Origin: Peptostreptococcus russellii
GTDB taxonomy: Bacteria > Bacillota > Clostridia > Peptostreptococcales > Peptostreptococcaceae
DNA length: 64,000 nucleotides
Direction of reading: 5' to 3'
Assembly: GCF_900110295.1 (NCBI RefSeq)
Contig: NZ_FODF01000002.1
Span: forward strand, 1 to 64,000
Positions 1 through 64,000 of the stretch are shown here, in pieces. The first letter of the stretch is position 1, and each line of letters starts with the position of its first letter. Position numbers and translations under genes: made by a program. Below the pieces are notes generated by a model that ran no database searches, was not told where the DNA came from, and was given only the letters and a program-made list of their open reading frames with translations.

Positions 1-2
1 TA

Positions 3-182
3 AAATCACTAAAAAAGAGAATTCATTATGTAATTAACTCAATCAAATATAGCTATACCAATGCAGTAGTAGAAGGTAAAAACAATATGATAAAGGTTTT
101 TAAAAGAGTATCCTTCGGATTTAGAAGCTATAGAAATATGAGAGCCAGAATACTTTTAAGAGAACGATTTGAGATAAAATAG
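3..182 (+). mobile_element. C-terminal end of an ISL3-like transposase (cut by the window edge)
   Basis: An open frame enters from the left edge and ends at a TAG at 180-182. Its last ~60 residues include YTNAVVEGKNNMIKVFKRVS followed by FGFRSYRNMRARIL. This matches the C-terminal block of ISL3/IS204-type DDE transposases (N.xVEGxNNxIKxxKRxxxGFRxxxxxxxRIL). Only the tail is visible, so it cannot be said whether the copy is intact. A perfect 11-bp hairpin follows directly. It is the only mobile-element sequence in the window and lies on the strand opposite to frr. Confidence 0.75.
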
Positions 183-209
183 GTAGCATAGAAAGTTATC
201 TATGCTACC
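182..209. terminator. Hairpin after transposase stub
   Basis: GGTAGCATAGA and TCTATGCTACC form a perfect 11-bp stem with a 6-nt loop, starting at the transposase stop codon. There is no clear U-run, so it is either a weak terminator or part of the insertion-sequence end. Confidence 0.45.
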
Positions 210-272
210 TATTAATTAGATTAAATTATATGATATTTTTTCATCAACACTATTTGACAAAGAACCATATAA

Positions 273-296
273 AAAGGATGGTTTAAACCATCCTTT
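273..296 (-). terminator. Terminator after frr
   Basis: Perfect 24-nt palindrome (AAAGGATGGTTT and its complement). On the minus strand it is followed by TTTTTATATGG. It ends the rpsB-tsf-pyrH-frr unit. Confidence 0.8.
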
Positions 297-306
297 AAAA
301 GATATA

Positions 307-864
307 TTATACTGACATTATATCTTCTTCTTTTTCTGTTGTAAGCTTTTCTATAGTCTTTATATATTCATCAGTTATCTTCTGAACTTCATCTAAAGCT
401 TTCTTAGCTTCATCTTCAGCAAGCTCTCCAGCCTTTTCCATCTTCTTAATTTCATCATTGGCATCTCTTCTGTCATTTCTTATTCTTACCTTAAATGTTT
501 CAGAAGCCTTTGATACTTTCTTTGCTAACTCTTTTCTTCTTTCTTCTGTAAGTTGTGGTACAACTAATCTTATTACTGAACCATCATTTGTAGGTGATAT
601 TTCTACATCTGATTCAGCTATAGCTTTTTCTATATTATGTATACTTGACTTGTCCCAAGGTGTTATAGTTAATATTCTGCCTTCTGAAACAGCTACTGCA
701 GCCATCTGATTAACTGGAGTTGGAGTACCATAGTAATCAACTCTTACCTTGTCAAGCATTGATGGATTAGCTCTACCAGCTCTTATAGTTCCAAATTCGA
801 ACTTCAAAGCTTCTATAGTCTTATCCATTTGTTCTTTTAACTGAACATGAACATCTAATTTCAT
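307..864 (-). CDS. frr: Ribosome recycling factor
   Basis: This 185-aa protein has the usual RRF length. It shows the signature region around IRAGRANPSMLDKVRVDYYG and a long charged C-terminal helical region rich in Glu and Lys. RRF acts with EF-G to split post-termination 70S ribosomes so subunits can be reused. The start has a good AGGAGG site (TTTAGGAGGTAATTT before ATG). It lies 51 nt downstream of pyrH, the usual tsf-pyrH-frr order of Firmicutes, and ends at a strong terminator. Identification is secure. Confidence 0.97.
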   Translation of the reverse strand: MKLDVHVQLKEQMDKTIEALKFEFGTIRAGRANPSMLDKVRVDYYGTPTPVNQMAAVAVSEGRILTITPWDKSSIHNIEKAIAESDVEISPTNDGSVIRLVVPQLTEERRKELAKKVSKASETFKVRIRNDRRDANDEIKKMEKAGELAEDEAKKALDEVQKITDEYIKTIEKLTTEKEEDIMSV

Positions 865-915
865 AAATTACCTCCTAAATATTTAAAAGTTTTTTCTTTA
901 TATCTATTATACTAT

Positions 916-1620
916 TTATTCAACAGTAGTACCAATATTTTCTCCGTATACTACCTTTATAATATTCTCTGTTGAAAGTTCGAAAACTTTTATTGTAATC
1001 TTATTATCCATACATAAAGATGTAGCAGTTGAGTCCATAACTTTTAGTTCTCTATTAATTACTTCCATATATGTAAGGTTAGTAAACTTTTTAGCATCAT
1101 CATGAACCTTTGGATCCTTGTCATATACCGCGTCAACATTCTTTGCAAGTAGAATAACATCTGCTTCCATTTCAGCAGCTCTAAGAGCTGCTGCTGTGTC
1201 TGTTGAGAAGTATGGATTACCTGTTCCAGCACCAAATATAACTACTCTTCCCTTTTCAAGATGTCTAACTGCTCTTCTTCTAATATATGGTTCAGCTACT
1301 TGTCTCATTTCAATTCCTGTCTGAACTCTTGTAGGAACTCCAACATCTTCTAAAGAATCCTGTAATGCCATTGCATTCATAACTGTCGCAAGCATTCCAA
1401 TATAGTCTGCTGTTGTTCTATCCATTCCCTGGCTTGTTCTTCCTCTCCAGAAGTTTCCACCACCTACTACAACTGCCACTTCAACACCTACGTCATTTAA
1501 TTCTTTTATACCTAGTGATATGTCATGTAGGACATCGTTATTTATACCAAAACCTGTTCCCCCAGATAGTGCTTCTCCACTTATCTTAAGTAACACTCTT
1601 TTGTATATTGGTTCCTTCAT
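916..1620 (-). CDS. pyrH: UMP kinase
   Basis: A 234-aa amino-acid-kinase-fold protein that phosphorylates UMP to UDP with ATP in pyrimidine nucleotide synthesis. It has the N-terminal [12 protein letters not shown] nucleotide-binding strand-loop, the [12 protein letters not shown] glycine loop, and the C-terminal [14 protein letters not shown] segment typical of bacterial hexameric PyrH. Family members are usually inhibited by UTP and activated by GTP. The start is preceded by AAAAGGAGAAAAAG. It sits between tsf and frr. A terminator lies between tsf and pyrH, so it may have its own promoter or depend on read-through. Confidence 0.97.
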
Positions 1621-1771
1621 ATCTTTTTCTCCTTTTGAAACTAAATAAATTTTTTTAAATTACTTAAATGTAAGCATAACTCAATCTAAGTATATCACAT
1701 TCAATGATGTTTTTGTTAAAGACTATATAAAGTTTAACAAAACAACTAGAAATCCAAGAGATCCCTATAAA

Positions 1772-1798
1772 AAAGAGAACACGCTAAGTGTTCTCTTT
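1772..1798 (-). terminator. Terminator after tsf
   Basis: AAAGAGAACAC and GTGTTCTCTTT form an 11-bp stem. The minus-strand transcript continues TTTTTTATAGG. It lies between tsf and pyrH. Confidence 0.75.
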
Positions 1799-1808
1799 AC
1801 TTAATTTA

Positions 1809-2717
1809 CTACTTCATCTGCTTTGCAACTTCGTCAGCAAAGTTTTCTTCTCTCTTTTCGATACCTTCACCAACTTCGTATCTAACCATTCTAGATACCT
1901 TTATTGGGCTACCAACTTCCTTAGCAACCTTGTCTACAAGCTTTCCTATAGTGAAATCAGAATCCTTAACGAATACCTGGTCTAATAGACAAACTTCCTT
2001 TAATTCCTTGTTTAATCTACCAACAACCATCTTTTCAACTATATTAGCTGGCTTTCCTTCGTTTAGAGCCTGCTGAGTAAGAACTTCCTTTTCATGAGCG
2101 ATATAATCCTGATCTACATCGTCTCTTGATAAGTACTTAGGATTCATTGCTGCTACCTGCATAGCTATATCTTTTCCTAACTGGAATATCTTTTCATCAT
2201 TTGAATCAGTGTCAAGTTCTATAACAACACCTATCTTACCACCACCGTGGATATATCCAGCAAGCTTACCATTTGTAGATAATCTTTCAAATCTTCTTAT
2301 GTCAAGCTTTTCTCCTATAGTTGCTATTCTATCATGAAGAACTGCCTTAAGTTCCTTACCTTCCTTGTGCTGAGAAGCTAATAGTTCTTCTACATCCTTT
2401 GAATCACCATTTAAAGCCATTTCAGCTACGTCTCTTACGAATACCTTGAAATCTTCGTTCTTAGCAACGAAGTCAGTTTCAGAGTTAACTTCTACTATTG
2501 CAGCAGAAGTACCATCTTCATTAGCCAATATTGTAACAAGACCTTCAGCAGCTACTCTATCAGCCTTCTTTGCTGCCTTAGAAAGTCCCTTTTCTCTTAA
2601 TATATCAATTGCTCTTTCCATATCGCATTCAGCTTCAGTAAGAGCCTTCTTACAGTCCATCATTCCTGCGCCTGTTGCTTCTCTTAATTCTTTTACCATC
2701 TGTGCAGTTACAGCCAT
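1809..2717 (-). CDS. tsf: Translation elongation factor Ts
   Basis: A 302-aa guanine-nucleotide exchange factor that recycles EF-Tu-GDP to EF-Tu-GTP. The N-terminal UBA-like region (VKELREATGAGMMDCKKAL) and the core block VEVNSETDFVAKNEDF are both diagnostic of EF-Ts. The C-terminus keeps the Tsf dimerisation-type domain. Start site: AGGAGGATTTTACG before ATG. It follows rpsB by 91 nt with a partial terminator hairpin between, the normal rpsB-tsf pairing. Confidence 0.97.
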   Translation of the reverse strand: MAVTAQMVKELREATGAGMMDCKKALTEAECDMERAIDILREKGLSKAAKKADRVAAEGLVTILANEDGTSAAIVEVNSETDFVAKNEDFKVFVRDVAEMALNGDSKDVEELLASQHKEGKELKAVLHDRIATIGEKLDIRRFERLSTNGKLAGYIHGGGKIGVVIELDTDSNDEKIFQLGKDIAMQVAAMNPKYLSRDDVDQDYIAHEKEVLTQQALNEGKPANIVEKMVVGRLNKELKEVCLLDQVFVKDSDFTIGKLVDKVAKEVGSPIKVSRMVRYEVGEGIEKREENFADEVAKQMK

Positions 2718-2757
2718 CGTAAAATCCTCCTATAATTAAATTATTTTTATTCACAAA

Positions 2758-2782
2758 ATGGTAAGGGCAATGCCCTTACCAT
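2758..2782 (-). promoter_or_regulatory. Attenuator-like hairpin between rpsB and tsf
   Basis: ATGGTAAGGGCA and TGCCCTTACCAT can pair over 12 bp with almost no loop. The minus-strand transcript continues TTTTGTG, a weak U-run. This suggests partial termination that lowers tsf relative to rpsB; the read-through level is inferred. Confidence 0.6.
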
Positions 2783-2808
2783 AAGCTTTACATTATTCAA
2801 TGTATTAA

Positions 2809-3564
2809 TTACATTTCTTCTGTAGTTTCTTCAGTTTCAACAACTACTTCAACTTCAGATTCTTCTACAGTTACATCATCAACACCTTGTCTAGCTTCGA
2901 TTACAGCATTAGCCATTGCACCAGTTATTAATTTTACAGCTCTAATAGCATCATCATTTGCTGGTATTGGATAGTCTATCTCGTCTGGATCACAGTTAGT
3001 ATCAACTGTACCAACTACTGGGATACCTAGTCTATGAGCTTCCTGTATAGCTATGTTTTCTTTTCTTGGGTCAACTACGAATATTGCAGCTGGTAGTTCT
3101 GGCATATCCTTTATACCACCTAGGAACTTTTCAAGCTTGTCCTTTTCAGCTCTAAGCTTTATAACTTCCTTCTTTGGTAGTACATCAAATGTACCATCTT
3201 CTTCCATAGCTTCTAATTCTCTTAACTTCTGGATTCTAGTCTTTATAGTCTTATGGTTAGTAAGCATACCACCTAACCATCTTTCGTTTACATAGTACAT
3301 TCCGCATCTTTCAGCTTCTTCCTTGATAGCTTCCTGAGCCTGCTTCTTTGTACCAACGAATAAGATTGGCTTTCCAGTTTCTGCTACTTCCTGCATAAAC
3401 TTATAAGCTTCGTCTACCTTCTTAACTGTTTTCTGTAGGTCGATAATATATATTCCATTTCTTTCTGTGAATATAAACTTCGCCATCTTTGGGTTCCATC
3501 TTCTAGTCTGATGTCCGAAATGCACACCAGCTTCTAGTAACTGTTTCATTGAAATTACTGACAT
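2809..3564 (-). CDS. rpsB: 30S ribosomal protein S2
   Basis: A 251-aa S2 protein of the small ribosomal subunit. It begins [20 protein letters not shown], the family signature, and contains the conserved [11 protein letters not shown] block and the [18 protein letters not shown] motif. The C-terminal tail is acidic (Glu/Val/Thr-rich), as in many Firmicutes. It is the first gene of the rpsB-tsf unit, with a consensus promoter and a structured ~130-nt leader upstream. S2 is known to autoregulate in some bacteria. Confidence 0.97.
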
Positions 3565-3592
3565 TAAATTTTCCTCCTTGGTTTTACGCTTC

Positions 3593-3652
3593 CAGCACGT
3601 TCTACTTCCTAAAAAACCACTTTATCGGCACCTTTTAGGAATCCCGTTGCTG
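3593..3652 (-). promoter_or_regulatory. Structured rpsB mRNA leader (candidate S2 autoregulatory element)
   Basis: On the minus strand CAGCAACG (3652-3645) pairs with CGTGCTG (3599-3593), with one bulged A. Inside it TTCCTAAAA (3641-3633) pairs perfectly with TTTTAGGAA (3614-3606) around an 18-nt loop containing GGTGCCGATAAAGTGG. The element ends about 20 nt before the rpsB Shine-Dalgarno site. The position and two-tier architecture suggest a ribosomal-protein leader. I cannot assign it to a named family. Confidence 0.55.
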
Positions 3653-3690
3653 TGTATAATTTATTTTTTGGTTTTAAAATAACCTATATC

Positions 3691-3719
3691 ATTTTATCAT
3701 TGTAGCTATTTTATGTCAA
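3691..3719 (-). promoter_or_regulatory. rpsB promoter
   Basis: TTGACA at 3719-3714, exactly 17 nt, then TAAAAT at 3696-3691. It is a near-perfect sigma-A promoter, giving a leader of about 120 nt for rpsB. Confidence 0.8.
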
Positions 3720-3758
3720 TAGATTTTTAAACATTTTAATACAATACAATGTTTACTA

Positions 3759-4856
3759 CTACATAAATGTAGGCACTACTATCCCTAATATCATGATTAC
3801 TATTATAAATACTATTACAATAGCGACTTTATTTCCTTTTTTTGTTTTTTCTTCTTCATATTCCTCAATTTTTTCATTTCTCTTTTTATCTTCTTCCTGT
3901 TTTAAAAGAGCTTGATCGATATCATTTAAAAATATCTGATTGGTCTTGTAAAAATCTTCGGGACTAACTCTTCCTGTTTTATCAAGAACAGATTCAAGCT
4001 GAGGCTTTGTTGCAAGATCGTTAATATCAGATGAACTTATTTTAGAAGTTTTATACATAAATTGACTTAGGCTCATCAATACTTCATTATAATTTTTATA
4101 GCACAAATTATCATTTCTCTCTAAAAGTTTCTTTATAATTGCGATAAAATCTTGGTTGTAATCATTTGTATTTATTTTTGACCACATTACACCCTTATCT
4201 ATCGCCCTCATCAACTGCTTTTCAGTATGCGCCTCACTAAAAGGAAACTTTTTAAATACTGCCTCATAAAGTATTACCCCTAAACAGTATAAATCCGTCT
4301 TTATATCTGTAAAGTCAATTGATAACTGAGAAGGAGATAGGTACTTTAAATTTCCTGAACATCTAATATTAGTGCCTCTATTTGCCTCTGTGATTCCAAA
4401 ATCCGCTATTTTGATAGCATACTTCTCGTCTACAAGTATATCATCTGGCTTTAAAGAACCATGATGTTTGCCTATACTCTTATATGCCTGCAAAGCTTTA
4501 ACAACCTGTGTTGATATTCTTATAAGGGCATCTAGGTGAAGATAGGCTCCTCTTGTTAATGTAGATAAAGATACTCCATCAAAATTCTCATAAACTATAT
4601 AGTATAAAAGATTATCGACTGTTCTATGAACACCTACATCTACTATATTAAGTATATAGGGACACTTCAAATCATTGATTATCATGCTCTCATCTATTAA
4701 ATTAGGAATAAAATCAATACTCACATATCTATTGTTTTCTATAATTTTAATTTTAACGTTAACCTTTCTTTCTGCGTCATAAGCATTATAGAGTTTATTT
4801 TCCTCTATATAAACAGGTCTATCCGTTATTTCATATCTATTTCCTATAAAAATCAC
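3759..4856 (-). CDS. Hanks-type kinase-like membrane protein, probable pseudokinase
   Basis: 365 aa. Residues ~5-275 have the Ser/Thr kinase fold. The DFG motif is intact (D152-G154), a conserved Asp is present at 188 (TDLYCLGVILYEA), and lysines lie at 35-37 (KIKII). The catalytic loop reads H132-G-S-L-K-P-D-D instead of HRDLKPEN, so the catalytic Asp is replaced by Ser. No GxGxxG loop is visible at the N-terminus and the APE motif reads SPSQ. A charged Lys/Glu linker leads to one C-terminal membrane helix (~343-362), placing the domain in the cytoplasm. No PASTA repeats follow, unlike PrkC. It may correspond to the second Hanks kinase of C. difficile (CD2148), from memory only. The start is GTG; the GGAGG site is rather far upstream (12 nt). 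Confidence 0.75.
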   Translation of the reverse strand: MIFIGNRYEITDRPVYIEENKLYNAYDAERKVNVKIKIIENNRYVSIDFIPNLIDESMIINDLKCPYILNIVDVGVHRTVDNLLYYIVYENFDGVSLSTLTRGAYLHLDALIRISTQVVKALQAYKSIGKHHGSLKPDDILVDEKYAIKIADFGITEANRGTNIRCSGNLKYLSPSQLSIDFTDIKTDLYCLGVILYEAVFKKFPFSEAHTEKQLMRAIDKGVMWSKINTNDYNQDFIAIIKKLLERNDNLCYKNYNEVLMSLSQFMYKTSKISSSDINDLATKPQLESVLDKTGRVSPEDFYKTNQIFLNDIDQALLKQEEDKKRNEKIEEYEEEKTKKGNKVAIVIVFIIVIMILGIVVPTFM

Positions 4857-5003
4857 TTTTTTTCTCTTCCTCCTTCAAGAAAGTAAATTTTTAGTTTCTA
4901 TATTTACACTCTTATTATTCATTTTATCACAAAACTTCAATTCTTTCTACATATCTTTAATGACTTTAAATGTCTATTTTACAAATGTTTGACTATATCA
5001 TTA

Positions 5004-5032
5004 TTGACTATTATTTGTAAATTTAATATAAT
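5004..5032 (+). promoter_or_regulatory. Promoter of the 5080 gene
   Basis: TTGACT at 5004-5009, 17 nt, then TATAAT at 5027-5032. A second TTGACTAT copy lies 15 nt upstream at 4989. Confidence 0.7.
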
Positions 5033-5079
5033 TGTATTATTGATAAGCTTTTATACATTATGAAAAAGGAGGGTTACAT

Positions 5080-5670
5080 TTGAGCGAGAAGATAAAGAAG
5101 AATAATAGCGGCAAAACAATAAATTTTGCAGAGAAGAAAAAGTCCATAAATAGCAAAAAAATGCAATCCAACCCACCAAAAGGCGCCTATAATGATAATC
5201 GTGTTATTCAATACGATATTAACAAGATGCGCGAGCAAATTAACCAACAGACAAAGAAAAAGGGTTCTAAAGTAAGCCATTTCAACTCTCCTACTTGGGT
5301 AAAAGCAGTGTATACAATAGCAACGGTAATCCTTATAATACTTATTGTGGCTAGAGTAACTAATAATTTTGGTTTTGCAAAGGATAGATTACTTCCTGAT
5401 AAATTTGTTACACAAAGCAGAACTGTAGATGAAGATGATTTCGCAAAATATGACAAAACAATTAAATCTTATTTAAATAGCTATGTCAAAGCTGATGGTG
5501 ATTTAAATATAAAAACTACTTCTATGCATAAAAATAACAATTATATATATGCAAATGGATATTTTACTTATCCTAATGAGAAAAATAAGATCTATTTTGA
5601 TGCGGTGATGACACCAGATACGATGAATTCTCTAATTGTAAATGGATATGAACTTACAAAAGATAGATGA
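5080..5670 (+). CDS. Conserved hypothetical single-pass membrane protein
   Basis: 196 aa, not assigned to a named family. The start is TTG, placed 6 nt after AAAAAGGAGGG; no in-frame ATG with a ribosome site competes. The N-terminal ~70 residues are very basic and Asn/Gln-rich (cytoplasmic), a single membrane helix follows at ~75-93 (AVYTIATVILIILIVARV), and the remaining ~100 residues would be outside. It is divergent from the kinase-like gene across a 220-nt gap and has its own promoter and terminator. Two membrane proteins of unknown role sit back to back, but a functional link is only a guess. Confidence 0.75.
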   Translation: MSEKIKKNNSGKTINFAEKKKSINSKKMQSNPPKGAYNDNRVIQYDINKMREQINQQTKKKGSKVSHFNSPTWVKAVYTIATVILIILIVARVTNNFGFAKDRLLPDKFVTQSRTVDEDDFAKYDKTIKSYLNSYVKADGDLNIKTTSMHKNNNYIYANGYFTYPNEKNKIYFDAVMTPDTMNSLIVNGYELTKDR

Positions 5671-5673
5671 AGG

Positions 5674-5702
5674 AAGACCTATACAAAATATAGGTCTTTT
5701 CT
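5674..5702 (+). terminator. Terminator of the 5080 gene
   Basis: AAGACCTATA and TATAGGTCTT form a 10-bp stem with loop CAAAA, followed by TTTCTTAT. Confidence 0.8.
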
Positions 5703-5862
5703 TATACAAAAATTTAATTTTTCAATATTTAATTATACATATATTCTATTTAAAATTTTTTCTATTTCAAATAGTTACTCAACTACATCTATCTATAATC
5801 CCTCAATATAGTTAGGTATGCTAATAAGAAATTTTTAAACGTCTGTTGGCTAATACAAAAAT

Positions 5863-5896
5863 ATGACATAGTAATTTTATAAAATAACTATGCCAT
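5863..5896 (-). terminator. Terminator of the amino-acid ABC operon
   Basis: ATGACATAGT and ACTATGCCAT pair (one wobble) around an A/T-rich centre. On the minus strand the U-rich tail ATTTTTGT follows. Confidence 0.65.
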
Positions 5897-5936
5897 CCTA
5901 ATGATAACAAACCTTTTACTCGGTTTATTTTATTTT

Positions 5937-6689
5937 TTAATACTCATAACTATTTCTACTTTTTATTGATTCAAGGAATTTCTTAGTTCTCTCTTTTTGA
6001 GGATTGTCTATAACAAGCTTTGCATCTCCCTCTTCAATAATAATTCCTTCGTCCATAAAGATAACTCTATCTGATACATGCTTAGCAAACTCTATTTCAT
6101 GAGTTACTATAATCATTGTATTATTTTTATTTGCAAGATCTTTTATAAGCGATAAAACTTCATTTTTCAACTCTGGATCTAGAGCTGATGTAGGCTCATC
6201 AAACAGCAAAACCTTTGGTTCGAGAGCTATTGCTCTACATATAGCTACCCTCTGTTTTTGACCTCCTGAAAGCTGATTTGGATAAAAATCTCTTTTCTCT
6301 GAAAGTCCCACTGATTTTAATATACCTTCAGCTTTTTCTATTGCTTTCCTTTTATCCATTTTCTTAACAACTATCAAACCTTCAGTAATATTTTCAATTA
6401 CTGTCTTATTATTGAAAAGAAAAAATCCTTGAAATACCATTGCGGTATTTCTTCTAAGCCATAAAATATCTTTTTTATTTATATGCTCAAGATCAATATT
6501 TTTTTCACACAAAGATATTGTCCCGCTATCGGCAATCTCAAGACAGTTTATACATCTCAAAAAAGTAGATTTTCCTGTTCCTGAAGGTCCTATTATCGAT
6601 ATTACCTCTCCCTGAGATACATCTAAGCTAATCTCCTTTAGAACTTCATTATCTCCAAATCTCTTTTTTATATTCTTTATATTTATCAT
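5937..6689 (-). CDS. Polar amino-acid ABC transporter, ATP-binding protein
   Basis: 250 aa. Walker A is GPSGTGKST, the Q-loop is MVFQGFFLFNN, the signature is LSGGQKQR, Walker B is VLLFDEPTSALD and the H-loop is IIVTHE. This is the complete ATPase of a GlnQ/ArtM/TcyC-type importer. Its start overlaps the permease stop by 4 nt, so the genes are translationally coupled. It is the last gene of a binding protein-permease-ATPase operon. The substrate cannot be read from the ATPase. Confidence 0.95.
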   Translation of the reverse strand: MINIKNIKKRFGDNEVLKEISLDVSQGEVISIIGPSGTGKSTFLRCINCLEIADSGTISLCEKNIDLEHINKKDILWLRRNTAMVFQGFFLFNNKTVIENITEGLIVVKKMDKRKAIEKAEGILKSVGLSEKRDFYPNQLSGGQKQRVAICRAIALEPKVLLFDEPTSALDPELKNEVLSLIKDLANKNNTMIIVTHEIEFAKHVSDRVIFMDEGIIIEEGDAKLVIDNPQKERTKKFLESIKSRNSYEY

Positions 6690-7366
6690 CTAATTTCACC
6701 TACTGATTTATTAAATTTATTTTCAAGCTTCTTCTGAACCATAGCCATAGCCGAAGTTATGCACCAGTAAACCATAAGCACACTAATATATGCCTCTAGA
6801 TATCTGTATCCAGACGCACCTTCTAACTGAGCCATAGCCATCATTTCTTTAACTCCTATAGCAAATACAAGAGATGTATCCTTTACTATATTTATAAAAC
6901 TACTAAAAAGAGTAGGTATAGCTATTCTAATAGCTTGTGGCATTACTATTCTGCTCATAGACTGAAAATATGTCATTCCTATAGACTGTGCCGCCTCTAT
7001 CTGTCCCTTATCTACAGACATTATAGCCGCTCTAATTGACTCGGCCATATACGCCGAGCTAGCAAGCGATAGAGATATCAGTGCAGCTTTAAAGGAGTCT
7101 ATGTGAAGCCCCGTATTGTTCAGAATTGGTATAATACCAAAATAAAGACAGAATATCTGAGCCATTAGAGGAGTTCCTCTAAAGAATGAAATATAGATCT
7201 TAAAAAACCTGTATAAAACGGGAACCTTTAAGTGAACTGTCATAGATATTATAATAGCTAACAAAAATCCAAAAAAAATCGCCAGTAAAGATAGCTTTAT
7301 TGTTACACCACTGTATTTTATCATAAGTGGTATTACTTTTGCCATAAAGTGAAAATCAAGTTTCAT
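6686..7366 (-). CDS. Polar amino-acid ABC transporter, permease
   Basis: 226 aa of the HisM/GlnP family with about five membrane helices. The EAA loop is seen as GQIEAAQSIGMTYFQSMSRIVMP, where the ATPase docks. The ATG at 7366 is favoured over the preceding GTG because GGAGAG lies 7 nt before it. It lies 12 nt after the binding-protein gene. Only one permease is present, so the transporter is expected to work as a homodimer with the downstream ATPase. Confidence 0.94.
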   Translation of the reverse strand: MKLDFHFMAKVIPLMIKYSGVTIKLSLLAIFFGFLLAIIISMTVHLKVPVLYRFFKIYISFFRGTPLMAQIFCLYFGIIPILNNTGLHIDSFKAALISLSLASSAYMAESIRAAIMSVDKGQIEAAQSIGMTYFQSMSRIVMPQAIRIAIPTLFSSFINIVKDTSLVFAIGVKEMMAMAQLEGASGYRYLEAYISVLMVYWCITSAMAMVQKKLENKFNKSVGEIR

Positions 7367-7378
7367 CACTAATCTCTC

Positions 7379-8197
7379 CTATTGCTCTTTTTTTGTAATA
7401 TCTACATCAAACCACTTTTCAGAAAGCTTGCTTAGAGTTCCGTCTTTTCTCATTTCATCTATAGCCTTACTTACCTTTTCAGACATTTCCTTACCTGCAT
7501 CATCTTTTCTAAATGGATATGCATTTACTTCATATACAAGCTTTTGATTGATCTGTCTAATTGGAAGTTTATTTTTCTTCATTACAGCAAGAGTCTTTAT
7601 TTCACCCTGCCATATAGCATCTACTCTTCCCATCTTGAGTTCTTCTTCCATAGGAACACCATCATATGTTACTATATCCCAATTCATATGATACTTATCA
7701 TTTATTTCTCTACAAGTTTTTTCTCCGTTTCCGCCAAGCCAACATCCAACTTTCTTACCCTTTAGGTCCTCAAGTGTCTTGTAGCTACTATCATCCTTTA
7801 CAAAAAGGTCATAATAACTGTATGCATATGGTGCTGATAAGTAATACTTTTCTTCTCTTTCAGGTGTAATTGACATTTGATGTGCAACTGTATCTATTTC
7901 ACCAGCGTCAAGCATACCAACTAAACCTGAGAACTGACCAAGCTTGAACTCAAGCTTATAATCTTCTCTCTTTGCTATTTCATTCCATACATCTATTTCA
8001 AACCCCTTAAGCTTATCATCTTCTTGGAATGCCCAAGGATTATATGATGCTGATGTACCAACTCTAATAACCTGCTGTTTTTCAGCATTACTCTGTGCTG
8101 CGTCATCTTTCTTATTATCTTCTTGTTTTCCACATCCAACAGCTAATAACAATACTAAACTTGATAGAACAACTTTGACAAATAAATTTTTCTTCAT
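7379..8197 (-). CDS. Amino-acid ABC transporter substrate-binding lipoprotein
   Basis: 272 aa. The N-terminus is a lipoprotein signal (MKKNLF.. with lipobox LLAVGC, Cys at ~22) followed by a linker rich in Asp, Lys and Gln. The mature part is a family-3 periplasmic-binding fold starting IRVGTSASYNPWAFQEDDKLKGFEIDV. The region shortly after (GEIDTVAHQMSITPEREEKY) matches cystine/polar amino-acid binders; the exact ligand is unknown. The ATG at 8197 is chosen because AGGAG lies 7 nt before it, whereas an upstream TTG overlaps the ribosome site. First gene of the operon. Confidence 0.93.
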   Translation of the reverse strand: MKKNLFVKVVLSSLVLLLAVGCGKQEDNKKDDAAQSNAEKQQVIRVGTSASYNPWAFQEDDKLKGFEIDVWNEIAKREDYKLEFKLGQFSGLVGMLDAGEIDTVAHQMSITPEREEKYYLSAPYAYSYYDLFVKDDSSYKTLEDLKGKKVGCWLGGNGEKTCREINDKYHMNWDIVTYDGVPMEEELKMGRVDAIWQGEIKTLAVMKKNKLPIRQINQKLVYEVNAYPFRKDDAGKEMSEKVSKAIDEMRKDGTLSKLSEKWFDVDITKKEQ

Positions 8198-8222
8198 TTC
8201 CAATCTCCTAATATTAAATTAT

Positions 8223-8269
8223 ATAGGCCTATCAAGCTTCATGTTATCATATGAAAAAATTTTTTTCAA
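8223..8269 (-). promoter_or_regulatory. Promoter and palindrome of the amino-acid ABC operon
   Basis: TTGAAA at 8269-8264, 17 nt, then TAACAT at 8246-8241 on the minus strand. A perfect 10-bp palindrome ATAGGCCTAT at 8223-8232 covers the expected transcription start, a plausible repressor operator. Confidence 0.55.
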
Positions 8270-8362
8270 TATTTCAAAGCTTGTATTAATTTTTATAATA
8301 AATATAGCTTACGTTATAGATAAAGTGAATTATCAATATTTAAAATATTAATAAATAAAAAT

Positions 8363-8389
8363 GACGACACAAAAATCCTTTATGTCGCC
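8363..8389 (-). terminator. Terminator of the 105-aa membrane protein gene
   Basis: On the minus strand GGCGACA pairs with TGTCGTC (one wobble), then ATTTTTATTTATT. Confidence 0.6.
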
Positions 8390-8450
8390 AAATAATTTTA
8401 ATTAAATTTTACATTTTATTTATCAATAACTGATAAATATCTATAATTAA

Positions 8451-8768
8451 TTATCTTATATATGCAAAATATGTAGCTGCTACTCCAACTACTATACCTA
8501 TTACATTCAAAATCTGACACTTCTTATAGTCTCTTTTGAAAACGAACAATGTCAGTATTGAAATAATAAGTGTAACAATACCTAAGTAAAAGCCCTGTAT
8601 AAGCCCTAAATTAGACTTTATTATGGATAGCAATCCTAATATCATAACATAAACACCTATTGTGTTTCTTATAATATAATTTTTTGCGCCTCTACCATTC
8701 TTACCAAGCATACAATAAATTGCAAATGCTGATAACAATATTAGAACGACTAGTCCTGTTAATGACAT
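8451..8768 (-). CDS. Small hypothetical membrane protein
   Basis: 105 aa, unrecognised. Three to four hydrophobic segments are visible (~3-20, ~35-50, ~55-75, ~85-103), with a positive loop FKRDYKK between the last two. The start follows a GGGGGAAATCAAA site. It stands alone between the amino-acid ABC operon and alaX with its own terminator. No function can be suggested. Confidence 0.6.
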   Translation of the reverse strand: MSLTGLVVLILLSAFAIYCMLGKNGRGAKNYIIRNTIGVYVMILGLLSIIKSNLGLIQGFYLGIVTLIISILTLFVFKRDYKKCQILNVIGIVVGVAATYFAYIR

Positions 8769-8986
8769 TTTGATTTCCCCCTATAAAAATATTGAAAATA
8801 AATACTTATTTTTCAATCCTTAAATTGCAATATTAATTTGAACACTTTTAAAAAATCATTCCTAATCTATATTATCTGCTCAGCACACTATAAGCTTAGC
8901 ATGACCATATTAAAATTGATATTAGATAAAAATACTTAAAAGCTTTTTAATTTATAAAATTGTTCAAGTCAATTCTACAACTAAGC

Positions 8987-10234
8987 TTATTTTTCAATAT
9001 ATATATGATAAATATTATCTAGGAAAATGTCAACATTTTTTTCATCTTGACATAGCCCTTGAGCCATAAACTTTGATCCTCCACCCTTTATAGCAAAAGC
9101 TGATGCCTCACTTCTAAAGTCCTTGCCTATATCTATGTAAGAAAATTCTTTTGCAAGTTCCTTAGAACATTGTACATGAACTGAGGAATCCCCGTCTACT
9201 TTGTTTCCAACAATAACTATTGCTTTATTTTTTTCAGCTATTGATTTTACAAGTTCTGAAATCAACCACTTTTCTTCATTTTCAAAAGTTTTTCTTACAA
9301 TAATAATATCGTCTTTATTTTTTTCTGATTCTCCTATTAGTTTATCAGAATATAAATCTATATACTTTTCACTTACATATTTATTATTTTCATAAAACTC
9401 ATCTTTTTTCATTCTAAGGTTTTCTATTGCATTTTCTATATTTTCTTCATTGCAATTAAAAGACTCTAATATTCTATCTAGTACTCTTTCTCTTTCCAAA
9501 ACGTACTTTGTAGCCCTTTGTCCAGCAAGATACTCGAACCTTGTTCCATCTTTGTGTTTATAGTATTTTTTAATTTTTATAAGCCTTATATCACTTGTAT
9601 TAAGAGCGTGTACTCCACAACATGCATTTATATCTAGATTTTCTATTTCTAAGATTCTTATATCACTTGAAGTTTCTGGAAGTGGTCTTCTTGTCTTAAA
9701 GTTTTCTTTTTCTTCAGCTGTTAAAACATAGTTTTTTATATCTATTCTTTGATAAATAATTTCATTTGCCATATTTTCAACTTTTTCAACCATATCTTCG
9801 CTAAATTCACCTTCTATATCTAGCTGTGATACATCTTTCCCTATATGAAGTCCCTTTGTGTTTCTCTGAAATAACTCATAAAAACATCCTGATAGAATAT
9901 GTTGCCCAGTATGCTGGCACATAGAATCATATCTTCTATCTCTATTTATTCTCATTTTGATCTTTTGACTTAAATCTATGCTTTCTACTTTTTCATCTAA
10001 TATATGTACTACTTCGTCTTCATTCTCGCAAGTTTCTATGACATTAACCTCTTTTTCAAGTCCATTACTATCTATATATGTAATGCTTCCTATATCACAA
10101 ATCTGTCCACCGCCACCTGGAAAAAATATTGTTTCTTGAAGAATAAAGGCATCTTTATCTGAATGTTTAACTACATCTTTAACATAGCTTTCACATTCTG
10201 TCTTATACCTTTCACTATAATAAAGTTTTTTCAT
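8987..10234 (-). CDS. Alanyl-tRNA editing protein, AlaX-L type
   Basis: 415 aa. This is a free-standing homologue of the AlaRS editing half that removes Ser or Gly wrongly attached to tRNA-Ala. The zinc ligands are visible: H108-TGQ-H112 and C205-CGV-H209. The FFPGGGGQ loop (37-44) is also present, and the tail has the glycine-rich DHHA1-like segment SAFAIKGGGSKFMAQG. The length (~400 aa) fits the long AlaX-2/AlaX-L class. The catalytic aminoacylation core of AlaRS is absent. It is a single-gene unit between the msrAB terminator and a small membrane protein gene. Confidence 0.9.
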   Translation of the reverse strand: MKKLYYSERYKTECESYVKDVVKHSDKDAFILQETIFFPGGGGQICDIGSITYIDSNGLEKEVNVIETCENEDEVVHILDEKVESIDLSQKIKMRINRDRRYDSMCQHTGQHILSGCFYELFQRNTKGLHIGKDVSQLDIEGEFSEDMVEKVENMANEIIYQRIDIKNYVLTAEEKENFKTRRPLPETSSDIRILEIENLDINACCGVHALNTSDIRLIKIKKYYKHKDGTRFEYLAGQRATKYVLERERVLDRILESFNCNEENIENAIENLRMKKDEFYENNKYVSEKYIDLYSDKLIGESEKNKDDIIIVRKTFENEEKWLISELVKSIAEKNKAIVIVGNKVDGDSSVHVQCSKELAKEFSYIDIGKDFRSEASAFAIKGGGSKFMAQGLCQDEKNVDIFLDNIYHIYIEK

Positions 10235-10270
10235 AATTAACTCCTACATACATATTATTTACTACTAAAA

Positions 10271-10307
10271 AAACGGTCATAAATAAGTTTCAACTTTATA
10301 ACCGTAT
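10271..10307 (-). terminator. Terminator of msrAB
   Basis: ACGGT..AAGTT pairs with AACTT..ACCGT, and the minus strand continues TTTTTTTAGTAG. Confidence 0.75.
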
Positions 10308-10329
10308 TTTTAGTCGCCGGATAATATAA

Positions 10330-11277
10330 TTATTTTACATACTTTTTATATTCACCATATCCGTACTCTTCCATTTTATCATATTGTATAAACTTTAGTG
10401 AAGCTGAATTTATGCAATATCTCCTTTTGGCAAATTTATCAGGTCCATCTAAAAATACATGACCTAAATGGCTATTTGCATTAACGCTTCTAACTTCTGT
10501 TCTCATTCTTCCAAAAGAGTAGTCGCTTCTATAATAGACACACGCTTCTTCTATGGTTTTCCCAAAGGCTGGCCAACCACATCCTGAGTCAAATTTATCA
10601 CTTGAACTAAATAATGGTGTTCCATCGACTACATCTACATATATTCCTTTTTCAAAATTATTATAATACTCATTTTCAAAGGGAACTTCTGTCATATCAT
10701 TTTGAGTTACTTCAAATTGTATATTGGTTAATTTTTTTCTAAGTTTTTCCCTACTAAAATTATTTTTATCCCAGTTCTCCTTTAAAAACTTCTGTCTCCC
10801 AGAGTTTTTATAGTATAGGTTATAGTGATTCTGATTCTTTTTATAATAATCCTGATGATATTCCTCAGCAGGATAAAATTTTCCAGCTTCAACTATTTCT
10901 GTATAAACTTTTTTACCACTAAGTTCTTCTAATGCCTTCTTCGATTCTTCAGCCTCTCTTTTTTGATCAAGATCATGATAAAAAATAGCTGATTCATATT
11001 GACTTCCTCTATCTGAAAACTGCCCTCCATCATCATATGGATTTATTTGTTTCCAATATATTTTTAATAAATCATTATAACTTATATATTCATCATCATA
11101 GCTTATTTCTATCGCTTCATAATGCCCAGTTCTACCACTACAAATGTCTTCATATGTTGGATTTTCTTTTTCTCCACCAGTGTATCCACTAATAACATCA
11201 AACACACCTTCATATGCTGTAAACGGCTTAACCATGCACCAGAAACAGCCTCCTGCGAAAGTTGCTAGTTTCTTCAT
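10330..11277 (-). CDS. msrAB: Bifunctional methionine sulfoxide reductase A/B
   Basis: 315 aa. The N-terminal MsrA domain has the GGCFWC active site (Cys11). The C-terminal MsrB domain has SGCGWPAF, the GHVFLDGP block and the catalytic RYCIN. Together they reduce both S and R epimers of methionine sulfoxide. The zinc CxxC pair of many MsrB proteins is missing (GIYVDVVDGTPLF), so this is the zinc-free form. The active-site residue is Cys, not selenocysteine. The ATG at 11277 is chosen because GAAGGGAGA precedes it; the frame opens 21 nt earlier without such spacing. Monocistronic. Confidence 0.95.
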   Translation of the reverse strand: MKKLATFAGGCFWCMVKPFTAYEGVFDVISGYTGGEKENPTYEDICSGRTGHYEAIEISYDDEYISYNDLLKIYWKQINPYDDGGQFSDRGSQYESAIFYHDLDQKREAEESKKALEELSGKKVYTEIVEAGKFYPAEEYHQDYYKKNQNHYNLYYKNSGRQKFLKENWDKNNFSREKLRKKLTNIQFEVTQNDMTEVPFENEYYNNFEKGIYVDVVDGTPLFSSSDKFDSGCGWPAFGKTIEEACVYYRSDYSFGRMRTEVRSVNANSHLGHVFLDGPDKFAKRRYCINSASLKFIQYDKMEEYGYGEYKKYVK

Positions 11278-11580
11278 TTTAATTCTCCCTTCATGCAAAT
11301 AATTTGCTAATCTTTCTTTTATTACGTATATTAATATTATTCCCTATATTTAATTAAATAAACAATATTTAATTTGAAAATGTTTATCATTTTATTCTTA
11401 CTTTATTAAAGTTCATTTATCTTTCACTATAGTTAACAATATTTTATTAATTTCAAAAAACATATTCTTTACTTTTCTTTTTATTTATTATAGTTACTAA
11501 AAAAATATACTTTTTTATATAATAATGATATAATTATCTATCATATATAATAAAAATATGTTAACGGAGGTAATAGCAGT

Positions 11581-12288
11581 ATGTTTTCAAATAATAACTT
11601 TAAAGGTGGCAAACCGGAAATCAAAGACTACCTAACTTTACTAGAAAAAAATCCACTTTTTTCAAATTTTGAAGTTGATGAACTTTCACTTTTCTTAAAT
11701 TCACTAAATCATAAAATTATATCACTAAATAAAGATGAAATACTTTTTTTTGAAGGGGATACTTTTCCCTATATGTGTATACTACTTGAAGGTGAAATAA
11801 TGCTTTCAAATAACGATGAGTTTGGAAACAGAAATATTATAGATATTATAAAAAAGGGACAAATATTTGCAGAGGTTTTTTCATTTACTACAGAAAAAAT
11901 AAGTCCTGTAACTTCTCAAGCAAGTAAAAATTCTCTTGTATTCTTAGTTAACACAGAAGATTTTCTTTCTCTCGATGGAAATGACTCATCAAAAATTGCA
12001 AATAAATATCACCTTGTTTCAAATCTTCTTAAGACATTTGCAGATAAAAACTTAATTCTTTTATCTAAAATAGAAATTATATCTAGAAGAAATACTAGAG
12101 AAAAGATTATTCATTTTTTGGAAATGCAAAAAGAAAAAAATAAAAGTAAGATATTTCATATACCTTACTCAAGAAAAGAAATGGCAGATTTTTTAGGAGT
12201 CGATAGAAGTGCTCTATCAAGAGAATTAAGTAAACTTAAAAAGGAAAAAGTTATAGATTTTGATAAGAATACTTTTAAGATTCTTTAA
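11581..12288 (+). CDS. Crp/Fnr-family transcriptional regulator
   Basis: 235 aa. The N-terminal part is a cyclic-nucleotide-binding-like beta barrel (ILFFEGDTFPYMCILLEGEIMLSNNDEFGNRNII). The C-terminal winged helix-turn-helix is SRKEMADFLGVDRSALSREL. No Fe-S Cys cluster like that of Fnr is visible, and the phosphate-binding loop of cAMP receptors is poorly conserved, so the ligand is unknown. The start has GGAGGT 9 nt upstream. It converges with the AI-2E-type permease across a shared terminator. It may respond to redox or haem stress as related clostridial regulators do, but this is inference. Confidence 0.9.
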   Translation: MFSNNNFKGGKPEIKDYLTLLEKNPLFSNFEVDELSLFLNSLNHKIISLNKDEILFFEGDTFPYMCILLEGEIMLSNNDEFGNRNIIDIIKKGQIFAEVFSFTTEKISPVTSQASKNSLVFLVNTEDFLSLDGNDSSKIANKYHLVSNLLKTFADKNLILLSKIEIISRRNTREKIIHFLEMQKEKNKSKIFHIPYSRKEMADFLGVDRSALSRELSKLKKEKVIDFDKNTFKIL

Positions 12289-12329
12289 TCTATATAAAAA
12301 ACATAATATGTATATTATATCAAACATTA

Positions 12330-12374
12330 AAAATGCTATGAATTCAACTTAAAAGAAAAACTCATAGCATTTTT
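12330..12374. terminator. Bidirectional terminator
   Basis: AAAATGCTATGA and TCATAGCATTTT pair over 12 bp. A and T runs on both sides serve the Crp/Fnr gene (+) and the permease gene (-). Confidence 0.75.
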
Positions 12375-12408
12375 ATTATTTATTATTAGTTTTAAATTAT
12401 TAGCTAAT

Positions 12409-13575
12409 TTATTTTTTATATGCTTCTTTTGAAACAGGTAGACCCTTTTTTCTAAGTTTGGTATTCACTGACTCTCCTATTATAGTATATATTATAGCAA
12501 ATAAAGGTACTCCTATAATCATTCCTATTATTCCGAAGAATTTTCCCGCTATTAGCAGTGAGAAAAGAATCCAGAAGGATGAAATCCCTATAGAATCTCC
12601 CAATATTTTTGGTCCTATAATATTACCGTCTAACTGTTGTATTACAAATATAATAAGTATTAGCCACAAAGCCTTAACCGGATCAATTAGAAGTACAATC
12701 ATAACTGATGGTATTGCTCCTATAAATGGTCCAAAGAATGGAATTACATTTGTAACTCCTATTATAAATGTCAATAATATCTTATATGGCATATCGGTAA
12801 TCGATAGTATTATAAAAGTTAAAAAAGCTATTATAGTTGAATCTAATATTTTTCCTGCTATAAATCTTCCAAATATTTGATTTGAAAGTCTTGTAACATA
12901 TAATATTCTTTCAGTAACTTCAACTGGAAATACTGCTGAAATAAATTTTTTGCAAATTGCAAAAAATCCTTCTTTGTCTGCCAAAATATAAATTGATATT
13001 ATCAATCCAAGTATAGTGTTCCAAACACTCTTTACTACGTTTAAAAAGGCATTTGCTAGGTATGGCATCAGGTTTGTAGCAAACTCTATTGCTTTTCTTA
13101 CAAGCTCATTTACCTTGCTGTCAAACATCATCTTCGATTCTTCTGACATATTTAAACTATTTATAGTTTTACTAGAATAAGAGTACAACTCATCCATTAT
13201 CTTAGGAAAATCTGTAAGCAATCTTGCCAAACTATTCGCAACCTGCGGCAGTATAAACATCATAAATAATGTTATTACAACTACTACTGTAAGATAAGTA
13301 AGTATCAAAGACAATGCTCTTTTCTTCTTAAGACTAATACCATCTTTTGTATATCTATCAATAATACCTTTTTCATAAAACTCTAAGATAAAATTAAATA
13401 AATATGCAAGCGAAAAGCCTAGTATAAAAGGTTTTAATATTGCAAAAAAGGCATTTGTCAACTCGCTTAACTTCGAAAATTTTGTTAAAGCAAGATAAAA
13501 TGATATACTAAGAAAAATAACTATTAGACTGTATACTGCAATTGTTGTATATTTTTTATTCCAGTTAATTTTCAT
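12409..13575 (-). CDS. AI-2E-family (PerM/YdiK-like) membrane permease
   Basis: 388 aa with about eight membrane helices and the conserved central run FIIGVTNVIPFFGPFIGAIP typical of the UPF0118/AI-2E family. Members have been linked to autoinducer export or Na+/H+ antiport, so the substrate is open. The ATG overlaps the stop of the ABC exporter gene (TAATG), so it is the third gene of that operon and probably co-translated. This link between an exporter and an AI-2E permease is conserved in position here but unexplained. Confidence 0.88.
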   Translation of the reverse strand: MKINWNKKYTTIAVYSLIVIFLSISFYLALTKFSKLSELTNAFFAILKPFILGFSLAYLFNFILEFYEKGIIDRYTKDGISLKKKRALSLILTYLTVVVVITLFMMFILPQVANSLARLLTDFPKIMDELYSYSSKTINSLNMSEESKMMFDSKVNELVRKAIEFATNLMPYLANAFLNVVKSVWNTILGLIISIYILADKEGFFAICKKFISAVFPVEVTERILYVTRLSNQIFGRFIAGKILDSTIIAFLTFIILSITDMPYKILLTFIIGVTNVIPFFGPFIGAIPSVMIVLLIDPVKALWLILIIFVIQQLDGNIIGPKILGDSIGISSFWILFSLLIAGKFFGIIGMIIGVPLFAIIYTIIGESVNTKLRKKGLPVSKEAYKK

Positions 13576-15395
13576 TAGTTTACCCCCTCAAGGTCTTCAT
13601 ACTGTGAATCGTAAAGCTTCTTATAGAATCCGTCCTTTGCCATCAATTCATCGTGGTTTCCCTGCTCTACAATATCTCCATCCTTTAGAACAAGTATTAA
13701 ATCTGCATTTCTTATTGTAGAAAGTCTGTGAGCAATTATAAAGCTAGTTCTATCCTTTATAAGATTATCCATAGCACCCTGAATAAGTTCCTCAGTTCTT
13801 GTATCTACAGAACTTGTCGCTTCATCAAGGATAAGTACTCTAGGATTAGAAAGTATAGCTCTTGCTATTGTTAGAAGCTGTTTCTGTCCTTGAGATATAT
13901 TCTTTGTATCTTCACTCAAAACAGTATCATAACCATACTTTTGAGTCATTATAAATCTATCTGCGTATGCCGCTGATGCTGCCTTATATACTTCTTCATC
14001 TGTGGCATCTAGCTTACCATATCTCAAATTCTCCATTATAGTTCCACTAAATAACCAAGTGTCCTGTAACACCATTGCAAAATTACTTCTATAGTTATCT
14101 ATATTTAGCTTTGAAATGTCTTTTCCATCAAGGAGTATTCTTCCGCTATTTGGACTATAAAATCTCATAAGTAGCTTTACAAGTGTTGTTTTTCCAGCAC
14201 CTGTTGGACCCACTATTGCTATTTTTTGACCTGGCTTTACATCTAAATTAAAGTCTTTTATTATTATCTTATCTTTTTCGTATCCAAATCTTATATTCTC
14301 AAACTTTATATGTCCCTCAAATTCTTCATCTGTTATTACTTCAGTTTGAGAGAAATCAACTTCTTCTTCATCTAAGAAATCAAATATTCTATCAGCAGCA
14401 GCTACTGTTGACTGTAATAGATTCATTATTTGAGCAAGCTGATTTAGAGGCTGAGTAAATGATCTCATATACTGTATAAATGCCTGAATATCACCTACTG
14501 TTATTTTGCCGTTAATAGCCATATATCCACCAAATATAGATACTATTACATATCCCAAATTACCTACAAACATCATTATAGGCATCATTATACTTGATAA
14601 AAACTGTGACTTCCAACCGGTATTATATAATTTACTGTTTATTGAATTAAATTCTATTTCTTCAAACTTCTCTCCGTTGTAACCTCTTATAAGTGCCTGT
14701 CCTGCAAAACTTTCTTCTATTTTACCGTTTATTTGACCTAGATACTTTTGCTGCATCTTAAAATAAACCTGTGACTTTCTTATTACGAACATCAAGACAA
14801 ACATTGTAAGAGGTAGTATTATAAGGGCTGCTATAGTCATTAAAATGTTAATAGAAAGCATCATTATAAATACACCTATAACTGTTATAATTGACGTTAC
14901 AACCTGCATCAAACTCTGATTAAGAGTCTGGCTTAGAGTATCAACATCATTTGTTACTCTAGAAATAATATCACCCCTACTATTTTTATCATAGTATGAT
15001 ATAGGTAATCTATTAAACTTCTCTGATATTTCTTTTCTTAAATTGTATGATATTCTCTGTGCTACACCACTCATAATATAAGACTGCAAGTAAGAAAATA
15101 CTGAGCTTATTGTATAAAGTATTGCAAGTATTATTACAATTCTAAGCACCCTTGAAAAATCAATCCCCTCTTGAGGATTACTTATTTTTCTCATCACACC
15201 ATCAAATATTTCCGTTGTTGCCTTACCCATTATTTTAGGACCGGCTATTAGAAATACAGTAGAAAATATAGAGAATATAAATACGATCACTATATTTAGG
15301 TAATCGCCCTTCATATATTTCATAAGTCTTTTGATACTCTTTGAAAAGTCTTTGTTTGTACTAGAAGAATTATCTATATTATTTTGCGATTTCAT
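13575..15395 (-). CDS. Heterodimeric ABC exporter, subunit with canonical Walker B
   Basis: 606 aa. Six membrane helices (residues ~30-330) are followed by an ATPase domain. Walker A is at 396-404 (GPTGAGKTT), the signature reads ISQGQ (500-504, non-canonical), Walker B is VLILDEA with catalytic Glu at 525, and the switch His is at 556. In heterodimeric exporters such as LmrCD or TM287/288, each ATP site combines the Walker motifs of one chain with the signature of the other. This chain therefore provides the catalytic Walker side of the consensus site. It overlaps the upstream gene by 17 nt. The substrate is unknown, often drugs or peptides. Confidence 0.93.
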   Translation of the reverse strand: MKSQNNIDNSSSTNKDFSKSIKRLMKYMKGDYLNIVIVFIFSIFSTVFLIAGPKIMGKATTEIFDGVMRKISNPQEGIDFSRVLRIVIILAILYTISSVFSYLQSYIMSGVAQRISYNLRKEISEKFNRLPISYYDKNSRGDIISRVTNDVDTLSQTLNQSLMQVVTSIITVIGVFIMMLSINILMTIAALIILPLTMFVLMFVIRKSQVYFKMQQKYLGQINGKIEESFAGQALIRGYNGEKFEEIEFNSINSKLYNTGWKSQFLSSIMMPIMMFVGNLGYVIVSIFGGYMAINGKITVGDIQAFIQYMRSFTQPLNQLAQIMNLLQSTVAAADRIFDFLDEEEVDFSQTEVITDEEFEGHIKFENIRFGYEKDKIIIKDFNLDVKPGQKIAIVGPTGAGKTTLVKLLMRFYSPNSGRILLDGKDISKLNIDNYRSNFAMVLQDTWLFSGTIMENLRYGKLDATDEEVYKAASAAYADRFIMTQKYGYDTVLSEDTKNISQGQKQLLTIARAILSNPRVLILDEATSSVDTRTEELIQGAMDNLIKDRTSFIIAHRLSTIRNADLILVLKDGDIVEQGNHDELMAKDGFYKKLYDSQYEDLEGVN

Positions 15396-17544
15396 GCTTC
15401 AATTCCTCCTCTGTCAACTGTGATTTTGCGATTTCATAATAAACCTCGCAAGATTTCAGCAACTCTCCATGAGTACCCTTGCCTACAATTTTCCCTTCGT
15501 CTAAAACTATTATTTCATCTGCACTTATTATTGTATTTATTCTCTGTGCAACAATGATAAGCGTTTTTTCAGAAAGTTCTTTGTGTATAGCTTCTCTTAA
15601 ATTTCTATCTGTTCTTGAATCAAGAGCTGAAAAACTATCGTCAAATACAAGTATTTCAGACTCTCTTGCAAGTGCTCTAGCAATGGACAATCTCTGTTTC
15701 TGACCACCTGAAAGATTTGCTCCACCTTGAGCTATTTCACTTTCAAATCTGTTTTCCTTGCTATCTACAAAATCCATACACTGAGCTATTTCAGCTGCTT
15801 CCTTCATATTTTTATAGCTTCTCATACCTTTTGCATACTCAATATTAGATGCTATAGTGCCTGAGAATATAACTGGTTTTTGAGGTACAACTGATACCTT
15901 GTCTCTTAATATATGCATTGGTATATCTCTTACATCCACACCATCTACCTTTACACTACCGGCTGTTGCATCTAAAAATCTAGGTATCATGTTTACTATT
16001 GTAGTCTTTCCTGAACCTGTTGACCCAATTATAGCAGTTGTTTTTCCCTTCTTTGCCTCAAAACTTATATCCTCTATAACATTTTCAGCAGCACCTTCAT
16101 ACTTAAATGAAACTTTATCAAATTCAACACTTCCTTCTTTTGTAAAGTCAATGTTTCTTCCACTATCTTTAATAGCAATATCACTATCTAATACTTCAGA
16201 TACTCTATTTGCACTGACCATCGCTCTAGGAAGTATTACAGACATCATTGATATAAATAAGAATGCCATTATTATCTGAATAGCATACTGTATAAATGCC
16301 ATCATATCTCCTACTTGAATATTACCAGCATTGATGTTCTTTGCACCAACCCAAACAATTAGCAAGGTTGCACCATTCATTATCAACATCATAATAGGTT
16401 GCATAAGAGACATTATTCTACTCATATATAACATAGTGTCTGTTAACTCACTGTTAACATTGTCAAATCTTTTTAACTCATGTTTATTTGTTCTAAATAC
16501 TCTATTTACTTCAATTCCTGATATAAATTCTCTTGTAACGAGGTTAAGCTTATCGACAATACTTTGTATTATCTTAAACTTAGGAAGTGCCTTTCTCATT
16601 ATAAGAAGAATTGACATCAGTGTCATGAAAACGGCAAGGACTATTATCCAGACCATAGAAACATCTAATGTAAGTACCTTTAAAAATGCACATACAGCCA
16701 TTATTGGTCCGTAAAATAAAAATCTTAATCCCATTACGGAAGATTGCTGTATTTGCTGTATATCATTGGTACATCTTGATATAAGAGATGCAATAGAAAA
16801 TCTATTCATTTCATGATTTGAAAACTCAAGTACTTTTTTGTAAGAGTCTTTTCTCAAATCCTTTGATACCTTGGCTGAAACCTTTGAAGAAAAATAACTT
16901 ACTATAATAGATAGTATTCCTGTTGCTATTGCTACTATCAGCATCAATAGGCCAGTCTTCCAAAGATATCCAGTCTGAATCTTGTTCACATCAACGCCGT
17001 TGTTTTTATAAATCTGTGTTACAAATCTCATGCCAATTTGCTTTTTCATAAAATCTGGAATGTTTTTATCACTTAAAAACTTCATCATATCGTTTTTAGA
17101 ATCTGGCATGTTTGCACTTGCATACGACGCATATTTAGTAAGGGCATTATTCATATAAGGTTCAAGTTTCTCTATATCCACATTTTTCTTCAGTAGATAG
17201 TAGTTAGTCTTGTACCTGTCCTTTTTTATTAGTTTTGAATTAGGATTCTCCTTAGCTATATTCTCATTTTTAGAATTTTTAATACTGGGAATCCATAGTT
17301 CATACGCCTCAGCAATGTGCTTTTTATCACTTTGGTTTGAAAGCGATAGCATTACTCCATATGTGTTTTCATCAATTATCCTAGGTACAGAATCTTTTAT
17401 ACCTTTTTGTTGGATTCCAACATTTACTATATCGGATGTATACTGTGGAAGCAAAAGCTCACCTTGAACCTGAATAGCAAGCACAGCTACTAACACAAGT
17501 ATCGATAGTAAATGTTTCTTAAAATATGACAATATCGTCTTCAT
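15379..17544 (-). CDS. Heterodimeric ABC exporter, subunit with degenerate Walker B
   Basis: 721 aa. Walker A is at 507-515 (GSTGSGKTT), the signature is the canonical LSGGQ (611-615), but Walker B ends FDD (Asp636 instead of Glu) and the switch His is Gln (667). It thus forms the degenerate ATP site with the ISQGQ chain encoded downstream. An unusually long segment of ~150 residues between the first two membrane helices (~35-190) probably faces outside. First gene of the operon, start AAGGAAGAAGAG before ATG. It sits downstream of a terminator that isolates it from the parvulin gene. Confidence 0.93.
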   Translation of the reverse strand: MKTILSYFKKHLLSILVLVAVLAIQVQGELLLPQYTSDIVNVGIQQKGIKDSVPRIIDENTYGVMLSLSNQSDKKHIAEAYELWIPSIKNSKNENIAKENPNSKLIKKDRYKTNYYLLKKNVDIEKLEPYMNNALTKYASYASANMPDSKNDMMKFLSDKNIPDFMKKQIGMRFVTQIYKNNGVDVNKIQTGYLWKTGLLMLIVAIATGILSIIVSYFSSKVSAKVSKDLRKDSYKKVLEFSNHEMNRFSIASLISRCTNDIQQIQQSSVMGLRFLFYGPIMAVCAFLKVLTLDVSMVWIIVLAVFMTLMSILLIMRKALPKFKIIQSIVDKLNLVTREFISGIEVNRVFRTNKHELKRFDNVNSELTDTMLYMSRIMSLMQPIMMLIMNGATLLIVWVGAKNINAGNIQVGDMMAFIQYAIQIIMAFLFISMMSVILPRAMVSANRVSEVLDSDIAIKDSGRNIDFTKEGSVEFDKVSFKYEGAAENVIEDISFEAKKGKTTAIIGSTGSGKTTIVNMIPRFLDATAGSVKVDGVDVRDIPMHILRDKVSVVPQKPVIFSGTIASNIEYAKGMRSYKNMKEAAEIAQCMDFVDSKENRFESEIAQGGANLSGGQKQRLSIARALARESEILVFDDSFSALDSRTDRNLREAIHKELSEKTLIIVAQRINTIISADEIIVLDEGKIVGKGTHGELLKSCEVYYEIAKSQLTEEELKHEIAK

Positions 17545-17633
17545 CTCTTCTTCCTTTCTTATTTTATACTATGAAATTATTATAACACTTTATCTCAATT
17601 TTCCAAAATAAACTTTCTTTATTTTTTATAAAA

Positions 17634-17658
17634 AAAGAGGTTCAAATGAACCTCTTTT
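17634..17658 (-). terminator. Terminator of the parvulin gene
   Basis: AAAGAGGTTCA pairs with TGAACCTCTTT (11 bp, loop of 2-4 nt); the minus strand continues TTTTATAAAAAA. Confidence 0.8.
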
Positions 17659-17761
17659 AAATGAATATCTGAATTATAAAATTTTTTTTAATTAATATTG
17701 GTAATTTACTAAAAAACACAATATAATCTAACTAAAATCATTTTATTTATAATTTATTATC

Positions 17762-18520
17762 TTACTTGTTTATATCTAATATATCCTTGTACTTGTCAGT
17801 TAATTCATTCATCTTGCTCATGAAAGCTTCATTCTGCTTCTGATATAATAGAGCACTCTTTACATCGTTCTTTACTTCTTCATATTCTGCCTGAGAAGCA
17901 TCTGAATGATCATTTACTACTACTATATGGTAACCAAACTGAGTCTTTATAGGAGAAGAGATCTTACCTACTGGTAATTCAAATGCTGCTTCTTCAAATT
18001 CCGGAACCATCTGACCCTTTGCAAATGTACCAAGGTCTCCACCATTCATATTAGAAGGGCAAGTTGAATATTCAACTGCAGCATCTTCAAATGAAATTTC
18101 CTTCTTCTTTAACTTGCTTTCTATTTCATTTGCAAGCTCTTCATTGTCAACCAATATATGCTTAGCTGAGATAGTTTCAGGCTTTACAAACTTATCCTTG
18201 TTGTCTTCATAGTACTTTAGCATTTCATCATCAGTTACTTCTGCTGAAGCAAGGCAAGAGTTTATAGCATACTGCTTTAACATATTAGCCTTTACTAATT
18301 CCATTTCCTTAACAAATCTCTCATCTTCATCCATCTTTCTTTCTAAAGCGTCAAGATAGAATAATTCCTGATTGATTAAGTCTGCTAATATTCTCTTTCT
18401 TCCTTCTTCGCTGTCAAACTGTTGTCTTTGGAACTGATCTAAACTATTTATTGCAGCTTCAATATCTTCTGCTGTAATTACTTTGTCACCTATTTTTGCT
18501 AAATAATTTGCTTCTGTCAT
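17762..18520 (-). CDS. Cytoplasmic parvulin-type peptidyl-prolyl isomerase (PpiC/PrsA-like)
   Basis: 252 aa. An N-terminal SurA/trigger-factor-like chaperone region (~1-110) precedes a PpiC rotamase domain (~113-205: SAKHILVDNEELANEI.. GGDLGTFAKGQMVPEFEEAAF.. TQFGYHIV). The ATG at 18520 is chosen because ATGGAGGAATAGAC precedes it; an ATG 24 nt upstream would put the ribosome site inside the gene. There is no signal peptide or lipobox, unlike PrsA, so it should act in the cytoplasm on nascent or misfolded proteins. Single-gene unit. Confidence 0.9.
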   Translation of the reverse strand: MTEANYLAKIGDKVITAEDIEAAINSLDQFQRQQFDSEEGRKRILADLINQELFYLDALERKMDEDERFVKEMELVKANMLKQYAINSCLASAEVTDDEMLKYYEDNKDKFVKPETISAKHILVDNEELANEIESKLKKKEISFEDAAVEYSTCPSNMNGGDLGTFAKGQMVPEFEEAAFELPVGKISSPIKTQFGYHIVVVNDHSDASQAEYEEVKNDVKSALLYQKQNEAFMSKMNELTDKYKDILDINK

Positions 18521-18704
18521 GTCTATTCCTCCATCATATTGCAATTTTAATTACTATTCAATCATACCATTTTTTACATATTATGTCTACAATAGAAGAA
18601 CCTTTTATTATATCTTTTAACAAATTTGTGAAAATAATATAGTTCAACTTCAAATTATACCTTTTGACTATAAGTTATAGGATTTCAGTGTTCTTTTTTC
18701 TTAC

Positions 18705-19133
18705 TTAATAAAAATAAGTAAGAATTAATATAAGTAGCGCTGCTAATACACCTACTACACCTATATCGTTATAGTCTTCTTTTATAAGTTTCCAGGATTC
18801 TACCATCAAAATAATGCACATTATTATTTGTGCATACAGAAGCGTTATATTTGTTGTAAAAATCATAAAGCTTGATAAGGTTATTAAATATGTTAGTGAC
18901 ATAGACAAAGCAAATTTAAAATACCTCTTAGATTCAATTTTTTTTCTTATATATTTTATTATCAATAGAGTTATAAATATAGCATCGACTACAAAATATA
19001 TATAAAATAATATGTTATTATAGTTTTCAATTGTAATTACAATCCATTTGTACCAGTAAATAGGCCAAAACATCAAACTTATTAATCTAAAGTATAATTC
19101 CATTGGTGCCAATTCTCTCATTTTTTTAATCAA
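18705..19133 (-). CDS. Hypothetical four-helix membrane protein
   Basis: About 142 aa, unrecognised. Four to five hydrophobic stretches are visible (YFRLISLMFWPIYWYKWIVI, ILFYIYFVVDAIFITLLII, FALSMSLTYLITLSSFMIF, LYAQIIMCIILMV, VLAALLILILTYFY). The TTG at 19133 fits AGAGGTGG best; a GTG nine nt upstream lies inside the ribosome site. A hairpin overlaps the stop codon but lacks a U-run. Isolated gene; no role can be suggested. Confidence 0.6.
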   Translation of the reverse strand: MIKKMRELAPMELYFRLISLMFWPIYWYKWIVITIENYNNILFYIYFVVDAIFITLLIIKYIRKKIESKRYFKFALSMSLTYLITLSSFMIFTTNITLLYAQIIMCIILMVESWKLIKEDYNDIGVVGVLAALLILILTYFY

Positions 19134-19301
19134 TACTACCACCTCTTTTTTAACAAAGCACTTTTTCTAATTATATCTTAATTGTTGGTATTTTGCTATA
19201 ATTTCTAAATCTTTTTATATAACCCTTTAAATTTTTATGTATATATGTTAAAATGATATGGTATTTTTATATATATAATTAATAGAAATGGAGGCTTGAA
19301 T

Positions 19302-19769
19302 ATGGGCATAAAAGATAAATTTGCCGAGCAATTTGCTAGACAAAAAACAATGAGCGGTCCTGAAAAAAAAGCTAACGATTTAATTGGTAAACTTTTACTA
19401 AAGAAGGCTATTTTGCCTATAGTTATAGCTATAGTAGCAATTATCGTTGGATCAGTTGCAAAAATCCCATGGTGGGGAATTCTTATAATTGAAGCTCTAA
19501 TTGCAGTAGCTACATATTTTTATCTTAAGAAAGCAGGAGACAAATTCAATAACTTTGTTCCTTATGTAGGTAATCTTATTACCCTAGAAAAAAAGGGTAA
19601 GAATGAATATACAGCTCTTTTAAAGCAAGGTAAAAAACCAGTTAAACTTGATATTAAATACGGTGGTGAGGACCTAGAAAGAGTTAAAAAGAATGCTCTA
19701 ATACAGGTTACTTATAATCCAGATGCAAAAATAGCAATTTTAGTAACTAGAAAAGATGCAAAGAGATAA
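19302..19769 (+). CDS. Hypothetical protein with two membrane helices
   Basis: 155 aa. The N-terminal ~30 residues are charged, two adjacent helices follow (LPIVIAIVAIIVGSVAKI and WWGILIIEALIAVATYFYL), and a soluble C-terminal ~85 residues are beta-rich and basic. The ATG at 19302 is 7 nt after GGAGG; a TTG six nt earlier is too close. It resembles uncharacterised clostridial membrane proteins but I cannot name the family. It has its own terminator. Confidence 0.65.
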   Translation: MGIKDKFAEQFARQKTMSGPEKKANDLIGKLLLKKAILPIVIAIVAIIVGSVAKIPWWGILIIEALIAVATYFYLKKAGDKFNNFVPYVGNLITLEKKGKNEYTALLKQGKKPVKLDIKYGGEDLERVKKNALIQVTYNPDAKIAILVTRKDAKR

Positions 19770-19795
19770 AAAAAGGTAGCATTGCTACCTTTTTT
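19768..19795 (+). terminator. Terminator
   Basis: AAAAAGGTAGC, ATT, GCTACCTTTTT, directly after the stop codon. Confidence 0.85.
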
Positions 19796-19829
19796 ATTTT
19801 ATTTATAAAATATATAGTTTCAATCAAAA

Positions 19830-19863
19830 TAAATCCCCTCTAAATTAATAAGAAGGGATTTTT
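19830..19863 (-). terminator. Terminator of the CBS protein gene
   Basis: AAATCCC and GGGATTT with an interrupted longer stem, then ATTTTGATTG on the minus strand. Confidence 0.55.
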
Positions 19864-19927
19864 AATATTTCTCTCTAAATCATATTTTGCAAATTAATAA
19901 ATATGTCAAGGAATTATTTATTTGCCT

Positions 19928-20344
19928 CTATCTATATTCTTCTAGCTTCAATCTATCTGAAGCATAGGATATTACATCTCTTCTTTTTACTATACCTATA
20001 AATATATTGGCATCATCAATAACAGGAACGAAATTCTGATTTATAAGTATATGGAAAAGATCCTCAACATTAGCATTTACTCTCACTGTTTCATTTGTAA
20101 GCCGTCTAGGTATATCCATAATATTTGTTTCTTCTAATGTTTTATCATCAAAAGTTTTTTTACTATTCAAATACCATAAAAGATCTCCTTCTTTTACTGT
20201 TCCAAGATAATTCCCCTCTTCATTCAGTATAGGAACTGAAGAAAATTTATGTTCCTCTAAAGTTCCAAGTACTTGCTTTAAATTATCTTTATCACATACA
20301 CTGACTACTTCTATCTTTGGTGTTAAAAAGAATAGGATATTCAT
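19928..20344 (-). CDS. CBS-domain-pair protein
   Basis: 138 aa consisting only of two CBS motifs: residues ~1-55 (SVPILNEEGNYLGTVKEGDLLW) and ~70-130 (NFVPVIDDANIFIGIVKRRDVISY). Such stand-alone pairs usually bind adenine nucleotides and regulate a partner. Start AAAAGGAGATAGTATT before ATG. It lies upstream of no enzyme gene that would reveal a partner; the neighbours are a membrane protein gene and a cold-shock gene with separate terminators. Confidence 0.88.
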   Translation of the reverse strand: MNILFFLTPKIEVVSVCDKDNLKQVLGTLEEHKFSSVPILNEEGNYLGTVKEGDLLWYLNSKKTFDDKTLEETNIMDIPRRLTNETVRVNANVEDLFHILINQNFVPVIDDANIFIGIVKRRDVISYASDRLKLEEYR

Positions 20345-20552
20345 AATACTATCTCCTTTTTTATTTTTTCTAACTTAAGTATAACATATATTTAAACTTA
20401 TTTCACTATTGTTACATTTATTTAACTAAATGACTTTCCTATTTAATTCTTTATTTTTTACTTATTTTTCTATTTCTTTTTATATTATACAATTTTCAGC
20501 ATTTATTTTTATCTTAGATAATTTTTATAAGTTTTATAAAAATGGACAAGAA

Positions 20553-20578
20553 AAAGGACTAACATTAGTTAGTCCTTT
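20553..20578 (-). terminator. Terminator of the cold-shock gene
   Basis: AAAGGACTAAC and GTTAGTCCTTT form a perfect 11-bp stem; the minus strand continues TTCTTGTCC. Confidence 0.8.
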
Positions 20579-20640
20579 GCATTGTAATCCAATAAAAATT
20601 TAATTGCTATTTAATCTATCTCTATATTAAATTTCTTAAA

Positions 20641-20841
20641 TTATATTCTTGTTACATTTGCAGCCTGAGGTCCCTTTGCGCCATCTACGACTTCAAACTC
20701 AACCTTCTGACCTTCTTCTAGAGACTTGTATCCGTCAGTTTCTATTGCTGAAAAATGTACAAATATGTCATTTTCTCCTTCTACTGAAATAAAACCAAAT
20801 CCCTTTTCGTTGTTAAACCACTTTACTACTCCGACTTTCAT
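20641..20841 (-). CDS. csp: Cold-shock protein
   Basis: 66 aa single cold-shock domain with RNP1 (KGFGFI) and RNP2 (DIFVHF) intact. It binds single-stranded RNA or DNA and melts RNA structure at low temperature. The length is typical of CspA/CspB. The mRNA carries an unusually long leader of about 140 nt, as is normal for cspA-type genes that use their 5' region as a thermosensor. Confidence 0.96.
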
Positions 20842-20994
20842 TAAATATCCTCCTACATAATGTACCTGTATATTATTTTTGTATGGTACATTCCTTTCTC
20901 ACAGCACGCAAAATTATGCTAGTTAAAGCATTCTATGAAAACTATTTCATTATTTTCACTTCCTAGGTTGCCTTGCTGTTCTTTTATTATAACA
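20842..20994 (-). promoter_or_regulatory. csp promoter and long 5' leader
   Basis: An extended -10 element (TG, one base, TATAAT at 20991-20986) without a good -35 predicts a start near 20979 and a leader of ~138 nt. Such leaders control translation by temperature in cspA-type genes. No specific fold is claimed. Confidence 0.6.
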
Positions 20995-21070
20995 TGATAA
21001 TATAAAAATTACTACATAAATTTTAAAATTTTTAATTATTTTTTCTTCTTATCAAAACAAAGCCTTCTAT

Positions 21071-21114
21071 TTGCTTTGTCTTGCTTTGTCAAATAATATA
21101 AACTATGATATTAT
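21071..21114 (+). promoter_or_regulatory. Promoter of the pyridoxal kinase gene with tandem 10-nt repeat
   Basis: TTGTCA at 21086-21091, 17 nt, then TATTAT at 21109-21114. Two perfect tandem copies of TTGCTTTGTC (21071-21080, 21081-21090) run into the -35 box, a candidate activator or repressor site. Confidence 0.6.
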
Positions 21115-21147
21115 TGTGTATATAATTTTACTAAGTGGAGGAAACTT

Positions 21148-21981
21148 ATGGTAGATATGCAAAAAAAAATAGCTTGTATAAATGATATTTCTGGTATAGG
21201 AAAATGTTCTTTGACAGTAGCTCTCCCTATTATATCAGCCTTAAAATGTCAATGTTGCCCTCTGACTACTTCTGTTTTATCTAGTCAGACTGGCTATCCA
21301 AAGTACACTTTTAAAGATCTTACTGACTCTATGGAGGAATATATTCAGGTGTGGCATGATTTAGATAGAAAGTTCGATACTATTTATAGTGGTTTTCTAG
21401 GTTCTGGTAGACAGATTAAAATTGTAGAAAAGTTTATAAATATGAATAAAGGAGCTTTTGTAATTGTTGATCCTGTTTTAGCCGACTTGGGAAATCTTTT
21501 CCCTATTTTTAGTCACGACGATGTTTTGGAAATGAGAAAGCTTGTTTCTATGGCAAACTTAATTACACCTAATATTACTGAAGCAAATCTTCTTGCATCT
21601 AGAAAGGCAGATTTCTTTGACTATGATGATTCTTCTTTAAAAGAGCTTTGTCAATCTCTTTCAAATCTAGGACCAAAATATGTTATTATAACTGGATTTG
21701 AAAAAAACGGTAAGATTTACAATATCTGCTATAACTCAGATACTGATTTGATGACCAAAATTGGTACTGAATATAACAAAGTTAGCTTTAGTGGAACAGG
21801 AGATACTTTTACTTCTATAATAGCTGGAATGATAACTAGATCTTTTTCTATTGAAGATAGTGTAAAGTGTGCTACTGATTTTATCTATGAAGCTGTGAAC
21901 TTTACTGTCAAGCAAGATAACTTTAATAGAAATGATGGTATACTTTTTGAATACTTCCTTGACAAATTAGTAAGTATTTAG
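21148..21981 (+). CDS. pdxY: Pyridoxal/pyridoxamine kinase
   Basis: 277 aa of the ribokinase-like superfamily that phosphorylates vitamin B6 vitamers for PLP salvage. The N-terminal NDISGIGKCSLTVALPIISA and the anion-hole motif SFSGTGDTFTS near residue 210 are visible. The region between (ITPNITEANLL) matches PdxK/PdxY/ThiD enzymes. Start GTGGAGGAAACTT before ATG. It is single, convergent with glnA across a shared terminator. A hydroxymethylpyrimidine kinase role is less likely. Confidence 0.88.
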   Translation: MVDMQKKIACINDISGIGKCSLTVALPIISALKCQCCPLTTSVLSSQTGYPKYTFKDLTDSMEEYIQVWHDLDRKFDTIYSGFLGSGRQIKIVEKFINMNKGAFVIVDPVLADLGNLFPIFSHDDVLEMRKLVSMANLITPNITEANLLASRKADFFDYDDSSLKELCQSLSNLGPKYVIITGFEKNGKIYNICYNSDTDLMTKIGTEYNKVSFSGTGDTFTSIIAGMITRSFSIEDSVKCATDFIYEAVNFTVKQDNFNRNDGILFEYFLDKLVSI

Positions 21982-22026
21982 GTTGTTAATTCTATTTTTA
22001 AGTAAATAAATAAAAAAGCAAGTAAA

Positions 22027-22056
22027 AAATGCTGTGTAGAATTCTACACAGCATTT
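22027..22056. terminator. Bidirectional terminator
   Basis: A perfect 30-nt palindrome (AAATGCTGTGTAGAA and complement) between pdxY (+) and glnA (-). Confidence 0.75.
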
Positions 22057-22070
22057 CCTTTTAATTTATA

Positions 22071-23972
22071 CTACAAAATATTTTTTCTATAATTCACGTA
22101 CAGTTGCTGTATTTCTTCCATTTTCTTCTTAGCTACTTTTTGAAGGTCTGATGCTTCTTTATAATTTCCTATCTCAAGAGAATTTTTTATCATACCGTAT
22201 ATTGAAGGTCCACTTAGAGTATTTTTCATCAAGTCGTATTTTATCTGCTTAATAGAATCCCACATCACTTCATCTAATGCATCCATATCCTCTGGTCTAT
22301 GAAGTTTCTTAAAGGATCTAAGAAGTCTTATATTTCTATCTATTATTCTTGAAGAAAGTTTTTTCTTCCATATATCTAAAGAACCTATTCTAAAAGAGTT
22401 TAATATATCATCTGTAAATACTTCTCCATCAGTCAAAGACTTCAGTTTGTCTGGATATTTTTCAAAATTAAGCATTGCCTCATATACAGTTGCAGGTGGA
22501 AGACCAAATCTTTGATTTCTTTCCTCTAGTGTATAGTACTCAAATACATCATTTTCATCTCTATATGCTCTACCCTCTTCAAGATAAAATCCTTTATCTT
22601 CAGGTTTCTTTGAAAGCTCTCTTTCAAGTTCTTTTGTATCAAACTTATCTAACTCTACTACAGCCTTTATGCCATCTAGCATAGTCTGATAGCAGCCTGC
22701 TATTACTAAATATTTATTAGTAAGCGGATTTGGAGATCTAAGCTCAAATCTAAGTGTTTTTGGATTTTCTACATCTCTTATAAGACCTACTAGGACTGAT
22801 CTGTTTCTTGAAGCGACTTCATAGTCATGTCCTAGTGATGTTACTGTACATACAGGTGCTTCAAATCCAGGTTCTAATCTATTAAAACCATCGTTTGTAT
22901 TAGTAGCTATTGGAGCAAGTATTTCATAATTTTTTAAAAGTCCCATTAAAGCTCCATAACCTATTGGGCTTAAATAGTCCTCTTTTAATTCTCTTGGGGC
23001 AAATAGGTTTACAAACTTTCCATTTTTTAACTTAGCTCCTACACCAACGTGTACATGAGCTCCACTTCCAGCAACACCATGTATTGGTTTTGCTTTGAAA
23101 CTTACCTCTAGACCATGTGATTCAAATACATCATATACTACTTCTCTTGCAAGTATTTCATTATCTGCTGCTTGTAAAGGAGTATTGAACTTCCATGAAA
23201 TTTCTAACTGTTCCATAGCATGATTTGTTGAACCTTCTTGATTAATAGAGCTGTGTATTCCACCAACTTCTTTATGAGCCATTTCTGGTTCAAGCCCATA
23301 TCTCTCCAACTCAATAAGACATCTTTCTAGACAAGTTCTTATTACTCCATGAGTTCTCTTCCAATACTGTTCTTTAAGACTCTGAGACACAAATAACTTT
23401 TCAAGGTCTGCTTTATCTTCAGGAGTATTTACCCAAAATTCAAGTTCAGTTGCCGCAGTTAAACCTATACTTTCTATATCTTCTGGATTGTCAATGTTCG
23501 TATTATCAAGAATTTTAGGATATTTTTTTATAATGTCCATTATACTTCTTTTAAAGTGTTCTTCCGCTCTCATCAATGTAGCTCTTGAGCAGACCATCTT
23601 GTTGTTATGAACAAGAAATGCAGGTATTATAATCGTACCTATTGGAAGATTTGTTTCTTCATCAATATGATTGTAATTATAGTCTATGAACCAAGTCGCA
23701 TCAAGATCTGACATCAAATCAACCTTTGCATTGTTCAATGTTGCTATTTCATATAGTTCAACTGAAGATCCATCTGTCTGTATTGTCGAATTTAAAAATG
23801 AATCAATATCCTCTAAAAAAAGCTTGACTGGTATCTTCTCATCAGTGGCATTTCCACCTAAATCGACACCCATTAAAGATGCAAATTTTATATTTTTATT
23901 GTTTTTTAATATCTCCGCTAACCTTTCGCTTGAATGGTCTTTTCTCTCTATAAAGTATAATAAGTCTGTCAT
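22071..23972 (-). CDS. glnA: Glutamine synthetase (large clostridial type)
   Basis: 633 aa, longer than the ~445-aa GS-I but within the range of large clostridial/GS-III-like enzymes. Catalytic-domain motifs are seen: TAATELEFW (Glu ligands), HKEVGGIHSSINQEGSTNHAMEQ, GVAGSGAHVHVGVG and RNRSVLVGLIR with the downstream ELRSPNPLTN. It makes glutamine from glutamate, ammonia and ATP. The ATG at 23972 is chosen because GAAGGAGGAAGT precedes it; the frame opens 21 nt earlier. The C-terminal ~90 residues form a charged helical extension. The promoter is consensus. Confidence 0.9.
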   Translation of the reverse strand: MTDLLYFIERKDHSSERLAEILKNNKNIKFASLMGVDLGGNATDEKIPVKLFLEDIDSFLNSTIQTDGSSVELYEIATLNNAKVDLMSDLDATWFIDYNYNHIDEETNLPIGTIIIPAFLVHNNKMVCSRATLMRAEEHFKRSIMDIIKKYPKILDNTNIDNPEDIESIGLTAATELEFWVNTPEDKADLEKLFVSQSLKEQYWKRTHGVIRTCLERCLIELERYGLEPEMAHKEVGGIHSSINQEGSTNHAMEQLEISWKFNTPLQAADNEILAREVVYDVFESHGLEVSFKAKPIHGVAGSGAHVHVGVGAKLKNGKFVNLFAPRELKEDYLSPIGYGALMGLLKNYEILAPIATNTNDGFNRLEPGFEAPVCTVTSLGHDYEVASRNRSVLVGLIRDVENPKTLRFELRSPNPLTNKYLVIAGCYQTMLDGIKAVVELDKFDTKELERELSKKPEDKGFYLEEGRAYRDENDVFEYYTLEERNQRFGLPPATVYEAMLNFEKYPDKLKSLTDGEVFTDDILNSFRIGSLDIWKKKLSSRIIDRNIRLLRSFKKLHRPEDMDALDEVMWDSIKQIKYDLMKNTLSGPSIYGMIKNSLEIGNYKEASDLQKVAKKKMEEIQQLYVNYRKNIL

Positions 23973-24040
23973 ACTTCCTCCTTCAAAATACATGAATTAT
24001 TATTTAATATTTGGTTTTAATATTCGTATTTATTTTTTAT

Positions 24041-24069
24041 ATTATATATCAATTTAAGTATATTTTCAA
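24041..24069 (-). promoter_or_regulatory. glnA promoter
   Basis: TTGAAA at 24069-24064, 17 nt, then TATAAT at 24046-24041. The rest of the 333-nt gap 23973-24305 holds only this promoter and the galT terminator. Confidence 0.7.
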
Positions 24070-24181
24070 TACAATACACATAAATTTTCTAATTTTATTA
24101 TGGGAAAACAATTTTATTTTACTTTTCCTAATGTTATTTTCATTTTTTTGAATATAGGCATTTTGAAATTAATTGAAAACT

Positions 24182-24208
24182 AAAAAGAGCCTCAAAAAGA
24201 CTCTTTTC
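24182..24208 (-). terminator. Terminator after galT
   Basis: AAAGAG..CTCTTT imperfect stem (loop AAAAA); the minus strand continues TTAGTTTTC. Confidence 0.5.
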
Positions 24209-24305
24209 AAAAATATATATATCAAAGTTTATTAGCTTCCTAAGTTTATTTTAAATGCAAGCATTATATATTAAAATTTATAATATAGTGTATCATATAT
24301 ACTTG

Positions 24306-25265
24306 TTATTTTTTTATTCTAAAATACTCTGCTAGTTCTTTAGGATCACTTCCACATACATAAAGCCCTGTTGTAAGTTCAAAACCACCAAAATTATATT
24401 TTCTGGGTACTATATGGAAATGTGTTCTTAATTCTTTTCCTATTTCTTTATTTACTGTTTTAGAATGTAGCAGGATATTAAATGGTATATCTCCTTGATA
24501 CTCCTCCATATTTCTAAACATATTTTTAAATATATAAGACAATTCCTCTATATGTTCATCTGTCCACTGTGAAGGATCCAAATCATCCTTTTCAATGACT
24601 CTCACTTCTCCATTATATCTTGTTGCATATGGTACAAATGCCAGGAAATATTCTCCGCTATATATGACTCTTTCTTTATCTTTTTCTTCCTTATCTAATA
24701 AAGCTTCATATAAATTTGTACCATTTTCTATTTTATATTTATCCGAAACTTCAATTTCTTTTTTTATTTCAGGCGGCAAAAGATTTGAAGAAACTATTTG
24801 AGAGTGTGGATGCATAAGAGATGCTCCTGCATTTCTCTTTGAGTTTTTAAACACGCTTACATATTCTATCCCTTCTCTTTTAGATAGATCCTTATATCTG
24901 CTTTTTAAAAGAGCAAATGTGTTTTTAAATTCTTCTTCCGTCATATTATAGTAGCTAGCATTATGTCTATAACTTTCTATTAACACCTCATGCTCTCCAA
25001 AAATTTCTTTGATTGACAAGTCTAATATTGGAAATTTATTTGCTACAGACATGGCAACCCACTGCCCACTCTCATCATTGATAGTCTCTTTTATTTCTTT
25101 TATATCTTCAGTATTACCTCTGCAAAAAGGGCAAGTTTCACTATGTTCATCTTCCTTACTATCAAAATCACCTACTATTTTAACTTTGTCTAGTGGTCTT
25201 TTATTTCTATAACTTGAATATATTACTAGATCGCCTGTTATCATATCTCTTCTTATTTCTTTCAT
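24306..25265 (-). CDS. galT: Galactose-1-phosphate uridylyltransferase family protein
   Basis: 319 aa HIT-superfamily nucleotidyltransferase. A zinc-type pair CPFC is at 45-48 and the catalytic HPH triad is at 152-154 (SLMHPHSQIVSS). The C-terminal RTHFHIVPRK gives the second His cluster. GalT exchanges UMP between UDP-glucose and galactose-1-phosphate. No galK or galE lies nearby, so a related role (for example another sugar-1-phosphate) is possible. Single gene. Confidence 0.82.
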   Translation of the reverse strand: MKEIRRDMITGDLVIYSSYRNKRPLDKVKIVGDFDSKEDEHSETCPFCRGNTEDIKEIKETINDESGQWVAMSVANKFPILDLSIKEIFGEHEVLIESYRHNASYYNMTEEEFKNTFALLKSRYKDLSKREGIEYVSVFKNSKRNAGASLMHPHSQIVSSNLLPPEIKKEIEVSDKYKIENGTNLYEALLDKEEKDKERVIYSGEYFLAFVPYATRYNGEVRVIEKDDLDPSQWTDEHIEELSYIFKNMFRNMEEYQGDIPFNILLHSKTVNKEIGKELRTHFHIVPRKYNFGGFELTTGLYVCGSDPKELAEYFRIKK

Positions 25266-25527
25266 TATAATGCTCTCCTTATTTTAAAAGTTGTATCAAG
25301 TAAAAAATATACATATTTAGTATAAATTATATCACTAATTCATATTTTAAAGAAGATAGAGGAATATTTTTGTTACATTTACTTAAAATTTAAATTTCTT
25401 ATTATCGCTCTATATGTTTTTTCTCTTTTTATTTTTAGGTTATTCTTTGTTAAAATATAAATATACTATAAACTTATTTATTTTTTTCTCATTTTATGTT
25501 ATCCTAATGCTAGGAGAAAAAACGTTT

Positions 25528-25602
25528 TTATGACTTATTTTCTTTCTAAATATAATGTAAAATTATGTTGCGTCTTGATATCGCAACTTGATTAAGCAAC
25601 AT
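25528..25602 (+). promoter_or_regulatory. Promoter and alternative hairpins upstream of the aminotransferase
   Basis: TATAAT at 25551-25556 with a poor -35 (TTATGA, 17 nt away). Just downstream GTTGCG (25567-25572) can pair with CGCAAC (25582-25587), or ATGTTGC (25565-25571) with GCAACAT (25596-25602); the two are mutually exclusive. The rest of the 360-nt gap from 25266 shows nothing further. Confidence 0.45.
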
Positions 25603-25625
25603 TTAATTATACGGAGGTTTATATC

Positions 25626-26825
25626 ATGAAATTTTCTAACAGAGTTGGTTCAATGCAGGCTTCACCAGTAAGAAAGCTTGTACCTTTTGCAAATGCTGCA
25701 AAAAAAGAAGGTGTTAAGGTTTACCACCTAAACATAGGTCAGCCAGACATAAAGACTCCAGATGGATTTATGAACGCTATAAGAGCATTCGATCAGGATG
25801 TTTTAAAGTATGCTGATTCAGTTGGTTCTGATGAACTAGTTGAAGCTATGATAAACTACTACAAGGAATATGACATCCACTTCGAACCAGGTGAATTACT
25901 AATCACTAACGGTGGATCAGAAGCATTATTATTCTGTATGTTATCACTATGTGATGATGGTGACAACATATTAGTTCCAGAACCATTCTATACAAACTAC
26001 AATGGTTTCGCAACTTGCGTAGATGTAAAAATCAAGCCTATAACTACTAAGGCAGAAAATGGATTCCACCTTCCATCAAAGGAAGAAATATTAAGTCGTG
26101 TTGATGACAAGACTAGAGCGATACTTCTTTCTAACCCTGGTAACCCAACAGGTGCTGTTTACACAAGAGAAGAAATGGAAATGTTGGCAGAAGTTGCTAT
26201 AGAAAAGAATCTATGGATAATAGCTGACGAAGTTTACAGAGAATTCGTATACGATGGATTAAAGTATACAAGTTTCGGAAACTTAGAAAACGTTCAGGAT
26301 AGAGTGATAATAGTTGACTCTGTTTCTAAGAGATACTCAGCATGTGGTGCTAGAATAGGTTCATTAGCTTCTAAGAACAAAGACTTTATAGCTCAGGTTC
26401 TTAAGCTTTGTCAGGGAAGACTTTGTGTTCCAACACTAGAAATGATCGGTGCTGCTGAACTTTACAGAACTCCAAAGTCATATTTAGCTGAAGTTAATGC
26501 TGAATACTGCAAGAGAAGAGACGTATTATACAATGAAATAATGAAGATAGATGGTCTTGTTTGCGAAAAGCCAACAGGTGCATTCTATATCGAAGCTAAG
26601 CTTCCAGTAGAAAATGCTGAAGATTTCGTTATATTCATGTTAAATGAATTCAGACACAATGGCGCTACTACAATGGCTACTCCATCTGAAGGATTCTATG
26701 CTACTCCAGGTCTTGGTAGAGACGAAGTTAGACTTGCATACATCCTTAAGGAAGAAGATCTTAAGGCTGCAGCTGAATGCTTAAAGTTAGGTCTAGAAGC
26801 TTACAAAGCTAAGGGAAATAAGTAA
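25626..26825 (+). CDS. PLP-dependent aminotransferase, class I (aspartate aminotransferase family)
   Basis: 399 aa. The PLP lysine is Lys235 in DSVSKRYSACGARIG; the cofactor-binding block NPGNPTG spans 170-176 and Asp201 (IIADEVYREF) contacts the pyridine N. The N-terminal LNIGQPDIKTP loop is typical of class I. It transfers an amino group between an amino acid and a 2-oxo acid; the substrate is not fixed by sequence. Codon choice looks optimised (CCA, GGT, AAG), suggesting high expression. ATACGGAGG precedes the ATG. Monocistronic with a strong terminator. Confidence 0.93.
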   Translation: MKFSNRVGSMQASPVRKLVPFANAAKKEGVKVYHLNIGQPDIKTPDGFMNAIRAFDQDVLKYADSVGSDELVEAMINYYKEYDIHFEPGELLITNGGSEALLFCMLSLCDDGDNILVPEPFYTNYNGFATCVDVKIKPITTKAENGFHLPSKEEILSRVDDKTRAILLSNPGNPTGAVYTREEMEMLAEVAIEKNLWIIADEVYREFVYDGLKYTSFGNLENVQDRVIIVDSVSKRYSACGARIGSLASKNKDFIAQVLKLCQGRLCVPTLEMIGAAELYRTPKSYLAEVNAEYCKRRDVLYNEIMKIDGLVCEKPTGAFYIEAKLPVENAEDFVIFMLNEFRHNGATTMATPSEGFYATPGLGRDEVRLAYILKEEDLKAAAECLKLGLEAYKAKGNK

Positions 26826-26852
26826 TATATATGAAAATTAATTTACAATAAG

Positions 26853-26887
26853 AAAAAACCACTGATGAAAATCATCAGTGGTTTTTT
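26853..26887. terminator. Bidirectional terminator
   Basis: AAAAAACCACTGATGA and TCATCAGTGGTTTTTT form a perfect 16-bp stem with loop AAA, between the aminotransferase (+) and marR (-). Confidence 0.9.
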
Positions 26888-26999
26888 ATCAATATTACAG
26901 TCCCACAAACACTAAATCACTCTGTCGAAAGATTTATATTTTATCCTTCAGCATATAAACTTTTCTTTACTTTATCTACTACAAATTTTCTATACTAAA

Positions 27000-27449
27000 T
27001 TAGTTATCAATACTTTCCATTGTCTTGATAATTTCATTCATTGATTCGAAAAATTTACCTAGATTATCTTTTTCTATTCTTTCTATTTTGTCGTGAAGAT
27101 TAATTTTTAAATGTTCTAAGAACTCACAAGCCATCTTGTCCCCATCCTTAGTAAGAACAATATTATACTTTCTTCTGTCCTTTTTATCTTTCATCCTCTC
27201 AACATATTTCTTCTTTTCTAGGTCGTCTATCATACTTGTAAGACTCCCCTTTTCTATATTTAACATGTTGCATAATTCACTCATACTTATCGAACCATAG
27301 TTCTTTATAAAAGTAAGAGCTCTCACTTGATTTTTATTAATATTTTTTCCCTGTATAAAAGACTTAATATACTCTAAATAAAAATCATTGTACAATCTTG
27401 GAAGTGATTTAACCAAGAAAGATATCGTTGTGTCCACACTTTTCTGCAT
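27000..27449 (-). CDS. MarR-family transcriptional regulator
   Basis: 149 aa. The winged helix-turn-helix runs from KNQVRALTFIKNYGSISMSELCNMLNIEKGSLTSMIDDLEKKKYVERMKDKKDRRKYNI, the MarR signature with the DxR wing. Terminal helices give the dimer. Its promoter (27551-27579) is consensus and a TATGTC/GACATA palindrome lies at 27505-27520 in its leader, a likely autoregulatory operator. It lies downstream of the orphan lipoprotein gene but a terminator separates them. Start GAAGGGAGATATAAGT before ATG. Confidence 0.92.
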   Translation of the reverse strand: MQKSVDTTISFLVKSLPRLYNDFYLEYIKSFIQGKNINKNQVRALTFIKNYGSISMSELCNMLNIEKGSLTSMIDDLEKKKYVERMKDKKDRRKYNIVLTKDGDKMACEFLEHLKINLHDKIERIEKDNLGKFFESMNEIIKTMESIDN

Positions 27450-27504
27450 ACTTATATCTCCCTTCTATAACAAATACGCTTTCTAACTGCTTAAATAGTA
27501 GATA

Positions 27505-27579
27505 TATGTCATAAGACATAATTACCATACTTTTTACCTCTTTTAAGTATATTATAATTAAAAAATTATTTTTTTTCAA
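27505..27579 (-). promoter_or_regulatory. marR promoter and palindromic operator candidate
   Basis: TTGAAA at 27579-27574, 17 nt, then TATAAT at 27556-27551. TATGTC (27505-27510), ATAA, GACATA (27515-27520) lies about 25-40 nt downstream of the start. The gap 27450-27773 otherwise holds only the terminator. Confidence 0.6.
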
Positions 27580-27677
27580 CACTACACTATATTATCTGTG
27601 TTTTAATATGAAAACATTTTTTCAAAAGTCTTTAATAATAACATTTATTCCTATTAATACTGTTTTTCATTAAAAAA

Positions 27678-27699
27678 AAGTAGGTTTTTCACCTACTTT
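27678..27699 (-). terminator. Terminator of the orphan substrate-binding lipoprotein gene
   Basis: AAAGTAGG and CCTACTTT, loop of 6 nt; the minus strand continues TTTTTAATG. Confidence 0.75.
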
Positions 27700-27773
27700 A
27701 TTTTTTTATTAATTTATTTTTTTATTTATATTTTTTTCAAAAATATAAGTTTTATAAATTTTTTAAAGTTTTT

Positions 27774-28772
27774 TTACTTAATAAATTCAACTTTTACATT
27801 TTTGTCTAACTTTATACCCAAATCGTTCATTGTTTTTTCATTCATTACTAGTCTAGCTTTATCTGTAAACTTAACTGGAATATTTTCTGCTTTTTCTTCA
27901 CCTTTTAATATTTTACCAGCCATTTTACCAGCTTCTATACCTATTTCCTTGTAGCTTAATGAGTTTGCTGCAAGAGCACCATTCTCAACATGAGCTTCTT
28001 CTGAACCAATTACAGGGATCTTATCTTTTTTAGCAACCTCTACGATTACAGGCATCGAAGCTGCCATTAGATTGTCAGTTGGAGTAAATATAAGGTCTGC
28101 TTTCTTTGATAGAGTACTTACAGCCTGGCTTATTTCATTAGTTGAAGATACACCTACTTCAATTACTTCTAAACCATTTTTTGCAGCTTCCTTCTTCATA
28201 TTCTCCACTTGAAGTTTTGAATTAATCTCTGATGTATTAAATATAGCACCTATTTTCTTAGCATTTGGCAATACTGCCTTTATTACATTTATAGTCTTAT
28301 CAATATTTTGAAAATCTGATGTTCCAGTAATATTTGCACCTGTTTTTTCATTAGATTTTACTAGATTTGCCTTTTCTGGATCTGATACAGCTGTAAATAC
28401 TATCGGAATATCATTTGATTTTATTGCATTTTTTGCAGCCTGTGCCGCTGGAGTCGCAATAGCAAATATTAAGTCTTTATCATCTGTAACAAACTTATTG
28501 GCTATAGTTTGAGCAGTAGGAACATCACCTTGTGCATTTTGAACATCAAGCTCCAAATTTTTTCCTTCTTCAAAACCTTCTTCTTTCAATCCTTCAATAA
28601 ATCCATCTCTTGAAAGGTCTAAAGCAGGATGTTCTACAAGCTGTGAAACTCCAACCTTCTTGCTTTCACTATCCCCTGAGTTACAAGCAGTTAATGCTCC
28701 AACTGACAGTACAGCAAGCATAGCCATAGCAATTATTTTTTTTGCACATTTGTTTTTCTTTATGAATTTCAT
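27774..28772 (-). CDS. ABC substrate-binding lipoprotein, TrpX/CD0873-like (probable aromatic amino acid)
   Basis: 332 aa. The lipoprotein signal has its lipobox Cys at ~30 (LSVGALTAC), and the mature part is the ABC_sub_bind family (VGVSQLVEHPALDLSRDGFIEGL.. VTDDKDLIFAIATPAAQAA). The ATG at 28772 is chosen because ATTGGAGGTATTATT precedes it; the frame itself opens 114 nt upstream across two terminators. From memory, C. difficile CD0873 of this family binds tyrosine, which agrees with the Tyr-rich leader peptide upstream. Permease and ATPase genes do not follow, so its partner is elsewhere. Confidence 0.88.
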   Translation of the reverse strand: MKFIKKNKCAKKIIAMAMLAVLSVGALTACNSGDSESKKVGVSQLVEHPALDLSRDGFIEGLKEEGFEEGKNLELDVQNAQGDVPTAQTIANKFVTDDKDLIFAIATPAAQAAKNAIKSNDIPIVFTAVSDPEKANLVKSNEKTGANITGTSDFQNIDKTINVIKAVLPNAKKIGAIFNTSEINSKLQVENMKKEAAKNGLEVIEVGVSSTNEISQAVSTLSKKADLIFTPTDNLMAASMPVIVEVAKKDKIPVIGSEEAHVENGALAANSLSYKEIGIEAGKMAGKILKGEEKAENIPVKFTDKARLVMNEKTMNDLGIKLDKNVKVEFIK

Positions 28773-28805
28773 AATAATACCTCCAATTTTAATTAACAAG
28801 ACAAA

Positions 28806-28836
28806 TAAAAAAAACCGCCAGCAATTTACTGGCGGT
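28806..28836 (-). terminator. Attenuator terminator 2 (proximal to the lipoprotein gene)
   Basis: ACCGCCAG, TAAATTG, CTGGCGGT then eight further T on the minus strand: a perfect intrinsic terminator 34 nt before the lipoprotein ATG. Confidence 0.85.
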
Positions 28837-28852
28837 AGATTAAAATGGATAT

Positions 28853-28876
28853 AAAAAAACCGCCAACACGCGGCGA
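28853..28876 (-). terminator. Attenuator terminator 1
   Basis: CGCC, GCGTGTT, GGCG then GTTTTTTTAT on the minus strand. The stem is short but GC-rich and the U-run is strong. It lies 17 nt upstream of terminator 2. Confidence 0.6.
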
Positions 28877-28916
28877 TAACAATCAAAACTTATTTACAGA
28901 AGTTCTTTACTTTGGC

Positions 28917-29006
28917 CGACATGTTACAAACCTTTAATTTTGTACTCAAAATGGGTCTGCAACAAATTGTCGAATATAAACTATAATTCCAACACGCTAC
29001 AAGCCC
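28917..29006 (-). promoter_or_regulatory. Mutually exclusive stems of the attenuator leader
   Basis: On the minus strand segment A (29006-28996, GGGCTTGTAGC) starts at the last base of the leader-peptide stop codon. Segment B1 (28963-28953, GTTGCAGACCC) can pair with A (10 of 11 positions) or with B2 (28932-28923, GGTTTGTAAC). B1:B2 is reinforced by CGACA (28972-28968) with TGTCG (28921-28917) and by an inner ATTTTG/CAAAAT hairpin. Confidence 0.6.
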
Positions 29007-29059
29007 TAAATATAATAACCAAAGTAATAATAATATCTTCCATTAATAAATCCTAACAT
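29006..29059 (-). CDS. 17-residue Tyr-rich leader peptide
   Basis: ATG at 29059-29057, stop TAG at 29008-29006, encoding MLGFINGRYYYYFGYYI. It has six Tyr (four consecutive) and two Phe, and follows GGAGG by 7 nt. It is far richer in Tyr than chance and sits between a consensus promoter and tandem terminators. This is the classic design of a ribosome-stalling attenuator that senses charged tRNA-Tyr. No other role is proposed. Confidence 0.8.
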   Translation of the reverse strand: MLGFINGRYYYYFGYYI

Positions 29060-29109
29060 CTTTTTTCCTCCATTCTCCATTTATTTGTCTGTTTGTTTTA
29101 TTGTATATT

Positions 29110-29138
29110 ATAATAACATTTAATATTTTACGTGTCAA
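29110..29138 (-). promoter_or_regulatory. Promoter of the attenuated lipoprotein transcript
   Basis: TTGACA at 29138-29133, 17 nt, then TATTAT at 29115-29110 on the minus strand. The start is expected near 29103, leaving ~330 nt before the lipoprotein ATG. Confidence 0.75.
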
Positions 29139-29212
29139 TAAAAAATCAGAAAATTTTTTTATTTTAAATTAATTCACTTATTATAAGATTTTCAAAAGAT
29201 AATAGCCTTTCA

Positions 29213-29241
29213 TTGATTTTTAGAGCTTTATATGATAATAT
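29213..29241 (+). promoter_or_regulatory. uppP promoter
   Basis: TTGATT at 29213-29218, 17 nt, then TAATAT at 29236-29241. Confidence 0.6.
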
Positions 29242-29294
29242 TAATAGGTAAAATTTTGAATAAATTCTTTATTTTTGAATAGGAGGTTTTTGAT

Positions 29295-30107
29295 TTGTTA
29301 GAAATTTTAAAGGCCATATTCCTTGGTATTGTCCAAGGTATTACAGAATGGCTGCCTGTAAGTAGTACCGGACATATGATTCTTGTAGACCAGTTTCTAC
29401 ATCTTTCAGGTTCTGAGAAATTTATCAGTACTTTCCTTGTAGTAATACAGTTTGGATCTATATTAGCTGTACTGATGATTTATTTTGAAAAGCTAAATCC
29501 ATTTTCAAAAAAGAAAAGTCCAAAAGCAAGAAAAGCCACTTGGGATTTATGGATGAAGGTTATAATTGCTGTCATACCATCAGGAATTATAGGAGTTTTG
29601 TTTGAAGATCAAATAGATAGAGTATTCTTCAAACCTTCTGTAGTAGCTGCAGCTCTTATTATCTATGGTATCATAATGATATGGCTTGAAAATAGACATA
29701 AAAGACCTAAGATTACAAAATTCAGCCAATTATCATATAAAACAGCCCTTTATATTGGTATGTTCCAGATTCTTGCACTTGTACCAGGTACCTCAAGATC
29801 AGGTTCTACTATTATAGGTGCGGTTTTAATAGGTACATCAAGATATATAGCAGCGGAATTTTCATTCTTCCTTGCTATACCTACTATGCTAGGAGCAAGT
29901 TTACTTAAACTTCTAAAAGCTGGATTTACATTTAGTGCCTTTGAATGGTTAGTTATGTTTGTAGGATCATTCGTTGCATTTATAGTATCTGTTATAGTTA
30001 TAAAGTTCTTCATAAACTATATAAAGAAACATGACTTCAAGGCATTTGGTGTTTATAGAATAGTTTTAGGTTTGATAGTATTCCTATACTTTGCAATAGT
30101 TAAATAG
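29295..30107 (+). CDS. uppP: Undecaprenyl-diphosphate phosphatase (BacA type)
   Basis: 270 aa integral membrane enzyme that recycles undecaprenyl diphosphate to the monophosphate carrier for cell-wall synthesis; it gives bacitracin resistance when abundant. Both family motifs are present: EWLPVSSTGH near residue 17 and PGTSRSG near 174. Seven to eight membrane helices. The start is TTG, 8 nt after AGGAGG. Divergent from the attenuator leader and alone in its unit. Confidence 0.96.
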   Translation: MLEILKAIFLGIVQGITEWLPVSSTGHMILVDQFLHLSGSEKFISTFLVVIQFGSILAVLMIYFEKLNPFSKKKSPKARKATWDLWMKVIIAVIPSGIIGVLFEDQIDRVFFKPSVVAAALIIYGIIMIWLENRHKRPKITKFSQLSYKTALYIGMFQILALVPGTSRSGSTIIGAVLIGTSRYIAAEFSFFLAIPTMLGASLLKLLKAGFTFSAFEWLVMFVGSFVAFIVSVIVIKFFINYIKKHDFKAFGVYRIVLGLIVFLYFAIVK

Positions 30108-30132
30108 AAAATATTATTTTAAACATAAATTT

Positions 30133-30158
30133 ACCACTGCATAAGCAGTGGTTTTTTA
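30133..30158 (+). terminator. uppP terminator
   Basis: ACCACTGC, ATAA, GCAGTGGT then TTTTT. Confidence 0.85.
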
Positions 30159-30180
30159 TTTATATTATCTTTTTACAATA

Positions 30181-31965
30181 CTATATATCTCCTAATATTC
30201 TTATTATATCGCTATTATCACTTGTATATGAAACTATTATACTAAGACATTCTTCCGCCCTTGTCATACCTGTATATACCTTGTTCAAATCCCCTACAAA
30301 ATCATTTACCTGATAGTCTTGACTATCCTTTTCTATATTGTGGTTATATAGCATTTCCAGCTCACAAAGGACTATAACCTTGTAAGAAAGCGACTTTATA
30401 GAATATATATTAGATATAGTGATCCCATCTTTAGGTGTTATATTGGTTACTGTATCATCTGCAAAAATATATTCTATCCCAGTATCTTCAAGAGATTTTC
30501 TCAGCATATACTGGAAATATATCATTTTCCCATTTTTTAACCTCTTTTTATTATATGGATAAACAATAGCTATATCTTCAGGAGAATATCCTAAATCGTT
30601 TATCATATGTTGAACTTCCCATATAACTGAACTAATTTGATCATCTAAGTCCTCTACTCTTACAATATTAACAGACTGATTGTTCTCCCACGTAAAGTTC
30701 GTTTTCTTATAAACGTCCGTTTCAATATTTTCTCTAAGACTTTTTATAAAACTATTAGCTCTATCACAATATCTGTTGACAAATTCTACTATTTCTTTAC
30801 CTTGTCTATAGTTTTTATCTAAATAAATTTCATCTTCATATTCAATTGCCCTAATATTACACTTAAATATATTTAAATTATTATTTATATTGTATGCCTT
30901 ACATACACTCGCATTAAATATATTCTTAGTACTGTATAAAAATTCATTTACAAGTATAACTTCTTCTTCACTAAGATTTTCTGCCTCATCTACAAATATC
31001 CCCTTATACATCTTCTTATTTTTCATTGTATTGTTAATCTGCTTCATAATATTTATAAATGATTTATCATAATTTTTCTTTAGCATATTATAATTAATAA
31101 CCAAATTATTCGCCTTAGCTAGTTTGAATATAAAAGAACTAAATGTAAAAACCTCTATATTAGATGTATCCACATTTAATATCTCAAGTAATTCTTTATA
31201 TCTATTGCATTGTTGCTTTGTAAATGACAAAAGAAGAAACTTGTGATGAGGATAAATTTTAGAAAGCTTTATTATTCTCCCTAATAACAAAGAGCTCTTA
31301 CCAGTTCCTGAGCCTCCTACAATCAAATGATTTCCATAATTTGCAGATGCAATTTCTGTAATTTGCTTTTCCTCTAACATACAAACTTTATAACTTATCT
31401 CATCATGTTTAAAGGATATTTTCTTGAAAAAAGGATTTAAATTCAAATCCTCAGTAACTGTAAAATACTCATTGCATATACCAAATATAAACATAGAAAG
31501 TTCAATCTCATCATTTTGTTTACTTAGATGCTTATCTAAAAGATTCGTATCCTCTGCAAGTTCCTTAGCTTCATTCCCCACTATAACATACTTATCGATA
31601 AAGTTTACCATATCGTACTTTTCTTCTATAAACTCTATATTAGGCATTGCAAATATATAGTTAAAATGAATATTTGGATAGTGTTTGCTCATATTTTTAC
31701 ACAAAAGTTCATATTCTTCATTCATTATTTCAAGTATTTCTTCATCCAAAAAAGAAAATAATTCTTCTGTTGTATCCATAAATTTTATAAATAATATAGA
31801 ATTATTTCTTATATATAATATATCAGTGTTTACACCCTTAAAAGGTATTACCTTTGGTATTAATAAATCACCGTCTTTCGCATTTCTGTATATATTCTTT
31901 TCGATATCTTTTAGCTTTAAAGCTTCTAAATTAGATTTTATATCTTTATAGTTTTTCAATATCAT
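30181..31965 (-). CDS. UvrD/PcrA-like superfamily I helicase-related ATPase
   Basis: 594 aa. An N-terminal ~200 residues of unknown fold (rich in Glu/Ile, possibly a degenerate nuclease-type domain) precede a helicase core: Walker A VGGSGTGKSS (~216-225), a motif II of the form GIFVDEAENL (~330) and a C-terminal motif YTGMTRAEECLSI (~573-585). The length is shorter than PcrA/UvrD (~720 aa). The frame opens at ATG 31965 directly against GGAGG; a TTG at 31959 is better spaced, so the start is uncertain. It may act in DNA repair or defence; the neighbours give no hint. Confidence 0.75.
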   Translation of the reverse strand: MILKNYKDIKSNLEALKLKDIEKNIYRNAKDGDLLIPKVIPFKGVNTDILYIRNNSILFIKFMDTTEELFSFLDEEILEIMNEEYELLCKNMSKHYPNIHFNYIFAMPNIEFIEEKYDMVNFIDKYVIVGNEAKELAEDTNLLDKHLSKQNDEIELSMFIFGICNEYFTVTEDLNLNPFFKKISFKHDEISYKVCMLEEKQITEIASANYGNHLIVGGSGTGKSSLLLGRIIKLSKIYPHHKFLLLSFTKQQCNRYKELLEILNVDTSNIEVFTFSSFIFKLAKANNLVINYNMLKKNYDKSFINIMKQINNTMKNKKMYKGIFVDEAENLSEEEVILVNEFLYSTKNIFNASVCKAYNINNNLNIFKCNIRAIEYEDEIYLDKNYRQGKEIVEFVNRYCDRANSFIKSLRENIETDVYKKTNFTWENNQSVNIVRVEDLDDQISSVIWEVQHMINDLGYSPEDIAIVYPYNKKRLKNGKMIYFQYMLRKSLEDTGIEYIFADDTVTNITPKDGITISNIYSIKSLSYKVIVLCELEMLYNHNIEKDSQDYQVNDFVGDLNKVYTGMTRAEECLSIIVSYTSDNSDIIRILGDI

Positions 31966-32122
31966 TACCTCCTACAAAAGAGAATACCTTTCCGTAATCT
32001 CGGAATAATCATTTTAACATTTATAAACTAACATACCATAAAATTTCATATAACGGAATTTTATAAATATTTATACTTCTATTATATCAGACATTGGACT
32101 ATACTTGAAATAAATAATATAA

Positions 32123-32160
32123 TATACGCAGCTTTATTTAATAAATATCAGCTGCGTATA
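32123..32160 (-). terminator. Hairpin downstream of the His-rich protein gene
   Basis: TATACGCAGC and GCTGCGTATA form a perfect 10-bp stem with an A/T loop. No clean U-run, so its terminator role is moderate. Confidence 0.45.
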
Positions 32161-32244
32161 GATAATTTTACTAAACTATTCTTTAATATTAGATTTTAAG
32201 TTCTTACATTATTTATTGACCAAATAATCTTCTAATATTTCCTT

Positions 32245-33126
32245 TTACTTTTTACAGTCGCAATGACCCTCATGCTCACCACTATGGCAGTTGCATGATG
32301 TGTCGTGACTGTGACCTTCCTCTTGGTATCTGCAAGGCTCTTCATTTTCATGATGCTCCTGGCAATTACAAGAAGCGTGATGGTGGTGATGACCGTGATG
32401 ATGGTGTTCATGATGCATCTGAACTGCAGCATTTACCATTTCCATTAACCTTGTATAGTTTTCTTCTGCATTTTGTCTAGCTATGTCTATATTTTCTTCA
32501 CCTTCGATCAATTCTTCAGAAAATATATCTTGACCACCCTCCATAAAACTATCTGCCATTTCCCCACATATTTCAGATAAATATGCCATATTAGAAACGA
32601 GATTTTCCATGCTATTTTCAAAATTTTTATATACATAACCTGCCATGCCATACATATCAGATATTTTTTTATAAGATTCCATACTTCTTTCAAAATCAGT
32701 TAAAAAATTTATAGCATCTTCTTTAGGCATTTCATATACTTTATTATCCATTCCATAGGCTGTTACAAGTGTATCTTTCATATAAGTCATAGCAACACTT
32801 ATTATTGAAAATACATCTTTTAGTGTGTATGACTTATCATATTTTACTTCATGGATTATCTGTTTGCTAAAATTAAAAGTATTAGACTCATACTCTTCTA
32901 TAGTTAATTTTATGTCTCCAAGTTCTTCAAGCCTTTTTGTCATAGCTACAATATCCTGATCAAATATATCTGTATTTTCGTCTTGCATCATTAGCATGGC
33001 GTACTCAGCCATTACTTTATTCCCCACCATTAAAACCTTTACCGGTGAAAAATCATGCTTCATATCGATATCAAACTTATTTTTCTTTATATTTATTTTG
33101 AACTCTATTTTATTTATCTTCTTCAT
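32245..33126 (-). CDS. Hypothetical protein with His/Cys-rich metal-binding tail
   Basis: 293 aa, not recognised. Residues ~1-235 are acidic and helical with no membrane segment. The last ~55 residues are packed with His and Cys (HHEHHHHGHHHHHA, then CNCQEHH, CNCHSGEH, CDCKK), a likely Ni, Zn or Cu binding or storage tail. The ATG at 33126 is chosen because TTGGAGGTTTCT precedes it; the frame opens 12 nt earlier. It has no metal transporter or metalloenzyme gene beside it, so the metal is unknown. Confidence 0.7.
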   Translation of the reverse strand: MKKINKIEFKINIKKNKFDIDMKHDFSPVKVLMVGNKVMAEYAMLMMQDENTDIFDQDIVAMTKRLEELGDIKLTIEEYESNTFNFSKQIIHEVKYDKSYTLKDVFSIISVAMTYMKDTLVTAYGMDNKVYEMPKEDAINFLTDFERSMESYKKISDMYGMAGYVYKNFENSMENLVSNMAYLSEICGEMADSFMEGGQDIFSEELIEGEENIDIARQNAEENYTRLMEMVNAAVQMHHEHHHHGHHHHHASCNCQEHHENEEPCRYQEEGHSHDTSCNCHSGEHEGHCDCKK

Positions 33127-33325
33127 AGAAACCTCCAACTTTAGTTATTATATAATTTAGTAACTTATATTCTAGTTAAATAATAACATCTCAATAAAAA
33201 TTCTTCAATCTATTTCCAACTTATAAATCTTAAAAATATTATTTTTATTTTTAACTTTTTAAAATTTATTCTCGTCATTGACTTTTTATTTTTTAGTTTC
33301 TTTTTTTATTTAGTTAAAAATTAAA
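33127..33325. other. Gene-free AT-rich stretch
   Basis: Very AT-rich, with no ORF with a ribosome site on either strand; part of a 317-nt gap whose right side is the adhE-type terminator. It probably holds the promoter of the His-rich gene but no clear -35/-10 pair was seen. Confidence 0.4.
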
Positions 33326-33376
33326 GCGAGTCTATAAAATTCCTATTAGTTTTTTTTAGGGATTTTACAAACTCGC
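33326..33376 (-). terminator. Long terminator after the alcohol dehydrogenase gene
   Basis: GCGAGT..ACTCGC outer stem enclosing TAAAATTCCTA/TAGGGATTTTA around a T-rich loop; the minus strand continues TTTAATTTTT. Confidence 0.75.
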
Positions 33377-33443
33377 AAATACAATTTTATAATATTAGAT
33401 TTGTTTTATAGTTTATTTATAGTTATAAAAATACTCTTATATC

Positions 33444-34637
33444 TTATAAAGATTCTTTATATATATTTCTTACAACTTCTTTTGTAGCTTCTATTGGAGC
33501 ACATCCAAGAAGTCCATCTAGAGAAGGTGTAGTAAACGCCAAATCAGCTAATTTATCTAAGTCACTTTCAGTAAATCCTTCATCTTTAAGTGTTTGAGTC
33601 AAACCTACTGACTTTAGCCAATCTCTTGTTAACTCTGCTGCTTTTTCAGCATTTAAATCTTTAGCACCTGAGAATATTGGCTCAAAAATTTCTTCTATAG
33701 TTTCTTTCTTTGCATCAAAACATTGTTTTACTACCGCCGGAAGAAGTATTCCTAATCCATATCCATGTGTTAAATCTGTTTTTATAGCACTTAGAGGATG
33801 TTCCAAGGCATGAGTAAAATGAAGGAGTCCATTATCAAATGATGTTCCTGCTATCATAGAGGCATATGATAAATAGTATCTTGCTTCTATATCTTTTCCA
33901 TCTTCTAAAGCTTTTGGAAGATATTCATGTACCAATCTTACAGTTTCTTTAGCACATAGTATACTAAATGGATTTGCAGCTAAGCTTGTTGCTGCCTCAA
34001 ATACATGATTTATTGCGTCTACTGATACTGACATAGTCTGGAATTTTGGAAGGCTTGTCATAAGAGCTGGATCGTCTATAGCATACATCGGATATATGCA
34101 ATCATATGCTATGGCTGGTTTATATTCTTTTTCTGGTATAGATACCACAGCGAATCTATCAACTTCTGTTCCTGTTCCATGAGTAAGATTTATAGCTATT
34201 ACTGGAGCTGCTTCTTCTGGCACAAACTTTAATTCATAAAGTTCTGCTGCTGTTTTTTCTGGATATTTTAGTAATATTGCCACTGACTTGGCAGAGTCTA
34301 TAGGGCTTCCACCGCCGATTCCTATTACTGCTTTGGCAGATATTTCTTTACCAAGCTTTGCCGCTTCATCTACATCTAAATGCTGAGGATTGGGTGTTAT
34401 CTTATCAAATAATGCATATTCAATATTATTTTCTTCTAAAGCCTTACTTACAACATCCCATGCACCTGTTTTTTTGTACGCAGATTTTCCTGTTAATATT
34501 ACTACTTTGTCTAAACCTTTATGAGCAAGTTCCTTGGCTATATCGTTAAATTTTTGTATAGCACCTGCGCCTAAATATGTTGTTGTCTTAACTCTTATTT
34601 CTTTTACTTCATTTACGTTAATATCTTTTTCCCACAT
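33444..34637 (-). CDS. Iron-containing alcohol dehydrogenase
   Basis: 397 aa of the group III (Fe-ADH) family. The NAD(P)-binding GIGGGSPIDSAKS loop and the two C-terminal His blocks that bind iron (FTHALEHPLSAI and THGYGLGILLPAVVK) are visible. It interconverts alcohols and aldehydes or ketones (for example butanol, 1,3-propanediol or lactaldehyde); the substrate is not fixed. The ATG at 34637 is chosen because TTGGAGGTATTTAAA precedes it. Monocistronic. Confidence 0.93.
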   Translation of the reverse strand: MWEKDINVNEVKEIRVKTTTYLGAGAIQKFNDIAKELAHKGLDKVVILTGKSAYKKTGAWDVVSKALEENNIEYALFDKITPNPQHLDVDEAAKLGKEISAKAVIGIGGGSPIDSAKSVAILLKYPEKTAAELYELKFVPEEAAPVIAINLTHGTGTEVDRFAVVSIPEKEYKPAIAYDCIYPMYAIDDPALMTSLPKFQTMSVSVDAINHVFEAATSLAANPFSILCAKETVRLVHEYLPKALEDGKDIEARYYLSYASMIAGTSFDNGLLHFTHALEHPLSAIKTDLTHGYGLGILLPAVVKQCFDAKKETIEEIFEPIFSGAKDLNAEKAAELTRDWLKSVGLTQTLKDEGFTESDLDKLADLAFTTPSLDGLLGCAPIEATKEVVRNIYKESL

Positions 34638-34870
34638 TTTAAATACCTCCAAAGTAACTTTATTAAGTATATGTCAATAAAAGTAGTTGGTTGTTATGTT
34701 TATATATCTTTAACTTACTTTTATTTAATTTGTATTATATACCTTTTTCGTTAATTTGTAAACATTTCCTTTTAAATTTTGTTATTTTTTTCTCTATCTT
34801 TTTTCTGATTTTTATTTTACATTCTATTTCTAACATTATACTCACAAGAAAGCATTTTATAAATTTTAAA

Positions 34871-34898
34871 AAAGGAACACCTAAATAGGTGTTCCTTT
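34871..34898 (-). terminator. Terminator of the CWB2-Ldt gene
   Basis: AAAGGAACACCTA and TAGGTGTTCCTTT form a 13-bp stem; the minus strand continues TTTTAAAATTT. Confidence 0.85.
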
Positions 34899-34930
34899 AA
34901 ATTCTTTTCTTTTTTCTTTTTGTTTTCTAT

Positions 34931-37075
34931 TTATCTTATACTTGCATTACTTTGAACTATTACAGGAGTTCCTACAGATACGTTATTATATAAAACTCCT
35001 ACTGCATTTAATGGAGTGTTTATACAACCATGTGAACCTGCATAAAGATATCTATTGCCACCATATACTGGTTGCCAATAAGCATCATGTATTCCTATAC
35101 TTCCGTTAAATGGTATCCAATACTTTACAGGTGACGCATACCCCGGTCCTCTTAATACTACATTTCTCATTTTGCTCTTTATTGTGAACATTCCAGGAGG
35201 AGTTGCCATACCTTTATTAGGATTTCCTGAAACTATCGGAGTTGAAACTACTGCCTTATTATCCTTCCAAACCCACATATGCTGTGTTTTCAGATCTATT
35301 TGAACATACTTCTTACCAAGATTCATAGCACCCTTTGGAGCTTCCTTCTTTGTATAACTTGGAATAAGATTATAGTATGATTTTCCACTATTAAGCATAT
35401 CTGCAAGCTTATTTACTTCTTTATTAGTATCTATTACAGCTCCAAAACCTGATTTATCTATTACTATATTACCGTTTTTCTTATATGCATATGCACTAGA
35501 AGAATTGTCTACTATTGAACTTAAATCAATATCTGATACAAATCTGTTTAGCATCTCTTTATTGAACTCAATATTAAACCCATTGTTGGAATTACAATTT
35601 ATCATTGCTAAGATGCTATTACCATCTAGAGTTTTCTTATTTCCAGCTACATTATAAGTTATAGTTATATGTTCATAAGACATCATTTTATTGAAAGCAT
35701 CTTCTGCCTTTTTATTATTTCTATTTACTATAAAGTCAGACATATTTTCCATATATCTTCTAAAGTTTTTGCCACCGCTTACTTGAACCATACTTGTAAG
35801 TGTGTTTCTGTTATTATTTAAGTTCTTCATCTGTTCATATGTAAGCCCTCTATCTTCTGAGACCAACATAACAGGACCTTCCTCAAATGTAGATTCTCCA
35901 CTTTCCTGTCTTTTTCTATCTGTTTTTATATTATCATTTCTTTTATCTTCTATATTTTCAGTTGAAATATTTTGATTCGATATAGTTTTATCTTCATCAG
36001 ATTTTATAGTTATATCCTTTAAATCTTCACTTTCAGTTGAATTTATTTTAGAATTTTCCTCATTTATACTTTCTTCCTTTGAAGATATATTTTCTTTTAC
36101 TTCTCCATCGTCTTTCTTACTAATGCTTGCATCTAAATTTTCTTTTTCTAAATTATCTACTTTTGTTTTTTCTGGATTACTTTTTTCAGCTTCAATATAA
36201 GCTACATCTTCACCACTGTTGTTACTAGCAATAATTCCAGCATTTATTAAAACCGAATCTATTAATTTAGACGGGTTTCTGCTTCCATCATCTGCTATAT
36301 AAACTGCCTTGTAATTTTTATAAAATTTATCTATTAATTTTAAATTTGTTTCCTGTCTATTACTACCAGAGATACGTTCTACATTTCTAGCCACACTTTC
36401 AAAACTATTTGGTAAACTGGACTTCCCACCTATTAGATATACATTTCCTATGGCTAAATTTTTTAAATTTAATTTTATTTCTTCAGATTTATTTTTATCT
36501 GCAAAGATTATAGGAGCGTTATTTTTCGCTGCTACTGCACCTGCTCCTGCAGCATCTGCTAATCCCCTTATCCCATTGACTACAAAAGCTTCTTCTAATT
36601 TTACACTAGAAAAATCTTTCAATCTTTTTGCTATATTTACAGAAGTTTCTACTCTAGTATTTCCCGATATCCTCTCTACTTTGTATCCTTCAGACTTCAA
36701 TCTATCTTCTACATTTTTTGAAACAGAATTATAACCACCTATTATAATAACTCTCTTTGAATTTAATCTCTTTATTTCCTCTTTACTTTCCCACTTTAAA
36801 GCATTGCTATCTGTTAAAAGAACGGGGGCTTTTAGCTTACTCGCAAGCGGTGCAACAGAAAGAGAATCTGCAACAGCTTGTGAATTTACAAGCATTACAT
36901 TTTCAGATCCCTTATCCCATCCATTCTTAGATATGCTAACTGCTGTTGAAAATCTATCATTACCACTTATATCTTTTACTATATATTCATCAGCATAAGA
37001 GCTAATAGATAATATTGGAGCCAATAATGCTGCCAAAGAAATTGCTACTATTGATTTTTTTATAAATTTATTCAT
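34931..37075 (-). CDS. Secreted L,D-transpeptidase with CWB2 S-layer anchoring repeats
   Basis: 714 aa. A Sec signal (MNKFIKKSIVAISLAALLAP, ending near SYA) is followed by CWB2 repeats of the FSTAVSISKNGW / VMLVNSQAVADSL / VIIIGGYNSVS type (~30-300), which bind anionic cell-wall polymer PSII in Peptostreptococcaceae. Then come an acidic Glu/Lys/Asn-rich linker (~300-400), a helical domain, and a C-terminal YkuD domain with HDAYW and the catalytic SHGCIN (Cys684). It makes 3-3 peptidoglycan cross-links. The layout matches Cwp22 (LdtCd3) of C. difficile. The ATG at 37075 is chosen because TTGGGAGGTATTATT precedes it. Confidence 0.92.
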   Translation of the reverse strand: MNKFIKKSIVAISLAALLAPILSISSYADEYIVKDISGNDRFSTAVSISKNGWDKGSENVMLVNSQAVADSLSVAPLASKLKAPVLLTDSNALKWESKEEIKRLNSKRVIIIGGYNSVSKNVEDRLKSEGYKVERISGNTRVETSVNIAKRLKDFSSVKLEEAFVVNGIRGLADAAGAGAVAAKNNAPIIFADKNKSEEIKLNLKNLAIGNVYLIGGKSSLPNSFESVARNVERISGSNRQETNLKLIDKFYKNYKAVYIADDGSRNPSKLIDSVLINAGIIASNNSGEDVAYIEAEKSNPEKTKVDNLEKENLDASISKKDDGEVKENISSKEESINEENSKINSTESEDLKDITIKSDEDKTISNQNISTENIEDKRNDNIKTDRKRQESGESTFEEGPVMLVSEDRGLTYEQMKNLNNNRNTLTSMVQVSGGKNFRRYMENMSDFIVNRNNKKAEDAFNKMMSYEHITITYNVAGNKKTLDGNSILAMINCNSNNGFNIEFNKEMLNRFVSDIDLSSIVDNSSSAYAYKKNGNIVIDKSGFGAVIDTNKEVNKLADMLNSGKSYYNLIPSYTKKEAPKGAMNLGKKYVQIDLKTQHMWVWKDNKAVVSTPIVSGNPNKGMATPPGMFTIKSKMRNVVLRGPGYASPVKYWIPFNGSIGIHDAYWQPVYGGNRYLYAGSHGCINTPLNAVGVLYNNVSVGTPVIVQSNASIR

Positions 37076-37083
37076 AATAATAC

Positions 37084-37500
37084 CTCCCAAAGGTTTTCCC
37101 TATATCTATAGTATATCTAATTAACTGCTTTACTTTCAACATCTTATTGGTAACAATATTGTCTTTCATAATTATAAAAAGTAACAGTTTGTTATTATAT
37201 ATTATTTTAGAAAATAGGATAATTTTTTTTATTACTTTATAGTAAATAGCAAAATATTGATTATATTGTTTCAATTTTAGAGATATATTTATTTTTTTCT
37301 TTCTAAATTAATGAATGATATTTCTCTTTAATTTCACAAAGTTAATACTTTCGTTTCTTTTTTGTAATATAAAGCACTTTCATTCTTTCGCTTTATTAAA
37401 ACAAAAATTTTTTTTGTGCAACCATTGATATTTTTTTATTTTCTTATATTAATTTGTTCTTTTATATGTTTTTATGGTAGAATAAATACATTAGAATAAA
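37084..37500. other. AT-rich intergenic between the Ldt gene and thyA
   Basis: Runs of A and T and no ribosome-site-bearing ORF; the thyA promoter is at its right end. Confidence 0.4.
37454..37483 (+). promoter_or_regulatory. thyA promoter
   Basis: TTGTTC at 37454-37459, 18 nt, then TAGAAT at 37478-37483. Upstream of 37440 the gap to 37076 is AT-rich without recognisable sites. Confidence 0.5.
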
Positions 37501-37525
37501 TTAAGAAATAATTAAGGAGGATATT

Positions 37526-38362
37526 ATGACTATCGCTGATAAAAATTTTAAAAAGCTATGTATGGACATACTAAATAGTGGAAATAATACTTTAGGAGAA
37601 AAGGTTAGACCTAAATATGCAGATGGAACTCCATCTCATACATATTTTGTAAATCAAGTATTTGAAAAGTATGATTTATCAAAAGGTGAACTTCCTATTT
37701 TAACATTAAGACAAACTGCTTGGAAGTCAGGAATTAAAGAAATTCTTTGGATTTACCAGGACCAAAGTAATGACTTAGATCTTTTAAAGAACAAGTATTC
37801 TATCACATGGTGGGATGAATGGGATATTGGTAACAGAACTATAGGACAGAGATATGGTGCAACTGTTAAAAAATATGACTTAATGAATAAGCTTTTAGAC
37901 GGTCTAAAGAATCAACCTTATGGTAGACGTCATATTATTAACCTTTATCAGGAAACAGACCTTGAATCAACTAAGGGCTTGCACCCTTGTGCTATGGAAA
38001 CTCAGTGGAGTGTAAGAGATGGATATCTTGATATGACTCTTATTCAGCGTTCTTCAGATGTTCCAGTTGCAAATGCAATAAATAAAATACAATATGTAGC
38101 TCTTTTAATGATGGTTGCAAGACATGTTGGTCTTGAAGCAGGTGTATTCTGCCACTATGTAAACAATGCGCACATATATGATAGACACATTGAACAGGTA
38201 AAAGAACTTTTAAATAGAGAGCCACAAGAAGAAGATCATAATAAGGTAAGACTAGTTCTTAATCCTGAAAAAACTAATTTTTATGATTTTACTATAGATG
38301 ATTTTAAAATGGAAAATTACAATCCTATAAAACCTAACTTAAAATTTGAATTAGCAATATAG
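37526..38362 (+). CDS. thyA: Thymidylate synthase
   Basis: 278 aa. It methylates dUMP to dTMP using methylene-tetrahydrofolate, producing dihydrofolate. The active-site Cys lies in GLHPCAMETQWSVR, with the dUMP-binding RSSDVPVANAINK block and the C-terminal phosphate-binding VNNAHIYDRHIEQ region. The length is normal. It is followed 24 nt later by the dihydrofolate reductase gene, the classical thyA-folA pair that closes the folate cycle. Confidence 0.96.
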   Translation: MTIADKNFKKLCMDILNSGNNTLGEKVRPKYADGTPSHTYFVNQVFEKYDLSKGELPILTLRQTAWKSGIKEILWIYQDQSNDLDLLKNKYSITWWDEWDIGNRTIGQRYGATVKKYDLMNKLLDGLKNQPYGRRHIINLYQETDLESTKGLHPCAMETQWSVRDGYLDMTLIQRSSDVPVANAINKIQYVALLMMVARHVGLEAGVFCHYVNNAHIYDRHIEQVKELLNREPQEEDHNKVRLVLNPEKTNFYDFTIDDFKMENYNPIKPNLKFELAI

Positions 38363-38386
38363 TTTTATATAGAAAAGAGGTATTAA

Positions 38387-38890
38387 ATGTATAATAATAT
38401 ATATATTATCGTTGCAATGACGGAAAAGACAAATGCTATTGGTATCGATGGTGGTATGCTTTATCATTTAAAAGACGATTTAAAATATTTCAAGGAAACA
38501 ACTTTAAATCATACAATAGTTTGTGGAAGAAAAACATATTTTAGTTTTCCAAAAAGACCTCTTCCAAATAGAAAAAATATTGTCTTAACTAGAACTGATA
38601 ACATTTTTGAAGGAGCCTCCACGCTTCACTCAAAAGAAGAAGTTTTAAAATATGCCAAAGATAATCCCAGTGAAGAGATATTTATTTGTGGTGGTGACAA
38701 TGTGTATGCTCAATTTATGGATTCAGCTTCAAAATTATTTGTTACTATTATAGAAGAGAAGGAAAAAGTATCTGCTGATAGTTTTTTCCCTAATATAGAT
38801 AAAAAAATTTGGAAAATATCTAGTGTTTCAGACTATATATGCCCTGAAAATGCACCTAGATACAGATTTTTTATATTTGATAGAATTTAA
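38387..38890 (+). CDS. folA: Dihydrofolate reductase
   Basis: 167 aa. It regenerates tetrahydrofolate from dihydrofolate with NADPH. The N-terminal IYIIVAMTEKTNAIGIDGGM loop, GRKTYFSFPKRPLPNRKNIVLTR and EIFICGGDNVYAQFM are all DHFR landmarks. AAGAGGTATTAA precedes the ATG. Second gene of the thyA operon, ending in a bidirectional terminator. Confidence 0.94.
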   Translation: MYNNIYIIVAMTEKTNAIGIDGGMLYHLKDDLKYFKETTLNHTIVCGRKTYFSFPKRPLPNRKNIVLTRTDNIFEGASTLHSKEEVLKYAKDNPSEEIFICGGDNVYAQFMDSASKLFVTIIEEKEKVSADSFFPNIDKKIWKISSVSDYICPENAPRYRFFIFDRI

Positions 38891-38899
38891 TTAAAAATA

Positions 38900-38945
38900 A
38901 GCAGCAAGTTTACAAATTCAATTGTATCCTTGCTGCTATTTTTTA
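38900..38945. terminator. Bidirectional terminator
   Basis: AGCAGCAAG and CTTGCTGCT around an A/T loop, then TATTTTTT; serves folA (+) and the Crp/Fnr gene (-). Confidence 0.75.
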
Positions 38946-39030
38946 TCACTAAAAACATATTATTTATCAAATATATATTATTGCTTTTAAGTGTCAATAA
39001 TATTATTTTTATATTTCACAAAAGCTTATT

Positions 39031-39687
39031 TTATAAAAGTGATTGAAGGTATTCTTTATCTATTACTCTTATTTTTTTCTTTTCTAACTCAATAATTCCT
39101 TCTGTATCTAAAAACTTTAATTCTTGATTTAAACTACTTCTGTTTACATGTAGTATGTCTGCCAATACTTCCTGAGAGTTTGGTATTTCAATTAATTTAT
39201 CAGGATTTTTTACATGTAAAAGCCAAAAACTAAGCCTGTCTAACACTCTTCTATATTGAGTACATCTTATTATCAACTTGCTATAACAACAGTATTCTGC
39301 TACAAATCTTAGTATATTGTGAAGAAAAACCTGATCATTATCAATAATCGGTATGAGATCTTTTACCTTAAGCCATACTACTCTAGATTTCTTTAGGGCA
39401 TATGTATTTGAAAAATTCTTCTTAATTCCGCCGTATACTAAGTAAAATGGAAATGCATCTCCAGCAAAATAGTATGATGAATTTAATTCCTTTCCTTCTG
39501 AAGTATATTCTGTTGCTTTTAAAGCTCCAGTAAGTATTATACATACAGATTCAATAGCTTCCCCTTCACTCGATACTAACTCATTTGCCTTATATGATTT
39601 TTCTTCTTTTGGCATATTTTCTATAGCTTTTTTTGATTCTTCTGATATACCTTCAAATATCATCCTGTCCCAAAATAAATCATTCAT
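39031..39687 (-). CDS. Crp/Fnr-family transcriptional regulator (second copy)
   Basis: 218 aa. The cyclic-nucleotide-binding-like barrel (NELVSSEGEAIESVCIILTGALKATEYTSEGKEL) and a C-terminal helix-turn-helix (EVLADILHVNRSSLNQELKFLDTEGIIEL) are clear. Four Cys occur (CC, C in SKLIIRCTQ, C in ESVCII), not arranged like the Fnr cluster. The ATG at 39687 follows GAGGTGAGTTGT. It differs clearly from the other Crp/Fnr protein in the window. It lies between folA and the grd region, so control of Stickland genes is possible but unproven. Confidence 0.88.
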   Translation of the reverse strand: MNDLFWDRMIFEGISEESKKAIENMPKEEKSYKANELVSSEGEAIESVCIILTGALKATEYTSEGKELNSSYYFAGDAFPFYLVYGGIKKNFSNTYALKKSRVVWLKVKDLIPIIDNDQVFLHNILRFVAEYCCYSKLIIRCTQYRRVLDRLSFWLLHVKNPDKLIEIPNSQEVLADILHVNRSSLNQELKFLDTEGIIELEKKKIRVIDKEYLQSLL

Positions 39688-39969
39688 ACAACTCACCTCG
39701 TCCAACTTTTACACATTACTATAATTATATAATCTATACATTAACAATATTATATCATGCATTATTATTCAGAATTGATTGTTTTTTTAACTATTTGATA
39801 TATATTATATATATAATTAGAAATTATTACCCATAAACTTATTTTTGTATTTAAAACTCTATTTATCTTATTTTTCTATAACATTATCTCCTAATATAGA
39901 TATATTCTTTTTATAATAAACTAGCTTTTTTCTGTAAATAATTTTATTTAGACATTTTAAACAGAAAAA
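39688..39969. other. AT-rich gene-free stretch before the YkvI terminator
   Basis: Left part of a 445-nt gap with several poly-A/T runs and no convincing ORF; a possible promoter for the Crp/Fnr gene lies near its left edge. Confidence 0.4.
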
Positions 39970-40008
39970 GTGATACAGTTATAGAAATATTACCATGAAC
40001 TGTATCAC
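39970..40008 (-). terminator. Terminator after the YkvI-type transporter gene
   Basis: GTGATACAGTT and AACTGTATCAC form a perfect 11-bp stem; the minus strand continues TTTTTCTG. A second element is not seen in the rest of the 39688-40132 gap. Confidence 0.7.
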
Positions 40009-40132
40009 CTTTCGTCAAATATAGCTAGGCTAAATTTAGACATTTGTGTTTATATAAATTATTTTTTATAGGCATTTTTTTAACAAATACAATTATATCT
40101 TTTTTATTTTTTCAATTCATTTATATTTTTAT

Positions 40133-41227
40133 TTATATTCTTTTCCATTGGATAGATCTTATTATCATTATTATCAATAGACCTAGACCAACATAACCAT
40201 TAAGTACATACACTACATTTACTAATGAGTCAAATTTTAGTATTAATCCTATTACAGCTCCTGCAACACCTAAAACAACTGCTAAAACTTTAAACTTGGT
40301 AGTTTTTTCCTTTGCAAATCTTGCTATTACAGACCACAATAATGGAACAGAAGTTGTGTATATTCCCAATAAAATTATTATTGAAAACACATTTGCCAAC
40401 ATAGGATGAATTTTTCCTGCTAATATAAGAGTTGGTATTTGAGTGCCTTTTAAACTTCCTATTGAGAAGAATATTCCCAGAGACATTAAAAGAACCGCTA
40501 AAGAAAATCCTGCAGCACCTCCAAAGGCACCTATCTTACCTTCCTTATCACTATTTGCACCTGCTCCAACCTGTCCTAGAAAAGCTGCTAGCCACAACAT
40601 ACAAAAACCTACATATGATCCAGCTGCAAGAAACCAATTAGTGGATGCTACTTTTATTTCTTTATTAGCCACTAGTTCGTGTATTATCTTTGGAGCTTCT
40701 TTTGCTCCATCAAGATTTGTAAATATACTTACAGCTCCTACAAATATGGCTATTATAACTATTACTGGTCCTATGTTACCTATTACTTCAACTATTCTAC
40801 TTAGTCCAAACAAAACAGTTACAACTGCTAAAGTTGCCATTAATATTCCACCTGCATATGGTGACCAACCGTAGTGTTGTGAAGTAGTTGCACCTGCTCC
40901 TCCGATCATTACTGTAAATGAAAGGAAAATAAAGAAAATTGAAAAATAGTCATAAAATGTTCCCAAAGCTTTTCCACAATAATATCTATATATATCGTTT
41001 GGAGTAGCAAATTTATTATTATAACCAGCAGATATAAAGCTTATCCCCACATAGCTTAGCAGTATGAATGTTACAAATACTCCCAAAATACCTTTGTAAC
41101 CCCAAGCTGCAAAATACTGCATTACTTCTTGTCCTGTTGCAAATCCTGAACCAATTAACAGAGCTATAAATGCTCCTGCATAGTTTACTACCTTACCAAA
41201 CTTTACTACTTCTTTAGAATCTTTCAT
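40133..41227 (-). CDS. YkvI-family membrane transporter
   Basis: 364 aa with about ten membrane helices and the family opening VNYAGAFIALLIGSGFATGQEVMQYFA (GSGFATGQE motif). This group belongs to the amino acid-polyamine-cation superfamily in its broad sense; the substrate is not established. It sits just downstream of grdB, separated by a terminator hairpin, and its start has AAGGGAGAGG. The position suggests import of the Grd substrate (glycine, sarcosine or betaine), an inference from context only. Confidence 0.82.
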   Translation of the reverse strand: MKDSKEVVKFGKVVNYAGAFIALLIGSGFATGQEVMQYFAAWGYKGILGVFVTFILLSYVGISFISAGYNNKFATPNDIYRYYCGKALGTFYDYFSIFFIFLSFTVMIGGAGATTSQHYGWSPYAGGILMATLAVVTVLFGLSRIVEVIGNIGPVIVIIAIFVGAVSIFTNLDGAKEAPKIIHELVANKEIKVASTNWFLAAGSYVGFCMLWLAAFLGQVGAGANSDKEGKIGAFGGAAGFSLAVLLMSLGIFFSIGSLKGTQIPTLILAGKIHPMLANVFSIIILLGIYTTSVPLLWSVIARFAKEKTTKFKVLAVVLGVAGAVIGLILKFDSLVNVVYVLNGYVGLGLLIIMIIRSIQWKRI

Positions 41228-41251
41228 AAAAATCCTCTCCCTTAAAAAAAT

Positions 41252-41282
41252 AACCAGGGACAGATATTTACTGGCCCTGGTT
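41252..41282 (-). terminator. Terminator after grdB
   Basis: AACCAGGG and CCCTGGTT form an 8-bp stem; the minus strand continues ATTTTTTTAAGG. Partial read-through into the transporter gene is possible. Confidence 0.75.
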
Positions 41283-41327
41283 TTTCTGTGTATTACAATA
41301 AGTTAGTTATTTGTAGGCCTTTTTAAT

Positions 41328-42623
41328 TTAGAACATTGTAGGTCCATCTACTTCTGTAGATAAAGCTTCTATTGCTCTGTCTACTAATGAATTTCTCAAA
41401 GAAAATTCCTTTTTTCCCTTTTCTGGATTACCTACTGGATAAGGTATTGCAACAGTAGGAACTATTCTATTAGCTCCAACTGACTTTGATATTGTAACTA
41501 TTGTAGCCATATGTACAATAGGAATTCCATATCTTTCTATTTCTTTGACCATCGTTGCACCGCAACGAGTACAAGTTCCTCACGTAGAAGTTAGGATAAC
41601 GCCATCTACACCAGCATCTTTTAATTCTTGTCCTATTTCAGTACCAAAAGTAATAGAATTTCCTATTGCTGTTCCTGTACCTGTAGTAGTGTAGAACATA
41701 TCGAATACTTTTCCAATTTTGCCTTCTTTTTCAAGCATTCTTAAAGAGTCAAGTGGAACAACTCTATCTGGATCTTCATTTGCATATACTGGGTCATATC
41801 CGCCATGTATTGTACAGTAATCGCCTTTTAAAGCATCTAGTTTTGATACATCATACTTACCCCACTTCTGAGCCGAAGCTGACTGAATTCTATCTGGATT
41901 TCCTAGTGGAACTATACCACCTGAAGTAACAAGTGCAATAGTTGCTTTTGACATATCCTTTATTGCAGGAGCTGGATCTACAGTATCAAATACAGGCATT
42001 GGAAGTTCAGTCTTAAACTCCTCACCATTCAATCTCTTCATCAGTAGCTCTACTGCTCTTTGAGAACCAGTTTTTTCAGAGAATACTGTCAGTCTCTTTC
42101 CTTGAGCAAAATAATTATCTACATCAGGCTTTACAAGTTCTCCATTTAATATTTTTTCACTTATTTTTGCCATTATCGGAAGTGCTTTTCTCATTTTTGC
42201 TGCTGAATCACCAGTTTTCGCTACATAAGCTACTTTTCTAGCTTCTTCAAGACCTGGATTTTCTTCATACATACCTGATATTACAGGAATCCCTATTTCT
42301 TTAGCGAAAAATTCTGCAACCCCTTGGCATGCCATTCCATAACGACCTGCATTAAATGCTGGACCAGCCACTACAAGATCTGGCTTTATTTCATCGTTTA
42401 TTTTCTTTAAAAACGCTATTGCTTCATCTTTATTTTCATTAAAATAGTTGTCACCACATATTACAGTTGCAACTACTTCGCCTGCATCACCTAATTTTTG
42501 AGCATAAGCTGCTGCTGGCCCAACTGCTTCTTCTTTTAACATAGGAGGTATATCTGCCTTTTCTTCTCCTCCTATCTGTCCAAAGAACTGATTTAGATAG
42601 TATAAGATTTTCTTATTTGACAT
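41328..42623 (-). CDS. grdB: Glycine/sarcosine/betaine reductase component B, selenoprotein subunit (GrdB/GrdF/GrdH)
   Basis: 431 aa with an in-frame UGA at 41582-41580 read as selenocysteine (residue 348). Flanks fit the family exactly: GVILTST before and GTCTRCGATMVKEIERYG after it. The start MSNKKILYYLNQFFGQIGGEE is typical of GrdB and follows AAGGAGGAAGAAAA. GrdB is the substrate-activating subunit of the Stickland reductase: it binds the amine substrate as a Schiff base with GrdE and releases acetyl via GrdA/GrdC. Read without selenocysteine it looks split, but the reading frame and downstream homology are continuous. Sequence alone does not separate glycine from sarcosine or betaine. 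Confidence 0.93.
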
Positions 42624-42635
42624 TTTTCTTCCTCC

Positions 42636-43922
42636 TTAATATAATTCTACAGTTGCATTATGTGTACCTATTTCAGAAGTAGAACCTATAACTGCATTTA
42701 ATTCACACTTCATTGTTCCGTCTTCAGGATTGTAAGCTCCTGCCCATCCACCTGCTATATTTGCAATAGCTTCTGGATCTCCTAGCACCTTGTCTGCCTT
42801 CCCTATCTCTACAACATGAGAAACATTTCCTGTAGATACAACAGCAACTGCTTCTTTTGCTACATCTGTAAGTGGTTGGCTCATTCCATCCCAGCCAGAA
42901 CACTCATCTGTAATAAGAACTGACTTTATACCCTGTTTTTCAACTCTTGAGCAAATCATTACAAGGTCTGAGTCTGGATTTCCATAACCTTCTTCAGAAA
43001 CTATTACACCATCTGCTCCAAGGGCCTTACATAATTTTGCTGTATAGTCGCAAGAAACAAACTTACCATCTAAAGTAGTCTTTTCAGGAACAAGAACTAC
43101 ACCTATAAAGTTTATTTCTTTTCCATGAAGTTTATAAAGTTCTTTTATTACTGCATTATTTTGATGCTGATAAGTAGTTATCTTATCACAAGCGGCAACA
43201 CAGTTACCACTTATTACTGCACCGTCTAGTTCTTCATTAGGATGCATGAAAGTAGGTAATATATGAGCTGAATCTACACCATATATGTAACTAGCATGTA
43301 ACAAGCCCTGAGATATAAGCATCTCTGCATATATAACCTTAGGAAGATTTGGATACTTTTCAGTTTCCTCATCATTATCTCCCATTTCAAATATTTCTAT
43401 ATCATTTGATTCAAGATCTTTTGCCGCCATACCTACTATTTCAGAAGCTCTTAAACCAACTATTCTACAAGCTTCTTCATGTTCATGAGGATCTAAACCA
43501 TCTATTACACTTATATCCACTACGATATTATTTGTTTTAGAAAATGGAGTCCATTTGGCACCTTCTCCCCACATATCAATAACACCTTCTTGGAAACCTA
43601 CTATATCACCAATAGTAACAATTGCAGATCCATCTAAAATATTAACTATACCGTTACCAAGCTGTGCTACATCTGAAGTTACACCTGCAAATCCAGCTGC
43701 TCCCTCAACTTTATATCTAGGCTGGATAACATCCTTAACTGGTATTATTCTTGTCTTTTCGCCTGGCTTTGCCAAATCAATTTTTATATCCTTTACATTT
43801 GGCACCTTTTTTAATTCTGCGATTATTGAATCTTTGTCTAGTACTAATGTAGTACCGTCTACCTTTGTTTCGCTTCCAAATTTAACATCAGTAATTGGAA
43901 TTCTTCTAAGTTCTAGTTTCAA
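42636..43922 (-). CDS. grdE: Glycine/sarcosine/betaine reductase component B proprotein (GrdE/GrdG/GrdI)
   Basis: 428 aa. The family Asn-Cys processing site is visible in ISGNCVAACDKIT (Asn240-Cys241); cleavage there creates the pyruvoyl or equivalent carbonyl group of the beta subunit that binds the substrate amine. The chain then gives two polypeptides. The TTG at 43922 is chosen: it follows AAGGGGTGAATGTA at normal spacing, whereas a GTG nine nt earlier is inside the ribosome site. It precedes grdB by 12 nt. No grdA, grdC, grdD or trxAB genes are next to it. Confidence 0.92.
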   Translation of the reverse strand: MKLELRRIPITDVKFGSETKVDGTTLVLDKDSIIAELKKVPNVKDIKIDLAKPGEKTRIIPVKDVIQPRYKVEGAAGFAGVTSDVAQLGNGIVNILDGSAIVTIGDIVGFQEGVIDMWGEGAKWTPFSKTNNIVVDISVIDGLDPHEHEEACRIVGLRASEIVGMAAKDLESNDIEIFEMGDNDEETEKYPNLPKVIYAEMLISQGLLHASYIYGVDSAHILPTFMHPNEELDGAVISGNCVAACDKITTYQHQNNAVIKELYKLHGKEINFIGVVLVPEKTTLDGKFVSCDYTAKLCKALGADGVIVSEEGYGNPDSDLVMICSRVEKQGIKSVLITDECSGWDGMSQPLTDVAKEAVAVVSTGNVSHVVEIGKADKVLGDPEAIANIAGGWAGAYNPEDGTMKCELNAVIGSTSEIGTHNATVELY

Positions 43923-43937
43923 TACATTCACCCCTTC

Positions 43938-44414
43938 TTATATTTTATTAATACACTTCATGAAACCATTTTCCTTAATTGCAGATATAATTAAATCATA
44001 ATCTATGATTTCATAATCTTTTCTATTTCTTACATCAACATTTCTCTGTCCCATTGTAATATCGTATTTTTGAATACTATCATCTATTATTTCCATTGAT
44101 ATTTCATCTACTTCTTGGGGATTTGCTGATATAAGAATTGATCTAGTAGGAGAATACATCATTCTGATACTAGCAGCTAAGGGATAAGATATCATCTTAT
44201 AACCTATATGTACCATATCTCTAGTTTTCTTGAGAACATCCTTAAAATCACCATCCACAAGAATAATGTTAGAAAACTCTTTTTCGATTTTAGAATTATT
44301 TGTTATTATTAAAAAATCTTTTTCTGAGCTTCTTTCTTTTTCAAACTCTTTAGCAATTCCTAGTGTATAGTTTTTGTCAAGAATATTTTTTGTAATACAA
44401 TCCGCCATTCGCAT
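43938..44414 (-). CDS. grdX: GrdX-family protein
   Basis: 158 aa, the small cytoplasmic protein that commonly opens grd operons; its role is unknown. The segment EFEKERSSEKDFLIITNNSKIEKEF followed by VHIGYKMISYPLAASIRMMY is characteristic in position and length. It lies 15 nt upstream of grdE and is probably the first gene of this operon. The ATG used follows AAGGAGG by only 4 nt, so the ATG two codons later is also possible. Confidence 0.78.
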   Translation of the reverse strand: MRMADCITKNILDKNYTLGIAKEFEKERSSEKDFLIITNNSKIEKEFSNIILVDGDFKDVLKKTRDMVHIGYKMISYPLAASIRMMYSPTRSILISANPQEVDEISMEIIDDSIQKYDITMGQRNVDVRNRKDYEIIDYDLIISAIKENGFMKCINKI

Positions 44415-44845
44415 CCATCCTCCTTCTTAATTTGATTAATATTTAACTACTAAGTCCAAATTTATTTCTCTTTAATAGCCAAATTTATAAATGATTTTTA
44501 AGCGCAAAATACCCAGTATTTCTTTATTAAATTTAAGAAATTCATCTTTTTACATTTTTATTTATTGCTTTCCCTATCATTGATTTAATAATAACAAATT
44601 TAGTAAAAGTATAAAAGTTGTTATTCCAACAATTTTTGAAATTATCTAAAAATTATAGTTATAAAAATTCAAATAAAATCCATATAACCTTTGCTATTTA
44701 CACATTACTTGCTTTTTATTTGTCTTTTTATAAAATTCTAATACTATTATTCGTTTTTTATATAACAAATATAGTTCCTATTTATAATATGCCTTATTGA
44801 TCTACAAGAAAATTTATATATAACATTACTTTTTTAAACATAAAA
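44415..44845. other. Leader and promoter region of grdX
   Basis: 507 nt separate grdX from the Gate transporter gene. Apart from the transporter terminator at 44846-44871 it is AT-rich; no consensus sigma-A pair, sigma-54 box or riboswitch was seen. Confidence 0.4.
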
Positions 44846-44871
44846 ATAGCAGCCACAAATGTGACTGCTAT
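44846..44871 (-). terminator. Terminator of the Gate-domain transporter gene
   Basis: ATAGCAGCCACA and TGTGACTGCTAT pair (one mismatch); the minus strand continues TTTTTATG. Confidence 0.75.
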
Positions 44872-44921
44872 ATATATTCTTTGTATGATTAAGATAATGC
44901 ATTTCTTTAAAATATACTATC

Positions 44922-46100
44922 TTAATGGATTAACAATACAAATAGGAAATGTGAAGCTATACCTGCTACAAGACCACCAATAGTATGAGACACTATTGCC
45001 TTACTTGCTAGTTCTCTTGAATTTAAAGCATCCATCATACCGATGTGAGTACTTAAATATCCTGACCAACACATACCCATTGCAGTAAATACTGCTATAT
45101 CGTTAGGAGTTATTATGTTATTCTGTATAAAGTTCGGAACCATAGACATTGCCGCACCAACAGCACCTAGTGAAGTTACTGGGAATGCTATTGCTTCTGG
45201 TGACTTGAATCCAAACAGTGGCTTAACTATAAATGAAATCTTTTCACCTAAGTAAGGTAGTAATTTAACACCTTCATAAGCTGCACCTGTGTAAGATCCA
45301 TCTTTTGATGGTCCAAATGTCAACATCATAACTAATGTACATACAATTAATACGCCTGGTATAATCGCCATACCCATATCAACACCGTTTTTACCACCTT
45401 CTAACAGTGCATCAAGTACTCTTTGGAATAAATTACCATCTCTTACATATCTTACTTCGCCGATTACTTCAGTATCTATTTCCGCATTATCAACTTCATC
45501 GCTTTCACTGATCTTGTAATAATCGTCTGCCTCAGCTCCATAGTACTTTCTTGTTTTAGCTGTCATAAGTCTAACACTGACAACACTACCTATTACTGCA
45601 CCAAGGTTACCTATTAATGCAGGAGCAATATATTCTTTACCTTGAGCAATCATAAATGTAGTAAGAATTAACCCCATACCATAAGATGTACCTAAGTTAC
45701 AAAGAGCCGGAACCTGATACTTCTTGAAATACTGAGTAAAAGTTCTATCCTTTGCAAATGATATAATTGCTGGGTTATCAGATAAATATGTTGCTAAAAC
45801 ACCAGTTATACTTGCACCTGGCATACCATATAGTGGCTTCATCAAAGGAGCAAATATCTTATTTATAAGAGCTATCGCACCAAATTCAGATAAGATACCA
45901 CTAATCGCACCCGCTAGAACTGCCATTGCCATAATCAAGAATACTGTCTGAAGAAGTAAGTCATGTGCAGTGTTCATCATTGTCTTGAACATATTTCCTA
46001 CACCCATGATCTGACCTACCCATGCAAATCCTCCTATAAAGATTACTAAGAAGACAAACGTCTCCATCGAAATGGCTTTTACTTTCTTCCGTCCATCCAT
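44922..46100 (-). CDS. Nucleoside-recognition (Gate) domain membrane protein, YjiH/SpmA-like
   Basis: 392 aa with about ten membrane helices. Gate-type segments are seen at ITGVLATYLSDNPAIISFAKD and again at FGFKSPEAIAFPVTSLGAVG. The family transports small polar solutes (nucleosides, amino acids or unknown). The start is GAAAGGAAGGTATAAT before ATG. It lies upstream of the grd operon but has its own promoter and terminator. Substrate unknown. Confidence 0.82.
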   Translation of the reverse strand: MDGRKKVKAISMETFVFLVIFIGGFAWVGQIMGVGNMFKTMMNTAHDLLLQTVFLIMAMAVLAGAISGILSEFGAIALINKIFAPLMKPLYGMPGASITGVLATYLSDNPAIISFAKDRTFTQYFKKYQVPALCNLGTSYGMGLILTTFMIAQGKEYIAPALIGNLGAVIGSVVSVRLMTAKTRKYYGAEADDYYKISESDEVDNAEIDTEVIGEVRYVRDGNLFQRVLDALLEGGKNGVDMGMAIIPGVLIVCTLVMMLTFGPSKDGSYTGAAYEGVKLLPYLGEKISFIVKPLFGFKSPEAIAFPVTSLGAVGAAMSMVPNFIQNNIITPNDIAVFTAMGMCWSGYLSTHIGMMDALNSRELASKAIVSHTIGGLVAGIASHFLFVLLIH

Positions 46101-46121
46101 AATATTATACCTTCCTTTCTC

Positions 46122-46229
46122 GCTTTGCAGGTTAAATAATATTTTTCTAATTTTTATTTATTTTTTTATTGCAAATTATAATGCAAAGCTTTTTTTTTAT
46201 ATTATAGCTTTTTTTAACAATAATTTCAA
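46122..46229 (-). promoter_or_regulatory. Promoter and alternative-stem leader of the Gate-domain gene
   Basis: TTGAAA at 46229-46224, 17 nt, then TATAAT at 46206-46201. GCTTTGCA (46189-46182) can pair with TGCAAAGC (46129-46122), whose 3' arm lies 5-12 nt before the Shine-Dalgarno site. A nested TTGCA/TGCAA hairpin competes. A translational switch is possible. Confidence 0.5.
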
Positions 46230-47017
46230 CTTGTTTTTAATATTTTATTGTCAATCTCCTTTACAATATATATTTTATAATAATGTTAAAACATTGATAA
46301 ATGATGATTATTTTTTAAATATTTCTTTTTTCAGAATTTTCTATAATAAGATTTTTACCATTCATATGGGTATATCAATTGAATTTAAAGTCTTCTAGCC
46401 TGAATTTTTTATATCATTTTTTTCATAATTTAACGTTTTTTGAATCAGAAAAAGGTTTTCCTGTAATTTTTCTAATTTTCTGTTTGAATTTCAAAATAAA
46501 ATCTGCTAATAAAATTTTTTTTATTTTTTTATAAAAATCACTTTTTATATGCTCTTTTATCTCTTTTTTAACAGCGATTATATGACTTTTCTTTTTATAT
46601 TTACCGTACGATTTCAAGTATATTACAGTTTTATCTTTTTTACAAGATATTTTGATATTTTTGTATAAGATATTCTTATTTTTGTCGTTTTTACAACATT
46701 TTTTCAAGTATATTCATTTCTACTTTTTTACATAATATTTTTTTATTTCTTTAATTACTTTAAAAAGAAAATGAATATTGTTTTTTAAAACTTTCATTAT
46801 TTTTTTAAGTAATACTTATATCTATCTACCTTACTATCCGAAGTGTATTTATATATATTTTTTTATATAACATTGGAATAATCCTCGAAATAACTTAAAT
46901 AATATATCCATATAAAATTAAATAAATCATCTATTTTTGCATTTTTTAAAATAAAGGTAAATTTATTCTAATTTCTTGATAAATTCTATGTTAAAAAATA
47001 TATATACTCCTATATAG
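46230..47017. other. Gene-poor AT-rich stretch of ~790 nt
   Basis: Long T and A runs and poly-Lys frames only. One minus-strand ORF of 94 codons (46423-46707) is Lys-rich and has no ribosome site, so it was not called. No structured RNA was recognised. Confidence 0.5.
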
Positions 47018-47058
47018 CAAAACCGCCAGAAAGGCTTAATTGCCATTCTGACGGTTTT
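47018..47058 (-). terminator. ppdK terminator
   Basis: AAACCGCCAGAA and TTCTGACGGTTT pair with one mismatch around a 16-nt loop; the minus strand continues TGCTATATAGG. Confidence 0.7.
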
Positions 47059-47089
47059 TAATTTTTGATATGTATTATTTTATCTATTT

Positions 47090-49735
47090 TTACTTATCTC
47101 TGCTTATATCGCCTTTCTTAGCCTTTATTGTAGCCTGAGCTGCTGCTAATCTAGCAATTGGCACTCTAAATGGTGAACAAGATACATAGTTCAATCCTAA
47201 TCTATAGCAGAATTCTACTGAAGATGGCTCTCCACCATGTTCTCCACAGATACCTAACTTAATATTTGGCTTAGTGCTTCTTCCTAGCTTAACTGCCATT
47301 TCTACAAACTTACCTATACCATCCTGATCTAATACCTGGAATGGATCTTTTTCAAGTATTCCCTTTTCTACATATTCATCTAGGAATTTACCTGCATCAT
47401 CTCTTGAATAACCGAATCCCATCTGAGTAAGGTCATTAGTACCAAAGCTGAAGAAATCAGCAACTTCTGCAATTTCATCTGCAGTAACACAAGCTCTTGG
47501 TATTTCTATCATTGTACCTACTGTATATTCAAACTTAACACCTGATTTTTCTATTTCTTCATTTACTGTATTTTCTATTAAAGGTCTAAGTAACTTTAAT
47601 TCATTTACTGTACCTATAAGAGGAACCATTATTTCAGGGTGTACTTCTACACCTTCCTTAGCAGCAAGTATTGCTCCCTGCGCTATAGCTCTTGCCTGCA
47701 TTTCGCAAATTTCTGGATATGTTACAGCGAGTCTACAACCTCTGTGTCCTAACATAGGGTTGAATTCTTCTAAGTCTACTACTCTCTTCTTAAGATCAGA
47801 TGGCTTAATATTCATCTGCTTAGCAAGAGCCTGTATAGAAGGTTCATCATGTGGAAGGAATTCATGTAGTGGTGGGTCAAGAAGTCTTATATTTGCTGGC
47901 ATTCCATCCATAGCCTTGAATATACCATAAAAGTCGTCTCTCTGGTATGGAAGAAGTTTATCTAAGGCTGCTATTCTATCTTCTACTTCTTCTGCAAGTA
48001 TCATTCTTCTTACAGCTGGTATTCTTTCTTCGTCAAAGAACATATGCTCAGTTCTACATAGACCTATACCTTCAGCACCAAATTCTATAGCCTTTCTTGC
48101 ATCTCTTGGGTTATCAGCATTTGTTCTTACCATCATATCTCTTATTTCATCTACCCATTCCATAAATATAGCAAAGTTACCATGAACTTCTACATTTGTC
48201 ATATCTACAGAACCTATGTATACAGTTCCAGAAGAACCGTCTATTGATAAATACTGTCCTTCTTTAATTATTCTATCTCCAACTCTTATTTCTCTAGCTG
48301 CTTCATCAACTCTAAGCTGTCCACAACCTGCTACACAACACTTACCCATACCTCTAGCAACAACTGCAGCATGAGAAGTCATACCACCTCTTGCTGTAAG
48401 TATACCTTCAGCACTTACCATACCTTCTATATCTTCTGGTGATGTTTCCTGTCTAACAAGTAAAACCTTTTCTCCATTCTTAACATGTTCTACAACATCT
48501 TCTGCATGGAAGTATACTTTACCAACTGCAGCTCCTGGAGATGCTGGTAACCCCTTAGCTATCTTTTCAGCTGTCTTTAATGCCTTTGGATCAAATGTTG
48601 GATGTAGAAGCTGGTCAAGCTGATTTGGTTCTATTCTTAAAATCGCTTCTTCTTTTGAAATCATTCCTGCCTTAACTAAGTCAACTACTACATTGATAGC
48701 TGCCTTTGCAGTTCTCTTTCCGTTTCTAGTCTGTAATATATAAAGCTTTCCTTTTTCTATTGTAAACTCGATATCCTGCATATCTCTGTAGTGAGATTCA
48801 AGAGTCTGAGTAGCCTGTACAAATTCATCATATATTTCAGGCATATCATTCTTTAGAGTATCTATACTCTGAGGAGTTCTTATACCTGCAACAACGTCTT
48901 CACCCTGTGCATTTATAAGGTATTCACCAAATAGTTTATTTTCTCCTGTTGAAGGATTTCTTGTAAATGCAACACCTGTACCGCTGTCTTCTCCCATATT
49001 TCCGAATACCATTGACTGTATGTTTACAGCTGTTCCAAGGTTATTGTCTATATCATTTAATCTTCTGTAAACGATTGCTCTAGGGTTGTTCCAAGATCTA
49101 AATACTGCTTCTATAGATAACATTAACTGTTTTCTTGGATCCTGAGGGAAATCTTCTCCTATTTCAGCTTTGTATATACCCTTGAACTCTTCAACTATTT
49201 TCTTTAAATCTTCTGTAGTTAATTCAGTATCATACTGATAGCCGTTAACTTCTTTAAATTTATCTAAAACGTTTTCAAACTTGTACTTAGGTATTTCCAT
49301 TGCAACGTCTGAGAACATCTGTATAAATCTTCTATAACTGTCATAAGAGAATCTTTCATTCTTTGTTGATTCTATTAGACCATTAACACTTATATCATTT
49401 AAACCAAGATTTAATATAGTATCCATCATACCAGGCATCGAGAAAACAGCTCCTGATCTTACTGATACTAGTAGAGGGTTCTTTTCACATCCTAGCTTCT
49501 TTCCCTGTTCTTCTTCTAACTGAGCTAGCTTTTCATCAATTTGATTAATTATTTCTTCTCTTATCTTCAAATCGTTTGCATAGTAGTCATTACAAGCCTC
49601 AGTAGTGATTGTGAATCCCTGAGGTACAGGTAAACCAATGTTTGTCATTTCTGCAAGATTCGCACCCTTACCACCTAGCAGACTTCTCATATCCTTATTA
49701 CCTTCATTAAAACTGTAAACAAATTTAGTACTCAT
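47090..49735 (-). CDS. ppdK: Pyruvate, phosphate dikinase
   Basis: 881 aa, full family length. The N-terminal ATP-grasp region (MRSLLGGKGANLAEMTNIGLPVP) is followed by the phosphohistidine domain (TARGGMTSHAAVVARGMGKCCVAG) and a C-terminal pyruvate/PEP-binding barrel (EIMVPLIGTVNEL.. FSFGTNDLTQM). It interconverts PEP, AMP and PPi with pyruvate, ATP and Pi, giving the cell PEP or ATP during amino-acid fermentation. Start GGAGGAAATT before ATG. The next gene upstream encodes its regulator. Confidence 0.97.
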   Translation of the reverse strand: MSTKFVYSFNEGNKDMRSLLGGKGANLAEMTNIGLPVPQGFTITTEACNDYYANDLKIREEIINQIDEKLAQLEEEQGKKLGCEKNPLLVSVRSGAVFSMPGMMDTILNLGLNDISVNGLIESTKNERFSYDSYRRFIQMFSDVAMEIPKYKFENVLDKFKEVNGYQYDTELTTEDLKKIVEEFKGIYKAEIGEDFPQDPRKQLMLSIEAVFRSWNNPRAIVYRRLNDIDNNLGTAVNIQSMVFGNMGEDSGTGVAFTRNPSTGENKLFGEYLINAQGEDVVAGIRTPQSIDTLKNDMPEIYDEFVQATQTLESHYRDMQDIEFTIEKGKLYILQTRNGKRTAKAAINVVVDLVKAGMISKEEAILRIEPNQLDQLLHPTFDPKALKTAEKIAKGLPASPGAAVGKVYFHAEDVVEHVKNGEKVLLVRQETSPEDIEGMVSAEGILTARGGMTSHAAVVARGMGKCCVAGCGQLRVDEAAREIRVGDRIIKEGQYLSIDGSSGTVYIGSVDMTNVEVHGNFAIFMEWVDEIRDMMVRTNADNPRDARKAIEFGAEGIGLCRTEHMFFDEERIPAVRRMILAEEVEDRIAALDKLLPYQRDDFYGIFKAMDGMPANIRLLDPPLHEFLPHDEPSIQALAKQMNIKPSDLKKRVVDLEEFNPMLGHRGCRLAVTYPEICEMQARAIAQGAILAAKEGVEVHPEIMVPLIGTVNELKLLRPLIENTVNEEIEKSGVKFEYTVGTMIEIPRACVTADEIAEVADFFSFGTNDLTQMGFGYSRDDAGKFLDEYVEKGILEKDPFQVLDQDGIGKFVEMAVKLGRSTKPNIKLGICGEHGGEPSSVEFCYRLGLNYVSCSPFRVPIARLAAAQATIKAKKGDISRDK

Positions 49736-49820
49736 AATTTCCTCCTAAAATTTTCGTTTCTTCAGAATATCTTTGCTCCTATTCCGAAAATCTATTTTTA
49801 AAAAACTAAAAACCTAGAAA

Positions 49821-49851
49821 CAGATTCTGTGGGGCTTTGCCCCACATTCTG
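49821..49851 (-). terminator. Hairpin between the PPDK regulator gene and ppdK
   Basis: CAGATTCTGTGGGGC and GCCCCACATTCTG pair over about 13 bp; the U-run is weak, so partial read-through from the regulator gene into ppdK is likely. Confidence 0.5.
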
Positions 49852-49853
49852 CC

Positions 49854-50693
49854 TTATAAATCATAGTCTTTCAAAATGTCAATGTTGTTTTCCTTCAGTA
49901 TATCTAATATTATTCCTGCTGTTTCTTCTATTGCTTTATTTGCAACATTAATCACAGGACACTTTAAATTCTTCATTACCTTTTCAGAATAATCAAGTTC
50001 TTCAAGTATTCTATCTAACTTTGCATAGCTTGCTCCACCATTAAGCCCCATAGCCTTTAATCTTTCAGTTCTAATTACATTTAGTTTCTCTGGTGAATTT
50101 GTAAGACCTATTATTCTCTTTGGATCTACACTTGAAAGTTCCTTTGGAACTGGAACTTCTGGAACCAATGGAACATTGGCAACCTTAATATGCTTATTAG
50201 CAAGATACATACTCAACGGAGTCTTTGATGTTCTAGATATACCTACAAGAACAAGATCAGCCTTTAATAGACCTCTTGGATCCTTGCCGTCATCATACTT
50301 AACAGCAAATTCTATAGCTTCAACTCTATTGAAGTATGACTTGTCCATTCTTCTTATAAGACCTGCTTCTCTTAGAGGCTCCATATCGAACTTCTTACTT
50401 AATTTTTCAATTATATCAGATAAAAGATCTATATATTCTATTTCTTCTTCTTCACAAATTTCTCTTGCTAATCTTCCAAGCTCTTTGCTTACAATGCTAT
50501 ATATTACAAGAGCATTAGAATCTTTAGCTTGCTTAAGAACTTCCCTTAAAATATCTTCATTATTTACATAAGGAAATCTCTTAATATCCCAGCTCTCTAT
50601 TTCTGGAAACTGTGAAATAGTTGCTATTGCAACGGATCTTGCAGTCTCACCAAGAGAGTCTGACACTATAAATATCTTGAAATTTTTCTTCAT
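49854..50693 (-). CDS. ppsR: PPDK regulatory protein (kinase/pyrophosphorylase)
   Basis: 279 aa of the DUF299 family. It inactivates PPDK by ADP-dependent phosphorylation of a Thr next to the catalytic His, and reactivates it by phosphate-dependent release of pyrophosphate. The P-loop-like segment VGISRTSKTPLSMYLA and the conserved FIVSDSLGETARSVA N-terminus are diagnostic. It lies directly upstream of ppdK and downstream of a CBS-domain repressor gene, a standard neighbourhood in Firmicutes. Start CAGGAGGTATT before ATG. Confidence 0.94.
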   Translation of the reverse strand: MKKNFKIFIVSDSLGETARSVAIATISQFPEIESWDIKRFPYVNNEDILREVLKQAKDSNALVIYSIVSKELGRLAREICEEEEIEYIDLLSDIIEKLSKKFDMEPLREAGLIRRMDKSYFNRVEAIEFAVKYDDGKDPRGLLKADLVLVGISRTSKTPLSMYLANKHIKVANVPLVPEVPVPKELSSVDPKRIIGLTNSPEKLNVIRTERLKAMGLNGGASYAKLDRILEELDYSEKVMKNLKCPVINVANKAIEETAGIILDILKENNIDILKDYDL

Positions 50694-50714
50694 AATACCT
50701 CCTGATGCACCTAT

Positions 50715-51350
50715 CTACTCTGTTATTTCTACAAAAAGCCTTGTAATTGATGTCTTAGATATTTTTCCTACGATTTTCATTCTGTTTTTATCGCCGTCAA
50801 TATATCTTACGACAGGCACGCTGTCTACTTCTCTCTTTACAAGTTTTTTTGCCGCCAAGCTCACCAAATCATCTTCTAAAACTGTCGCGATATTAGGAAC
50901 TCTCGTCATTATCATACCTATAGGCAGCTTATTTATATCACTACCACCAACAGTGGCTTTCAAAAGGTCTTTTCTTGATACTACACCACATAAAAGTTCT
51001 TCCTCATCAGTAATAAATACTCCACCTGAATCTTCAAGGAATATGTTAACTATTACATCATATACTGAATCTTCCTGTCTTGCAGTAAGTGGAACTCCCA
51101 TTACTTCAGATACCTTCATCTTTTTCATAGAGTTATTTTCATTGGAAAAATCTCCTTCACCTAAATAAAAATAACCAACTTTTGGTCTGGCATCCAGTAT
51201 TCCTGTCATAGTAAGAACAACCAAATCGGATCTAAGAGTTGCTCTTGTAACATTTAATCTATCTGCAATCTTTTCCCCAGTGATAGGTTCATTTTCTTTT
51301 ACTATGTCAATAATTTTTAATTGTCTATCATTAAGCCGGATAAGAATCAC
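50715..51350 (-). CDS. ccpN: CcpN-like DNA-binding repressor with two CBS domains
   Basis: 211 aa. An N-terminal helix-turn-helix (ITGEKIADRLNVTRATLRSDL) is followed by two CBS motifs (VPLTARQEDSVYDVIVNIFLEDS.. and IMTRVPNIATVLEDDLVSLAAKKL). CcpN represses gluconeogenic genes; it belongs to the same cluster as the PPDK regulator in Bacillus. The start is uncertain: the frame opens with GTG that overlaps AAGG, and no ATG lies near. A TATC(N8)GATA palindrome and four 11-nt tandem repeats lie upstream. Confidence 0.86.
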   Translation of the reverse strand: MILIRLNDRQLKIIDIVKENEPITGEKIADRLNVTRATLRSDLVVLTMTGILDARPKVGYFYLGEGDFSNENNSMKKMKVSEVMGVPLTARQEDSVYDVIVNIFLEDSGGVFITDEEELLCGVVSRKDLLKATVGGSDINKLPIGMIMTRVPNIATVLEDDLVSLAAKKLVKREVDSVPVVRYIDGDKNRMKIVGKISKTSITRLFVEITE

Positions 51351-51375
51351 CTTCTTTCAATTAATGCATACTAAC

Positions 51376-51439
51376 TATCGTATATATGATATACCATTTC
51401 TATATAGTATATTATAATACTATATTTCCTTTTAAGCAA
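51376..51439 (-). promoter_or_regulatory. ccpN promoter and palindrome
   Basis: TTGCTT at 51439-51434, 17 nt, then TATAAT at 51416-51411. The near-perfect palindrome TATCGTATATATGATA (51376-51391) lies downstream of the expected start, a plausible autoregulatory site. Confidence 0.55.
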
Positions 51440-51537
51440 TAGATTTATAAAAATATATTTTCTTTTTAAGAAATTATATTTTTAAAGAGCTTTTTAAATA
51501 TAAAATTATTTTTTTATATAAAATCATCTATTTTTAA

Positions 51538-51581
51538 TGTATTATTAATACATTATTAGTACATCATTAGTACATCATTAA
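51538..51581. repeat. Four tandem 11-nt repeats
   Basis: Four back-to-back 11-nt units: TGTATTATTAA, TACATTATTAG, TACATCATTAG, TACATCATTAA. The period is about one helical turn. They lie between ccpN and the glyS terminator. Confidence 0.7.
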
Positions 51582-51602
51582 TATTATATTTTAATATAAA
51601 AA

Positions 51603-51645
51603 GAGAATCAAATAGGTGTAAATCGTAGGCATCTATTTGATTCTC
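51603..51645 (-). terminator. Terminator of the glyQS operon
   Basis: GAGAATCAAATAG and CTATTTGATTCTC form a perfect 13-bp stem with a 17-nt loop; the minus strand continues TTTTTATATT. Confidence 0.8.
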
Positions 51646-51678
51646 CAATATATGATATACTAATTTTTTATTAATACA

Positions 51679-53742
51679 TTATTTATATACTATTTTTGAT
51701 AAATCGCATATTTGTAGCATTGAATTATATATATTATCTAACAATGCAAGTCTATTATTTCTTATCTTTTCATTTTCATCCATTACCATAACTGAATCGA
51801 AAAATCCGTCTATAGAAGTCTTTAAAGTAGCGAATCTATCAAGTGATTTAGTGTATTCTTTTTGAGACATTAGACTTTCAATTTCCTTGTCAGCTATAAG
51901 GAACTCTTCGTATAATACCTTTTCTGTTTCATCTTCAAATAGAGCTTCATCCACTGAATCTATTACAGCCTTTTCAGCAAGAGTTGATACTCTATTAAAT
52001 GCTACAAGCATATCTGTTAAAGACTCTCTATCAATCCACTTGTTTATAGCTTCAGCTCTTGTATATAGATCTAGTATATTCTTTTCCTTTGAAGAAAGAA
52101 CTGCATCTATAACATCATATCTTATACCCATATCCTTAAACATATTCTTTGTTCTTTCATTGAAGAAATCTACTATATTATCTATTACTTCTTCTCTATT
52201 GAATTCAAGTTCTGTATACTGATCAAGTGCAATTCCAGCAAGTTCAGCTACATCAAGTTCAATATTATTCTTTAAAAGTATAGTAAGTATACCTAGACAT
52301 TGTCTTCTAAGAGCAAATGGATCTGCAGAACCAGTTGGAGTAATTCCTATAGCAAAGAAACCTGCTATAGTATCGATCTTATCTATTATTGAAAGAATTG
52401 ATCCTTCCATTGTATCTGGCACTATATCACCATTAAATCTTGGTAGATAATGTTCAAATATAGCCTTGGCTACTATTTCATCTTCGCCTTTTAGCTTAGA
52501 ATATTCCATTCCCATATATCCTTGAAGTTCATCAAATTCAAATACCATATTTGTTACTAGGTCTGCCTTACAAAGATATGCTGCTCTTTCAAGTTTTGCA
52601 TTATCAAGTTCATACTTATCCTCTAACTGTTTAGCAATTCTATAAAGTCTTTCTGACTTATCAAGTATTGTTCCTAGCTTTTCTTGGAATACTACTGAAT
52701 TCAACTTATCTCTAAAGTATTCTAAGTCATGAATAGTGTCTTCTTTAAAGAAGAATAGGGCATCTGCTAGTCTAGCTTCAAGAACTTTTTCATTACCCTT
52801 TTTTACATTCTCTATCTTATGCTCATTACCATTTCTTACTGCAATAAAGTATGGAAGAAGATCACCCTTGTCATCAAGTACAGGGAAATATCTTTGATGA
52901 GCCTTCATAGGTGTCTTAACAACTTCTTTAGGAAGTTCTAGATATTCTTTATCAAATTCACCGTAAAATGCTGTTGGATACTCAACTATATAAGTAACTT
53001 CTTCTAAAAGTTCTTCATCCATATCAACATGCCCATTTATACTCTTTGCAACATCATTAATCTGCTTTAGTATAAGTTCTTTTCTTTCATTTTGATCTAG
53101 TATTACATAATTTTCTTCAAGCTTTTTAAGATATTCTTCAATACTGTTAAATTCAATGTTCTTTGAACCTAAGAATCTATGACCAACTGTTTTATTTGAT
53201 GCTATTATTCCCTCTAGATTTACAGGAACAATCTTATCATTCATCATAGCTACTAGCCATCTTATCGGTCTTACAAATCTCATATTCTTTCCACCCCAAC
53301 GCATTGACTTAGGGAATACAACATTTTTAACTATTTCTGGAAGAATCTCAGATAATACCTCTTCAGTAGAAATTCCTTCTTCTTTTATTGTTGCAAAAAT
53401 ATATTCTGAACCATCAAGATCTTTAAAGTAAACATCTTCTTCTTCTAGACCTTTACCTCTCATAAATCCTAGAGCTGCCTTTGTAAAACTTCCATCTTCA
53501 GCAACTGCTATTTTCTTAGAAGGTCCCTTTACTTCTTCCTCAAGGTCTGTCTGCTTATCAGCAAGTCCCTTAACTATTAACACAAGTCTTCTAGGAGTTG
53601 CATATGTATCTATTGCATCAAATTTAACTCTTTTTTCGTTTAAGCTTTTTTCTAAATTTTCCTTTAGTTGAACTAATGTAGATTCCACGAATCTAGCGGG
53701 CATTTCTTCTACACCAATTTCATATAGTAGATAATTATTCAT
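51679..53742 (-). CDS. glyS: Glycyl-tRNA synthetase beta subunit
   Basis: 687 aa. Class II alpha2beta2 GlyRS beta chain with the N-terminal [15 protein letters not shown] block, the middle [22 protein letters not shown] region and the C-terminal anticodon-binding helices. It pairs with the GlyQ chain to charge tRNA-Gly. The ATG at 53742 follows AGGTGATAGAA; it overlaps glyQ by 8 nt, so translation is coupled. Confidence 0.96.
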
Positions 53743-54619
53743 TTCTATCACCTGCTTTCAATAGTGGGTATCCCATTTCTTCTCTTTGTTTAACATAGCT
53801 TTCTGCTACTACCTTAGCTAGATTTCTTATCTTTGCTATAAATGCAGCTCTCTGACTTACACCTATAGCTCCTCTTGCTTCTAGTGTATTGAATATATGA
53901 GAACACTTAAGAACATGGTCATAACATGGTATTACAAGTCCTATTTCAGCAAGTCTTACTGCTTCTGCTTCATATAAATCAAATATTTTAAATAACATAT
54001 CGAAGTTACATTCATCAAATGAATATCTTGAATTTTCATATTCTTGTTTTTTGAATACTTCTCCATATGTGATATTATCATTCCACTTTAGGTCGTATAC
54101 ACTATCTACATCCTGTATATACATTGCTATTCTTTCAAGTCCATAAGTAATTTCTCCTGTTTCTAGTTCACATTCAAGATTACCTACTTGCTGGAAATAT
54201 GTAAACTGAGTAATTTCCATACCGTCTAACCATACTTCCCAACCAAGTCCCCATGCACCTACTGTTGCAGCTTCCCAGTTGTCTTCAACAAATCTTATAT
54301 CGTGCTCATCTGGATTAATTCCTATAGCACGAAGAGAATCTAGGTATAGATCCTGAATATCATCTGGAGACGGCTTTAATATTACCTGAAACTGATGATG
54401 TTGATATAGTCTATTTGGATTTTCGCCATATCTACCATCTGCTGGTCTTCTTGATGGTTCGACATAGCAAACTCTCCATGGTTCTGGACCTAGTGATCTT
54501 AAAAAAGTGTTAGGGTTCATTGTACCCGCACCTTTTTCAACATCATATGGCTGAGTCATTATACAGCCTTGCTTTGCCCAGAAGTTTTGCAAAGTTAAAA
54601 TCATATCTTGAAAATTCAT
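53735..54619 (-). CDS. glyQ: Glycyl-tRNA synthetase alpha subunit
   Basis: 294 aa. The active-site chain of the alpha2beta2 enzyme: it begins [20 protein letters not shown] and shows the class II motifs around [23 protein letters not shown] and [21 protein letters not shown]. Start AGGAGGAATTTT before ATG. In-operon position directly before glyS. No T-box is visible in the 69-nt gap upstream, so its expression seems to come from the operon promoter. Confidence 0.97.
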
Positions 54620-54688
54620 AAAATTCCTCCTGAATATTTTATAGTTTTACAACTATTAATTAGCGTATATTTATATAAATAGATTGAA

Positions 54689-55276
54689 CTATTTATTTTC
54701 TTCATTTAACAATTCATCAGTAATGTCTGAATCGTCATCATTATCTTTTTTTGTTTCCTTTTTATTTTCCAAAGTCTTTTTTACTTCATCAAATGAATTC
54801 GTTAATATCTCTTTTAACATATCCATTTTTTCTGGAGTCATGACACCAAATTCAACTTGATCATCGCTATTTTCGTCTGCTATCTTAACTGTGCAATTTG
54901 TAAGAACAGCCGCTGAAAGACCAAGAACAGTAGGTATAGGAAGTGTTGCAATACCTAAGATGCCTACGCCTAAAGGAAGATTCAATATTGTTCTTTCTTC
55001 ACTATCTACAATTAATCTTACTCTTTTAGCCGTTTTTAGAAGTTCTATTGTCTGACGTCTTAACTTTTCTGTCTCTGCTGTAAACTTTGTGCCTATATTA
55101 TCTAGACCGTCCTTTTTTATAGCAGATATACTAAACTTTTTATCTCCATCTAAAAGAATAATTGCATCTAATACATTTCCATCTGTCTTAATAAGCGCTT
55201 CTTTTGCATCTTTATAGGATACATTTGGAAGTCTTTCCATTACATCATCTACCATTTCAATAGTTATCTGTGTCAT
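54689..55276 (-). CDS. UBA-like plus DUF4342 domain protein
   Basis: 195 aa. The N-terminal ~45 residues form a UBA-like helix bundle (VMERLPNVSYKDAKEALIKTDGNVLDAIILL), and residues ~75-135 a DUF4342 part that includes two short hydrophobic stretches (GVGILGIATLPIPTVLGLSAAVL). The C-terminus is acidic. The family is associated with ribosome or EF-Tu-type contexts but has no defined role. It lies between recO and glyQ in the operon. Confidence 0.75.
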   Translation of the reverse strand: MTQITIEMVDDVMERLPNVSYKDAKEALIKTDGNVLDAIILLDGDKKFSISAIKKDGLDNIGTKFTAETEKLRRQTIELLKTAKRVRLIVDSEERTILNLPLGVGILGIATLPIPTVLGLSAAVLTNCTVKIADENSDDQVEFGVMTPEKMDMLKEILTNSFDEVKKTLENKKETKKDNDDDSDITDELLNEENK

Positions 55277-55296
55277 AATATTTCCTCCCTCATATT

Positions 55297-56046
55297 TTAT
55301 ATTTTTATGCTATCCAACATTTCCAAAGATTTAAAATCAACTTTCTCAAAATAATTAATAAGGTACTTTTTCAAAATATAAAAAAGTTCATTAACTAAAA
55401 TCTTTGAAACTTTAGCCTTAGTACATACTATTATATCATTATTTTGCAAGTATTGCATAAGTGATATAGTAGTTTGATCTATTTTTATATAAAATTTTTC
55501 ATCTCTAGCACACTTGTCGCATATTATACCACCTTCTTCGATGGAAAATACTGCATAGTCATACCCTGTGGCGCCACATGATACGCATTTACCTACCTGT
55601 GGAGTATATCCCATAAATGATATAAACTTCATAAGAAATATATCTAATAAATACAGCTTATCTTCATATCCTTCTGAATACAAAAATAAAGTCTGAACTA
55701 GTAGTTCAAACAACTTATTATTCGTTTGCCCCTCATCTACATTCATCTCTACCAGTTTTGTTATAAATGATGCATGAGAAAAGCTTTCAAAATCCGCTGA
55801 TATGTTATAAAAGCTTTTAATACTTTCACTTTGATATATAGTAAAAAGATTTCTCTGCTTATTTAGTATATAATTATTATATGAGAATATCTGAGAAGTC
55901 GGAAGATGTCTGCTCTTAGATTTACGAGCTCCTCTTGCAATTGCAGATACTCGACCATACATTCTAGTAAAAATAGTAAGTATTAAGTCATTATCATTAT
56001 ATTTTATGCTTTTTAATACAATTCCCTGCGTACTTAATGTCGCCAT
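55297..56046 (-). CDS. recO: DNA repair protein RecO
   Basis: 249 aa. RecO loads RecA onto SSB-coated DNA with RecR in the RecFOR pathway. The OB-fold N-terminus (TQGIVLKSIKYNDNDLILTIFTRMYGRVSAIARGARKSKSR) and the zinc-type Cys cluster (GKCVSCG.. GIICDKCA) are characteristic. Start GGGTGGTTGT before ATG. It follows mgtE after a terminator, and the DUF4342 gene follows 20 nt later. Confidence 0.95.
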   Translation of the reverse strand: MATLSTQGIVLKSIKYNDNDLILTIFTRMYGRVSAIARGARKSKSRHLPTSQIFSYNNYILNKQRNLFTIYQSESIKSFYNISADFESFSHASFITKLVEMNVDEGQTNNKLFELLVQTLFLYSEGYEDKLYLLDIFLMKFISFMGYTPQVGKCVSCGATGYDYAVFSIEEGGIICDKCARDEKFYIKIDQTTISLMQYLQNNDIIVCTKAKVSKILVNELFYILKKYLINYFEKVDFKSLEMLDSIKI

Positions 56047-56223
56047 ACAACCACCCTAACCAATTCTTTATATTTACTATTATTTAAAATTATCGCATAT
56101 ATATATTATACACCTAAAATACAATATGTATACTAGATACTAAAATTTATTTCACTTTTTTAAAAATAGTTCTTCTTTTAAAATAGTATTTTGCAGAATC
56201 AACTTTATTTTTAGTATTAAAAA

Positions 56224-56244
56224 CCCCCTTCATTGTGAAGGGGG
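56224..56244 (-). terminator. mgtE terminator
   Basis: CCCCCTTC, ATTGT, GAAGGGGG then TTTTTAAT on the minus strand. Confidence 0.9.
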
Positions 56245-56253
56245 AAATAATTT

Positions 56254-57627
56254 TTATAATAATGCGGATATTAATGCAAAATACACTAATATACCAATTA
56301 TATCCATTATCACCGCAACTATAAGTGATGATATAACCGACGGATCCAAGTCCATCTTTTCAAGCATCATTGGTAGCAAAGTACCAAGAGTCGCTCCAAG
56401 AATCATATTTATTAAAGTTGAAAGAGCAACAACAATTGTTATAGTAGGATTCTTTACAAATATTGTAAGAATAATGCTCACAATAATAGCTATTACAACT
56501 CCATTTATAAAGCTGCTTATTACCTCTTTATAGACTGTTGCAGAATCTACATCCTTATCCTTGTTAGTTAAATTAATTATTGTTACTGCAGAAGATTGGG
56601 AACCTACATTTCCACCCATTGCTATTACAAGAGGTGTAAAGAATAAAAGTTCCATTGCACTACTTCCTATTAAAAACTTCAGTTTCGTAAATATAAGAAC
56701 TGAAATAAAAGAAAGTACTACTGTAAGTATTAACCACGCTACTCTACCTCTAACGCATGATCTTACTTGTTCAAATAAAGTAGATTTTTCATTTTCTGCT
56801 ACATCTCTTTCATGCTCACTGCTTCCAGCAAACTTATACATATCTTCTGTAGCTTCCTCTTCCATAACATCCAGTATATCATCAACTGTAATTATACCTT
56901 TAAGGATACCCTCACTGTCTACAACTGGCACAGCTACAAGATTATACTTTGAAACCACTTTTACAGCTTCTTCTCTATCTTCACTATCTCTAACAGACTT
57001 TACATTTTCAATCATTATATCTTCAACAAGATCTGTTTCTTTGGATACAAATAAATCTCTTAAAGATAAAACGCCCACTAGCTTCTGTGAATTATCTACT
57101 ACATATATATAATAGATAGAATCTGCTTCTGTCGCCTCTTTTCTTATTGTATTTATTGCTTCCATAACATTTAGATTCTTGTTTACTGTTACATATCCCT
57201 TTTTCATGGTTGAACCTGATGTATCATCCAAATATGCAAGCAGTTCTCTTAATTCATCTTCATCTTCCTTGCTGACCGCATCAAGAATTTTTTCTCTTTC
57301 TTCTTCGTCAAGGTCGCGAAGTATATCAGATAAATCACCAAGAGACATTTCATCAAATACACTTCTGATATGTTCTTTATCCATACCTGAAATAATACTT
57401 ATAAAAAATTCCGCCTCGCATTCTTCAAGAATTGCTGCTGCCGTATCTAGAGGTAGTATTTCAAACAGTTTTATTCTATCTGTTTCATCTAGCTCTAAAA
57501 GAATATCATATATATCCATATTATGATATTCTTCAAGCATCTCTCTCAATTCTATAAGTTTGTTCGCATCCATCATCTCTTTAACTTCATCGTACAACTC
57601 TCGCGACGAGTCCTGTTTTTTGTCCAT
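56254..57627 (-). CDS. mgtE: Magnesium transporter MgtE
   Basis: 457 aa. The N-domain (~1-140), two CBS domains (~140-265: VNKNLNVMEAINTIRKEA.. and VSKYNLVAVPVVDSEGILKGIITVDDILDV) and five C-terminal membrane helices ending in the Mg-selectivity region PLVIAMGGNVGSQSS are visible. It imports Mg2+ and is gated by cytosolic Mg2+ on the CBS/N domains. The ATG at 57627 follows AAAGGTGGTTATA; a GTG nine nt upstream overlaps the ribosome site. Second after era in the operon. No M-box riboswitch fits in the 55-nt gap. Confidence 0.95.
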   Translation of the reverse strand: MDKKQDSSRELYDEVKEMMDANKLIELREMLEEYHNMDIYDILLELDETDRIKLFEILPLDTAAAILEECEAEFFISIISGMDKEHIRSVFDEMSLGDLSDILRDLDEEEREKILDAVSKEDEDELRELLAYLDDTSGSTMKKGYVTVNKNLNVMEAINTIRKEATEADSIYYIYVVDNSQKLVGVLSLRDLFVSKETDLVEDIMIENVKSVRDSEDREEAVKVVSKYNLVAVPVVDSEGILKGIITVDDILDVMEEEATEDMYKFAGSSEHERDVAENEKSTLFEQVRSCVRGRVAWLILTVVLSFISVLIFTKLKFLIGSSAMELLFFTPLVIAMGGNVGSQSSAVTIINLTNKDKDVDSATVYKEVISSFINGVVIAIIVSIILTIFVKNPTITIVVALSTLINMILGATLGTLLPMMLEKMDLDPSVISSLIVAVIMDIIGILVYFALISALL

Positions 57628-57682
57628 TATAACCACCTTTAATTTACATTAATAATTTATTGAAAATTTTCCCTTTTAGGAA

Positions 57683-58585
57683 TTAATCTCTATTTTCATT
57701 TAATCCAAAATCATTTATATAATTAGGTAAATTTCTCCAGTTTTCTTTTACCTTTACCCAAAGCTGAAGGTTAACTTGAGAGCCTAAAAGAAATTCTATT
57801 TCTTCTCTAGCTGATTTTCCAACACCTTTAAGTTTTCTTCCACCTTTTCCTATTATTATACCCTTATGTGAATCTCTTTCACAGTATATAACAGCTGAGA
57901 TATCTATCATATCTCTATCTTTTCTTTTTTTCATCTTTTCAATGCTTACTGCTACACCATGAGGTACTTCATCATTTGTATACAATAAGATTTTTTCTCT
58001 TATAAGCTCTGAAACAAGTATTCTTTCAGGCTGATCTGTAATCATATTGTCTGGGAAATACTTAGGTCCTTCTGATAGCTTGCTCTTTATTACAGAAACA
58101 AGTTCATCAATATTTGATCCTTTTAATGCTGAAGTCGGTATAATTTCTTCAAATACCCCTTGTTCATCATACATCTGAATCAATTCAAAAAGTTCTTCCT
58201 TATTTTCCAGTTTGTCAATCTTATTTATTACAAGAAAAACTGGCGTTTTTGTTTTTCTTAATTCCTCTATTATCATAGAGTCACCTTTACCTATTTTTTT
58301 GGAATCATCTACAACAAAAATTATACAATCAACATTTCTAAATGCATCTTCTGCAGATTTAACCATCATTTCTCCGAGTTTATTCTTAGGTTTGTGAATA
58401 CCCGGTGTATCAAGAAATACTATCTGTGCTTCTTCATCAGTATATACTGCCTGTATTGTATTTCTTGTAGTTTGTGGTTTGTCGCTCATTATCGCGATCT
58501 TTTCTCCCACTATGTTGTTCATAAGCGTAGATTTACCAACATTAGGTCTTCCTATTATGCTCACGAATCCTGATTTATATGACAT
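57683..58585 (-). CDS. era: GTPase Era
   Basis: 300 aa. The G1 loop GRPNVGKST is followed by the G2-G4 motifs (DTPGIHKPK, NKIDKLE) and a C-terminal KH RNA-binding domain (IIGKGGRKLKGVG). Era assembles the 30S subunit by binding the 3' end of 16S rRNA. Start GTAAGGAGAAAAAT before ATG. Adjacent to ybeY and dgkA, the usual bacterial grouping. Confidence 0.97.
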   Translation of the reverse strand: MSYKSGFVSIIGRPNVGKSTLMNNIVGEKIAIMSDKPQTTRNTIQAVYTDEEAQIVFLDTPGIHKPKNKLGEMMVKSAEDAFRNVDCIIFVVDDSKKIGKGDSMIIEELRKTKTPVFLVINKIDKLENKEELFELIQMYDEQGVFEEIIPTSALKGSNIDELVSVIKSKLSEGPKYFPDNMITDQPERILVSELIREKILLYTNDEVPHGVAVSIEKMKKRKDRDMIDISAVIYCERDSHKGIIIGKGGRKLKGVGKSAREEIEFLLGSQVNLQLWVKVKENWRNLPNYINDFGLNENRD

Positions 58586-58671
58586 ATTTTTCTCCTTACT
58601 TTAAATTATATCTAAATTTAACCGTAGTATATTATACCACATTTTGCAATATTATAAAATAGCGCTATTTA

Positions 58672-59409
58672 TTAATAAAATAGTCCTAGCTGGAATATTA
58701 CAATTGCTATAAGAGTTCCCAGTATAGCACCAGCCATCGCCTCCCAGAAAGTATGTATCTTACCTTCAATTCTACTTTGTGCAACTAAAAATGCCATTAA
58801 ATAGGCAAGGGAAGATGCCTCGACTCTTTCTGTCATCAGTGTTATAGATGTTGCAAGTGCAAAGGCAAGTGCAGCATGTCCACTCGGCATTCCACCACGC
58901 AAAGGTGTCCCAGTAAAAGTTACTGCCTTAACTACAACTACAGCTATTAAAACTATTACTATACATATTAATGTAATATGTAGTTCTGACTCTCTAATCC
59001 TATATACCAAATTTCCTGTAAGGGCTGTAAGCTTATTGTAAAATAGTATATATGCAACTACAATAGCATATAGCGACGCCACTAAGACCGCTCCTGCTGC
59101 AACGTCCTTAGCTATCTTTGCCAGTGGATGTATCTCGCTTGTAGCAAGGTCTACTGTCTTTTCAATTGCTGTGTTAAACATCTCAGAAATTACAACAAGA
59201 GTAATAGCACCCAAAAGAAGAACGAATTCTATCTTTGAAAAATTAAAAAAAAGACTGGCAATAAGCACTATGAACGAAGCAAGATAGTGCACTTTCATAT
59301 TTCTTTCACTTTTGAAGGTATACATTACCCCCTCTATTGCGGCATTTACAGATTTAACAAAACTCTGTTTTTTCTTTTTTTTCTTTTTTCTGTCAGCTCT
59401 TTTAGCCAT
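58672..59409 (-). CDS. Diacylglycerol/undecaprenol kinase fused to PAP2 phosphatase
   Basis: 245 aa. Residues ~15-130 are DgkA-like (three membrane helices, EMFNTAIEKTVDL). Residues ~150-245 are a PAP2-type phosphatase with GMPSGHAALAFA and SRIEGKIHTFWEA, where the usual H(x3)D His-Asp pair is partly altered (TFWEA). It may phosphorylate undecaprenol and dephosphorylate lipid phosphates at one site. The ATG at 59409 abuts the ybeY stop codon. The N-terminus is very Lys-rich (KKKKKKKQ). Confidence 0.88.
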   Translation of the reverse strand: MAKRADRKKKKKKKQSFVKSVNAAIEGVMYTFKSERNMKVHYLASFIVLIASLFFNFSKIEFVLLLGAITLVVISEMFNTAIEKTVDLATSEIHPLAKIAKDVAAGAVLVASLYAIVVAYILFYNKLTALTGNLVYRIRESELHITLICIVIVLIAVVVVKAVTFTGTPLRGGMPSGHAALAFALATSITLMTERVEASSLAYLMAFLVAQSRIEGKIHTFWEAMAGAILGTLIAIVIFQLGLFY

Positions 59410-59874
59410 TTATTTATCCCTCGTAATTGAAAGTTTGCCAAGAACAGCTTCTTCTCTAGCATGCATATCTTTTGCTTCGTCCTCTTCCATATGATCATAT
59501 CCAAGAAGATGAAACATACTGTGACATACTAAGAAACAGATTTCTCTTTCTAGACTATGCCCATATTCATCTGCCTGTTCACTTGCCCTTTCTATTGATA
59601 TAACTATATCTCCTAGTGATTCTTCCTCATATTCTATATCAAAATCATCTTCTGTCATCATAGGAAAAGATAGTACATCTGTAACCTTGTCTATCCCTCT
59701 GAAGTTATTGTTGAGCTTTTTTATCTCATTGTTCGTTACAAAAGATAAGCTTACCTCATAGTCATCTGAATAGCCTTCATAGTCAAGACATTCTTTTATT
59801 ACAGACTCTATATTATCCATTATTCCTTCTTCTAGTTTTTTAAATTCTTGCCTGTCATCAAAAATTATTTCCAT
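59410..59874 (-). CDS. ybeY: Endoribonuclease YbeY
   Basis: 154 aa. The zinc-binding motif HSMFHLLGYDH is intact (three His), with the conserved FRGIDKVTDVLSFPM region before it. YbeY processes 16S rRNA 3' ends and surveils 70S ribosomes, matching its Era neighbour. The ATG at 59874 follows AGAGGTGTTTTGG; the frame opens 18 nt earlier. Confidence 0.95.
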   Translation of the reverse strand: MEIIFDDRQEFKKLEEGIMDNIESVIKECLDYEGYSDDYEVSLSFVTNNEIKKLNNNFRGIDKVTDVLSFPMMTEDDFDIEYEEESLGDIVISIERASEQADEYGHSLEREICFLVCHSMFHLLGYDHMEEDEAKDMHAREEAVLGKLSITRDK

Positions 59875-59981
59875 CCAAAACACCTCTTTCATTTATTAAA
59901 AAACATATTCAATATCTTTAAAATCCTTTTTATATAAAAATGCTCTTTAATTAGTATATATACTTTTAACTCTTCTAATTT

Positions 59982-60992
59982 TTATTTTCTTCTACGTTTT
60001 TCATTTTCTGTTCTTTTATTTTTACTTGATTTATATTCTTCTTGTTTTTCATATTTTGCATATGCTTTTATTATTCTTTGCACAAGCTCATGTCTAACTA
60101 CGTCTTTTTCTGTAAGTTCCTTATAACCTATTCCCTTTACACCAGAAAGTATTTTTGTAGCCTGTATAAGACCACTTTTTCTATTGATAGGAAGGTCTAT
60201 CTGAGTAATATCTCCAGTTACTACAGCTTTTGAACCAAAACCTAGTCTTGTCAAAAACATCTTCATTTGTTCAGATGTAGTATTTTGTGCTTCATCAAGA
60301 ATGATAAAAGCATTATCCAAAGTTCTACCTCTCATAAATGCAAGTGGAGCCACCTCTATAGTACCTCTTTCAAGAAGTTTATTAAATTTGTCTGCACCGA
60401 ACATTTCAAATAAGGCATCATAAAGAGGTCTTAAATATGGATCTACCTTGTCCTTCATATCCCCAGGAAGAAATCCTAAAGACTCCCCTGCTTCAACTGC
60501 TGGTCTAGTAAGAACTATTCTAGATACCTCATCATTTCTAAATGCCTTTGCCGCCATAGCAACTGCAAGATAGGTTTTCCCTGTACCTGCTGGACCTATT
60601 CCAAAGGTAATATCGTTATTTTCAATTAGATTTACATATTCCTTTTGTCCTAAAGTCTTCGGTTGAACAGGATTACCTTTCTTTGTTATAGCAATTGTTG
60701 ATTCCAACTCTTTCATTTTTTCTTCATTGCCATCAAATAAAAGGTCAAGAGAGTATGTTATAGACTGTCTATCTAATTTTTTACCAGATTTTACCATTGA
60801 ATGAAGCTCATTCATAAGCTTCATTGCAAGGTCTACATTTTTTTCCTCACCTATAAGAACAATTTTACCCTCTCTTAAAAGAATATCTATTTTTAAATGT
60901 TTTTCTATTAGTTTTACATTCTCATCAAAATTACCAAATAATTCCCTTTCAAATTCTGCTTCATAAATTTGAAATTGTTTTTGTATTATCAA
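59982..60992 (-). CDS. PhoH-family ATPase
   Basis: 336 aa. The Walker A motif GPAGTGKTYLA (~residue 140), Walker B (FIILDEAQ) and the PhoH2 C-terminal region with RLGFGSKAVVTGDITQIDL are clear. N-terminal residues resemble a KH-like RNA-binding fold. The family often sits with YbeY and Era and is thought to act in RNA metabolism. The start is TTG at 60992, after AAGGAG by 8 nt; a GTG three codons upstream lies against the ribosome site. The C-terminus is basic (KNKRTENEKRRRK). Confidence 0.92.
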   Translation of the reverse strand: MIIQKQFQIYEAEFERELFGNFDENVKLIEKHLKIDILLREGKIVLIGEEKNVDLAMKLMNELHSMVKSGKKLDRQSITYSLDLLFDGNEEKMKELESTIAITKKGNPVQPKTLGQKEYVNLIENNDITFGIGPAGTGKTYLAVAMAAKAFRNDEVSRIVLTRPAVEAGESLGFLPGDMKDKVDPYLRPLYDALFEMFGADKFNKLLERGTIEVAPLAFMRGRTLDNAFIILDEAQNTTSEQMKMFLTRLGFGSKAVVTGDITQIDLPINRKSGLIQATKILSGVKGIGYKELTEKDVVRHELVQRIIKAYAKYEKQEEYKSSKNKRTENEKRRRK

Positions 60993-61243
60993 CTTATTCA
61001 CTCCTTATTTTTATTTATGAAATTTATACCTTAATAATAAAAGACTAACTTTTTAAGAAAAAGCTCCCTATCAATTAAATCTATGCTTATTTCTTTAAAA
61101 ATATCTCCCGCCTTATATTAAAATAATAAATTTTTTATCCTTTTATTTTTCTGTATATTAAACAATAACTATTTATTTGTTAATACATATATCCTATTTT
61201 ATTATATCATGAAAATTTTACACTTGCACTAGATTGCTAAATA

Positions 61244-61274
61244 AAAAGAGACAGTACACAAAATGTACTGCCTC
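61244..61274 (-). terminator. Terminator after hpf
   Basis: GAGACAGTACA and TGTACTGCCTC form an 11-bp stem (one wobble); the minus strand continues TTTTTATTTAGC. The stretch between hpf and this hairpin also contains a CTGTA/TACAG stem. The rest of the 60993-61339 gap is AT-rich with no gene. Confidence 0.75.
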
Positions 61275-61339
61275 CTCCGAAAGTACTGTATCCCTACAGC
61301 ATCTCTATATATGTAAACCCTCTAAGGTTTCAACATAAA

Positions 61340-61891
61340 TTATTCCTGCTCAATTAAACCGTAGCCACCATCGCCTCTTCTATATACCAAAGAAACTTCA
61401 AATGTATCTTGATCTTTAAATAAGAAGAAATCATGTCCTAAAAGATTCATCTGTAAAACAGCTTCCTCTGGACTCATTGGTTTAAGGTTAAATCTCTTCT
61501 TTCTTTCAAATACCAGACCATCTTCTTCAGGCACTGCTTCAACCTCTTCACTTAGAAGTTCTTCAAATTTATCAAATCTTATAGTTTCATTTCCTGTTTT
61601 TCTTGTCTTAAATTTATTCTTATACTTAACTATCTGTCTATTTAACTTGTCACAAACTAAGTCTATTGCTGAGTATAAATCTTCTTGAACTTCTTCAGCT
61701 CTTACTACATGACCGTTGATATTGTCCAGTGTTACCTCTACTTTCTGTTTAGTCTTCTTATTTGCACTAACTGTAACTCTTAACTCTGCGTCTGGATCTA
61801 GGAGCTTTTCCAATCTGCCGAATTTCTTATCGATGTATCCTGTGATACCATCTGTAAGCTTTATTTTTTTTCCAGATATTACGATCTTCAT
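61340..61891 (-). CDS. hpf: Ribosome hibernation promoting factor, long form
   Basis: 183 aa. The N-terminal S30AE domain (~1-100: MKIVISGKKIKLTDGITGYI.. VEVTLDNINGHVVRAEEVQEDLYSAID) is joined by a linker to a C-terminal dimerisation domain (~120-183: KRFNLKPMSPEEAVLQMNLLGHDFFLFKD). It dimerises 70S ribosomes into 100S in stationary phase. Start AAGGGAGAGG before ATG. Upstream sequence to 62197 is AT-rich. Confidence 0.96.
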   Translation of the reverse strand: MKIVISGKKIKLTDGITGYIDKKFGRLEKLLDPDAELRVTVSANKKTKQKVEVTLDNINGHVVRAEEVQEDLYSAIDLVCDKLNRQIVKYKNKFKTRKTGNETIRFDKFEELLSEEVEAVPEEDGLVFERKKRFNLKPMSPEEAVLQMNLLGHDFFLFKDQDTFEVSLVYRRGDGGYGLIEQE

Positions 61892-62197
61892 AAAAACCTC
61901 TCCCTTCAGTATCAGTATAATTTGTGATACTTTTATTCTTACATATACTATAATACTTTTTCAATATTATTAATAGTCTTTAAATTTTTCTTTTTTTATG
62001 TTAAAATGAAACTATACTATGAGTGTTTTATACCTTTAACTTCATTTCACTTATAGTTATTTTTTTTATTGTTTTCAAAGAATACCTTATATAAAGTAGA
62101 TTTGATATCACTTTAATATAGTAACCACTTTATATTCACAGAATAACTTTAATAGAATAATTTATCTATTTAAATATACACATATTTCATAAAAAAT
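61892..62197. other. AT-rich leader region of hpf
   Basis: Contains TTGAAA near 61960 and a GTATCA/TGATAC inverted repeat near 61908-61930 just before hpf; no gene seen. Confidence 0.4.
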
Positions 62198-62222
62198 AAA
62201 ACCCCCTTATTAAGGGAGTTTA
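62198..62222 (-). terminator. Terminator of the TDT-family gene
   Basis: AAACTCCCTTA and TAAGGGGGTTT on the minus strand (one mismatch), overlapping the stop codon, then TATTTTTTATG. Confidence 0.75.
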
Positions 62223-63359
62223 ATCTAACAAATCAGATATTTCATCTATATCGTCATCTTCAAATAAAGTTTTCGTTTGCCCAAAATCTGTTTTAACCTT
62301 AGTTAAATTGGATTTCTCTAACATACTATCCTTTTTAGAACCGTATTTTTTATTTCTAACTGCTAACATTTTTTCCTTTATTTTCTTTTCTCTAATTCTT
62401 TTCTCATTTATTGCCTTATCATGTAACTTCTTCTTATGTACCTCTGGATCTTCAAGAGTATTAATGAAATATGCTAATAACACTATCGAACAAACAACAA
62501 ATGCCAAGACATATTCAAAATAAAGTAAGGATTCTACAAAATAATTTCTCATCTTAACCATAGCTAGGTACTTATTAAAATACATAGATGAGTAAACAGA
62601 TATTACTATTGCTACTGTATAGCATGACCAACTTGGATAAAATCCCATAAATAAATGGATAAGCATATCTATAATAACTACTAATAATAAAATCTGAATA
62701 GCTATGAACATAGCCCACATAACTTTTGAAGATGCTGGTTCATTAATACTTACCATGGCAGGAACAATTATTCCTAAAGGCACACATATTAGAGAGAAAA
62801 TCGGCTTGGCTGCCTGAGTACTCCCCATAATTTTCAATCTTGCCAATACAAATGGCAGTATTAACAGAGAAACGAATACTGTAAACTTTAGTACCGATCT
62901 ACCAAAAACAATCATTCCAAAATCATTACATGTTATAGCTGCTATACCTATTCCAGAATAGACTAGAAACCAGCTTGAAAATACATACTTAATCTTGAAA
63001 TTAAGCACATATTTAATCGTAAATACAATTAATATAACTGTATGAAGTATAACACCTATAATCCATATATATATATTTGCTTTTCCAAGAAAGCCTTTCA
63101 TCCATACTGATATAAGCATAAGTGACATACTAAAACTTGAAAACATCGATAAACCTGCCGGAGACTTTATTCCTTTATAGAATCCCCTCGGACTTAAAAC
63201 AATCTTTAATATTGTTATAATCAAAAGCATCATTGATATTATCATGCATATATCACTTAATAGTGGAATAATATCCTTTAATATATTACCTAGTATAACC
63301 CAACCAAGAGCTAAAACGGTAACTGGTAGAGGTAGCCTAGAAGTCAAATTTTTCAACAC
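62220..63359 (-). CDS. TDT-family membrane transporter (SLAC1-like)
   Basis: 379 aa. About ten hydrophobic helices (residues ~10-320) and a basic, Lys-rich cytoplasmic tail of ~60 residues. The opening LPLPVTVLALGWVILGNILK and the mid-region match the tellurite-resistance/dicarboxylate transporter family, which moves anions such as sulfite, malate or chloride. The substrate here is unknown. The start is GTG at 63359 after AGAGGTGATAA; the TTG directly behind it is possible. Single gene. Confidence 0.8.
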   Translation of the reverse strand: MLKNLTSRLPLPVTVLALGWVILGNILKDIIPLLSDICMIISMMLLIITILKIVLSPRGFYKGIKSPAGLSMFSSFSMSLMLISVWMKGFLGKANIYIWIIGVILHTVILIVFTIKYVLNFKIKYVFSSWFLVYSGIGIAAITCNDFGMIVFGRSVLKFTVFVSLLILPFVLARLKIMGSTQAAKPIFSLICVPLGIIVPAMVSINEPASSKVMWAMFIAIQILLLVVIIDMLIHLFMGFYPSWSCYTVAIVISVYSSMYFNKYLAMVKMRNYFVESLLYFEYVLAFVVCSIVLLAYFINTLEDPEVHKKKLHDKAINEKRIREKKIKEKMLAVRNKKYGSKKDSMLEKSNLTKVKTDFGQTKTLFEDDDIDEISDLLD

Positions 63360-63532
63360 TTATCACCTCTTCTAAATAATTTAACAATTACAATTATATC
63401 ACAGAATAGAATTTTGTTGTAATATTTTTGTAAACTATTGCTAGGCGAATGTTTTCCTTTAACTTTTATATTAGATAATCTCAACTTTCTTTATATTTTT
63501 ATTAACTATATTTCCTTATTATCTATTTTCTA

Positions 63533-63561
63533 TTGACTATATCATGTAAAAGTTATATCTT
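63533..63561 (+). promoter_or_regulatory. Promoter of the HsmA-like gene
   Basis: TTGACT at 63533-63538, 17 nt, then TATCTT at 63556-63561. Confidence 0.55.
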
Positions 63562-63626
63562 AGATGTGTGTTTTTAAGTATTCTAAGTAATACTATATCT
63601 ACAATAAATTTAAAAGGAGGTATACG

Positions 63627-64000
63627 ATGTCTAAATTGTTAATTTTTGCCATTCTGTTTATAACATCTGCATTGATATTTTATACTATTGGTGTATTCGC
63701 GGAAAAGAAAAAAGGAACATTGCTTCCATGGCATGTTGTGATTTTCTGGTGTGGATTTGTATGTGATACAGCTGGTACAACTATTATGAGTAAGATTGCT
63801 GGAACAGGCTTTGAAATGAATATTCATGGTGTTACTGGGCTTATTGCTCTTTTACTTATGGCTTTTCATGCTATATGGGCTACAGTTATACTTATTAAAA
63901 ACAATCAGCACTCCCGTCAAATCTTCCACAAATTTAGTATAGTGGTATGGTGCATATGGCTTATACCTTATTTTATAGGCGTTTTTATAGGAATGACAAG
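63627..64000 (+). CDS. HsmA/TIGR03987-family membrane protein (truncated at the window edge)
   Basis: At least 124 residues; the ATG at 63627 follows AAAAGGAGGTATACG. Four hydrophobic helices are visible (LLIFAILFITSALIFYTIGV, HVVIFWCGFVCDTAGTTIM, GVTGLIALLLMAFHAIWATVILI, FSIVVWCIWLIPYFIGVFIG). The His-rich motif WHVVIFWCGF with HGVTGLIALL and HAIW is typical of the HsmA family, proposed to bind haem or sense haem in C. difficile. The right end is cut off by the window, so the C-terminus is unknown. Confidence 0.8.
   Translation, partial: MSKLLIFAILFITSALIFYTIGVFAEKKKGTLLPWHVVIFWCGFVCDTAGTTIMSKIAGTGFEMNIHGVTGLIALLLMAFHAIWATVILIKNNQHSRQIFHKFSIVVWCIWLIPYFIGVFIGMT

Follow-up and report, generated by a model that had tools for sequence, protein, structure and literature searches.

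A putative tyrosine-reading attenuator upstream of a transporter lipoprotein gene in Peptostreptococcus russellii and its recoded relatives

Most cases of leader-peptide attenuation come from Proteobacteria and Actinobacteria (PMC2965389), and in Clostridia such work is otherwise done by T-boxes. The enteric his and trp attenuators correspond to Rfam families RF00514 and RF00513, and the his leader has alternating segments. Among other bacteria, His leader peptides precede hisZ/hisS* in bacilli (Naville and Gautheret 2010, PMC2965389), and Staphylococcus aureus has a Leu-rich ilv attenuator (PMC5794164). His attenuators of his operons were predicted for Peptostreptococcaceae, including Clostridioides difficile (Rodionov et al. 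2022, PMC9413887), in a paper where RF00514 also appears. An RNA survey of 26 genomes reported uORF candidates as predicted ribosome-mediated attenuators, one with a Phe codon before aroF in Acholeplasma (PMC8632094). T-boxes (RF00230) sense aminoacylation and are modular by codon. One of them controls the related TrpX transporter of Streptococcus suis (PMC9382623).

Here, we describe a leader within a 64,000-nucleotide stretch of the P. russellii genome (the whole stretch of DNA that was analyzed, hereafter the window). It is very likely a ribosome-mediated transcription attenuator reading tyrosine, although stalling, termination, and the response to tyrosine are inferred from sequence alone. 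As in the his and trp attenuators of enterics, a leader peptide carries a run of the sensed codon, and the position of the ribosome is predicted to pick antiterminator or terminator. Unlike them, the Tyr leader has no Rfam match, its codon run pairs beside segment 3 (see below), it has two terminators, the genes concerned are mostly transporter genes, and the amino acid is Tyr. The His attenuators of Rodionov et al. (2022) occur in the same bacteria, and two hisZ-type leaders of Clostridioides-type genomes (L166 and L167), which probably stand at the same operon, share the core of the Tyr leader; however, that paper treats His only in the sections bearing on this question and does not connect it with leaders for Tyr, Phe, or Leu or with transporters of aromatic amino acids. 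Both of our covariance models (R1 and R2, below) find the hisZ-type leaders in Clostridioides-type genomes, a comparison made without that paper's own alignment. The bacilli His and S. aureus ilv leaders are likewise leader-peptide attenuation in Firmicutes but differ in hosts and genes, and the uORF candidates of the 26-genome survey belong to other taxa and motifs, with no Tyr member in the parts bearing on our case. The Tyr leader differs from the T-box in giving no covariance match and in having its codon read, as we infer, by the ribosome. In the open-access literature that we searched, there was no Tyr, Phe, or Leu leader in Clostridia (Leu was not targeted by name, and subscription papers lay mostly outside the search) and no statement of one RNA core serving several amino acids. 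Within that literature, leader-peptide attenuation is known, the His attenuators of Peptostreptococcaceae have been predicted, and the Tyr, Phe, and Leu members and the shared recodable core are apparently new. The original prediction, made without database searches, had called such a layout rarely described in Clostridia; this held only in part, given the His attenuators predicted in 2022.

Inspection of the sequence places all parts of the leader and the lipoprotein gene on the minus strand of the window. A consensus scan gives a promoter at 29110–29138 (TTGACA, 17 bases, TATTAT, with an extended TG; 11 of 12 consensus bases). GGAGG at 29067–29071 is the ribosome binding site of the leader ORF MLGFINGRYYYYFGYYI (29006–29059), which has 17 codons from ATG at 29059 to TAG at 29008–29006 and encodes six Tyr, four of them consecutive. 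The tandem Tyr control codons, TAT TAT TAT TAC, lie at 29024–29035, with two further Tyr codons at 29017–29012, and the run is kept in relatives. Sequence and terminator scans identify terminator 1 with its U run at 28853–28877 (hairpin 28877–28859) and terminator 2 with its U run at 28807–28836 (hairpin 28836–28814), and the lipoprotein ATG at 28772 is itself preceded by GGAGG. The original prediction of a promoter, GGAGG, a 17-codon Tyr-rich ORF, and two U-run hairpins before the lipoprotein gene was thus upheld by sequence and scans. The two strands of 27500–30500 together hold seven terminator-like sites, where shuffled sequence would give 0.9. Promoter-like sites overall were no more frequent than chance (18 vs 17.8 expected), and the leader promoter was among the two best of them. 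The leader RNA folds with a z of −6.5, none of 100 shuffles being equally good. The leader is more than a chance arrangement, because its Tyr run recurs both in a second leader of the same genome and in relatives. As to the surroundings, a BacA/UppP gene (PF02673; 29295–30107, plus strand) starts about 160 bases from the leader promoter in the opposite direction. Elsewhere in the window, an ORF at 41328–42623 (minus strand) has one in-frame TGA and a SECIS_4 match at 41542–41579; we take it to be glycine reductase subunit B-like.

The regulated gene (27774–28772, minus strand) encodes a substrate-binding lipoprotein of PF04392 (6e-88), a probable Tyr binder. Its closest solved structure is 6HNI (E 2e-94), which is CD0873 of C. 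difficile with bound tyrosine (Kd 94 uM), where Glu-263 holds the Tyr hydroxyl (PMC6816091). With residues matched by eye, the pocket Glu and Tyr of CD0873 are retained in the window protein (IGSEEA...SLSYKEIG vs IAAESG...GINYEKLG). From this and from the relatedness to CD0873, we infer that the window lipoprotein likely binds tyrosine, although binding has not been shown. The claim that tRNA-Tyr charging sets the expression of a tyrosine-binding lipoprotein is supported, with both the response and the binding remaining inferences. The pocket residues were also considered as a discriminator between Tyr and Phe and rejected, since they did not split Tyr- from Phe-coded operons and the Glu is found at Phe-coded ones as well. 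Downstream of the lipoprotein gene, past a terminator-like site, lies a MarR-family regulator gene (27000–27449, minus strand).

On another contig of the same genome, we found a stretch 72% identical to the window leader. This second leader, MNLLNNNYYYYFGYYV, has the same downstream blocks and two hairpins and stands upstream of permease and ATPase genes. Because it precedes the permease and ATPase genes and the window holds the only lipoprotein match in the genome (at E 1e-40 or better), the transporter is likely split over two loci with one leader per half, an inference from sequence. A P. russellii record, at 72% to the window in the protein, has the leader MRKFTNIYYYYFAYYI.

We aligned 34 leaders from 21 genomes of the family (alignment A2) and tested five helices, which join the following segments, all on the minus strand. 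Segment 0, UUACUUUGGUU (29017–29027), lies inside the Tyr/Phe codons and pairs with segment 3c, GGCCAAAGUAA (28907–28917), its complement by A2 covariation and also by eye (columns 46–52:175–181; 95.3% of cells paired, 4 of 7 pairs changed on both sides). Segment 1, GGGCUUGUAG (28997–29006), starts at the last base of the stop codon and, in the ON state, pairs with segment 2 (63–76:108–120; 90.0% paired, 7 of 13 changed on both sides). Segment 2, GACA..UUGCAGACCC (28953–28971), can pair with either segment 1 or segment 3. Segment 3, GGUUUGUAACAUGUCGGCC (28914–28932), has as partner segment 2 in the OFF state (105–120:158–173; 88.7% paired, 5 of 16 changed on both sides) or the terminator 1 5' arm in the ON state. 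The part of that arm used by the antiterminator (T5), GCCGCGUG (28867–28874), faces CAUGU(C)GGC at 28923–28915 (166–178:251–263; 96.7% paired, 3 of 12 changed on both sides), and the terminator 1 helix itself (251–260:269–278) is paired in 96.4%.

Both sets of helices are supported by paired changes. For the OFF set (0:3c, 2:3, and T5:T3), 92.4% of 1103 cells were paired and 12 of 33 pairs were changed on both sides, and none of 500 shuffles scored as high. The ON set (1:2 and 3:T5) was paired in 93.1% of 831 cells with 10 of 25 pairs changed on both sides; shuffles were as high in 3 of 500 cases on the both-side-changed pairs and in 0 of 500 on pairing. When the helix partners were slid by 1 to 3 columns, pairing in A2 fell to 25.5–48.2% of cells. 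A larger alignment (A4; 75 rows, 72 distinct, His leaders included) was model-aligned without the ON pairs and shares most A2 loci; on it, the ON set was 90.6% paired with 11 of 25 pairs changed on both sides (7 of 500 shuffles as high), and slid versions paired in 23.1–51.5%, although a slide of −2 tied with the true register in both-side-changed cells (33 each). Reverse-strand matches of the covariance models, at E about 1e-5 or weaker, come from palindromic terminators, and an alignment A3 was for this reason set aside in favor of A4; the Leu leader L179 was also excluded from A4. The shuffle tests were uncorrected for the relatedness of the leaders. Two mutually exclusive helix sets, both with paired changes, are common to the 34 leaders from 21 genomes, and the order of the segments implies a his-operon-like logic. 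The ORF, the segments, their compensatory pairing, their conservation, and the copy at the partner operon are shown by sequence comparison. The original prediction had proposed a trp/his-type attenuator layout, which held through the segments and their compensatory changes in relatives, and had named beforehand a conserved ORF with its Tyr run and compensatory stem changes as the features to look for, both of which were found. It had missed the second copy at the permease operon, the pairing of Tyr codons with downstream RNA, and the wide family with swapped codons.

On this basis, we propose the following mechanism. Transcription would start just 3' of the promoter at 29138–29110, and a ribosome would load on the Tyr-rich ORF. 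When charged tRNA-Tyr is ample, the ribosome would reach the stop codon and cover segment 1, so that 2:3 pairs, terminator 1 forms, and transcription stops. When charged tRNA-Tyr is scarce, the ribosome would stall on the Tyr run, keeping the codons off 3c and leaving segment 1 free; 1:2 and 3:T5 would then pair and allow read-through into the lipoprotein gene. Without a ribosome, the codons could pair with 3c, and the default would be mostly OFF. The second copy of the leader would pass the same signal to the distant permease/ATPase operon.

Leaders of this kind are spread across the family. A lipoprotein match at E 1e-40 or better was present in 33 of 71 family genomes and a permease match in 31 of 71. 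Leaders with Tyr, Phe, or mixed codons stand upstream of many such genes (MNTLLNNKKYYYYYSHYF, MITLLNKNRYYYYSQYL, MKTRLYYYYYNLYI, MKTLLNKQVRFFSSQFS, MNNLLNIKNSFFFNSKFR, and others), and the small ORF, its SD sequence, and the codon run recur across several genera. The Tyr runs of 17 leaders comprise 61 TAT and 14 TAC codons, and those of five Clostridioides-type Tyr leader orthologs differ by TAT/TAC only. The binding protein of genome G010 is nearly identical to 6HNI, from which we inferred the genus Clostridioides; this genome has a Tyr leader at its CD0873-type operon and a Phe leader at the neighboring paralogous operon. Separate Tyr (YYYYYSHY) and Phe (FFSSQF) leaders thus stand before paralogous operons in one Clostridioides-type genome. 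As a side observation, the operon beside the CD0873-type one (L096 836–1058, G010) has the Phe leader RFFSSQF with this RNA core as well, so that the two adjoining transporters are predicted to be controlled separately, one by Tyr and the other by Phe. Loss of two genes of such a transporter in C. difficile has been tied to lower uptake of Tyr and Phe (PMC5951980).

The distribution also has gaps. Several lipoprotein genes of the family have no leader directly upstream, and the more distant permeases L072–L078 have none within 480 bases. DNA and covariance-model searches found no leader in seven other genomes of the genus, of which six lack a lipoprotein at E 1e-40 and the seventh, G041, has a distant one. 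A direct DNA search of the family with the window leader returned only short matches outside the genus, among them L013, which turned out to be a genuine leader. A plasmid search with a Clostridioides-type leader as query matched nothing.

The same core was found with other codons before other genes. Covariance model R1, built from the aromatic leaders of A2 only, matched 47 of 71 family genomes at E 0.01, including loci far from these transporters; as no His leader went into the model, its matches to His leaders depend on the RNA core. With a broader model (R2; cut-off E 1e-5), 75 of 392 genomes of the order (28 outside the family) and 18 of 392 in a sample of the class (14 outside the order) were matched. 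We read 90 loci from the match lists (40, 31, and 19), which are not all of the matches; genes were sorted by script, and codon motifs were typed after reading the same 90 loci. Pfam agreed with the scripted gene class for ten representatives. A codon type could be called in 86 of the 90 loci, and none contradicted its gene where the gene was recognized. HisZ/HisS-like genes had His leaders in 34 of 34 cases, and three further His leaders stood at genes recognized as HisZ/HisS-like by Pfam (L166) or by eye (L167 and L230). His leaders also preceded six of seven family-3 binding proteins, the seventh (L176) reading CATCATCACCATCAT with no start called, and one unidentified gene (L238). Tyr/Phe leaders preceded 18 of 18 BrnQ-like genes, as well as L182, which is probably the same gene, and 15 of 15 SNF genes other than the LeuT-like type, whose four members all had Leu leaders. 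The single NhaC-type gene had a Tyr leader. For ABC permeases, three of six leaders were Tyr/Phe, and the other three were uncalled, with two separate Phe codons each by eye. The codon run is linked to downstream RNA by helix 0:3c in recoded form as well: UUACUUUGGUU pairs with GGCCAAAGUAA in the window and UAUUAUAACCU with AGGUUAUAAUA in L023, and CAUCAU pairs with AUGAUG as the equivalent in His leaders (by eye).

Some of these loci deserve mention in their own right. The LeuT-like SNF loci L179, L253, L268, and L269 have Leu runs such as VLLLLAELL on the same core. Tyr/Phe leaders stand at BrnQ-like "branched-chain" transporters (L148–L156, L159–L162, L170, L171, L177, L183, and L184), and these leader codons suggest aromatic amino acids as the cargo of such transporters. 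At L214, a gene of the Na+/H+ antiporter family (PF03553) has the leader YYYYYR, and its product might be a tyrosine carrier.

Ribosome positions were modeled by folding transcripts that end before the terminator 1 3' arm while masking the 15 bases to either side of the P site (an assumed value). Across 71 leaders, antiterminator pairs averaged 5.2 and 2:3 pairs 7.9 when the A site was on control codons; at the stop codon, the means were 1.2 and 13.9, respectively. In 53 of 71 leaders, the best control codon outdid the stop codon by over 3 antiterminator pairs (18 exceptions), but comparing the best of several codons with a single stop codon is biased toward the run; by run mean, 56 of 71 were above the stop by more than 1 pair and 1 of 71 was below by more than 1. 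Because the leader rows are related, the Wilcoxon test of run versus stop (p of 6e-12; 71 leaders) makes the contrast look stronger than it is. The window leader is among the 18 exceptions, with at most 1.1 antiterminator pairs on control codons vs 0.0 at the stop. With hand-set segments, it reached 2.9, and the permease twin and two Clostridioides-type leaders switched clearly. With the ribosome on the run, the mean exceeded 5 antiterminator pairs in 36 of the 71 leaders; the corresponding counts were 39 for positions upstream of the run, 11 without a ribosome, and 0 at the stop. Several BrnQ-type leaders had fewer antiterminator pairs on the run than upstream. The contrast predicted by the model is mainly stop versus not-stop, and the codon run is not singled out. 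This is compatible with an attenuator whose run merely sets where the ribosome waits and does not prove that the run is best placed. Because stalls upstream of the run often give ON too, our confidence in tyrosine attenuation is slightly lowered. With terminator 1 complete, the terminator beat the antiterminator at equilibrium in all four hand-set leaders, including that of the window; therefore, the switch must be kinetic and act during transcription.

The two terminators may also be connected. The terminator 2 5' arm, ACCGCCA, is complementary to the terminator 1 3' arm as well, and in 25 of 26 leaders these two arms can form an unbroken helix at least 6 long; the other 8 of the 34 were left out of the count, seven as near-duplicates and G034 lipo for its doubtful second hairpin. 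A freed terminator 1 3' arm could thereby pair with the terminator 2 5' arm, and one decision may open both terminators. This relay is possible but stays a conjecture, because a duplicated terminator would look alike and because folding of the permease twin with both terminators complete opposes a simple relay, the pairing of the two arms appearing in the stop and no-ribosome states too. Separately, Clostridioides-type leaders (L096 4669–4704 and others) have a poor U run at terminator 1 (TTATTCG) and a good one at terminator 2, and the second hairpin could conceivably be the effective stop in them.

Could the leader be something other than an attenuator? A divergent T-box, in which uncharged tRNA-Tyr is bound by the RNA itself, would be unsurprising in that T-boxes are common in this genome: a search serving as a positive control gave 15 matches, 13 of them over the cut-off. 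However, none of these lay at either leader, Rfam gave no family over the window leader at gathering score, relaxing the limit to E 10 brought 22 matches but no T-box, the 20 + 20 related loci had no Rfam match at gathering score, and the AGGGTGG core is absent, as the original prediction had said. A covariance match to a T-box, which that prediction had listed among the results that would refute it, thus did not appear. This alternative is all but excluded. The Rfam leaders of amino-acid operons (His, Trp, Leu, Thr, and Phe) likewise did not match the window leader or related loci at gathering score. A trpB-motif match to the window leader was rejected, as it reached 28 bits against a cut-off of 59 and covered only the terminators. 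A metabolite riboswitch, with tyrosine bound directly by the RNA that separates the ORF from the terminator and with no role for the ORF, could draw on the strong fold (z −6.5) and on the conserved primary sequence of segments 2 and 3. Yet the same core precedes hisZ/hisS-like, BrnQ-like, SNF, and ABC genes with a codon run that follows the gene, most of the invariant bases lie in segments that need two partners each, and the loops vary in length and sequence; we consider a riboswitch very improbable.

We hold in similarly low regard the idea that the hairpins are fixed terminators or processing sites and that the Tyr-rich ORF either encodes a small protein or arose by chance. In its favor, there are two strong hairpins, and for the ribosome positions that were folded, complete leaders prefer terminator 1 to the antiterminator at equilibrium. 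Against it, the antiterminator 3:T5 is paired in 96.7% of cells over 34 leaders, the ORF, SD, and codon run recur in several genera with a codon identity that fits the gene, and an always-closed terminator would silence the gene if the 29138 promoter is the main one, although weaker promoter-like sites downstream are not excluded. A more serious possibility is a true attenuator that answers to general slowing of ribosomes or to aromatic amino acids jointly rather than to tyrosine alone. The Tyr run has a Phe codon after it (YYYYFGYY), leaders that mix the two are common (RFYYSHY, YYYFSQF, and FYFSYYS), upstream stalls fold to ON in many leaders, and the C. difficile transporter of this kind has been tied to uptake of both Tyr and Phe (PMC5951980). 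On the other hand, the window run has six Tyr to one Phe, and one Clostridioides-type genome keeps Tyr and Phe leaders apart. This reading remains possible.

Tyrosine attenuation thus remains our preferred account of the window leader. A bolder reading, towards which we lean only narrowly, is that of one old ribosome-read switch across Peptostreptococcales and some other Clostridia, in which swapping the codon run has given versions for at least Tyr, Phe, His, and Leu. The run would still pair with 3c, and where terminators stand in tandem, alternate pairings (1:2, 3:4, 5:6 vs 2:3, 4:5, 6:7) would set both at once. If true, this switch would be a ribosome-read counterpart of the T-box, with one chassis and an exchangeable specifier.

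For the biology of the family, these findings mean that a single RNA architecture, with codons for Tyr, Phe, His, or Leu, fronts uptake and histidine genes in Peptostreptococcaceae and relatives. Such a leader also precedes the transporter cluster of the C. difficile type, which imports the tyrosine that feeds p-cresol production. Substrates can be predicted from the codon run as well: by this criterion, BrnQ-like proteins, many SNF proteins, and one NhaC-type protein are probable carriers of aromatic amino acids, and LeuT-like proteins are probable carriers of leucine. Finally, the twin leaders of P. russellii suggest how a transporter split over two loci could stay in step.
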